34,106 nt of DNA from Planifilum fulgidum (GTDB taxonomy: Bacteria > Bacillota > Bacilli > Thermoactinomycetales > DSM-44946): the NCBI RefSeq assembly GCF_900113175.1, contig NZ_FOOK01000033.1, positions 1 through 34,106 of the forward strand, given 5' to 3'. Position numbers and translations under genes: made by a program. The notes under the pieces were generated by a model, which was not told where the DNA came from, did not search any database, and saw nothing but the letters and a program-made list of their open reading frames with translations. How positions within the stretch are numbered: position 1 is the stretch's first letter; each line of letters begins with the position of its first letter. Positions 1-34,106 of the stretch are shown one piece after another.

Positions 1-242
1 GGGCGGCCGCCTCCATAACGGGGGTGAAGCGATTTCATCCCTTCCTTATTAAACCGGTGAATCAACCGTCGAACGTGATCCTCGGATAGGTGATACAGTC
101 GGGCGATGTTCGGGACGGTCATCTTTTGGGCGGATGCCAGAATAACCATTGCCCGCCGGACTTTCACCGGATGGGATCCTTTTCGAATGATATGTCTTAA
201 TTGATTGCCTTCCTTGGTGGTCAAGTCACGAACGAAAATCAT
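1..242 (-). CDS. IS630-type transposase, N-terminal part (cut by window edge)
   Basis: The reverse strand reads from an ATG at 242 without stops to the window edge, giving about 80 residues. The peptide begins MIFVRDLT and holds a helix-turn-helix of the kind found at the N-terminus of IS630/Tc1-type transposases: an RRAMVILASAQ helix, then IARLYHLSEDHVRRLIHRF, then a KEGMKSLHPRYGGGRP stretch. The DDE catalytic domain would lie outside the window, so activity cannot be judged. The element sits just downstream of the LuxR-type gene at 373-1566. Its terminal repeat should lie between 243 and 372, but I could not define it. It could also be a fragment of a dead copy. Confidence 0.8.
   Translation of the reverse strand, partial: MIFVRDLTTKEGNQLRHIIRKGSHPVKVRRAMVILASAQKMTVPNIARLYHLSEDHVRRLIHRFNKEGMKSLHPRYGGGR
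1..242. mobile_element. Partial IS630-type insertion sequence
   Basis: The extent is defined only by the transposase reading frame; the outer end lies somewhere in 243-372 or is missing. That spacer carries no other gene that I recognise. The other element end is outside the window. Confidence 0.55.
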
Positions 243-372
243 TTCGATCACCTATGAATCCATTCGACCATGAGGTAACATTTTCCTTCGGAATTTCCCG
301 ATCTAAGTTAGTCGACGGGGCACTAGTCATCTTGGAGAGGAGCCGGACGGTGCAACCTCCGACGGACAACAG

Positions 373-1566
373 CTATCGGATCCACTGTTTCCGCAGGGCG
401 ATCGCCACCGCCTCGGCCCGGTTTTTGGCTTCCAACTTCTTTAAAATGGTGTGGGCGTGCTCCGCCGCGGTGTGTTCGCTGATGTGCAGTTGGGCGGCGA
501 TGGATTTGGTGCTGTGGCCGGCCGCGATCAGCTGAAGGATCTCCCGTTCCCGATTGCTCAGGACGGAGGGGTTGTGGAATCGGGGAGGCCGGGACGGGTT
601 CAGCTGGGCTTCCAGGGCTTTGGAAGTCCTTTGGATGAGCGCGTGGATCATTTCCATTTTCCGGTGTTCCGGCCGAAAGTGTTTCCCGTTTTGGTCCAGA
701 AGCAGGAAGCCGAGGGGGAAGGGGTCCTTCCCGTACAAGGGGGCCACCACCAGGGAGGTGACCCGGAAGTTTTCGATGTGGTGAGCGGGAAGGTAATTCT
801 TCACATCCTGCAGATAGATGGGCTTTTTCTCCCGCAGCACGTATTTCAACCCGGGTATGTTGTAGTCCAGCTCCCGAATCCGGCGGATGGCGTCCAAATC
901 GATGTTGTGGGAATAGATTCCGTCCAGGGAGCGGGTGATGGGCGTGTACCAGAAGAGCGCGGCCCGGGCAAAGCCGGCGATGCGGCAGATTTCCCGGACG
1001 GAATAGGAGAGGATGTCCTCCAGTCCGTTCAGGGTGAGGAGCACCTCGTCATAACGGAGGATGGCTTCGTACAGCTCCATCTGATCTTCCTCGAAGGCGG
1101 CATCGGAATCCGAAAGATCCGTCCCGTTCGCATCGTCCCGGTCTCGGGGAAAGGCGGCTTCGCCCAGGAAGGAAGAAAATGCCATATTCAATAAAGAGGA
1201 ATGAATCCAGCGAAAGCCGACATGGATGTCCAGGGCGGAATTTTGCAGGATCAGTTCCACGGCGATCTCTTCCAGCATGCTGATGATGAGGACCATGTGG
1301 CTGGGACGAAGAATGTCGGAACGGGAAAGAAACAGTTTCCGCATCTGACGGGCTCCCGCCGCGGGATCGGAAAGCAGGCGGTCCAGCCGCTCCAGCAGGA
1401 ATTGGAACACCTCATTGACCGCGTCCTTCTCCTCTTCGGAGAGGGGAAGGGTGGAAAGCTTGAGACGCCAGCGGGTTTGGCTCTCCGGGTAGCCCTGGGC
1501 CAGGGTATCCAGAATTTGTTGCACCTCTTTTTGGGTCAAAAAGGGTGTAGGCAAAAAAGTTCTCAT
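373..1566 (-). CDS. GAF domain, LuxR-type transcriptional regulator
   Basis: A 397-residue protein starting at ATG 1566 behind an AAGGGTG ribosome site. The N-terminal 150 residues are helical and unrecognised. Residues of about 175-325 look like a GAF ligand-sensing domain (repeated hydrophobic strands, SLVVAPLY, PLGFLLLD). The last 65 residues are a classic LuxR/NarL-type helix-turn-helix (LSNREREILQLIAAGHSTKSI, then LHISEHTAAEHAHTILKKL). There is no receiver domain, so it probably senses a small molecule rather than a phosphoryl group. It is transcribed away from the alcohol and aldehyde dehydrogenase genes at 1816-4470, and two inverted repeats lie in the shared spacer, so I infer that it controls them. 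The effector is unknown; an alcohol or aldehyde is plausible. Confidence 0.85.
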   Translation of the reverse strand: MRTFLPTPFLTQKEVQQILDTLAQGYPESQTRWRLKLSTLPLSEEEKDAVNEVFQFLLERLDRLLSDPAAGARQMRKLFLSRSDILRPSHMVLIISMLEEIAVELILQNSALDIHVGFRWIHSSLLNMAFSSFLGEAAFPRDRDDANGTDLSDSDAAFEEDQMELYEAILRYDEVLLTLNGLEDILSYSVREICRIAGFARAALFWYTPITRSLDGIYSHNIDLDAIRRIRELDYNIPGLKYVLREKKPIYLQDVKNYLPAHHIENFRVTSLVVAPLYGKDPFPLGFLLLDQNGKHFRPEHRKMEMIHALIQRTSKALEAQLNPSRPPRFHNPSVLSNREREILQLIAAGHSTKSIAAQLHISEHTAAEHAHTILKKLEAKNRAEAVAIALRKQWIR

Positions 1567-1648
1567 GGCGCACCCTTCTTTATACGGCGTAAGAATTATT
1601 TGTTGATAATTACAAATTATTTGGTTCTATTTCGTTTGTCAAGCGGAC

Positions 1649-1690
1649 ACCCCACATTTATGGGGGTGACAATCCCCTCATCCATGGGAT
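1649..1690. promoter_or_regulatory. Two tandem inverted repeats, candidate operators
   Basis: Two inverted repeats of the same design lie in the divergent spacer: ACCCC-N9-GGGGT at 1649-1667 and ATCCC-N9-GGGAT at 1672-1690. Their centres are 23 bp apart, about two helical turns. The shared spacing and arms suggest binding of two dimers of one regulator, most simply the adjacent GAF-LuxR protein. An AT-rich inverted repeat (ATTTGT-N8-ACAAAT, 1598-1617) lies nearer the regulator's own start and may be a second site. No clear -10/-35 pair was identified in this spacer. Confidence 0.5.
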
Positions 1691-1815
1691 GTAGATCAAT
1701 TTGAATCAGTGCTATCTTTCAAAATAGGAGGAATCATTTTTCGTCGACGGGAAGTTTCTTCGGGAGAAAGGAGGAAGCGCTTCCTCCTCCGGAAGGAGAG
1801 GGGAGCCTGCGCGCA

Positions 1816-2865
1816 TTGGTTATGAAAGCGGTCACTTTTCACGGAGTAGGAGACGTTCGAGTGGAAACGATGCCCGACCCGGAAATCCTGGAACCGACGG
1901 ATGCGATCATCCGGGTGCATACGGCGGCGATTTGCGGCTCCGATCTGCACCTCTACCACGGCACCATTCCCGGGCTTCTGCCCGGAACGATCATCGGCCA
2001 CGAATATGTGGGCGTGGTGGAGGAAACGGGTTCCCAGGTCCGCCGTTTTAAGAAGGGAGACCGCGTCGTGGGGGCTTTTCACGTGGCCTGCGGCACCTGT
2101 CCCATGTGCCGGCGCGATCTCTTTCATCAGTGTTCAAGCGGCGGAGTGCTCGGCTACGGGGTCGCCTTTGGCAATCTGCAGGGAACCCAGGCCGAATACG
2201 CGCGGATCCCCTATGCCGACGAGACGCTTCGGCTGGTCCCGGAGGGACTGACCGACGAACAGGCCATCTTTTCCGGGGATATCCTGACCACAGCTTACGG
2301 AGCGGTGGTGAACAGCGGGCTCAAACCGGGAGAGACGGTGGCGGTGATCGGTTGCGGACCCGTCGGGATCATGGCGGTGCAGAGCGCCCTGGTCCTGGGA
2401 GCCTCGCGGGTTTTCGCCGTCGATCTGCTGAAGGAGAGGACGGCTCTGGCCGAAAAACTGGGCGCCGTGCCGGTGCCGGCGGGGGAAGTGAACCCGGTTG
2501 CCCAGATCACCCGGATGACCGGCGGAGAAGGGGTCGACGCGGTGATCGAGGCGGTGGGGGGATCAAAAACCATCCAGCTCGCCTTCGAACTGGTGCGGGG
2601 CGGGGGACGCATCTCCGCCATCGGGGTCACCTCCGAAAGCACCTTTGACTATCCCCTGATGAACAGTTTGACGAAGGATATCACTTTCCGGATCGGGCTG
2701 GCCAACATTCACCGGGATATCGACACCACCCTTTCCCTGGTGCGCAACGGGCGCATCGACCCCACCGTGGTGATCAGCCATCGCATGCCCCTGGAACAGG
2801 CACCTGAAGGATATCGCCTCTTTGATCAGCGCAAGGCGACCAAGGTGATTCTGCAGGTGACGTGA
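1816..2865 (+). CDS. Zinc-dependent alcohol dehydrogenase (MDR superfamily)
   Basis: About 349 residues of a medium-chain zinc dehydrogenase, which oxidises an alcohol with NAD(P). Counting from the ATG at 1822, catalytic zinc ligands are C38 (in AICGSDLH) and H60-E61 (GHEYVG). The structural zinc loop has all four cysteines, C90, C93, C96 and C104. A Rossmann motif, VIGCGPVGIMA, lies near residue 175. The start is TTG 1816 (10 nt after GGGGAG) or ATG 1822 (16 nt after it, but giving the family-typical MKAV start). The gene is 102 nt upstream of an aldehyde dehydrogenase, so together they would carry an alcohol to the acid. Natural substrate is unknown. Confidence 0.9.
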   Translation: MVMKAVTFHGVGDVRVETMPDPEILEPTDAIIRVHTAAICGSDLHLYHGTIPGLLPGTIIGHEYVGVVEETGSQVRRFKKGDRVVGAFHVACGTCPMCRRDLFHQCSSGGVLGYGVAFGNLQGTQAEYARIPYADETLRLVPEGLTDEQAIFSGDILTTAYGAVVNSGLKPGETVAVIGCGPVGIMAVQSALVLGASRVFAVDLLKERTALAEKLGAVPVPAGEVNPVAQITRMTGGEGVDAVIEAVGGSKTIQLAFELVRGGGRISAIGVTSESTFDYPLMNSLTKDITFRIGLANIHRDIDTTLSLVRNGRIDPTVVISHRMPLEQAPEGYRLFDQRKATKVILQVT

Positions 2866-2967
2866 TTCTTCCCTGACTTCGGGCGCTGCGCCATCAAGGG
2901 GATGTGCCGGCGGTCACCGGATCGGGATGATCGCGAATCGGAATTTCCACAAGGGGTGTATTTGTGC

Positions 2968-4470
2968 ATGGGAGAATGGACTTCGACGCTGGATTTTCCT
3001 TCCGTTTCGCCCTCCGTGCGGGATTTTCTCCGGGGCGGCCCGAAGAAGCTGTTGATTCACGGGCGGTGGGTGCCTTCCAAGTCGGAGCGCACCTTCAGCA
3101 CCCTTGATCCGGCTACCGGAGAGCCCTTGGCCACCCTGTACGAAGCGGACGAGGCCGATGTGGATGAAGCGGTCCGTTCGGCGAGAAAGGCCCTGGAAGG
3201 CTCCTGGAGCCGGATTTCCCCGGCCGAGAGGGGCCGGCTTCTCTGGAAGCTGGCGGATCTGATCGAGGAGAACGCCGAAGAGCTGTGCCAGCTCGAATCC
3301 CTGGACACCGGCAAACCCGTCACGGAGACATCGGTGGCGGACATTCCCTTGACGGTGGAGCAATTCCGCTATTTTGCCGGTTGGGCCACGAAGCTGACCG
3401 GAGATGTTCTGCCCGTCTCCTTCCCCGGCAGTTATTTGGCGTATACCCGCCGGGAACCCGTGGGCGTCGTCGGCGCGATCGTTCCCTGGAATTTTCCGCT
3501 CCTGATCGCCTCGTGGAAACTGGCTCCGGCGCTGGCCTGCGGCAACACGGTGGTGTTGAAGCCGTCGGAGATCACGCCGCTGACGGCGATTCGGCTCGGG
3601 GAGCTGATTCAGGAAGCGGGCTTTCCCCCGGGCGTCGTCAACATCGTGCCCGGATACGGTCCGCGCGCCGGTTCCGCGCTGGTGAGGCATCCGGACGTGG
3701 ATAAGATCACCTTTACCGGGTCGAACCGGGTGGGAAAAGAGATCGTTCGCGCCGCGGGGGACGACTTCAAGCGGGTCACCCTGGAGCTCGGCGGAAAATC
3801 CCCCAATATCGTTTTTCCCGACGCCGATCTGGACGCGGTGGCCGGTGGCGTCATGATGAGCATTTTCTTCAATCAGGGGGAGGTCTGCAGCGCCGGATCC
3901 CGGATGTATGTTCACCGGGACGTGTATGAGGATGTCCTGGAGGCCGTGGTGGAAAAGGCCAAGACCATCCGGCAGGGGCCCGGCGTCGATTGGATGACCC
4001 AGATGGGGCCGCTTGTCAGCCGGCAGCACATGGAGCGGGTGCTCGGCTATATCCGGCGGGGACTTGACGAAGGGGCGAAACTGCTCACCGGAGGCGAAAA
4101 GGGAGAGGGGCAGGGATATTTCGTCATGCCGACGGTGATGGAAGCCAAGGACGAGATGACGATCGCCCGGGAGGAGATTTTCGGACCGGTGCTGGCGGTG
4201 ATGCCCTTCGAGGAATTGTCCGACGTGGTGAAAAGGGCCAATGCGACGAGATACGGATTGGCCGCCGGGGTTTGGACCCGCGATCTGAAAAAGGGAATTC
4301 AGGTGGCCCACGCTCTCCGTGCCGGAACCGTATGGGTGAACGGGTACAACCTGATGGATCCCACCAGTCCGTGGGGAGGATTCAAGGAGAGCGGATGGGG
4401 ACGGGAAAAAGGGAAGGAAGCCCTTGAGCATTTCACGGAGGTCAAGAGCATTTGGCTCAATATTCAGTGA
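2968..4470 (+). CDS. NAD-dependent aldehyde dehydrogenase
   Basis: A 500-residue ALDH-superfamily enzyme, oxidising an aldehyde to the carboxylate. The catalytic pair is present: E273 in TLELGGKSPN and C307 in NQGEVCSAG. Also visible are PWNFPLL, the FTGSNRVG cofactor loop and EEIFGPVLAV near the C-terminus. ATG 2968 is chosen because AAGGGGTG lies 9 nt upstream; an in-frame ATG at 2902 lacks such a site. Overall it resembles the betaine-aldehyde/phenylacetaldehyde dehydrogenase group, but specificity cannot be set from sequence alone. It probably shares a transcript with the alcohol dehydrogenase upstream. The 289-nt spacer that follows (4471-4759) shows no gene or clear terminator to me. 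Confidence 0.93.
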   Translation: MGEWTSTLDFPSVSPSVRDFLRGGPKKLLIHGRWVPSKSERTFSTLDPATGEPLATLYEADEADVDEAVRSARKALEGSWSRISPAERGRLLWKLADLIEENAEELCQLESLDTGKPVTETSVADIPLTVEQFRYFAGWATKLTGDVLPVSFPGSYLAYTRREPVGVVGAIVPWNFPLLIASWKLAPALACGNTVVLKPSEITPLTAIRLGELIQEAGFPPGVVNIVPGYGPRAGSALVRHPDVDKITFTGSNRVGKEIVRAAGDDFKRVTLELGGKSPNIVFPDADLDAVAGGVMMSIFFNQGEVCSAGSRMYVHRDVYEDVLEAVVEKAKTIRQGPGVDWMTQMGPLVSRQHMERVLGYIRRGLDEGAKLLTGGEKGEGQGYFVMPTVMEAKDEMTIAREEIFGPVLAVMPFEELSDVVKRANATRYGLAAGVWTRDLKKGIQVAHALRAGTVWVNGYNLMDPTSPWGGFKESGWGREKGKEALEHFTEVKSIWLNIQ

Positions 4471-4759
4471 TTCCTTCTGCAGGGAAGGGAGGTGATGCGC
4501 GGGGGAGTGGGCGGAAAACGGACGTTCCCGAAGGTTTGTCCCACGACGGGTGATGCCATCAGGCCGCGTGCTTTCAGCATTCGTCAAAACCTTCCCGCGA
4601 TACGGATTGTTGCAACGAATATTTCAGGCAATTTCCTTCCTTGTGGATCGCAATCTCACCAATCTTCGGGTTCGGGTCCCGTCCGGCCGGCGCCCGGCGG
4701 AAGGTGCCGGCGCGATCGAAGCGGAAGGCTTCCAACCGAGCCAAAAGGAGGTTGTGCCC

Positions 4760-5293
4760 ATGTATCGGTGGAAGAGGTTTTTGGTCAGCCTGACGGCCGC
4801 TTTGGCCCTGCTGTTCGCCATGGGTATCGGCATCTGGACCGGCGGTGTCGCCCTGGCGATGCCGGTGGCCGGGATCGGCGGGTTTATCGTCGAGGCTGAC
4901 GAGATTCAGATCACCAACTTCAAGCTGTTGCCCAAGATCGGACAAACGAGCGAGAAATCCGTTTATCCCCAGGCCAGCTCCAGCTTGGACGGCGTGATCA
5001 AAGGAATGAAACTGTATAAGGACTTTGAATTGGGATCCTTCAAAGCGCGGGTGTTGATCAAGGCGTCCAAGGATGTGAAGGCGTCGGGCCTGGTTCTCGA
5101 CATGACCCGGATGACCGCTGATTCCTCCTTCAGCAAGCTGAAGGTGGAGGAAAAATACAGCACCAATCCCCTGGAGAAAATCAGCCTGTCCGCGCCCTCG
5201 TTGAATCTCAAAAATGTGAAGATCCGGGGTCACTACCTCTTTGCCAACAGCATCTCGATTCCGGGCATGTCGCTGGATGTTTCGCTCAAGTAA
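4760..5293 (+). CDS. DUF6230-type secreted protein
   Basis: A 177-residue protein starting at ATG 4760, 8 nt after AAGGAGG. The N-terminus (MYRWKRF followed by a hydrophobic stretch rich in L, A, F and G) is a signal peptide or membrane anchor. The rest is rich in alternating polar and hydrophobic residues, as in a beta-sheet protein. I recognise it as resembling DUF6230, a family I know mainly from actinomycetes, where it neighbours a DUF6114 membrane protein, as it does here. Function is unknown; old database names such as cholesterol esterase are not supported by any visible catalytic motif. The motif pair IQITNFKLLPKIG and IKGMKLYK recurs in altered form in the third gene of the set. Confidence 0.65.
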   Translation: MYRWKRFLVSLTAALALLFAMGIGIWTGGVALAMPVAGIGGFIVEADEIQITNFKLLPKIGQTSEKSVYPQASSSLDGVIKGMKLYKDFELGSFKARVLIKASKDVKASGLVLDMTRMTADSSFSKLKVEEKYSTNPLEKISLSAPSLNLKNVKIRGHYLFANSISIPGMSLDVSLK

Positions 5294-5311
5294 GCGCGAA
5301 AGGTGAGCCGA

Positions 5312-5827
5312 ATGGAAAAGATCGCGGAACAAGGGTTGTCCCACGAGCCACCCGGCGAGGGTGGCTCCCCCGTACCAACGGGGCGGTCGGCGCCGAAGCG
5401 GAGGCCGAAGGCGGGGCTGATCCTCATCATTCTGGCCGGGCTGATCATTTTGTGGATTCCGGTCAACTTGTACTGGTTGGCCTTTGTGCCCGGGAGTTTT
5501 GCCTTTACCGGACTCCTCTTCGGGACGATGGTCCTCCTGTGCGGCATCCTCGGCTGGTTGATGCCGCAGTATGTGCGGCTGCTCGGAGTATTTGCCATGG
5601 TGCTGTCGGTCCTCTCCATCATGGGCGCCCTCGGCGGCCTGCTGATCGGAACGGTGCTGGGAGTGATCGGGGGCTCCCTTTGCGTCGCCTGGGATCCGGA
5701 GGGGAAGCGTTCCCGCGGGCAGAGCGGGAAGGCGGGCAAAAGAAGGAGATGGATGCGGTCCCGGGGGGCGAAGAAGCCGGAGTGGCCGTCCGCCGCCAAG
5801 GCGGAAAATGAGGGAGGCGCCCATTGA
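5312..5827 (+). CDS. DUF6114-type membrane protein
   Basis: A 171-residue protein starting at ATG 5312, 18 nt after the previous stop, behind AAAGGTGAG. The first 40 residues are polar and proline-rich. Three or four hydrophobic segments follow between about residues 40 and 125 (LILIILAGLIILWIPVNLYW, then FTGLLFGTMVLLCGILGWL, then LLGVFAMVLSVLSIMGALGG, then LIGTVLGVIGGSLCVAW). The tail is strongly basic (KAGKRRRWMRSRGAKK), which suggests a cytoplasmic C-terminus. The order matches the DUF6230-DUF6114 pairs I know from Streptomyces-type genomes. I infer that it anchors or exports the neighbouring secreted proteins, but no reaction can be assigned. Confidence 0.65.
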   Translation: MEKIAEQGLSHEPPGEGGSPVPTGRSAPKRRPKAGLILIILAGLIILWIPVNLYWLAFVPGSFAFTGLLFGTMVLLCGILGWLMPQYVRLLGVFAMVLSVLSIMGALGGLLIGTVLGVIGGSLCVAWDPEGKRSRGQSGKAGKRRRWMRSRGAKKPEWPSAAKAENEGGAH

Positions 5828-5909
5828 ACGAGGGTCCCGTCGGCAGGCATAGGCCACTTGGGCGGGAGTCATGTCGGGAGGCAACCCGGACGAAGGGGGG
5901 AACCCGCCT

Positions 5910-6965
5910 TTGAAGATTTTCAGGAGAATCTGCAAGAAGGCGTTCATATCGGTCATTCTTCTCACACTGGGCCTGTTTTCCTTTTCCGGAGAGCCGGCTC
6001 AGGCGGCCGACTGGAGTCAAGGGGTGGTGATCCGGGCCGAGCGGATCGAAATCAAGGGTTTGCTCCCGCTTTTGGCCGTCGGGAATGACGGCGGCCCCGT
6101 GCTGCGGTTGATCGCCGGGGAAGCGAAGGTGTACGGCATGAAGATGGCGGCGGCCCATCAGAGCCGCGGTTGGGGGATGGAAATCGCCGACGGGGGCATG
6201 GTGCCGATTCGCGGGTTACAGGTGGATGCCACGGCCCTGGGCTTCCGCATCAAGGGACTGCCCATCCAGCTCGGGGAATCCTTTCCTTCCATCGTCCTTC
6301 ATGATGTCTTTATGAAGGTGGATCAGCTGGAGGCCAAACAGATCGATCTTCATGCCCTCGACATGAGCGCCAAACCCGATGTTTCCCTGAAACCGGACGG
6401 TCCTGTCCTGGATCTTCGCCCCTTTGCCAAGTCCTCCCGGAAGGAAATGGAGGAAGAGATCAACGAGCGCCTGCGTGAAATGTCGACCACGCCGACGAAG
6501 GACGAGACTTCGGAAGCGGAAGACGGAAAGTCGGAGACGGAGGACGGAAAGCCGGAGGACAAAGAGGGATCGGCCGGGGATGAAGAAGGAGAAGATCGCA
6601 CCGATGGAACGGATGGCTCCGCGGAGGATCCCGGCTCCGGATCGGAACCGGACGATCCGAACCAAGCCGAACCCCCTCCGTCGGGTGAGGGCGAGTCGTC
6701 CGGCAAATCGGGCGCCGTCATTGAAGAAAAGGTGAAACTGTCCAAGACGATCGGACTGGTCCGGGCGCGCGAGCTGGTGAAAGAGGTCAGGAAGTATGAC
6801 GCGTCGGTGACGATCAAGAAAGGGAAGAAAACGGCCAAGGTCGATGACTACTGGGCGGTGGTCGGGCTCGGTCTGATCCGGGGAACGGAGGTCGTCCTTT
6901 CGGCGGAGGGGAAGGATTCCAGACAGGCCGTCGACGCGCTGGTCCGTTTTCTCACGAACCGGTAG
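5910..6965 (+). CDS. Secreted DUF6230-like protein with acidic linker and HPr-like domain
   Basis: TTG 5910 lies 9 nt after GAAGGGGGG and places a clean signal peptide at the start (KIFRRICKKAF, hydrophobic core, EPAQA cleavage site). An in-frame ATG at 5871 would add 13 residues in front of it. The product is about 351 residues. Residues 35-165 recall the first gene of the set (IEIKGLLPLLA, VYGMKM, SFPSIVLHDVFMKV). Residues 175-275 are a very acidic, low-complexity linker with repeated EDGK units. Residues of about 276-351 align with HPr/Crh (RGTEVVLSAEGKDSRQAVDA, VVGLGL, KYDASVTIKKGKK). The positions of His15 and Ser46 are not conserved: the active-site loop reads IGLVRAREL and the Ser46 site is Asp. 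Thus a non-phosphorylatable HPr fold outside the cytoplasm is inferred. Confidence 0.6.
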   Translation: MKIFRRICKKAFISVILLTLGLFSFSGEPAQAADWSQGVVIRAERIEIKGLLPLLAVGNDGGPVLRLIAGEAKVYGMKMAAAHQSRGWGMEIADGGMVPIRGLQVDATALGFRIKGLPIQLGESFPSIVLHDVFMKVDQLEAKQIDLHALDMSAKPDVSLKPDGPVLDLRPFAKSSRKEMEEEINERLREMSTTPTKDETSEAEDGKSETEDGKPEDKEGSAGDEEGEDRTDGTDGSAEDPGSGSEPDDPNQAEPPPSGEGESSGKSGAVIEEKVKLSKTIGLVRARELVKEVRKYDASVTIKKGKKTAKVDDYWAVVGLGLIRGTEVVLSAEGKDSRQAVDALVRFLTNR

Positions 6966-7296
6966 ATGAAACCCTCTCCGGAGGAAATCCTTTTTTGACG
7001 AACATGAAGGAATAATCAGACAAGACAAAGAAGAGAGAAATGGAAGGGCCGACGGCGGACGGAGAGCGGACAGCCGTTTTCCCTGTCATCTTTTCTCACG
7101 CGCCGAAGGTCCTTCCGTCCCGTTCTCTTTGATCTGCGATCGGGGAGGAAAGGGCTTCCATACCCCTTTTGATACCAGTACGTACTCGTATCCATTTGGG
7201 GGGTGATACGGAAGAAGTTGTAATCTGTCTCTACGTCTTTTCGTCGAAGCTGCGGCCATTTTTTCAGAGACATCACGGAAAGGGAGTGGATGGAAC
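6966..7296. other. Spacer before the R2lox operon
   Basis: No gene is seen in these 331 bases. A weak hairpin (CCTC/GAGG, 6973-6984) is followed by T6 at 6991-6996 and may terminate the DUF6230 set. A GTACGTAC palindrome lies near 7178. I looked for NrdR-type boxes, because the operon carries an R2-like gene, and found none. No convincing sigma-A promoter was found, although the operon needs one here. Confidence 0.4.
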
Positions 7297-7725
7297 GTGG
7301 CGTATGAAGCGTTTACGGAGGAATGGGCGAAGGAATGGGCCAGGCATTTGAACCAAAATCCCAATTACCGGAAGGTGGCTTCGACCTGGGAGTGGCCGTT
7401 GGTGCTGAAGGTGGAAAAGGATGAATCCGTCGGCCTGGACGAAGACCGGGCCATCTATCTGGATCTGTGGCACGGGGAGTGCCGCGAGGCCCGGGCGGCG
7501 ACGGAGGAGGATCTGGAAAAGGCCCCGTATGTGGTCAGTGCCGATCCCTACACGTGGAAGTTGATCTTTGAGCGGAAGCTGGAGCCCATTTCGACACTGA
7601 TGCGCGGCAGGTTGAAGCTGGTGAAAGGGGATATGTCCACCCTGTCCGGTTATGTGATGGCGGCCAAATATCTGTTGGAGGATGCGCTGAAAGTGGATAC
7701 GGAGATTCCCGAAGGCCTGAAATGA
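7297..7725 (+). CDS. SCP2 sterol-carrier-type protein
   Basis: A 142-residue protein from GTG 7297, 10 nt behind AGGGAG. It ends in the signature of SCP2-like proteins: strands followed by MRGRLKLVKGDMSTLSGYVM and the helix AAKYLLEDALKV. This family forms a cup-shaped fold that binds lipids or fatty acyl chains in a hydrophobic tunnel. There is no signal peptide, so it acts in the cytoplasm. It lies 16 nt upstream of R2lox, which binds a long-chain fatty acid next to its metal site. I infer that it delivers or accepts the lipid substrate or product. Assignment to the fold is firm; the ligand is unknown. Confidence 0.8.
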   Translation: MAYEAFTEEWAKEWARHLNQNPNYRKVASTWEWPLVLKVEKDESVGLDEDRAIYLDLWHGECREARAATEEDLEKAPYVVSADPYTWKLIFERKLEPISTLMRGRLKLVKGDMSTLSGYVMAAKYLLEDALKVDTEIPEGLK

Positions 7726-7741
7726 AAGGGGAGGAAGAACC

Positions 7742-8641
7742 GTGCGCGAGTTGACCACCAGCAAGAGGGGCCTGGATCACTCCCTTCTGCCCATGCGTCT
7801 TTATCACAAGGCCAAAAAGTTGGGAGTTTGGGATCCGCAGGACATCGATTTGACCCAGGACAAAAAGGACTGGGAAAAATTCAATGATGTGGAAAAGGAA
7901 ATGACCCTGCGCCTGTGCGCCATGTTTCAGGCCGGCGAGGAAGCGGTCACCCGGGATTTGCTCCCCCTGATCCAGGTGATTTCCAACGAGGGACGGCTGG
8001 AAGAGGAGATGTATCTGACCACCTTCCTCTTCGAAGAGGCGAAGCACACCGAGATCTTTCGCCGGTTCCTGGACGAGGTGGGGGATGTCCCCGAGAAGGA
8101 CTTGTCCGTGTATCACCTGGACAATTACCGGAAAATGTTTTACGAGTATCTGCCGCAGGCCATGGAGCGCCTCAATCACGATCCCTCCCCGGAAGCCCAG
8201 GCGGAGGCCTCCGTCACCTACAACATGATTGTGGAGGGGGTCCTGGCGGAGACGGGGTATTACTCCACCTTCCAATCCTACAAGCGGCTCGGCATCATGC
8301 CCGGGACCGTCCAGGCCTTTCATTACCTGCAGCGGGACGAATCCCGTCACATCGCCTACGGCGTTTACCTCCTGCAGCGCCTCATCATCGAACACGACGT
8401 GTGGGATGTGGTCCAGAAGCGGATGGAGTTTCTCCTGCCGGTGGCCATCGGGATCGTGAATGAATTGATCAATCAGGTGGACGAACTTCCCTTTGGGCTG
8501 GATAAGGAAGAGATGATCCAGTATGCCATGAAGCAGTTCGATATCCGGATGAGCCTGTTGGAGCGGGCGCGCGGAAAATCGGCGAAGGATCTTTCCAGCC
8601 TGAGCGAGGAGACGATGAAGACGGTGAAGGAAGAGTTCTGA
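7742..8641 (+). CDS. R2-like ligand-binding oxidase (R2lox, Mn/Fe)
   Basis: A 299-residue ferritin-like protein of the R2lox group, named from GkR2loxI of Geobacillus kaustophilus. By analogy the six metal ligands are E66, E99, H102, E165, E200 and H203, in FQAGEEAVT, FEEAKH, IVEGVLAE and RDESRH. V69 and Y160 are in place to form the Val-Tyr ether cross-link known from the family. This separates it from the R2 subunit of ribonucleotide reductase; there is also no reductase large subunit beside it. Known members assemble a Mn/Fe centre, activate oxygen and hold a fatty-acid ligand; their physiological reaction is unsettled. Start GTG 7742 follows GGGGAGGAAG. It is the second gene of a likely four-gene operon. 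Confidence 0.93.
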   Translation: MRELTTSKRGLDHSLLPMRLYHKAKKLGVWDPQDIDLTQDKKDWEKFNDVEKEMTLRLCAMFQAGEEAVTRDLLPLIQVISNEGRLEEEMYLTTFLFEEAKHTEIFRRFLDEVGDVPEKDLSVYHLDNYRKMFYEYLPQAMERLNHDPSPEAQAEASVTYNMIVEGVLAETGYYSTFQSYKRLGIMPGTVQAFHYLQRDESRHIAYGVYLLQRLIIEHDVWDVVQKRMEFLLPVAIGIVNELINQVDELPFGLDKEEMIQYAMKQFDIRMSLLERARGKSAKDLSSLSEETMKTVKEEF

Positions 8642-8704
8642 GCACCGGCATGGAATATCCGGCGGTGCGGAGAAGCATCCGCGCCGCCAAGGGGGGAAAT
8701 TGCG

Positions 8705-10471
8705 GTGGCAACTCCGGTCCCGAAGGATCAAGGGGAAAGGTCCGCGGAACAGGTGAAGCCGCTTTCCGCGGAGGAGAAGGAAAGGATCCGGCAAGAGATC
8801 TGGAAAATGCGGAGGGCCATCACGAAGGGCGGGCGCTTTCGAACCATCGCAGGGGTCATGGCCAAACACGGGCTTTTGTATTTGCTGACGGACCGGAGCA
8901 TGTTTCGCTGGATTCCGGGCAAAAGAACCACGCCGGAGGATGACCAGGAATTGCAGCGGGTCGGCCGTCGCCTTCGCCTCGCCTTTGAGGAGCTGGGGCC
9001 CACTTTCATCAAGTTGGGGCAGGTGCTGGTGACCCGGCAGGAATTGATTCCGGAACCCGTCACGGCGGAGTTGGCCAAGTTGCTGGATGAGGTTCCCCCG
9101 ATGCCCTTCCGGTATATGGCGTACGTCATGGATGAGGAGTTGCCCGAGGGTTTGGCCACCTTCGAATGGATCGACAAGGAACCGATCGGATCCGCCTCGC
9201 TGGCGCAGGTTTACCGGGCCCGACTGAAGGACGGGCGCATGTGCGCGGTCAAAGTGGTCCGCCCCCACGTGGGGAAACTGTTTCAGACGGATATCGCGGT
9301 GATCCGGAAATTCGCCCGGCGCGTTCACAGGCTTCTTCCTCCCGAGTGGGCGGCGGCCGTCGATCTGCCGGGATTGGTCGACGATTACTACAGCAGTTCG
9401 ATGAATGAGCTGGATATGCGCGTCGAGGCGCGAAACATGGAGGAACACGGCCGGCTGGGCGAGGAGTTTGAAACGATCGGCGTACCCGAGGTTTATCACG
9501 CGACGCCTTCCGTTTTGGTGATGGAATATGTGGACGGGTGGAATCTGAAGGAGTTTCCGGTCGATTTTCTCACCTTTGAAGAGCGCTTTGAAAGGATGAT
9601 GGACCTGGCCCACTATTATATCAAGACCTTTACCGAAGGATATTATCACGCCGATCCTCACGGGTCCAATCTCATCCTGGACCGCCGCACCAAAAAGGTG
9701 ATCGGCATCGACTGGGGCATGGTGGGCCGGCTGGATGCCCTGCACACGGAAGCGATTTTCCGGATGTTGCTCCACATCCGGCTGAATCAGGCGGAGGATG
9801 CGGCGGAGGCCGCCTTGGACATCGTCCATCCGACGCCGTATACGGATCCCGTCCGCCTGAAGGACGAGATTCGGACGGTCTTTATCCGATATGTCAACAG
9901 CGAACAGGGAAGCAAATACAACTGGGGCAATCTGCTGATTCAGGCGATCACCGTCGCCATGCGCAATTACTGCCGGATCCCCAACGGCCTGGCTCTGTGG
10001 GCCAAGGGCTTTTCGGCGGCGGAGGGAACGGCCCGTTGGCTGTGTCCCGAGATCAGCTACCATGTGGTGCTGGAGTCGGCCGACGTGCAGATTCTTCGCC
10101 GCTGGCTGGGGCGGCGCTTCAACTATCGGGCCAACGCCAGCTGGATCACGGAGGCCGCCAAACTGGTCGCCACTTTACCGCGCCGGATCAACAAGATCCT
10201 GGAAAAGCTGGCGTGGAACGATTGGAAATGGGTGGTGGTGAACCGCCTGGACGATGATTCCGCCCGCCAGTTGAACCGGATGGTGAACCGGATCACCCTG
10301 GGCGTGATGGCCAGCGGGTTGTTTGTGGGCAGCTCCCTGCTCCTTTCCTTCGGAGGCGAGCAGGTGCTTTCGGTTCCTTCCCTCCGCTGGCTGGCGGTGG
10401 GCATGCTGTGGGGTTCGGCGGTCCTCGCTTTATATGTGGTGTGGCGGGTGATCCGTTCCAAAAGGGCTTGA
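8705..10471 (+). CDS. UbiB/AarF (ABC1/COQ8-type) atypical kinase
   Basis: A 588-residue protein from GTG 8705, 8 nt behind AAGGGGGG. It carries the family's KxGQ motif (FIKLGQ, K103-G105-Q106), an SASLAQVYRARL loop followed by CAVKVVRP, the ELDMRVEARNMEE helix, the HADPHGSNLIL catalytic loop and IDWGMVG in place of DFG. Two hydrophobic helices close the protein (LGVMASGLFVGSSLLLSF and WLAVGMLWGSAVLALYVVW), as expected of a membrane-tethered UbiB protein. COQ8/UbiB proteins act as ATPases supporting quinone biosynthesis or lipid movement rather than as protein kinases. No quinone gene is nearby; the partners here are a lipid carrier and R2lox, so a lipid-extracting ATPase role is a reasonable inference. 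Confidence 0.88.
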   Translation: MATPVPKDQGERSAEQVKPLSAEEKERIRQEIWKMRRAITKGGRFRTIAGVMAKHGLLYLLTDRSMFRWIPGKRTTPEDDQELQRVGRRLRLAFEELGPTFIKLGQVLVTRQELIPEPVTAELAKLLDEVPPMPFRYMAYVMDEELPEGLATFEWIDKEPIGSASLAQVYRARLKDGRMCAVKVVRPHVGKLFQTDIAVIRKFARRVHRLLPPEWAAAVDLPGLVDDYYSSSMNELDMRVEARNMEEHGRLGEEFETIGVPEVYHATPSVLVMEYVDGWNLKEFPVDFLTFEERFERMMDLAHYYIKTFTEGYYHADPHGSNLILDRRTKKVIGIDWGMVGRLDALHTEAIFRMLLHIRLNQAEDAAEAALDIVHPTPYTDPVRLKDEIRTVFIRYVNSEQGSKYNWGNLLIQAITVAMRNYCRIPNGLALWAKGFSAAEGTARWLCPEISYHVVLESADVQILRRWLGRRFNYRANASWITEAAKLVATLPRRINKILEKLAWNDWKWVVVNRLDDDSARQLNRMVNRITLGVMASGLFVGSSLLLSFGGEQVLSVPSLRWLAVGMLWGSAVLALYVVWRVIRSKRA

Positions 10472-10505
10472 TCCGATGCGGGAGGCAACCGGATGGAGGG
10501 ATCGC

Positions 10506-10874
10506 ATGGATAATGAAAAGATGACCATGGAACAGCGGATTGAGGCTTTTTACCGGCAGAGCGGCGGCCCCAACAACGACCGGATACCGGAACTTCTGGA
10601 AAAACATCTCCTCCATGCGAAGGATCACGGGATGCCCGGCTACAGGGAAACCTTTGAAGACGGCATCATGGATGTGGTATTGAACGATCCCAGCCTGCTG
10701 CTCCTTTATGAGCGGATTCAGCGCTGGCGGTTGAAGAGGCGGGCGGAGGGCGGGGACATGGCAGCCCTGAAAGAAAGGATCGAATCCCTGGAGCGGGAAG
10801 TGGCTAGGTTGAGGGAGACGATCGACCGGATGATGCGGGAGCAGGCGTCTGCAGGGGATTCCAAAAGCCCGTAA
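10506..10874 (+). CDS. Small coiled-coil protein, unknown
   Basis: A 122-residue protein, no family recognised. ATG 10506 is chosen because GGAGGG lies 5 nt upstream; an in-frame ATG at 10476 is also possible. The first 75 residues are mixed helical. Residues of about 88-112 form a regular heptad coiled coil (LKERIESLEREVARLRETID). No membrane segment or signal peptide. It starts 34 nt after the UbiB-type gene and is the last gene before the terminator at 10931-10992, so it belongs to the R2lox operon and may tether or oligomerise one of its partners. Confidence 0.7.
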   Translation: MDNEKMTMEQRIEAFYRQSGGPNNDRIPELLEKHLLHAKDHGMPGYRETFEDGIMDVVLNDPSLLLLYERIQRWRLKRRAEGGDMAALKERIESLEREVARLRETIDRMMREQASAGDSKSP

Positions 10875-10930
10875 GGCGGGTGGTCGGGCGCTTTTCCGGC
10901 GCAAAGCGGGAATCCCAAGTATGGAAGGAC

Positions 10931-10992
10931 CGATTTTCCGGCGGACGACCCCTGGCGCGTACCGGGGCGGAAAATCGCGTCCCTTTTCTTTT
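10931..10992 (+). terminator. Rho-independent terminator closing the R2lox operon
   Basis: A 10-bp stem CGATTTTCCG (10931-10940) pairs with CGGAAAATCG (10968-10977). An inner CCCC/GGGG stem (10949-10952 with 10964-10967) lies inside the loop. A T-rich tract follows (CCCTTTTCTTTTTC). Confidence 0.6.
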
Positions 10993-11265
10993 TCATAGTG
11001 AAGCGGTTTTCCTCATGGTCCGAAGGGGATGCCGCACCCTATGCCCGCATGGCAAAGCCTCTCACAAAAAGCCGGTCTTCTCCCGAGGAAGCTGTGCAGC
11101 TGTTTTAATCCCAACCGGTCAAGAGATCAAATCGAAAATTGCGTACAATTTTAAGTGAAGCGGCTGCTGCGTTAAGAACACGCCAAGTTTTGGGAGAGGG
11201 TTACACCCGGAATGGAAAAATCCAAAATGGTGACCGTGCTTGTGGTTTGAGGGGGTGATAGAAAA
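10993..11265. other. Transition into AT-rich island
   Basis: No gene is supported here. Composition moves from GC-rich to AT-rich across about 11000-11270, marking the left border of the immunity-gene island. I saw no tRNA, integrase or direct repeat that would mark an insertion site. Confidence 0.4.
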
Positions 11266-11712
11266 GTGTTCTTGCTAAAATACAAAATATGTTACGAAGA
11301 TTTAGTTGCCAGATCTCCCGATGACTTTGAAATGACGAAATAATTGAAGGTCAAATAGAGCTGTTATTTGACGGTAAAAAGTTTGGCCTTTGTGATGAGG
11401 AGATCCCATTTGGCCATGAACGATTGATCACATGGTTTAGATTGCTGAACTTCGCAAAAAATACGTGGCTGTCCCTGATATCGAATCGTTTAGATGGATG
11501 GAATTCATACATGATGATCAGACTATAAAAGTAAATTTGATTCAGCCGCGAATCGAAACCCGCAATGGTTTTGTAATTACCGATCCGATTGAATCAAAAA
11601 GTTATATCTGGCGGGATATTGTGATAGATAACAATTTATCAATGATGTCATTTCGTTGAATCCTTCTCTAAAAGACAGCAAAGTGTTGAGGAATTTGAAA
11701 CGGCTTATATAG
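11266..11712 (+). pseudogene. Decayed immunity-type gene (DUF5984-like)
   Basis: The coding trace begins at GTG 11266, behind GGGGGTGATAG, with MFLLKYKICYEDLVARSPDD. It moves to a second frame near 11340 (IIEGQIELLFDGKKFGL, then EEIPFGHERLITWF), to a third near 11440 (ELRKKYVAVPDIESFRWMEF) and again near 11640 (DVISLNPSLKDSKVL), ending at a stop at 11712. Joined up, about 145 residues resemble DUF5984-type proteins, which I know as immunity-like genes of Firmicute toxin loci. At least three frameshifts mean no intact product. The family name is from memory and tentative; the decay is plain in the sequence. Confidence 0.55.
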
Positions 11713-12124
11713 CACAAACAGTCCCGTCTGCCTGGGTATCATTGAAATTCGCCGATATCGGCATCGATTGGCTTGGAAGGCTGTCCCAAGGGGTTAACCT
11801 TCGACTGGTCAATACACCCGATAATCTCCCGAAAGCGATACGTCACGAATTCCCCCCTCCACGTTGCGCTATAAGTTCGTTCGTCCTCCCTTCTCCCGAA
11901 CCCCCATTTACTTGATAAGGAAGTGAAGCAACTTTCTCTGGAGTCCCCAAAATGAAAACCGCAACGTGTGAAGAACAATGAACCCAGTATTGCCATTCTC
12001 TGATGAAACAGCGCTTTTCGAGATTTCCACCGACTCCAGTAAATCACCCGTACGAACTTCGATACTTCGAGTTTTTAGTGAGAGCAGATGTACAAAGCTC
12101 TTTTCATAAAAGGGAGAAATGAAA
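11713..12124. other. Spacer in immunity island, no firm gene
   Basis: No reading frame here matches a family I know. On the minus strand a 35-codon frame (GTG 11846 to stop 11739) has a strong GGAGGGGGGA site 4-5 nt upstream, but no recognisable product. The remainder is probably debris of a former toxin or immunity gene. Confidence 0.3.
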
Positions 12125-12530
12125 ATGACTCTTTTTGATGAATGTATCGAGGCATTGAAAAGAGAAGGCGAGGTTATTGTTTTGTCTGAGGAAGAAACGA
12201 ATGAAGTGATAAATGAATTTGAAAAAAGTGTTCCTTCAGATCCGCTTGTTGCCAAAGTGGATTTCACACGAATATCGAGAAAAAAAAGCAATTGAAGATG
12301 ATGAGGACATATTGGAGGAGCTATATAAAAATCATGTCAATATAAACGAGCCGGTATATGTTTTCTGGAATGACGCGGACTTACCAGCCATTCAAACCTT
12401 TATAAAAAATGTTGTCAATGTCCTGGAGGATGTTATATCCGTCAGCTTTGACACTTACATTTTTTGCCCCAAGGAGAGGTACTTTGTGGAATATTATCAC
12501 GAAGGTGAAACCTTTTTGGGTTTTTACTAG
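12125..12530 (+). pseudogene. Frameshifted CdiI-type immunity gene, first copy
   Basis: The start ATG 12125 lies 8 nt behind AGGGAG. The product opens MTLFDECIEALKREGEVIVL and runs to an A8 tract near 12280-12288, where it shifts frame and stops. The other frame continues EDDEDILEELYKNHVNINEP and ends in YYHEGETFLGFY at 12530. Deleting one A would restore a protein of about 134 residues collinear with the intact gene at 13392-13796. It is therefore a tandem duplicate inactivated by homopolymer slippage, unless the A8 is a sequencing error or a slippery site used in vivo. The family resembles immunity proteins of contact-dependent inhibition toxins; that name is tentative. Confidence 0.7.
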
Positions 12531-12606
12531 AGGGGAATGAAGGGAAAAAAAATGGACAGTGTTTTTGTCCATCGATAGGGTAAAAACTCTCTGGGGTCGA
12601 AGGAAG

Positions 12607-12641
12607 GGGTGACGCTGATGTCACCCCCAATTTTATTGTTG
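12607..12641 (+). terminator. Rho-independent terminator
   Basis: A perfect 8-bp stem, GGGGTGAC (12607-12614) with GTCACCCC (12621-12628), has a 6-nt loop and is followed by ATTTTATTGTT. It lies 76 nt after the first CdiI-type copy. Confidence 0.7.
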
Positions 12642-12778
12642 GGGGGAAGTCCCGCATTGTGGTTCAGGGTGTCGAAGTTTTCGCCAGCCTGTTATCTTCT
12701 TGAAATTGGAGGATAATGGTAATCAAACGATAGTCAAAGCCCGCCTGGAAAAACAAAGAAAATCGCGGGGAAATAATT

Positions 12779-13147
12779 ATGGCAAAATGGAAACTTGATT
12801 TTGATGACTTCCATCCAACTACTATCATCGATCCCAATTGGGATCAAATTAGCCAGCAATTAGATCGTTTAGATGGAGAGAGCTTAAACAACCTTTCTTT
12901 AACTCGAATTGGGAAAGGATCTGAACGTCGCTACATCGTTACCTATCAACCGGAGAACGATAATGATGCTGTAACATTGGTTGATCCATCGCTTTCAGGT
13001 CCACCAATTGAACTGACTGTTCAATCCACAGTCAAATTACCGGCAGAGTTTTGTGTAAAAAAACCATTGATGAAACAAGCATTTAAACGGAAAAATTGGC
13101 AAACGAACTTGTTTGGGAATCATAAAGAGGAATTGGCCCCAAGATGA
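12779..13147 (+). CDS. Imm1-type immunity protein with altered C-terminus
   Basis: A 122-residue protein, ATG 12779. It opens MAKWKLDFDDFHP and contains SLTRIGKGSERRYIVTYQPE followed by LVDPSLSGPPIELTVQS, which match my memory of the Imm1 immunity family found beside deaminase-type polymorphic toxins. The match holds to about residue 103 (PLMKQAFK). The last 19 residues are unlike the family's usual end, and a different frame takes over near 13090. I infer a truncation or recombination at this point. No ribosome site stronger than GGGGAA is seen. Its cognate toxin is absent from the window. Confidence 0.55.
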   Translation: MAKWKLDFDDFHPTTIIDPNWDQISQQLDRLDGESLNNLSLTRIGKGSERRYIVTYQPENDNDAVTLVDPSLSGPPIELTVQSTVKLPAEFCVKKPLMKQAFKRKNWQTNLFGNHKEELAPR

Positions 13148-13293
13148 TGGACGTAGATGGATACACATCGATCTGCGCGGCGGCCAAAGTCAAGGTATGC
13201 CGAAGCCCCCGCCCGGCAATTCGAGATGTTCAATATAAACGTTTTTCAATTCCTGAGAGAACGAAAGGGCGGTTTTCACCACGTCCTGGATAG
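13131..13293 (+). pseudogene. Toxin-tail-like remnant
   Basis: In a frame different from the Imm1-type gene, the sequence reads NWPQDDGRRWIHIDLRGGQ then QGMPKPPPGNSR. After a frameshift near 13225 it continues DVQYKRFSIPERTKGRF to a stop at 13293. The composition (W-x-H-I-D-L-R-G-G, then a proline-rich end) is like the C-terminal end of secreted toxin domains, and a toxin end just before an immunity gene is the expected order. I cannot name the toxin fold. It lies 99 nt upstream of the intact CdiI-type gene. Confidence 0.4.
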
Positions 13294-13391
13294 GTTCGAA
13301 AGTTGTTGGTACAATCCAGTCCGCAGATAGAAAGAAATTATGCTGGATTGGATCCGGGAAGACAGCAAAGTCGGGGAAAGGGGAATTGAAA

Positions 13392-13796
13392 ATGGACATT
13401 TTTGATGAATGTATTGAGGCATTAAGAAATGAGGGTGAGGTTATTGTTTTATCTGAGGAGGAATCAAATGAGGTATTAAAAGAATTTAAAGAAAATATTC
13501 CTTTGGATTGGTTTGTCGGGAAAGTTGATTTCAACCGAATACCACGTAAGAAAGAGATAGTAGATGATGAGGACATCTTGGAGGAGTTGCAAAAAAATAA
13601 TGTCGATGTGAATGAGCAAGTATATGTTTTCTGGTTTAATGCAGACTTGCCAGTTATTCAAACTTCGATTAAAAATATCATTCAAGTTTTCGATGAGGTT
13701 ATATCCGTAGACTTTGATACTTGGATCTTTTGTCCAAAGGAAAGGTACGTTGTGGAGTATTATCATGAGGGGGAGACCTTCTTGGGGTTCTACTAA
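13392..13796 (+). CDS. CdiI-type immunity protein, intact second copy
   Basis: A 134-residue protein from ATG 13392, 7 nt behind AAAGGGGA. It begins MDIFDECIEALRNEGEVIVL and ends CPKERYVVEYYHEGETFLGFY. It is acidic and lacks a signal peptide, like cytoplasmic immunity proteins. I believe it belongs to a CdiI-type family annotated as CDI toxin immunity protein, but this is from memory. It is the uninterrupted paralogue of 12125-12530, with about two thirds of residues identical by eye. The toxin-tail-like fragment just upstream may be what is left of its partner. Codon use is AT-rich compared with the genes before 11000. Confidence 0.65.
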   Translation: MDIFDECIEALRNEGEVIVLSEEESNEVLKEFKENIPLDWFVGKVDFNRIPRKKEIVDDEDILEELQKNNVDVNEQVYVFWFNADLPVIQTSIKNIIQVFDEVISVDFDTWIFCPKERYVVEYYHEGETFLGFY

Positions 13797-14016
13797 GGCA
13801 GAGGGAGCCGGTTTTTCTGTTCAGCGATGTATCTCTCATGTCGATATAACAGGAGCAGAGGCTTCCATGAAGGGGTTTTTTAAAGCTTGGAAACGTCTGT
13901 ACCGAAGTTTCGGCTGGGCCTGCAGGAACTTTCCAACGATGGTGTATGCAGTGGGAGAAGATATTGGGTTTGGAACCCTAAAGTCTTTTACTGCCAAAGG
14001 GTGAGGAGAGTTAATC

Positions 14017-14538
14017 ATGTTTCATGTGCAAACGTATATATACTTTCCCATTGTCCGTCATAAATTTACTTCTTTTCCCACGAGGATACCTGTGGATGAT
14101 ACGGTCACATTGAGAAGAGCGAAACCCTATCTGGATCTTGATAGGTTTGAAGGTTACATTGAATTGACTTACTATGGACAACCGATCCTTACCCACAAAT
14201 TGGGGGATTTTATTATAGATTACTGGTGTTATTTGGTGGAAGCTCTTGAAGACTATATAAAAAAAGGATCAGGACGAATGTATTTGCCTGATCAGCCGAT
14301 ACCGATTGAATTTGAAGAGAAAGGATTGAATTGGGTGTTAATGATAGTTGGTGAGGCAGGGGAATATGGGAAGTGGTTGTTACCCAGAGAAGAATTAATA
14401 AAAGCTCTGATAAAGGGGGCTGTTCGGTTTTTTAAAGGGTTATACGATGCATTTGGCAATGATAATGTTGGACAAAATTATTTTAAGGGATTGTACAAAG
14501 AATTTTTGGAAATCAATAAACGATATTTCGGCAATTAA
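14017..14538 (+). CDS. Unknown protein, candidate immunity protein
   Basis: A 173-residue protein from ATG 14017, 7 nt behind GGTGAGGAGAG, a strong ribosome site. No family recognised. It has an N-terminal beta-rich part (YIELTYYGQPILTHKLGDFI), a conserved-looking aromatic helix (DYWCYLVEALEDYI) and a helical C-terminus with many Lys, Phe and Tyr residues. No signal peptide or membrane segment. Its AT-rich composition and place after three immunity-type genes suggest another immunity or orphan cassette. The 220-nt stretch before it (13797-14016) has no gene I can support. Confidence 0.6.
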   Translation: MFHVQTYIYFPIVRHKFTSFPTRIPVDDTVTLRRAKPYLDLDRFEGYIELTYYGQPILTHKLGDFIIDYWCYLVEALEDYIKKGSGRMYLPDQPIPIEFEEKGLNWVLMIVGEAGEYGKWLLPREELIKALIKGAVRFFKGLYDAFGNDNVGQNYFKGLYKEFLEINKRYFGN

Positions 14539-14674
14539 ATTGTATTTTAAATTCAAGCCAATTCGGGAATCGTGCCGAGGAAAAATCCAGATGATGTTTC
14601 AAGACAATCCGGTGCTGTCACTTCGATGTGGCGGGCATCCCAATGATTCCATGAAAGTGTTTTTTTCCATCATC

Positions 14675-14710
14675 AAGTCCCTTGACAAGGGGACTTCCCC
14701 TTTTTCCTCC
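14675..14710 (+). terminator. Rho-independent terminator ending the island
   Basis: AAGTCC-CTT (14675-14683) pairs with AAG-GGACTT (14687-14696) with a one-base bulge. TTCCCCTTTTTCC follows. It separates the plus-strand island from the minus-strand gene ending at 14760. Confidence 0.5.
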
Positions 14711-14759
14711 TGAGTGGTCGGTCCAAGCTGCAAGTGGCGGTCTCCAGTTCGGAAGGCTT

Positions 14760-15446
14760 TCACTCACCCCAAAGTTTTTGATCATAATAGTCCACCGTCA
14801 GGGAGATATAATCGGGAGCGCCCAGATCGGTTTTCAAGAACGAATCCAAATGAACATGATCGTGATATCTTCCAGGATCCGAAAATCGGGGACCTGTCCG
14901 GGCCAAGTCGATAAAACTTCCGATCATGTAGCGAAACACCCGGAAGCTCCCCACCAGAAACAGGGTTTCGAACCGCTTCTCCGCATGGAGCCGGTCGTGG
15001 GGGCGTTCATGCCATAGGCGGTCGAAGTCGCGGGGGAGGGGGTTCAAACTGCGGGCGATGTCGGATCTCACCGAGGCGGCATCGATCGAGTGCAGTTTTC
15101 CCCTTTTTAACCGGGAGCGGATGCGTTTCCAATCCTTCAGGGGGAATTGCAAATGGTGATGCAGAAGGACGAGATCCAACCCCTTTTCCAACCCCTGCCG
15201 TTTCAGATAGTGGGACAGGGGGTTTTTCCGGGTTGGTAGGTAAATCAGAGATCCGCGGCACCGGGCTGCCACGGACCAAAGCCACCCCAGTCTCTGGAGA
15301 TCCTGTCGGTTGCTGAAAATAACAAAGTCATTGTCGCCTGTCCTGTCGACGATAAAGGTGTGGGTAAGCGGTTCTGCCGGAGTAAGTACGCGCGCCGGTC
15401 CTGCCCGGTATTCGATGAGACGAAAGCTTCTGGAAGACAAAAACAT
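14760..15446 (-). CDS. Unknown protein
   Basis: A protein of about 228 residues, no family recognised. It contains FRLIEYRAGPARVLTPAEP and TFIVDRTGDNDFVIFSNRQD near the N-terminus and is rich in Arg, His and Leu, with LVLLHHHLQF near residue 93. No signal peptide or membrane helix is evident. Start is uncertain: ATG 15446, GTG 15449 and TTG 15440 are all in frame, and the ribosome site AGAGGTGAT overlaps the ATG, so TTG 15440 may be the true start. Composition is GC-rich again, so it belongs to the ordinary chromosome rather than the island. Confidence 0.65.
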   Translation of the reverse strand: MFLSSRSFRLIEYRAGPARVLTPAEPLTHTFIVDRTGDNDFVIFSNRQDLQRLGWLWSVAARCRGSLIYLPTRKNPLSHYLKRQGLEKGLDLVLLHHHLQFPLKDWKRIRSRLKRGKLHSIDAASVRSDIARSLNPLPRDFDRLWHERPHDRLHAEKRFETLFLVGSFRVFRYMIGSFIDLARTGPRFSDPGRYHDHVHLDSFLKTDLGAPDYISLTVDYYDQKLWGE

Positions 15447-15757
15447 CACCTCTTGGTTTCATACGCTGACTTGCGGGATTGAATTTTTTCCCGGGGCGGG
15501 CGCTGGTGACACGGGGGTTCGGATCTGTCGCGCTTCAAACTTTGCTGCTCCCTCTCTTTGGGGCATTCCGCCGCCCGGTGCAGGCTCGTCTTTCTTTCAT
15601 GAGCATTCAATCTGTTCTCCGTGTTGCGCAGGTAAAAGATTTCATGAAACAGGATCAAGGCGGTTCCCCAAGGCTTGTACTCCCGGCGCGGCCCTCCTTC
15701 AAAGGGGGAAGGGGGCCGATGCGTATCCCGGAGGCGGTGCGGCGCCATGCCATCGGC
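15447..15757. other. Spacer, nothing firm seen
   Basis: These 311 bases contain several open frames on both strands, but none has a ribosome site with a plausible product. A TTTCATGAAA palindrome lies near 15640. The promoter of the minus-strand unknown gene should be here; I could not identify it with confidence. Confidence 0.35.
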
Positions 15758-15793
15758 TGAAAAACAGACGCCTCACCCCTTTTCGGGGGAGGC
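15758..15793 (-). terminator. Terminator of the iron alcohol dehydrogenase operon
   Basis: On the minus strand GCCTCCCCC (15793-15785) pairs with GGGGTGAGGC (15779-15770) around GAAAA, and GTCTGTTTTT follows. It starts 21 nt after the dehydrogenase stop. Confidence 0.7.
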
Positions 15794-15814
15794 GGTGCGG
15801 CAAACGATCCCGCA

Positions 15815-16981
15815 TCACAATGACATCCGCAGAATTTGCAGGACATCCTCCCGTTCCAAGGGACGAAGGCGGCCGAAGGGTCCGGCGTGCATCGCCTTGT
15901 CGGCCAGAATGTCCAGCGCATCCTCGCCGATGCCGTAGTCGGCAAGGCGGGCCGGGGCGCCGAGGTCGCTCCAAAAGGCGCGCAAGCGACGGATTCCCTC
16001 GAGGGCGATCTCCCGTTCTTCTTTTCCGGCCGGATTCACGCCGAAAACGCGGGTGGCCAATGGGAGGAATTTGCCGATGGCGATTCCCTTTTCCGCCATG
16101 TAGCGCATCCAGTTGGGGAACAGGATGGCAAGTCCGGCGCCGTGGGGAATGTCGTAGACCGCCGAGACGGCGTGTTCCAGGTTGTGGGTTGCCCAATCCC
16201 CCCTCATGCCCATTTTGAGCACGCCGTTTAAAGCCATCGTTCCGCAGAGCATGATGGTTTCCCGGTATTCGTAGTTTTCCAGGTCGCTTACCAGTTTGGG
16301 CGCCGTTTCGATCACCGTCGTCAGGATGGACTCGGCGAACCGTTCCTGCAGGGGAACATTGGGAGACGGGCTGAAGTATTCTTCAAGGGCGTGGCACATC
16401 ATGTCGACGATGCCGTACACCGTCTGTTCTTTCGGAACGGTGAAGGTGTGAACCGGGTCCAGGATGGAAAACCGGGGATAGACCAGCGGGGATCCCCAGC
16501 CGATCTTTTCCTTGGTTTCCCAGTTGGTGATCACCGAAATGTGGTTCATCTCCGAGCCGGTCGCTGCGTGGGTAAGCACCGTTCCCAGGGGAAGGGCGTC
16601 TGAAGGCTCCGCCTTCCGGGTGATGATCTCCCATACGTCCCCGTCGTATTTGGCCCCGACGGCGATCGCCTTGGTGCAGTCGATGACGCTTCCGCCCCCC
16701 ACCGCCAGGAGGAAATCGATTCCCTTCGAGCGGCAGATTTCCACGCCCCGATGGACGGTGGAAAGGCGCGGGTTGGGTTCCACCCCGGGGAGCTCGTGCA
16801 CTTCGGCGCCGATCTCATTCAAAAGGGACAAGGTCTTTTGATAAATGCCGTTTCGCTTGATGCTTCCCCCTCCATAGACGAGCAGGATCTTCCCGCCGCG
16901 GGGGAGTTCGGTTTTCAACGCTTCCAGCTGGCCTTTTCCGAAGATCAATTTGGTGGGATTGCGAAATACGAAGGAATCCAC
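15815..16981 (-). CDS. Iron-containing alcohol dehydrogenase (YugJ/BDH type)
   Basis: A 388-residue group III dehydrogenase, starting at GTG 16981, 6 nt behind GAGGTGA. It has the N-terminal nucleotide-binding signature ([32 protein letters not shown]), the [10 protein letters not shown] stretch, and metal-ligand segments [25 protein letters not shown] and [14 protein letters not shown]. The D-x3-H and two further histidines needed for the iron are in place. By family it should interconvert aldehydes and alcohols with NAD(P)H, like butanol dehydrogenases YugJ/YugK of Bacillus subtilis. It is 11 nt downstream of a DUF3054 gene and likely on the same transcript. Confidence 0.92.
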
Positions 16982-16992
16982 CCTGTTTCACC

Positions 16993-17376
16993 TCATCCCG
17001 TCTTTCTTTTAAAATAAGCATATACCAAACGCCAGGGGAGCATAAACATGGCCAAATTGAGGGGACCGATAAACCAGAAGGTGTAAAACGGCATTCTTCC
17101 GATCAGCAAACTGCGCAGAAGAACGCCCAAGGGACCGGCAATCACCAGGGTCAACAAAGTGCTTTTGAAGGCCCGCCCGGTGCTTTCGACGGAAGCGGGT
17201 TTAAAAATGCCGGTCAGCGCGCCGACAATCAGCCAGGCGGCGGCGAAGGGAAGAGTGGTGTTCAGCAGCAATGAGGGATCGAGGGCCATGTGATGGCTGA
17301 GTCTTCCGACTGCGGAAAACAACAGAATGATCGCCAAATCGACGATCACGAGAATGGAGGTTGTTTTCTGGTTCAT
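16993..17376 (-). CDS. DUF3054-type membrane protein
   Basis: A 127-residue, four-helix membrane protein (ILVIVDLAIILLFSAVGRLS, then LPFAAAWLIVGALTGIF, LLTLVIAGPLGVLLRSLLI and FWFIGPLNLAMFMLPWRLVY). This order and length match DUF3054, whose function is unknown. ATG 17376 is chosen because AAGGAGG lies 7 nt upstream; an upstream in-frame ATG at 17394 is inside that region. A TATACT hexamer on the minus strand near 17413 could be its -10 element, but no -35 fits. It precedes the iron alcohol dehydrogenase in an apparent two-gene operon. Confidence 0.75.
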   Translation of the reverse strand: MNQKTTSILVIVDLAIILLFSAVGRLSHHMALDPSLLLNTTLPFAAAWLIVGALTGIFKPASVESTGRAFKSTLLTLVIAGPLGVLLRSLLIGRMPFYTFWFIGPLNLAMFMLPWRLVYAYFKRKTG

Positions 17377-17612
17377 CCCCTTTCCTCCTTTCACAGGTTC
17401 ATCTTCCAGTATAGCGAAAATGGATGGGCAGCGGCGGCTGTGTCCTTGTCAATTGCCTAAACGTTTGCATTGTCTTCACGGATGCGTCCTTTGGAATCGG
17501 GTTTTTTCCTTGCAAGGAAAAGGGAAGGTGTATTGGGGGACATGGGTCGGGGGAGATACGTCGCGAAAGGGGGAGGAAACGAAACGCCGGACGCAAAATG
17601 GGAGAGGACAAC

Positions 17613-18278
17613 ATGGATTGGAAATTAATAGAACCTTTGCTGAAAGAAATCCGCATAGAGGCCCATCCGGAAAATCAGCCCGTCAACATCCTATCCGTCC
17701 CGCCGCCTTTGAAAGTGGCGGGCGCGGGCACCGATGCCGTGGTGGTTCGCCATCCCGATTTTCCGCCATTGGCATTCAAGGTGTATGCCGAGGGTCGAAG
17801 ACAGGCCAAGGAGAATGAATATGCCGCCTACCGGCGCCTGGGACGGTCTCCCTATTTCCCGGTTTGTTACGGGAAGGGGAGTTTTTATCTGGTGCTGAGT
17901 TACGAAGAGGGACCCACCCTTTATGACTGCCTGGTCAAAGGGATTCCCATACCGGAGCAGGCGATCGACGATGTGGAAAAGGCCCGGACCTATGCCCGTC
18001 AGGCGGGGCTCAATCCCCGCGACATTCACCTGAAAAATGTGTTGCTGCAGAGGGGACGCGCCAAACTGCTGGATGTTTCCGAATACGTAAAGCCCGGGAA
18101 TGACGGGCGTTGGGACCACCTGGTCCAGGCATACCGGAGATTTTATCCTTTGATCGCCGGACGGAGGATTCCCGTCTGGCTGCTCGAGATGGTGAAGAAG
18201 GCTTATTACCGCCAAGTCGCGGGGGATTTTTCCGTCAGCGATTTCGGACGGCGGTTTTTGCCGTTCATCAAGAGGTGA
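17613..18278 (+). CDS. Small protein-kinase-like protein (YrzF type)
   Basis: A 221-residue protein, ATG 17613, 5 nt behind GGGAGAGG. Eukaryotic-kinase-type elements in order: a glycine-containing GAGTDAVVV loop, K56 in AFKVYAEG, a glutamate helix (KENEYAAYRRL), hinge (LVLSYEEGPTLYDC), catalytic loop RDIHLKN with D137 and N142, and DVS (D154) in place of DFG. This is similar in size to YrzF/YabT-like kinases of Bacillus. It lacks membrane helices. It is transcribed away from DUF3054 and stands alone before a terminator. The substrate is unknown. Confidence 0.8.
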   Translation: MDWKLIEPLLKEIRIEAHPENQPVNILSVPPPLKVAGAGTDAVVVRHPDFPPLAFKVYAEGRRQAKENEYAAYRRLGRSPYFPVCYGKGSFYLVLSYEEGPTLYDCLVKGIPIPEQAIDDVEKARTYARQAGLNPRDIHLKNVLLQRGRAKLLDVSEYVKPGNDGRWDHLVQAYRRFYPLIAGRRIPVWLLEMVKKAYYRQVAGDFSVSDFGRRFLPFIKR

Positions 18279-18284
18279 TCACGG

Positions 18285-18313
18285 AGCGGGGAATGTCCCT
18301 TCCCCGCTTTTTT
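18285..18313 (+). terminator. Rho-independent terminator
   Basis: AGCGGGGAA (18285-18293) pairs perfectly with TTCCCCGCT (18300-18308) around a 6-nt loop and is followed by T6. It lies 6 nt after the kinase-like gene. Confidence 0.9.
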
Positions 18314-18493
18314 CATGCGGAAAAGGGATGAAGGGGATTTGGAGGCTCTGGACACGGGCTTTTCCACGGAATGGTTGACAAGTCGGAAGTGAAATGCACG
18401 GCTTTTAACACCGCGGTTCAAGGGCGTGCCGGTTTGAGGGAAAATGCCGAAAAAAATGTTCGGAACCACCCCGCGGAGATAAGTAAAGGGGTT

Positions 18494-18503
18494 CTTCCGG
18501 AAG
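18494..18503. promoter_or_regulatory. CTTCCGGAAG palindrome upstream of the lipoprotein
   Basis: A perfect 10-bp palindrome 62 nt upstream of the start of the solute-binding lipoprotein. It could be an operator for a sugar-responsive repressor, but a short palindrome can arise by chance. The downstream AT-rich stretch (18511-18545) probably contains the promoter; I could not choose a -10/-35 pair. Confidence 0.25.
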
Positions 18504-18564
18504 GAGTTGTAAGGAAATTGTATAAGTACTAAAAATAGTTAAATCCCTTTTGGAGGTTGCTTAA

Positions 18565-20124
18565 GTGAAACGTTGGCGCAAGTGTCTGACGGGATTGCTG
18601 GCTGTCGGTTTGGCGTCGGGCATTATTGCCTGTTCAACGCAGGAGGCGACGGAGGATTCTTCCGGAAAAAAGGAATATACGATCACTTCGCTGGATTTCT
18701 TGTATGAGGATATCCCGCCGAAGGACGGGGAAGGCGTGCGGATGATCGAGGAGAAGTTCAATGTGGAATACCGCAGGGAATACGGCATTTACACGGATTA
18801 TTTGGAAAAACTTTCGGCCCGCATGGCTTCCGGGGATATCCCCGACGTCATCGGCTTTGAATCCCAGATCGATCGGGCGAATTTCTTCCGGTGGGCCAAG
18901 CAGGGGGCTTTCCTCCCGCTGAACGAGTACATTGGCGATTATCCCACCTTGAAAGCCGTCCCGCAGGAAGTGTGGAACGCCGTCACGGTGGATGGGAAAA
19001 TTTATGCCATCCCCAAATATTTTCCGAAAAAATACCTGAACACGCCGGTCATCCGCCAGGATTGGCTGGACAATCTCGGTTTGAAAATGCCCACCAACTA
19101 TGAAGAGTTGAAGGAAGTGGCCATTGCCTTCGCCAAGAACGATCCCGACGGAAACGGCAAGGACGATACGTACGGGATGGTGCTGGGAAAAGATCTGTGG
19201 CCCCAATACGCTTTCGGCGCGTACTGGGATATGAACGCATGGTATCACCAAAACGGACGGGGGCAATACGTGCCCGGCGTCATCACCGAGCAGTGGAAGG
19301 AGTCCATCCGGATGATGCGGGATCTGTACCGGGAGGGGGCGATTCCCAAAGATTTCGCAGTGTATGATCCCGTCGAGGCCGCGAAGATGTTTTATGCGGG
19401 AAAGGCGGGAATCTTCGTCCGGGGTCCCGTGGAGATGCCGGAAGCGAACATGGAGGCGCTGCAGAAGATCCATCCGGAAGCCGATCTTTCCCCCATTCCA
19501 CCCTTTGAAGCTCCCGATGGTTCAAAGGGGTATACCGCCGGGTCCGGGTATTACACGATGAACGCCCTTTCCGCCAAACTGAAGGATGAACCCGGAAAGG
19601 TGCGACGGATTTTGGAAATCATCGACTTCGGGCGCCGGTTTTACTCCTGGAAGGAAAGAAATCCGGACAACGAAGATTTCGATTGGATGTACGGACACGA
19701 AGGGAAAGGGTATCACATGGTGGATGGACGGCCGGTCGTTACGGAGCGGACCGAGGGGCTGGCCCCGTGGCACTATCTCCTTGACAACAAAATGTGGGCT
19801 CCGAACGACGAGGCGAACCGTTATTCCCTGACCTACAAAAACAGCGCCTTCAAGGAACTGGCCGAAGAATTGGAGAAAATGCACGCGGAAACCCGCCACT
19901 ATTTAAATCCGATCCATCAGGTGTATTCCGAGACCGAAGCGCGGATCGGACTGGAGATCACCCGGAATCTGTTGAATGAACAGGCCAAAATGATCACCGG
20001 GGATCTGCCCCTGTCCGAATGGGATCGAATCGTTCGCAGGTATCTGGAGAACGGGGGACAGCAAATAATCGAAGAAGTCAACCGGGAGATGAAGGTAAAA
20101 AACGTCCAGCCCCGTTGGGAATAG
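18565..20124 (+). CDS. Solute-binding lipoprotein of an ABC sugar transporter
   Basis: A 519-residue protein from GTG 18565, behind TTTGGAGG. Signal sequence MKRWRKCLTGLLAVGL ends in the lipobox GIIAC, with Cys23 as lipid anchor. It is then a family-1 extracellular binding protein of the large type seen in Paenibacillus and in AlgQ-type oligosaccharide binders. The segment NDPDGNGKDDTYG, from about residue 192, is an EF-hand-like calcium loop like that known in AlgQ proteins. It would bind an oligosaccharide outside the membrane. No permease or ATPase gene is next to it, so it must work with a transporter encoded elsewhere. Confidence 0.85.
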   Translation: MKRWRKCLTGLLAVGLASGIIACSTQEATEDSSGKKEYTITSLDFLYEDIPPKDGEGVRMIEEKFNVEYRREYGIYTDYLEKLSARMASGDIPDVIGFESQIDRANFFRWAKQGAFLPLNEYIGDYPTLKAVPQEVWNAVTVDGKIYAIPKYFPKKYLNTPVIRQDWLDNLGLKMPTNYEELKEVAIAFAKNDPDGNGKDDTYGMVLGKDLWPQYAFGAYWDMNAWYHQNGRGQYVPGVITEQWKESIRMMRDLYREGAIPKDFAVYDPVEAAKMFYAGKAGIFVRGPVEMPEANMEALQKIHPEADLSPIPPFEAPDGSKGYTAGSGYYTMNALSAKLKDEPGKVRRILEIIDFGRRFYSWKERNPDNEDFDWMYGHEGKGYHMVDGRPVVTERTEGLAPWHYLLDNKMWAPNDEANRYSLTYKNSAFKELAEELEKMHAETRHYLNPIHQVYSETEARIGLEITRNLLNEQAKMITGDLPLSEWDRIVRRYLENGGQQIIEEVNREMKVKNVQPRWE

Positions 20125-20247
20125 CATGGGGAAAGCTCGTCTTCGGGCGAAGGGGAAAATGGCGTTCCCTTTCCCCGACGTGCGGGCAGGGCGCGAAAAC
20201 CTTTTCCGCGAAAAAGGACTGACGCAAAGCTTCCCGCAAAAATGACG

Positions 20248-20279
20248 GGTCCCCTGCCTCGGGAGAAGGGCAAGGGACC
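20248..20279. other. Long hairpin between convergent genes
   Basis: GGTCCC-c-TGCC (20248-20258) pairs with GGCA-a-GGGACC (20269-20279). No T-run follows on either strand. It lies between the lipoprotein (plus) and spoVR (minus) stops; a role in transcription termination or RNA stability is a guess. Confidence 0.35.
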
Positions 20280-20329
20280 ATCGTGTCTTCCCGCGGACCG
20301 GGGGTTTTCTCATACAGCGGGCCCTTTTC

Positions 20330-21685
20330 TTACACCCGGTGGGACAGCTTCTCGCCGTCCCAGGTGTAGCGGACGTTTTGGCCGCTGATCACCGTTTCCA
20401 GATGGACGGAGCGCCCCCACAGGCGATGGACCAACGGAAGCGTCTTGGCGATGTAACGGGTGTCCAGCTCCGTTCCGTCGTAGCGGTGGAGCAGGTAGAG
20501 TTCCCCCCGGTTTTGATAGTTGTCGTCACAGGCCACGATGTAGGGATATCCCCCGTTGATGCGGGAACGGATGAGGTGTTCCCGCACTTCCTCCACGTCC
20601 TTGGAGGTGATTTTCCATTGGTCGCCGCTGCGGCGGAAGACGAAGAGATCCATCTCCTCGGCCAGTTCTTTGTTCAGATAGTTGCGCAGGAAGGAAACGT
20701 CGGATTCGGTGGCCCGGATGTCGAAAATGGCTTCCCGGCCCAGGTTCCGGTCCAACCAGACGAACATTTTCCATCCCAACAGATAGGGATTGATCCCCGT
20801 TACCGGGGGCTGGATGAGCCGGGCGTGCATGGCGGCGAATTCGACGGCCTCCTCTTCATCGAGGTCCATCTCCCGCAGGATCTGCACGTGCCAGAAGGTG
20901 GCCCATCCCTCGTTCATGATCTTGGTTTCCAGCTGGGGCCAGAAGTACAGCATCTCATCCCGAAGCCGGTACATGATTTCCCTTTCCCAGTCTTCCAGGA
21001 CGGGCGAACGGTCGGCGATGAAGCGGACGACATCTTTTTCTTCCTTTTGCGGCCGCCCAGAGTCCGAGGCGGAATGCCTTGCCGCACCGTCGTCGCGGGG
21101 AGAGTCGGCGAAACGGTTTCGCCGGCCGTCGTCCGGTTCCTCCTGAAGCCGCGGACGGTAACCGGTGGGTGTGCCGTCCCGGAAGACGGCGTGGGGGTCG
21201 ACGTGTTCGTTGATGGACAGGACGGCGTCCAGGAAGCTTTCCACGGTTTTTCGCCCGTATTGTTCTTCCCAGGCGCGGATGCGGCGGGCGGTGACCGCCA
21301 TGCTTTCCACCATGTTCCGGTTGGTGAGGGAAAAATAGGCGTTGTTTTTGAAAAAGTCGCTGTGGGCCAGAACGTGGGCGACGATCAGCTTGTTCTGAAG
21401 CAGGGAGTTGGACTCCAGCAGAAAGGCGTAACAGGGATCGGAGTTGATCACCAGCTCGTAGATTTTGCTCAGGCCGAAGTCGTAATCGGTTTTCATCCGG
21501 TAATAGGCTTTGCCGAAGCTCCAGTGGGAAAACCGGGTGGGCATTCCGTAGGCGCCGATGGAGTAGAGGATGTCCGGCGGAGTGATTTCGTATCGCATCG
21601 GGAAAAAATCGAGCCCGGCGGCCACGGCCCGATCCGTGATCTCTTCAATCGCCCGTTCCAGCAGCTCCATGTCACGGGGTTGCAT
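20330..21685 (-). CDS. spoVR: Stage V sporulation protein R
   Basis: A 451-residue SpoVR protein. ATG 21685 has AGGGGGGAG 5 nt upstream. Family features include the N-terminal FFPMRYEITPPDILYSIGAYG segment, SKIYELVINSDPCYAFLLES, and the histidine-rich NKLIVAHVLAHSDFFKNN. In Bacillus subtilis it is made in the mother cell and is needed for proper spore cortex; its biochemistry is unknown. It is the last gene of prkA-yhbH-spoVR and overlaps the end of yhbH by 14 nt, which implies translational coupling. A low-complexity stretch around residues 176-208 (EEPDDGRRNRFADSPRDDG) looks like an insertion. Confidence 0.95.
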   Translation of the reverse strand: MQPRDMELLERAIEEITDRAVAAGLDFFPMRYEITPPDILYSIGAYGMPTRFSHWSFGKAYYRMKTDYDFGLSKIYELVINSDPCYAFLLESNSLLQNKLIVAHVLAHSDFFKNNAYFSLTNRNMVESMAVTARRIRAWEEQYGRKTVESFLDAVLSINEHVDPHAVFRDGTPTGYRPRLQEEPDDGRRNRFADSPRDDGAARHSASDSGRPQKEEKDVVRFIADRSPVLEDWEREIMYRLRDEMLYFWPQLETKIMNEGWATFWHVQILREMDLDEEEAVEFAAMHARLIQPPVTGINPYLLGWKMFVWLDRNLGREAIFDIRATESDVSFLRNYLNKELAEEMDLFVFRRSGDQWKITSKDVEEVREHLIRSRINGGYPYIVACDDNYQNRGELYLLHRYDGTELDTRYIAKTLPLVHRLWGRSVHLETVISGQNVRYTWDGEKLSHRV

Positions 21686-22835
21686 GCCGGCTCCCCCCTT
21701 CGCTGCCGGCGCGGGAGAAAAACCGCTTCAAAGCCGGATGGATGTCTTCCTTGGATCGGAAAGTGGCCGTGACAAAGGCCGGATGCTGGATGGATCGCAT
21801 GTGTTGCATCAGGGTGTTGGAGCGGGCGTTGGGGTTGATTTCACCGTATCCGACGCGGTTGCATTTTTCGATGAGCCGCCGGGTCAGTTCCACGGCCGGA
21901 TCGTTGTCGCTGGGCAGATTGTCTCCGTCGGTGAAATGGTAGGCGTACAGGTTGTACCGTTGCGCCGGATAGCGGGTTTCGATCAGCCGGAGGGCCAATT
22001 CGTACACCGAGGAACAGCGGGTTCCCCCGCTTTCGACCCGGTGGAAGAACTGTTCCTCCGTCACCTGCATCGCTTCGGTGTGATGGGCCAGGAAGACGGT
22101 TTCCACGTGGGGATACCGGGTCTTGAGGAATTTGACCATCCAGTGGAAAAAGGCCCTGGCCATCCACTTCTGGAAGGTTCCCATGGAGCCGGAGGTGTCC
22201 ATCATGGCAAAGACGGCGGCCTTGGATTGGGGCAGTTCCTTTTCGTCCCAGGTTTTGAACCGCAGGTCCTCCGGCCGGAAGGTCGGGGTGGCGCTTCCCT
22301 CCCGCAGGGAGCGCTTGAGGCTTTCCAGGTAGGTTCGCTTTTTGTCCAGATTCCCCATCAGTCCCCGTTTGCGGATGTCGTCGAAGACCGGGCGCGCTGC
22401 GGGGAGTTGGTCCTGCTCCTTGTGCTTCAGATCGGGCAGTTCCCATCCCTCGAAGACGATGGCGGCCAGTTCTTCCTCCGAAACTTCCGCTTCATAGATG
22501 TCTTCGCCGGGCTGGTCGCCGGCGCCGGGACCCTGGCCGGCGCCGGGGGACGCCCTGCCGAGGACGTCGCCGGGCCGGGCCGTTCCGTCCCCTTGGCCGA
22601 CGTGGGTCTGTTTGTCCCGGTTGAAGCGGAAGCGAACTTCTTCCAGGGTGCGGATCGGCACTTTCACTTTTTGGCCGTTCCGGTTGAGGATGATCGATTC
22701 TTCGGAGATCAAATCGGAGAGGTTTTCACGGATCGCCTCCCGAACTCTTTCTTGGTGGCGCAGCTGGTCCAGTTCGCCTTTCCGGTGAAGGGACCAGTCC
22801 TCCCGGGAAAGGAGAAACAGACGCTTTGCCGTCAT
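21672..22835 (-). CDS. yhbH: YhbH/YeaH, DUF444 VWA-like protein
   Basis: A 387-residue protein. ATG 22835 is chosen because GGGAGGG lies 7 nt upstream; it gives the family start MTAKRLFLLSREDWSLHRKG. The C-terminal half is a von Willebrand A fold with the MIDAS signature DTSGSMG in AVFAMMDTSGSMG. A Gly/Ala/Pro/Gln-rich stretch (residues of about 87-110) corresponds to the variable linker of the family. YhbH is linked to PrkA and SpoVR in nearly all endospore formers; expression in Bacillus is from sigma-E. The exact biochemical role is unknown. The gene lies 20 nt after prkA. Confidence 0.95.
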   Translation of the reverse strand: MTAKRLFLLSREDWSLHRKGELDQLRHQERVREAIRENLSDLISEESIILNRNGQKVKVPIRTLEEVRFRFNRDKQTHVGQGDGTARPGDVLGRASPGAGQGPGAGDQPGEDIYEAEVSEEELAAIVFEGWELPDLKHKEQDQLPAARPVFDDIRKRGLMGNLDKKRTYLESLKRSLREGSATPTFRPEDLRFKTWDEKELPQSKAAVFAMMDTSGSMGTFQKWMARAFFHWMVKFLKTRYPHVETVFLAHHTEAMQVTEEQFFHRVESGGTRCSSVYELALRLIETRYPAQRYNLYAYHFTDGDNLPSDNDPAVELTRRLIEKCNRVGYGEINPNARSNTLMQHMRSIQHPAFVTATFRSKEDIHPALKRFFSRAGSEGGSRHATP

Positions 22836-22855
22836 GGCGCATCCCTCCCTTGGGG

Positions 22856-24751
22856 TCAACGGTTGAGCAGACTGCCCACATAGGTCAGCAGGTCGTTGGC
22901 GCAGACGGCGCAGTATCCGTGATGATCGATCAGCCGGGAGATGACCTCGTTCACCCGCTTCAGTTGGGTTTCATCCGGAGTTTTGCTGGAGGTGGTGATT
23001 TTCACCACGTCCTTCAGGTCGCTGAACAGTTTTTTCTCGATGGCTTCCTTCAAGCGCGGGTGGGAGGTGTAATCGAAGGTTTTGCCCTTGCGGGCGTAAT
23101 AGGAGATGCGGATCAGGATCTCCTCCCGGAAGGCCCGTTTGCCGTTTTCCGTGATGCCGATCTGCTCTTCGATGGACCGCATCAGTTTTTCGTCGGGATC
23201 AAGAATCTCGCCGGTCAGGGGGTCCTTCAGCCTGTGGCCGCCGCAGTAGGCCTCCACGTTGTCCAGGTAGTTGTTGAGCAGTGTGCGCGCCGATTCCTCG
23301 AAGGAGTAGACAAAGGCCTTCTGGACCTCGTTTTTGGCCACCTCGTCGTATTCCGCCCGGGCGACGGAAATCAGATTGAGGGCCTGCTCCTTCTCTTCGG
23401 GGGTGATGGACGGATGTTGGTCCAGACCTTTTTTGAGGGAGCGGAGGATGTCCAGGGCGTTGATGCAGTTTTTCCCGCCTTCGATCAGGGCGCTGGAGAT
23501 CCGGTTCATCACGTAGCGGGGGTCGATCCCCGACATCCCTTCGTCGGGAAACTCCTTTTTCAATTCCTCCACCTGTTTGGCGGAGACCCCTTCCACTTCC
23601 TGTCCGTCGTACAGGCGCATTTTTTTCAGGCGGTCCATGTTGGGCTGCTTGGAATCCTTCAGCCGGGTCAGGACGGAGAAAACGGCTGCCGTCCACAGGG
23701 CGTGGGGGGCGATGTGCACCCCTTTCAGATTGCTTTGGCGGATCATCTTGCGGTAAATCCGTTCCTCCTGGCTCACCCGCAGGTTGTAGGGGACCTTGAT
23801 GACGATGATCCGCGAGTGGAGGGCCTCGTTTTTCTTGTTGCTGATGAAATGGCGATATTCCGTCTCGTTCGTGTGGGCGATCACCAGCTCATCGGCGGAG
23901 ATGAGGGCGAAGCGGCCTGCCTTGAAATTGCCTTCCTGGGTCAGGGAAAGCAGGTTCCACAGGAACTTTTCATCGCACTTGAGCATTTCCTGAAATTCCA
24001 TCATTCCCCGGTTGGCGATGTTCAGTTCGCCGTCAAACCGGTAAGCCCGGGGATCCGATTCGGATCCGTAGGTGGCGATGGTGGAGAAATCGATGCTTCC
24101 GGTCAATTCGGAAATGTCCTGGGATTTGGGATCGGAGGGGGCGAAGGTGCCGATGCCCACCCGCCGCTCTTCGGAAAACAGGACGCGCTCCACCGGAACC
24201 CGGGCGATGTCCCCTTTCCACTCGGTGTCCAGGCGATGACGGCACACGGGACAAAGGGTTCCCTCGATCTGTATGCCATACTCTTCGGAAAATTCACCCC
24301 TTAACTCTTCCGGAATCAGGTGCAGGGGTTCCTCGTGCATGGGACACCCTTTGATTCCGTAAACGGCTCCGGCATCGGTGCGGGTGTACTTTTCCAATCC
24401 TCGTTTCAGCAGGGAAACGATCGTGGATTTCCCACCGCTGACGGGTCCCATCAGGAGCAACAACCGCTTGCGGACGTCCAGCCGCTCCGCCGCGGGTTGA
24501 AAGTATTCTTCCACCAGGGTTTGGATGGTTTCCTCCAACCCGAAGAGTTCTTCGCTGAAAAATTTGTAGATACGACGTTCGCCGGACTCCTCCACCCCGG
24601 CGTCCCGGATCATCCGATAGATGCGGGCGTGGGCGTGCTGGGCGATATGGGGCCGCTCTTTCACCATTTCCAGGTAGTCCTGGAACGTGCCTTCCCATTT
24701 CAGCGCCGCCTCCTGCCGCTGATAAACGCTCAGTTTGTCCAAAAACGCCAT
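22856..24751 (-). CDS. prkA: PrkA serine protein kinase/AAA protease
   Basis: A 631-residue protein from ATG 24751, 6 nt behind AGAGGTGA. The AAA-type Walker A is GPVSGGKST at residues 102-110. C-x2-C/H-type segments follow (CPMHEEPLHL and CPVCRH). The C-terminal half carries the PrkA-specific region (AYCGGHRLKDPLTGEILDPD). PrkA of Bacillus is needed for sporulation and has been described as a kinase and as a Lon-type protease. It is the first gene of the operon; a promoter should lie in 24752-25000, and I found no match I would defend. Confidence 0.97.
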   Translation of the reverse strand: MAFLDKLSVYQRQEAALKWEGTFQDYLEMVKERPHIAQHAHARIYRMIRDAGVEESGERRIYKFFSEELFGLEETIQTLVEEYFQPAAERLDVRKRLLLLMGPVSGGKSTIVSLLKRGLEKYTRTDAGAVYGIKGCPMHEEPLHLIPEELRGEFSEEYGIQIEGTLCPVCRHRLDTEWKGDIARVPVERVLFSEERRVGIGTFAPSDPKSQDISELTGSIDFSTIATYGSESDPRAYRFDGELNIANRGMMEFQEMLKCDEKFLWNLLSLTQEGNFKAGRFALISADELVIAHTNETEYRHFISNKKNEALHSRIIVIKVPYNLRVSQEERIYRKMIRQSNLKGVHIAPHALWTAAVFSVLTRLKDSKQPNMDRLKKMRLYDGQEVEGVSAKQVEELKKEFPDEGMSGIDPRYVMNRISSALIEGGKNCINALDILRSLKKGLDQHPSITPEEKEQALNLISVARAEYDEVAKNEVQKAFVYSFEESARTLLNNYLDNVEAYCGGHRLKDPLTGEILDPDEKLMRSIEEQIGITENGKRAFREEILIRISYYARKGKTFDYTSHPRLKEAIEKKLFSDLKDVVKITTSSKTPDETQLKRVNEVISRLIDHHGYCAVCANDLLTYVGSLLNR

Positions 24752-25007
24752 GGGTCTTCACCTCTTTTTGGTTTCCCGCTGCACGGACGGGCTGTCCACA
24801 AGCTCCCATCCCCGGCCCCACAGGCCTTTTCCCGGGAGGGGAAAGCAGCCGCGACGGTGTGAGCGGCAGCGGAACGATCCGGCGGAAGGCAAGATCTTCC
24901 GTTACTACTATTATTCCCTTATTTTCGTAAATCAAAAATAGTTTGTTTCTTCCAATCTGTTTAATACGCCAAAAAAGGAAATATTTTTCAGATGCGTTAA
25001 GTGCCGT
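24752..25007. other. Divergent spacer upstream of prkA
   Basis: No gene supported in this stretch. The part at 24900-24990 is AT-rich and likely holds the promoter of prkA. The plus strand here runs into two consecutive terminator-like hairpins (25008-25059 and 25068-25100), so a short unannotated plus-strand transcript is possible. Confidence 0.4.
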
Positions 25008-25059
25008 CGGAATCGGGCTCGGGGCAGGGGGAGGTTCCGCCCGCGCTTCCGCTTTTTTT
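25008..25059 (+). terminator. Terminator-like hairpin without upstream gene
   Basis: CGGAA-tc-GGGC (25008-25018) pairs with GCCC-gcgc-TTCCG (25039-25051), then C and T7. No plus-strand gene lies before it. Confidence 0.45.
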
Positions 25060-25067
25060 AAAGGAAT

Positions 25068-25100
25068 CGTCCGCCCGCAAAGGTTTTACGGACGTTTTTT
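25068..25100 (+). terminator. Second terminator-like hairpin
   Basis: CGTCCG (25068-25073) pairs with CGGACG (25089-25094), followed directly by T6 and CCCC. It is only 9 nt after the preceding T-run and just upstream of the yccU promoter. Confidence 0.5.
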
Positions 25101-25113
25101 CCCCTTCTTGCCC

Positions 25114-25142
25114 TGAACATTCCCTGAGAAGTGCGATACAAT
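25114..25142 (+). promoter_or_regulatory. Sigma-A-type promoter of yccU-glycerate kinase
   Basis: TGAACA (25114-25119), 17-bp spacer, TACAAT (25137-25142). The start of transcription would be about 28 nt before the chosen yccU start. The -35 matches 4 of 6 and the -10 5 of 6. Confidence 0.5.
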
Positions 25143-25176
25143 AAGGGTGCAACAAGAGCGAAAGGGGATGGCAAGG

Positions 25177-25593
25177 GTGGAAAATCCGAGCCGGGAAGAA
25201 ATCAAACGGATACTGGAGACGAAGCGGCGGATCGCCGTCGTCGGTCTTTCGGACAATCCGGAGCGCACCTCTTATCAGGTGTCCAAAGCCATGCAGGAGG
25301 CGGGATATGAGATCATTCCGGTCAACCCGAGGATCAAAGAAGCCCTGGGTGTTCCGGCTGTCGGTTCCCTGAAGGAAATCGAAGGCCATGTGGATATCGT
25401 CAACGTTTTTCGGCGGAGCGAATATCTTCCGGAAATTGCCCGCGAGGCGGTGGAAATCGGAGCCGATGTGCTGTGGGCCCAGCTGGGGGTTGTCAACGAA
25501 GAGGCGTACCAATACGCGAAATCCCACGGCATGACGGTGATCATGGACCGCTGCATCAAAGTGGAACACGCCATTTTGATCGGCAAGCGGTGA
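25177..25593 (+). CDS. yccU: YccU-type CoA-binding protein
   Basis: A 138-residue protein with a Rossmann-type CoA-binding domain: RRIAVVGLSDNPERTSYQVS, then IIPVNPRIKEALGVPAVGSL, and ADVLWAQLGVVNEEAYQYA. GTG 25177 is chosen because AAAGGGG lies 9 nt upstream and gives a start ENPSREEI, as in Bacillus YccU; the nearby ATG at 25168 directly abuts the ribosome site. The C-terminal MDRCIKVEH cysteine is typical of the family. The substrate is unknown. It is followed after 31 nt by glycerate kinase, so they probably share a transcript. Confidence 0.9.
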   Translation: MENPSREEIKRILETKRRIAVVGLSDNPERTSYQVSKAMQEAGYEIIPVNPRIKEALGVPAVGSLKEIEGHVDIVNVFRRSEYLPEIAREAVEIGADVLWAQLGVVNEEAYQYAKSHGMTVIMDRCIKVEHAILIGKR

Positions 25594-25624
25594 TCATGTC
25601 CCGGAGATGAAAGGAGAAGGGAAA

Positions 25625-26809
25625 TTGCGCGTTTTGATCGCTCCCGACTCGTTTAAGGGAAGCATGAGCAGCCGGGAGGCGGGTGAGCGGATGGCCGCCG
25701 GTCTGCGCGCAGCCCTTTCCTCGGCGGAGGTGGAACAGGTTCTTCTGGCCGACGGCGGGGAGGGAACGGTGGATGCCCTGGTCCGGGCCTGCGGAGGGAA
25801 GAAGGTGTTTCTCCGGGTGACGGGGCCCTTGGGGGATCCGGTGGAGGCGGCCTACGGTTTGCTGGCTGACGGCAGGGTGGTGCTGGAGGTGGCGGCGGCG
25901 TCGGGGCTGCCGCTGGTCCCGGAAGGGAAGCGGGATCCGTGGCGGGCGACCTCCCGGGGAACGGGGGAGCTTTTGCGCCACGCCTTGAAGCACAATCCTC
26001 CCGAGATCGTGATCGGCTTGGGCGGCAGCGCCACGGTGGACGGAGGGATCGGTCTCCTGCAGGCGCTGGGGGTGCGCTTCCTCGATCGGGAGGGACGGGA
26101 CGTGCCTGCGGGGGGACAGGCGCTCGGCCTGGTGGAGCGGATCGACGCTTCCGGGATCGATCCCCGGATTTTTCACACGCGGATCGTTGCAGCCTGCGAT
26201 GTGGACAACCCGCTCACGGGTCCCGAAGGGGCGGTGCCCGTCTTCGCCCCCCAGAAGGGAGCCGGACCTGAGGTGCTTTCCCGGCTGGCGGCGGGGATGG
26301 AGCATTATGCCCGACAGCTGGACGCCGCCGGAAAACCGGTTTCCCGCCTTCCGGGGGGAGGGGCGGCCGGGGGAGTGGGCGCCGCTCTCGCCGCCCTCTG
26401 CGGGGCGGAGCTCGTTTCCGGCTTTCCTCTGATCGCCCGGGTGATGGCCCTTGAGGAGAAAATCGCCGTCAGCGATCTCGTCTTGACGGGCGAAGGACGC
26501 ATGGACGGCCAGTCCCTCCACGGGAAGGCGCCGGTGGGATTGGCCCGGATGGCCAAGCGGCACGAGGTGCCCGTCGTCGCCTTCGCCGGAGCCGTCGGCG
26601 AGGATGCGGAGCGGCTTCATCGGGAGGGATTCGCGGCGGTGCTGCCCATCGTCGACGGGCCGATCCCGTTGGAGGAAGCCATGAGGCGGGGCGGGGAACT
26701 GCTGGAGCGGTCCGTCTACCGCTTTTTTCGGGGAGCGGCCGCCATCGGCCGGTTGCTGGACCGGTCTTCTCCGCCGGAAGAAGAGAGTGCCCGCATCCAT
26801 GATCTGTGA
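25625..26809 (+). CDS. glxK: Glycerate kinase (type 1)
   Basis: A 394-residue kinase, phosphorylating D-glycerate with ATP to enter lower glycolysis. TTG 25625 is selected because the AAAGGAGAAGGG site lies just upstream and the result is RVLIAPDSFKGSMSSREA, the standard N-terminus; an in-frame ATG at 25607 overlaps the ribosome site. Family motifs present: LLADGGEGTVDALV, ASGLPLV, GLGGSATVDGGIGLLQALG, CDVDNPLTGPEGA and LTGEGRMDGQSLHGKAP. All lie in the expected order. Stop at 26809 is 88 nt before the ypuI start. Confidence 0.93.
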   Translation: MRVLIAPDSFKGSMSSREAGERMAAGLRAALSSAEVEQVLLADGGEGTVDALVRACGGKKVFLRVTGPLGDPVEAAYGLLADGRVVLEVAAASGLPLVPEGKRDPWRATSRGTGELLRHALKHNPPEIVIGLGGSATVDGGIGLLQALGVRFLDREGRDVPAGGQALGLVERIDASGIDPRIFHTRIVAACDVDNPLTGPEGAVPVFAPQKGAGPEVLSRLAAGMEHYARQLDAAGKPVSRLPGGGAAGGVGAALAALCGAELVSGFPLIARVMALEEKIAVSDLVLTGEGRMDGQSLHGKAPVGLARMAKRHEVPVVAFAGAVGEDAERLHREGFAAVLPIVDGPIPLEEAMRRGGELLERSVYRFFRGAAAIGRLLDRSSPPEEESARIHDL

Positions 26810-26848
26810 AGGGGACTTTTGCCATCGTTTTCCCCGTCGCCCAAACCG

Positions 26849-26857
26849 TGCTATAAT
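26849..26857 (+). promoter_or_regulatory. Extended -10 promoter of ypuI
   Basis: TGC followed by TATAAT (26852-26857), a full extended -10 match. No good -35 was found (TTTCCC at the 17-bp position). It lies 39 nt before the ypuI start codon. Confidence 0.6.
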
Positions 26858-26896
26858 GGGAAGAACTGTTAAGGGATCATCAAGGGGGTTTTCAGC

Positions 26897-27406
26897 GTGC
26901 CCGCCGAGCAGACCAAACAATTGTGCAGGCTGGCGAAGGACCGGTTGAAAGAGGCGATTCGCCTGCTGGAGGATTTTTTGAACTATACCCACATTCCCCG
27001 ACTGATGGAGGAAACGCCGGAATCGGAAAAGGAAGGAATGGAGGAGTATTACCGGGAATATTTGTCGGACCTTCGGGTGCTTTTGGTATCCTGTCAGGTG
27101 GCCTATGAGAAGGTCAGTCTGGTGTTGCGCCGCGCCACCTTCAAACGGGAATTTGCGGAAAAAGTGTTGAGTGAAATTGTCCACGGCTGCATCTACAATT
27201 TCTATTACCCGCGCAACGAAGTATATGAAGAGGACGGCCGCTATTGCTACACCCAACAGGAGGCGATCAAGTTCCGGCGTCAACCGGCCGAATCCCTGCG
27301 CAAACTGACGATCGATCTGTCCCGCATTTTTGAAATCCTGCGCGATGAATTGGATTATTACGAAACCGACTACATCACCCGGCTGCGGATGTTGAAGATG
27401 GACTGA
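26897..27406 (+). CDS. ypuI: YpuI-type protein (DUF3907)
   Basis: A 169-residue protein, GTG 26897, 8 nt behind AAGGGGG. It resembles Bacillus YpuI: VLSEIVHGCIYNFYYPRNEV, then QEAIKFRRQPAESLRKLTID, and DYYETDYITRLRM at the end. Mostly helical, with no signal peptide. The family occurs in endospore formers and has no assigned reaction. It has its own promoter and terminator, so it is a single-gene unit. Confidence 0.85.
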   Translation: MPAEQTKQLCRLAKDRLKEAIRLLEDFLNYTHIPRLMEETPESEKEGMEEYYREYLSDLRVLLVSCQVAYEKVSLVLRRATFKREFAEKVLSEIVHGCIYNFYYPRNEVYEEDGRYCYTQQEAIKFRRQPAESLRKLTIDLSRIFEILRDELDYYETDYITRLRMLKMD

Positions 27407-27424
27407 GGTCGCGGGTGTTTCCGA

Positions 27425-27452
27425 AGGGATGCCACATGAGGGATGCCACATG
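27425..27452. repeat. Perfect 14-bp tandem repeat
   Basis: AGGGATGCCACATG occurs twice in direct contact (27425-27438 and 27439-27452). The second copy supplies the left arm of the terminator that follows, so the duplication appears to have grown from that arm. Confidence 0.9.
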
Positions 27453-27470
27453 CTGTGGGCCCTTTTTTTT
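27439..27470 (+). terminator. Terminator of ypuI
   Basis: AGGG and CCACA (27439-27450) pair with TGTGG and CCCT (27454-27463) around TGC with an internal loop, followed by T8 (27463-27470). Confidence 0.75.
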
Positions 27471-27489
27471 CCGGATTTGTCGAAAATCC

Positions 27490-27518
27490 GTGACAAAATT
27501 TGTCGGATACGGTACAAT
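27490..27518 (+). promoter_or_regulatory. Sigma-A promoter with overlapping palindrome
   Basis: GTGACA (27490-27495), 17-bp spacer and TACAAT (27513-27518). A GACAAA-a-TTTGTC palindrome (27492-27504) covers the -35 element, and another TTTGTC lies at 27476-27481. A repressor could bind here. The transcript would start near 27525, which excludes an in-frame ATG at 27522 as start of the next gene. Confidence 0.65.
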
Positions 27519-27572
27519 CAAATGGAGCGGTGGTCTTTGCACGGTTTCATCGAGGGAAGAGGGGGAATCGAA

Positions 27573-28319
27573 ATGTCCGGATCCGGGATGACACTCCAGC
27601 ACGATTTAAAATTTTATCCGTCGGACAAGCCGTTGGCGGAGAACGACTATCGGCGGGAGAAAGAACGGATTTTGCGGAAGGTTTCATCGGACCCGAACCC
27701 AGACCACTATCTGGAGCTGGCTCAGCTGGAGTACCGCAGGGGATTGTACGAGGAATCCAAGAAAGCGGTGGAGAAAGCGCTTCAGGAACGTCCGGACTTC
27801 CCGGAGGGCGAGCTTTTCTTGTCGAAAATCCTGGAGAAGATGGACAGGGAAGCAGAAGCGGAACAAGCCTTTCTCAAGCTGATGGAACGGCATCCCTCCT
27901 ACAGTTGCGCATACCGGGAATACGCCCGGTTTCTGCTGGAGAAAAAAGAGCAGACCCACCGCGCGGAATGCCTTTTGCTGCGCGGATTGGAGCTGAATCC
28001 GCAGGACGGTCTCGCCCATGCGCTTCTGGCTGAAATTTATGCGCAAACCGGCCGCGAAAGGCAGGCCGTGCTCCACCTGCGCATCGCTTCCCGCCGTGAC
28101 GGAGACACCTATTTGCACCAGAGCTGCGGCAAGGTATTTTTTCAGATGGGGAAATACAGCGAGGCGGCGGAGCAGTTCCGCCTCGCCTTGATGGCCGATC
28201 CCCGAAACAAGACGGCGAGAAGCCAATTGAAGCTGGTTTTGAAATTGCAAAGAAAAGGAATTCTTTCTTTGGCAAAAATTCCATGGCTGAGAAGAAGCAA
28301 TCCGGCGGGAGAAAGGTAA
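27573..28319 (+). CDS. TPR-repeat protein
   Basis: A 248-residue protein from ATG 27573, 6 nt behind GAGGGGG. After a polar N-terminus of about 40 residues, five or so tetratricopeptide-type helix pairs follow, with features such as HYLELAQLEYRRGLYEESKK, then GLAHALLAEIYAQTGRERQA and GKVFFQMGKYSEAAEQFRLA. TPR proteins act as scaffolds for protein partners. No signal peptide or membrane helix; the C-terminus is basic (LKLQRKGILSLAKIPWLRRS). No partner can be named from context. Confidence 0.85.
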   Translation: MSGSGMTLQHDLKFYPSDKPLAENDYRREKERILRKVSSDPNPDHYLELAQLEYRRGLYEESKKAVEKALQERPDFPEGELFLSKILEKMDREAEAEQAFLKLMERHPSYSCAYREYARFLLEKKEQTHRAECLLLRGLELNPQDGLAHALLAEIYAQTGRERQAVLHLRIASRRDGDTYLHQSCGKVFFQMGKYSEAAEQFRLALMADPRNKTARSQLKLVLKLQRKGILSLAKIPWLRRSNPAGER

Positions 28320-28355
28320 AATCGCAATCCTTTTGAAAAAAACATCAGGCAAACA

Positions 28356-28384
28356 TCGACAAATTTCGTTCTTTGTGCTATGAT
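28356..28384 (+). promoter_or_regulatory. Strong sigma-A promoter with extended -10
   Basis: TCGACA (28356-28361), exactly 17 bp, then TATGAT (28379-28384), preceded by TGC as an extended -10. Matches are 5/6 and 5/6. Predicted start is G28391. No protein-coding gene begins close by; the first product is the small RNA at 28391-28492. Confidence 0.75.
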
Positions 28385-28390
28385 ATTCGT

Positions 28391-28492
28391 GTAGGCGGGT
28401 TGATCTCCTCGCTTACTACCACGCTTCTAAACTCCTTAATCTTGACCCTCTTTCACTTGGACCAGGGCGGCTTATCCTGGTCTTTTGTTTTT
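28391..28492 (+). ncRNA. Predicted CU-rich small RNA
   Basis: About 102 nt between the promoter at 28356-28384 and a strong terminator. The 5' end (28391-28399) pairs with 28408-28416 over 9 bp, allowing G-U pairs, around a UUGAUCUC loop. A 43-nt single-stranded part follows (28417-28459), rich in C and U, with ACUCCUUA and ACCCUCUUUC. The terminator stem is GACCAGG (28460-28466) with CCTGGTC (28476-28482), then TTTTGTTTTT. CUCCU is complementary to the Shine-Dalgarno core, as in Firmicute regulatory RNAs such as FsrA and RoxS, though I see no close likeness to those. No convincing reading frame with a ribosome site is present. Alternatively it is an attenuating leader of nagA 156 nt downstream. 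Confidence 0.6.
28460..28492 (+). terminator. Terminator of the small RNA
   Basis: 7-bp stem GACCAGG/CCTGGTC with a 9-nt loop followed by TTTTGTTTTT. Confidence 0.85.
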
Positions 28493-28570
28493 ATACCACC
28501 TTTTCTGTAACAAATAACCCCTTTCAACCATTTTGTTTTTTAAAAATATTGCCCCCGCACGACTCCTTCA

Positions 28571-28636
28571 TTGACGTTCCCGTCAAACCTTCAGTAATCT
28601 GAAAGAGAGGAAACCCTCACCATGAGGTTGGAAGGG
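28571..28636 (+). other. Three small hairpins in the nagA leader
   Basis: TTGACG-ttcc-CGTCAA (28571-28586), TTCAG-taat-CTGAA (28590-28603) and CCTC-accat-GAGG (near 28615-28627) lie in a row before nagA. The last is close to the ribosome site (AGGGGGAG). They may modulate translation, but each is short. Confidence 0.3.
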
Positions 28637-28647
28637 GGAGAACTGGG

Positions 28648-29826
28648 ATGGGGGACAACGACTATTTCGTGCTGCGGGGATCCGTCGTCCTGGCCGACGG
28701 GATTCTGGAAGAGGGGATGGTGGTGATTCGGGGGGAACGGATCGCATATGTGGGACCGCCGCTGTCCCGATTCACGGATCCCCGGAGGGAGTTTTCCGTC
28801 TCCGGTTATATTTGGCCCGGACTGATCGATCTTCATGTGCACGGAGCCGGGGGAGCGGACGTGATGGACGCCACTCCGAAATCCCTGGCGACGATTTCCC
28901 GGACGCTGGTTCGACACGGCGTGACCGGATTTTTGGCGACGACGGTGACCATGCCGAAACATCGGCTTGAGCAGGTATTCCATACCGTGGCGGAGGTGGC
29001 CTCTTCCCTGGAGGGAGCCCGGGTGCTGGGAATCCACCTGGAGGGCCCCTGGATTTGTCCTCGCCATCGGGGAGCGCAAAATCCCGAATACATCGTCGAT
29101 CCCGATCCGGAGGAGGCGATGTGGGCGCTGAAAAATTCCAGGGGAATGCTGCGCGTCGTAACGATGGCTCCCGAACGCCCGAAGGGATTGGAGACGGTCC
29201 GCCTCCTCTCGTCCAAGGGGGTGATCGTTTCCATCGGCCATACCGGGGCCACCTACGAACAGGCCCTGTCGGCGATTGACGCGGGCGCCTCCCAGGTGAC
29301 CCACTGCTTCAACGGGATGACCGGCCTGCACCATCGGAGCCCGGGGGTGGCCGGAGCCGCGCTGACGGAAGATCGCCTCTACGCGGAGCTGATCGCCGAC
29401 GGGTTCCACGTCCACCCGGCGGTGATCAAACTTTTGGCCACATTGAAGGGAGACAGCGACAAACTGATTCTCATTTCCGACGGCATCCGGGCCGTCGGAA
29501 TGCCGGACGGGGAATACGAATTGGGCGGCCTGCCGGTGTTTGCCCGGGAGGGGAAGGTGGTTCTGGCCGACGGCAGCCTCGCCGGCAGCCTGCTCACCCT
29601 GGACCGGGCTGTGCGGAACATGGTGGAATTCACCGGCATGCCGCTTTGGAAGGCGGTACGGATGGCTTCCCTCGTCCCTGCCCGCCGCTTGGGATTGGAC
29701 GGGGATCTGGGCAGCCTGGAGACGGGAAAACGCGCCGACCTCGTGGTGACGGACGAATCGTGCCATGTGTTGAAGGTGTGGATCCGCGGAAAGTGCGTCT
29801 ATGACCGGGAAACCTCCTACGATTGA
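28648..29826 (+). CDS. nagA: N-acetylglucosamine-6-phosphate deacetylase
   Basis: A 392-residue amidohydrolase, ATG 28648 behind AGGGGGAG. It removes acetate from GlcNAc-6-P in amino sugar catabolism and cell wall recycling. Metal/substrate motifs in order: GLIDLHVHG, HLEGPW, SIGHTGATYEQA, THCFNGMTGLHHR and ISDGIRAVG, then SLLTLDRAVRNMVEFTG. No nagB or regulator is beside it, so it stands alone rather than in a nag operon. The first 330 bases before it are taken by the small RNA and a hairpin-rich leader. Confidence 0.95.
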   Translation: MGDNDYFVLRGSVVLADGILEEGMVVIRGERIAYVGPPLSRFTDPRREFSVSGYIWPGLIDLHVHGAGGADVMDATPKSLATISRTLVRHGVTGFLATTVTMPKHRLEQVFHTVAEVASSLEGARVLGIHLEGPWICPRHRGAQNPEYIVDPDPEEAMWALKNSRGMLRVVTMAPERPKGLETVRLLSSKGVIVSIGHTGATYEQALSAIDAGASQVTHCFNGMTGLHHRSPGVAGAALTEDRLYAELIADGFHVHPAVIKLLATLKGDSDKLILISDGIRAVGMPDGEYELGGLPVFAREGKVVLADGSLAGSLLTLDRAVRNMVEFTGMPLWKAVRMASLVPARRLGLDGDLGSLETGKRADLVVTDESCHVLKVWIRGKCVYDRETSYD

Positions 29827-29850
29827 TCTCTTATTGCACGGACATCCGCT

Positions 29851-29962
29851 CGCGTTTCAGAGAAACTTGCGAAGATCCCGCTATCTGCGGCGGGATTTGA
29901 GACGGCCGTCTTTCCCCGCTTGGGAATCGGGGGCGATTTCTCGCCTTCGAGGCGGATCGCCC
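29851..29962. repeat. Hairpin cluster downstream of nagA
   Basis: CGCGTTTC-aga-GAAAC with closing GCG (29851-29871), ATCCCGC-N8-GCGGGAT (29875-29896), the palindrome AGACGGCCGTCT (29900-29911), and GGGCGAT-N4-CGCCT-tcg-AGGCG-g-ATCGCCC (29931-29962) follow one another. The second has the same arms as the terminator at 30006-30027. Together they fill the spacer after nagA. No coding frame here is credible. Confidence 0.6.
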
Positions 29963-30003
29963 GACGAAAAATCGCTCTTTCCGGGCACTTTGCCAACAGC
30001 CTG

Positions 30004-30034
30004 AAATCCCGCCTCCTACGGCGGGATTTTTTTT
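30004..30034 (+). terminator. Strong terminator after nagA
   Basis: ATCCCGCC (30006-30013), TCCTAC loop, GGCGGGAT (30020-30027), then T8. Confidence 0.9.
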
Positions 30035-30118
30035 CTATCAGAGGGGGCACCATTTGTCGGGCAGGACAATACACTATAACAGAGCCATGTCAGATAGGGG
30101 AGCAAAGGGGGGAAAACC

Positions 30119-30703
30119 TTGAGAGGTCGCTGTTGGACAAAAAAAGAGGATCAAATATTGGCGGAGACCGTTTTGCGCCACGTGCGCGAAGGAAGCACGC
30201 AGCTGGAAGCCTTTGAAGAAGTGGCGCGCAAATTGGGGAGAACACCCGGAGCGTGCGGATTCCGGTGGAACGCCGTGGTCCGGCGCAGGGAAGAAAAAAA
30301 TTTCCTCGAGGCGAAAAAGCAGCGGCTCGCCAAACATTTCAAAAATAGACGGACGGATACGGTCGATTCCCTCAAACATCTGATTCAGATGCTTCGTCGG
30401 CACGAAAAGGAGTTCCATGCCTTGGTGGATCACGTCAATCAATTGGGAAAGCAATTGGAAGAGAAGGAGAGGGAGTATGAACGGCTCGCCGAGGAGAATC
30501 GCCGGCTGACCGAACAGCTGGAAACGGTGGACCGGCTCAGGGAACTATTGACGGAGCGGTATTCCGAATTGTTCCAACTGCTCAGCAGTGTCCGTCCGGA
30601 CAAGGAACCCGACGGCGATGCCGTGGTGCACGCGATTTCCTCCGCCGCGGAATCTTCGGAAGGGAAGACGGATGCGGACACGGGGGAAAAAAATCGAACA
30701 TAA
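30119..30703 (+). CDS. RsfA-type sporulation regulator (Myb/SANT-like)
   Basis: A 194-residue protein from TTG 30119, 6 nt behind AAAGGGGGG. The N-terminal 60 residues are a Myb/SANT-like helix-turn-helix ([20 protein letters not shown], then [20 protein letters not shown] and GFRWNAVVR), the hallmark of the RsfA family of prespore regulators in Bacillus. Residues of about 85-155 form a long coiled coil ([20 protein letters not shown]). A TATAAC hexamer lies at 30075-30080, but the best -35 (TTGTCG, 15 bp away) is poorly spaced. In Bacillus, RsfA family genes are controlled by sigma-F; I could not prove such a promoter. It leads two small genes. Confidence 0.85.
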
Positions 30704-30738
30704 ATTGAAGGAAACATGAAGCCGAAAGGGTGTTATCT

Positions 30739-31065
30739 TTGAACGAAACCCGTCGGCAGGCCGGTCGGGACCGAAGGCGCGGAACCGAAAAAACTCCCCG
30801 ATCATTGAAGCCCGCGGTGTCGCAGGCGCGCCAGGGCATGGACAGATGGGATCTTAAAAGGCTCGCCGAACGAATGGAGCAGCTGGAGAAGAAACAGCGC
30901 CTGCTCGTCGCGGAAGCCGCCCGTCTGCGGGAGGAGAACCGCTTCCTCCGGAAGGAAGTGAAAATCCTGGGGGACGTGGTGCTGGAAGTTTACCATTTTT
31001 TGTACCAGCTGCTGGGAAAAAAGCCGCCGGACGGCCGGATCCATTCGAGGGCGGATCGGTCCTGA
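30739..31065 (+). CDS. Small coiled-coil protein
   Basis: About 108 residues, no family recognised. TTG 30739 has AAGGG 8 nt upstream; a GTG at 30730 and an ATG at 30838 are other in-frame options. The N-terminal 35 residues are basic and disordered. The middle is a coiled coil (LAERMEQLEKKQRLLVAEAA, RLREENRFLRKEVKILGDVV) ending in VYHFLYQLLGKK. It follows the RsfA-type gene by 35 nt, and both have leucine-zipper-like parts, so they may form a complex. Confidence 0.65.
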   Translation: MNETRRQAGRDRRRGTEKTPRSLKPAVSQARQGMDRWDLKRLAERMEQLEKKQRLLVAEAARLREENRFLRKEVKILGDVVLEVYHFLYQLLGKKPPDGRIHSRADRS

Positions 31066-31134
31066 CCGCCGCAGGACGCGGAGTTCCTTTGCCCGGGCAG
31101 AGGAAGAGGCCCCTTTAACCGCTGGAGACGCTGG

Positions 31135-31156
31135 GCCGTCATCCCGCGGCTTTTTT
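31135..31156 (+). terminator. Weak terminator
   Basis: GCCG (31135-31138) pairs with CGGC (31147-31150) and T6 follows. The left part can instead pair downstream (TCCCGC with GCGGGA, 31140-31165), so two exclusive folds exist. Confidence 0.4.
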
Positions 31157-31251
31157 GTCGGCGGGACGGTGCGAAATTGGGCGGGCGGGCTTGGGCAAAA
31201 GCAGTTGTCATGTGCTGCGCTCCCACATAAGTTGAAAGGAGCCAATCACAG

Positions 31252-31566
31252 ATGGGAGGAATAGCGGGCATGGCAAACAAGGGCCCTTCCGTGAAGGAAT
31301 TGACCCAGATGATCAATTCGGTTCTGGGCCAGTCGGTGCTCACGGAACAACAGATGAACCAGATTCTTCAAGGCGCGAAAAAAGCCCACCAGCAGGGGGG
31401 GATGGGTGCGGTCCTGGATTACCTGATGAGGGTGACCCAGGTCGATGTGAGCAAACAGGAACTGAAACAGTTTGCCGATTCGATCCGGTCCAATCCGAAG
31501 GTGGGAATGGACATTCTTCAGGGGAAGCGGTCTCCCGGTTCGGTCGGGAGAAAGCGGCGCAGATGA
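31252..31566 (+). CDS. Unknown 104-residue protein
   Basis: ATG 31252, 9-10 nt behind AAAGGAG; an in-frame ATG at 31270 also has a fair site. Mostly helical (VKELTQMINSVLGQSVLTEQ, then GGMGAVLDYLMRVTQVDVSK and ELKQFADSIRS), with a basic end (VGRKRRR). Its length and helical nature recall small sporulation proteins such as SpoVIF, but I do not see a firm match. It sits between an RsfA-type regulator and two coat proteins, so a sporulation role is inferred from context. A perfect terminator follows. Confidence 0.65.
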   Translation: MGGIAGMANKGPSVKELTQMINSVLGQSVLTEQQMNQILQGAKKAHQQGGMGAVLDYLMRVTQVDVSKQELKQFADSIRSNPKVGMDILQGKRSPGSVGRKRRR

Positions 31567-31573
31567 CTGAGAA

Positions 31574-31609
31574 GGGGCCGTCATCCGGCGATGACGTCCC
31601 CGTTTTTTT
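31574..31609 (+). terminator. Rho-independent terminator
   Basis: GGGG-c-CGTCAT (31574-31584) pairs with ATGACG-t-CCCC (31591-31601), followed by G and T7. Confidence 0.9.
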
Positions 31610-31690
31610 GTGCTAAGGGCCGCATCGCCTTTCATAAGCCCCGGGCCAATGATCCATACTATGATCAGCTTGGAAAAAGGAGGGAACAGG

Positions 31691-31906
31691 TTGGAGCAGC
31701 TGACCCAGATGGAGCTTCTTCAGGTGCAGGAACTGCTGAAGGTGGAGGAGCTGGCTTCCCGGAAGTATCAGCGGTATGCCGAGCAGTGCAAGGATGACGA
31801 ACTGAAGCGGATGTTCCGGGAAGCCTCCGACCTGCACCGGCAGCACATGGACACGCTGGTGCAGGAGATGCGCCGGCACAGCGGAAGAGCGGACAGGTCC
31901 CACTGA
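31691..31906 (+). CDS. CotF-type spore coat protein, short
   Basis: A 71-residue helical protein. TTG 31691 is selected because AAAGGAGGG lies 6 nt upstream; the longer in-frame reading would add about 27 residues without a ribosome site. The sequence LLKVEELASRKYQRYAEQCK followed by DDELKRMFREASDLHRQHMD is the ferritin-like four-helix pattern of the CotF/YraD group. It would be deposited in the spore coat. Together with the next gene it forms a pair like YraG-YraF of Bacillus. Confidence 0.8.
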   Translation: MEQLTQMELLQVQELLKVEELASRKYQRYAEQCKDDELKRMFREASDLHRQHMDTLVQEMRRHSGRADRSH

Positions 31907-31954
31907 TCGCGGATAGCCGGGGGAAAGATCCCTTGCAGGAGGGAGGTTGTCCAA

Positions 31955-32239
31955 ATGGATTTTTTGGAACGGGAAATGGCTCAGGATATGCTGCTGATGG
32001 AAAAGCAGCTGACGCAATCCTACACCACGGCGGAGACGGAATGCGCCAACGAGGGCCTGCGGAAAACGTTGCACCGGCTCCACGAGGATACGGAATCGAT
32101 GCATGCCCGGTTGTTTCACGCGATGCATCAGCGGGGATGGTACCAGACGCCGGTTGCCGGACAGCAGGCGATTGAAACGGCCATTCTCTCCTGGGAGCAG
32201 AAGGAGTTGAGGGGAGAACGGCGGGAAACCCCGCGATGA
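31955..32239 (+). CDS. CotF-type spore coat protein
   Basis: A 94-residue protein, ATG 31955 behind GGAGGGAGG. It has the Coat_F pattern: AQDMLLMEKQLTQSYTTAET, then ECANEGLRKTLHRLHED and ARLFHAMHQRGWYQTP, the GWY ending being typical. It is a mother-cell-made structural coat component by family. It lies 48 nt after its shorter partner and 52 nt before the FMN-dependent gene, so the three may share a transcript. Confidence 0.85.
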   Translation: MDFLEREMAQDMLLMEKQLTQSYTTAETECANEGLRKTLHRLHEDTESMHARLFHAMHQRGWYQTPVAGQQAIETAILSWEQKELRGERRETPR

Positions 32240-32291
32240 TGCGTAGAGGTTTTGCCCGCGTGGACGGTTTTCGAGGGAAAGGAGGGATCCG

Positions 32292-33728
32292 ATGATCTCT
32301 TGGCTGATGCACCGCATGACCAATGTGGTGGTGGACGCAATCGTCAACCGGGTGCTGCAGGACCCCTATACCGAGAATCTGTTTTCTTTCCTCACCATCG
32401 CCCAGAAACTGACGCCGCGGGCTATCGTGGAGGCGGGGATGCGGGCGGAATCGGGAAAACCCCTGGAACGCCCCCTGGGCAGTCCGGTGGTTTTGTCCCC
32501 CTGGGAGAAGCTGCTGTTCAATCCCGTTCACCTGTACCGTCTTCCCACCCCCGACGGGGTGCAGATTGCGACGGAGGTGACGATCGGCCCGAGGGCCCGG
32601 AGGCCCTTGACGCTGGAGATCCCGGTGTTGATTTCCGGAATGTCCTACGGCGGCGCCCTCGGATTGAAGGCCAAGATCGCCCTGGCCCGCGGCGCCTCCC
32701 TGGCCGGGACGGCCACCAATTCCGGAGAGGCGCCCTTGATCGAAGAAGAGCGGAAGGAAGCCAAGTTCTTCATCGGCCAGTACAACCGGGGCGGGTGGAT
32801 GAACACGGATGAGCAATTGAAGCGGCTGGATGCCATTGAAATCCAATTGGGGCAGGGGGCTCAGGCGGCGGCGCCGATGGGCACCCGTTCCTGGCAGATC
32901 GATGAAACCTTCCGGAAACGGTTCAACCTGGCCGAGGGGGAAGACGCCCGGATCCACACCCGCCTGCCGGGGATGAACCGGGTGGAGGATTTTCCGCCGC
33001 TGGTCCGGGAGCTTCGGGAGCGTTACGGCGTCCCGGTGGGACTGAAAACCTGCGCCACCCACTATCTGGAGCGCGAGATTGATGTGGCGCTGGAGGGGGG
33101 AATCGACTATATCGTCGTGGACGGTGCGGAAGCGGGAACCCACGGCGGGCCGACGATCCTTCAGGATGATGTGGGTTTGCCCACCCTGCACGCCCTGGCC
33201 CGAACCGTCCGCCATCTGGAGCGGCGGGGCGTGAAGCGGGATGTGTCGGTGATCGCCGCCGGGGGATTGACGACGCCGGGCCATTTTCTCAAGGCGATGG
33301 CTCTCGGGGCGGATGCCGTCTACATCGGTTCGATCGCCCTGGTGGCGATGCTCCAAACCCAGATGAACATCGCCTCCCCCTTTGAACCTCCGGTTCAGAC
33401 GGTTTTGTACCACGGGAAGTTCAAAGAGGACATCGATGTGGAAAAGGGAGCGGAGCACCTGGCCAAATTTCTCAAATCCTGCGTCGAGGAAATGAAAATG
33501 GTGGCTTACGCCCTGGGCAAGACGGATCTCAATCAGATCGACCGGAGCGACCTGGTCTGCGTCGATCGGGAGCTGGCCCGCCTTCTGGGTGTCGACTACG
33601 CGGGGCTGCCCCGGGAGGAGCAACATCTGGCCTGGACGGAAGAGAAGGATCCCTGGGATTTTGCCAAACCCATTTCGGGAGAGCCCGGGCGGGCGAGGGA
33701 GGCCGAGGCCCCGCCGCCGGTTCATTGA
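32292..33728 (+). CDS. FMN-binding glutamate-synthase-like protein (YerD type)
   Basis: A 478-residue protein, ATG 32292, behind AAAGGAGGG. It covers the FMN/TIM-barrel synthase domain of glutamate synthase: ISGMSYGGALGLKAKIALAR, TNSGEAPLIEEE, QLGQGAQAAAPMGT, YIVVDGAEAGTHGGP and IAAGGLTTPGHFLKAMALGA. The glutaminase domain is absent. It is like Bacillus YerD, whose reaction is unknown. It follows the coat protein genes closely. An oxidoreductase at the end of a coat cluster is unusual; it may modify a coat component or merely be a neighbour. No terminator was found before the insertion element at about 33763. Confidence 0.88.
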   Translation: MISWLMHRMTNVVVDAIVNRVLQDPYTENLFSFLTIAQKLTPRAIVEAGMRAESGKPLERPLGSPVVLSPWEKLLFNPVHLYRLPTPDGVQIATEVTIGPRARRPLTLEIPVLISGMSYGGALGLKAKIALARGASLAGTATNSGEAPLIEEERKEAKFFIGQYNRGGWMNTDEQLKRLDAIEIQLGQGAQAAAPMGTRSWQIDETFRKRFNLAEGEDARIHTRLPGMNRVEDFPPLVRELRERYGVPVGLKTCATHYLEREIDVALEGGIDYIVVDGAEAGTHGGPTILQDDVGLPTLHALARTVRHLERRGVKRDVSVIAAGGLTTPGHFLKAMALGADAVYIGSIALVAMLQTQMNIASPFEPPVQTVLYHGKFKEDIDVEKGAEHLAKFLKSCVEEMKMVAYALGKTDLNQIDRSDLVCVDRELARLLGVDYAGLPREEQHLAWTEEKDPWDFAKPISGEPGRAREAEAPPPVH

Positions 33729-33762
33729 AAAAACCCTGCGGTCCGTGGTCAAGCCCCAAAAA

Positions 33763-34106
33763 TGTAGACACGTAAAAACACCCGGCTTATGCGGCGTGCT
33801 GACGCCTGTATTCTACAGGCGTCAGCTTGTTTAATTTCAGTTGAAGCCGCTCCTCGTTGTAAAAACGAATATACCTTTGAATTAGGATTTGAGCCTGCTC
33901 AGTATCTTGGATATGATGGTGTTGGAGAGCTTCTGTCTTTAAGTGGGAGAAGAAGCTCTCGATTGGGGCATTGTCCAAGCAATTGCCTCTTCTTGACATG
34001 CTGGATCTGAGGCCAAACTGAGCTAGCATGTGATGGTAGTCATGGGACGTGTACTGGAAACCACGGTCACTGTGAAGGATGGTTCCAGACACGTCCGCTC
34101 TTTTTT
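33763..34106. mobile_element. IS3-type element, end with partial transposase
   Basis: The boundary is set by the TGT end (TGTAGACACGTAAAAACACC), 24 nt before the transposase stop. This fits the TG-ends of IS3-family elements. The other end is beyond the window. Confidence 0.6.
33787..34106 (-). CDS. IS3-family transposase OrfB, C-terminal part
   Basis: About 106 residues open to the window edge. The rve integrase core is clear: HSDRGFQYTSHDYHHMLAQF supplies the second Asp of the DDE triad, and SRRGNCLDNAPIESFFSHLK supplies the Glu. The ending YIRFYNEERLQLKLNKLTPV with EYRRQ is standard for IS3/IS150-type OrfB. The first Asp, the N-terminal part and OrfA lie outside the window. It sits 58 nt after the YerD-type gene. 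Confidence 0.93.
   Translation of the reverse strand, partial: KRADVSGTILHSDRGFQYTSHDYHHMLAQFGLRSSMSRRGNCLDNAPIESFFSHLKTEALQHHHIQDTEQAQILIQRYIRFYNEERLQLKLNKLTPVEYRRQHAA

Follow-up and report, generated by a model that had tools for sequence, protein, structure and literature searches.

A single-copy small RNA of the Thermoactinomycetales with Spo0A-like promoter boxes and predicted ribosome-binding-site targets in one family

Introduction

In the Firmicutes, RoxS/RsaE and FsrA of Bacillus and Staphylococcus carry unpaired C/U-rich seeds that are directed at ribosome-binding sites, and FsrA and RoxS are under the control of Fur or ResD/Rex. The FsrA and RsaE seeds are also named in a description of the LhrC family of Listeria, whose members pair with the Shine–Dalgarno region of mRNA (PMC4132741). 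In Bacillus subtilis, RnaC/S1022 is described as acting on the sporulation-transition network at abrB (PMC4366234). Our literature search on small RNAs of the order Thermoactinomycetales returned no dedicated study among the matches listed.

Here, we analyze a locus of Planifilum fulgidum (GCF_900113175.1; genome 3.38 Mb; label G000) on contig 33 (NZ_FOOK01000033.1), the whole 34,106 nt of which we call the window. Judging by their translations, transposase-like fragments lie on the minus strand at both contig ends (3–251 and 33787–34104) and may have caused the assembly break. An original prediction, made from the DNA alone, had placed a CU-rich small RNA (sRNA) in the window and likened its design to that of FsrA and RoxS.

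The putative sRNA shares unpaired C/U-rich seeds with RoxS/RsaE and FsrA, to which it adds a long invariant linear core, and it has a putative Spo0A box where RoxS and FsrA answer to Fur or ResD/Rex. Kinship with these RNAs was not borne out: no Rfam 15 family reaches its gathering threshold anywhere in the window, and neither RoxS/RsaE nor FsrA is among the four matches obtained for 28300–28660 at E values up to 5. A match to Noro_CRE at 28606–28644 (E 0.002, below gathering) was dismissed as chance.

The likeness to LhrC, as far as it is described in PMC4132741, lies in the build of a short sRNA with a 5′ stem-loop, a single-stranded stretch, and a terminator. Compared with the motif layout given there, the RNA studied here has related motifs in the loop and the stretch, while its terminator loop is variable and carries no such motif. 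LhrC is present in five copies and our sRNA in one; sequence, promoter element, and targets all differ. RnaC/S1022 is reported to be SigD-controlled and present in 19 of 62 Bacillus genomes (PMC4366234), whereas the sRNA described here has putative Spo0A boxes and occurs, within its own order, in 41 of 42 genomes. Finally, where RnaC/S1022 acts on abrB, the longest complement of our sRNA at the abrB-like gene of P. fulgidum is 8 nt, and that gene was rejected as a target.

Results

Architecture of the locus

The near-consensus promoter with an extended −10 and the terminator that the original prediction had described as bounding a 102-nt RNA were recovered at the same positions, both in the sequence and in scans (Table 1). 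Its two hexamers are separated by a 17-nt spacer, TG precedes the −10, and 10 of 12 consensus bases match. Scanning both strands of 3.5 kb yielded 5 promoter-like sites where 1.2 were expected and 7 terminator-like sites where 5.0 were expected, the latter being close to expectation; neither scan is proof on its own. The terminator stem (28459–28483) has 9 pairs and a loop of 7, followed by a T-rich tail. When 28391–28492 was folded, the foreseen 5′ hairpin of 9 bp and unpaired CU-rich middle (28417–28458) appeared, together with the terminator hairpin. The energy of −25.4 kcal/mol (z −1.8) is modest, being equaled in 9 of 200 shuffles. CUCCU, ACUCCUUA, and ACCCUCUUUC, named earlier as complements of Shine–Dalgarno-type sequences, are all found in the RNA. 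The transcript is a prediction, as are its ends. With single-sequence statistics as modest as these, it is the comparison between genomes that is decisive for the existence of the putative sRNA gene.

Table 1. Predicted features of the sRNA locus (window coordinates)
Feature	Position	Strand	Basis
Promoter	28356-28384	+	sequence scan
−35 hexamer TCGACA	28356-28361	+	scan; TCGACA-N17-TANNNT in 38/40 loci (TCGA-anchored search)
−10 hexamer TATGAT with extended TG	28379-28384	+	scan and column conservation
Conserved element ACATCGACAAATTTCG spanning the −35, candidate Spo0A site	28353-28368	+	column conservation, 40 loci
Small RNA, 102 nt	28391-28492	+	fold, homologue searches; ends inferred
5′ hairpin (arms 28391-28399/28408-28416)	28391-28416	+	fold and covariation
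S1, seed-like UUGAUCUCCUC in loop and 3′ arm of 5′ hairpin	28400-28410	+	
S2, AACUCCUUA, CU-rich stretch in middle	28430-28438	+	
S3, 3′ seed CUUGACCCUCUUUC, complement of T1/T2 ribosome-binding sites	28441-28454	+	
Intrinsic terminator	28459-28492	+	scan, fold, covariation

Conservation across the order

A DNA search with 28320–28500 and a covariance model (R1) run on all 42 genomes of the Thermoactinomycetales together detected the sRNA in 41. The covariance search once proposed as a check within the Thermoactinomycetaceae has thus ended in conservation across nearly the whole order. The model gave a single match per genome, apart from a second one in G039 at E 0.47. No match to the model was obtained in G038, a 2.5-Mb genome of the order. 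As a sporulation gene we searched for spoIIGA, which was matched in 41 of the 42 genomes. Of the SpoIIGA matches, the weakest (E 9e-61; all others ≤1.6e-80) belongs to G038, the one genome of the order in which no sRNA was detected.

Outside the order, the same searches produced nothing convincing. When 299 genomes sampled from the class were run with stricter filters, at which weak matches are lost, 29 had a model match, 27 of them from the order (including P. fulgidum) and 2 others. These two, L101 (E 0.018, 27.6 bits) and L102 (E 0.083, 24.5 bits), were set aside as chance matches, the opposite strand of each being coding-like. The DNA search of 19 genomes outside the order reached a best E of just 0.009. 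Of the two model matches set aside, the L101 match spans what we take to be the ribosome-binding site of tilS. An exact scan with a 19-base pattern found 31 stretches. Twenty-two belong to the Thermoactinomycetales group (Laceyella, Thermoactinomyces, Kroppenstedtia, Melghirimyces, Marininema, Paludifilum, Hazenella, and others; three are metagenome-assembled genomes), and the remaining nine, from unrelated taxa, were rejected: their best score is 21.2 bits, against 35.5–121.7 for the 40 accepted loci, and their number is what chance would produce with a pattern of 19 bases. This distribution points to a single-copy gene ancestral to the order.

In an alignment of the 40 loci (39 distinct), 99.7% of cells are paired and both sides have changed in 9 of 17 base pairs, with covariation in both hairpins; the alignment was fitted to the covariance model and therefore favors covariation. 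Covarying cells number 20, compared with 2.8 ± 1.4 in shuffles, none of which reached 20 in 500 attempts. A spurious antisense match in L019 was left out of this alignment (A3). RNAalifold, applied to a first alignment (A1) in which the terminators were misaligned, found changes on both sides in only 2 of 13 pairs. The hairpins, whose lack of conservation would have spoken against the original prediction, are therefore conserved.

Between the hairpins, the unpaired core of ~40 nt, GCUACCACGCUUCUU..AACUCCUUAAUCUUGACCCUCUUUCA, is almost invariant among 30 aligned loci; in g17 and f4 loci it diverges in its middle or 3′ part. Of the 40 loci, 35 could be matched, and their spacer between GCUUC and ACUCC measures 3, 5, 6, or 8 nt. 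Because these lengths vary, no reading frame is kept; a small protein encoded by the locus was rejected on this ground, in agreement with the earlier statement that no reading frame explains it. Nine loci from several genera (L020, L028, L029, L031–L033, and L037–L039) carry insertions of ~20–80 nt at one site separating the 5′ hairpin from the core, and some of these insertions appear capable of forming hairpins.

Taken across genomes, the sequence evidence indicates that the window holds a real sRNA gene of a new family, which resembles the CU-rich ribosome-binding-site antagonists of the Firmicutes and lies outside those tested.

The promoter and its Spo0A-like boxes

The −35 hexamer sits within the conserved ATCGACAAAWTTCG, which resembles boxes found before spoIIGA and abrB. 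At the position of the consensus T of the −35, all 38 loci with the promoter pattern have C; the search was anchored on TCGA, so that these four columns are conserved by construction; promoter assignment in the two f2 loci is uncertain. An A-Y-R preceding the hexamer and an AAWTTCG following it are also strongly conserved. Read on the opposite strand, the promoter element is CGAAATTTGTCGAT, comprising two 0A-like boxes 10 bp apart, and its conserved form is CGAAWTTTGTCGAT, a near-consensus 0A box with a CGAA 10 bp off. The 0A box core is described as TGTCGAA, contacted at G2, C4, and G5 (PMC3485338). The box at the sRNA promoter, TGTCGAT, retains G2, C4, and G5, with the second CGAA 10 bp off, and is not a perfect TGTCGAA.

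Similar boxes were found at two other genes. Of 29 readable loci (L131 was unreadable), 23, including that of P. fulgidum, have TCGACRAA ~100 bp ahead of spoIIGA. A P. fulgidum gene that, from its sequence, we take to be abrB-like carries TGTCGAAATTTGACGG, which has CGAAATTTG in common with the sRNA element. This gene, on the minus strand of L451 at ~8260, has a perfect 0A box, TGTCGAA, 64 nt before its start. Counting both strands, 400 kb of the P. fulgidum genome contain 20 copies of TCGACAAA.

Since sigma-A alone needs neither A-Y-R nor AAWTTCG, and 0A-like boxes also precede spoIIGA and abrB, we propose that Spo0A binds at the sRNA promoter. Direct control is likely on these grounds, and it could take the form of activation or repression, as 0A boxes are reported to mediate both (PMC12090719). 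The 17-bp spacer and near-consensus hexamers would lean toward repression by Spo0A~P. The −35 element could instead be the site of another regulator of a real antisense sRNA, with the imperfect palindrome CGAAATTTGTCG as operator, and the conserved element indeed exceeds one 0A box and is partly palindromic. We nonetheless consider this unlikely, at perhaps one chance among several: 9 of the 40 loci (L012, L014–L018, and L022–L024) have an additional TCGACA 11 bp upstream, which, like the 10-bp repeat of TGTCGAC in L034, fits tandem 0A boxes, and comparable boxes stand before spoIIGA and abrB.

Pairing with ribosome-binding sites

The original prediction cast the CU-rich stretches as anti-Shine–Dalgarno elements. 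As a general principle this did not hold, since on ordinary ribosome-binding sites the native core scores like shuffled cores; general sequestration was accordingly given up as the main idea. Near start codons in the 42 genomes, matches to the seed-complement pattern numbered 64 (93 for the reversed pattern), to the S2 pattern 113 (140 reversed), and to the S1 pattern 304 (386 reversed). Neither the S2 hits read in 39 loci (28 sites plus 11 in sRNA genes; 9 with an ORF) nor the S1 hits read in 30 (30 sites, 16 with an ORF) revealed a cross-genus protein. Searches of the 42 genomes for 15-base targets with wobble gave 93 matches against 132 reversed, and a second long-target wobble search 31 against 23, sRNA genes being included among the matches of both; long wobble targets were discarded for lack of excess above reversed patterns. 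Duplex energy discriminated weakly, with misplaced windows in L300, L303, and L304. In contig 22 of P. fulgidum and contig 26 of G002, the S3 region has a near-match, with a separate ribosome-binding site following it. Target prediction over the ribosome-binding sites of P. fulgidum itself, covering 429 gene starts (~13% of the genome), found 9 complements of at least 8 nt compared with ~15 for shuffled cores, and none of these starts stands out.

The 3′ seed gave a different result in one family of the order, f3. When hits of the seed-complement search near start codons were read, two proteins recurred, T1 and T2, which were thus first spotted by that pattern. T1 is a membrane-like protein of ~137 residues found by protein search in 10 of 10 f3 genomes; it matches nothing in Pfam or NCBIfam. 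In the six T1 loci read, it lies downstream of menaquinone genes (NCBIfam confirmed menE at L299 and L308 and menC at L303; the remainder by likeness). T2, a membrane-like peptide of ~60 residues, was found in 9 of 10 f3 genomes; of its 6 loci read, 3 have a DUF420-like gene close by, which Pfam identified at L309 only. Neither T1 nor T2 turned up in the P. fulgidum genome by protein search, and nothing convincing was found outside f3, where T2 has three f6 matches at E 0.02–0.04. Both families, T1 (L299–L308) and T2 (L309–L317), are uncharacterised and share an unusual ribosome-binding site.

This site is AAAGAGGGT in 18 of the 19 orthologs and AACGAGGGT in the remaining one; AAAGAGGGU, the complement of the 3′ seed, serves T1 and T2 as ribosome-binding site. 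The longest Watson–Crick run between the f3 core and the T1/T2 sites averages 11.5 (range 7–15). It averages 5.7 (maximum 8) for 121 control ribosome-binding sites of f3 loci, which were placed by start codon, while the target windows were placed by motif; windows bearing AAAGAGGGT had been removed from the controls (4 of 125, all T1 genes). On the target windows, 200 shuffled cores gave 6.0 ± 0.6 (maximum 9.1). Runs were similar in the 12 of 19 orthologs that came from protein search alone (T1: 7, 10, 12, 12, 9, 9; T2: 11, 11, 11, 11, 10, 11). Over the ten genomes of f3, a broader seed pattern gave 88 matches and its reverse 35; over the other 32 genomes the numbers were 131 and 130, overlapping matches being counted repeatedly. 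Among the broader-pattern hits fetched, mostly from f3, no protein besides T1 and T2 was shared between genera, apart from a 21-residue match at E 7e-4; these hits were compared by BLAST and those of the seed-complement search by eye.

Conserved pairing with unlinked mRNAs was thus found in f3 only, and the target evidence is confined to that family, where T1 and T2 are well supported as predicted targets. Of the anti-Shine–Dalgarno idea, what stands is the complementarity of the 3′ seed to these conserved sites.

The almost invariant single-stranded core might alternatively be bound by a protein, as in a titrating or scaffold RNA, with mRNA complementarity secondary. About 40 nt are conserved, including CUACCACGC, which is not of Shine–Dalgarno type, and this is more than one or two targets within a single family would require; S1 and S2, moreover, have no recurrent target, and none stands out in the P. 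fulgidum sample. This explanation is improbable in our judgment, because the complement of S3 is conserved precisely at the ribosome-binding sites of two unrelated gene families.

Gene neighborhood

At each of the 17 named loci that were read, an ORF on the same strand occupies the position of the window's TPR gene and ends 121–202 bases before the core; among these upstream ORFs, Pfam identified TPR in the window only. Farther upstream, 10 of the 17 loci have a DUF3907-like gene with variable adjacency (by Pfam in the window, by likeness elsewhere). The gene 3′ of the sRNA varies, being nagA-like, presumably DUF309-like, or other, and in Kroppenstedtia it lies on the opposite strand. A Myb-like gene (30119–30703 in the window, where Pfam finds the Myb domain) follows in 13 of the 17 loci even though the intervening gene varies; to us it resembles RsfA.

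The conserved upstream gene and variable downstream gene imply a free-standing RNA, in support of the independent gene with its own promoter and terminator that was originally predicted. A role in cis instead, as leader or attenuator of whichever gene follows (here nagA) with the terminator as a regulated stop, fits the position of the RNA 5′ of nagA on the same strand and its strong terminator, but is highly improbable given that the RNA persists while the downstream gene changes between genera, leaving no conserved downstream gene at the 17 loci, and that the terminator stem itself covaries.

Discussion

A trans-acting sRNA is expected to show its own promoter and terminator, independence from its neighbors, and conserved secondary structure, and the locus displays all of these at the level of sequence. 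We think it probable that it encodes a trans-acting antisense sRNA of ~102 nt that is present in single copy and goes back to the ancestor of the order, with Spo0A-like boxes at its promoter and a seed that blocks the ribosome-binding sites of its targets. The RNA would be made from its own sigma-A type promoter, with the Spo0A-like boxes over the −35, and its level would probably shift when the cell commits to sporulation. The unpaired CU-rich part, chiefly the seed CUUGACCCUCUUUC, would then pair with AAAGAGGGU-type ribosome-binding sites of target mRNAs, so that ribosome loading is blocked and translation inhibited. Further targets may exist in other families, P. fulgidum included.

More tentatively, and as a possibility we would put below even odds, this core sRNA of the whole order may form a post-transcriptional arm of the sporulation switch. 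Spo0A would set its level directly, and its redundant seeds would control membrane genes tied to respiration, a tie suggested by the position of T1 beside menaquinone genes, along with lineage-specific targets.

The sRNA would constitute a defined family for the Thermoactinomycetales, and its promoter would allow the idea that Spo0A directly controls a small RNA to be examined. T1 and T2 are ready reporter targets, through which two uncharacterised membrane-protein families would gain a regulatory link.
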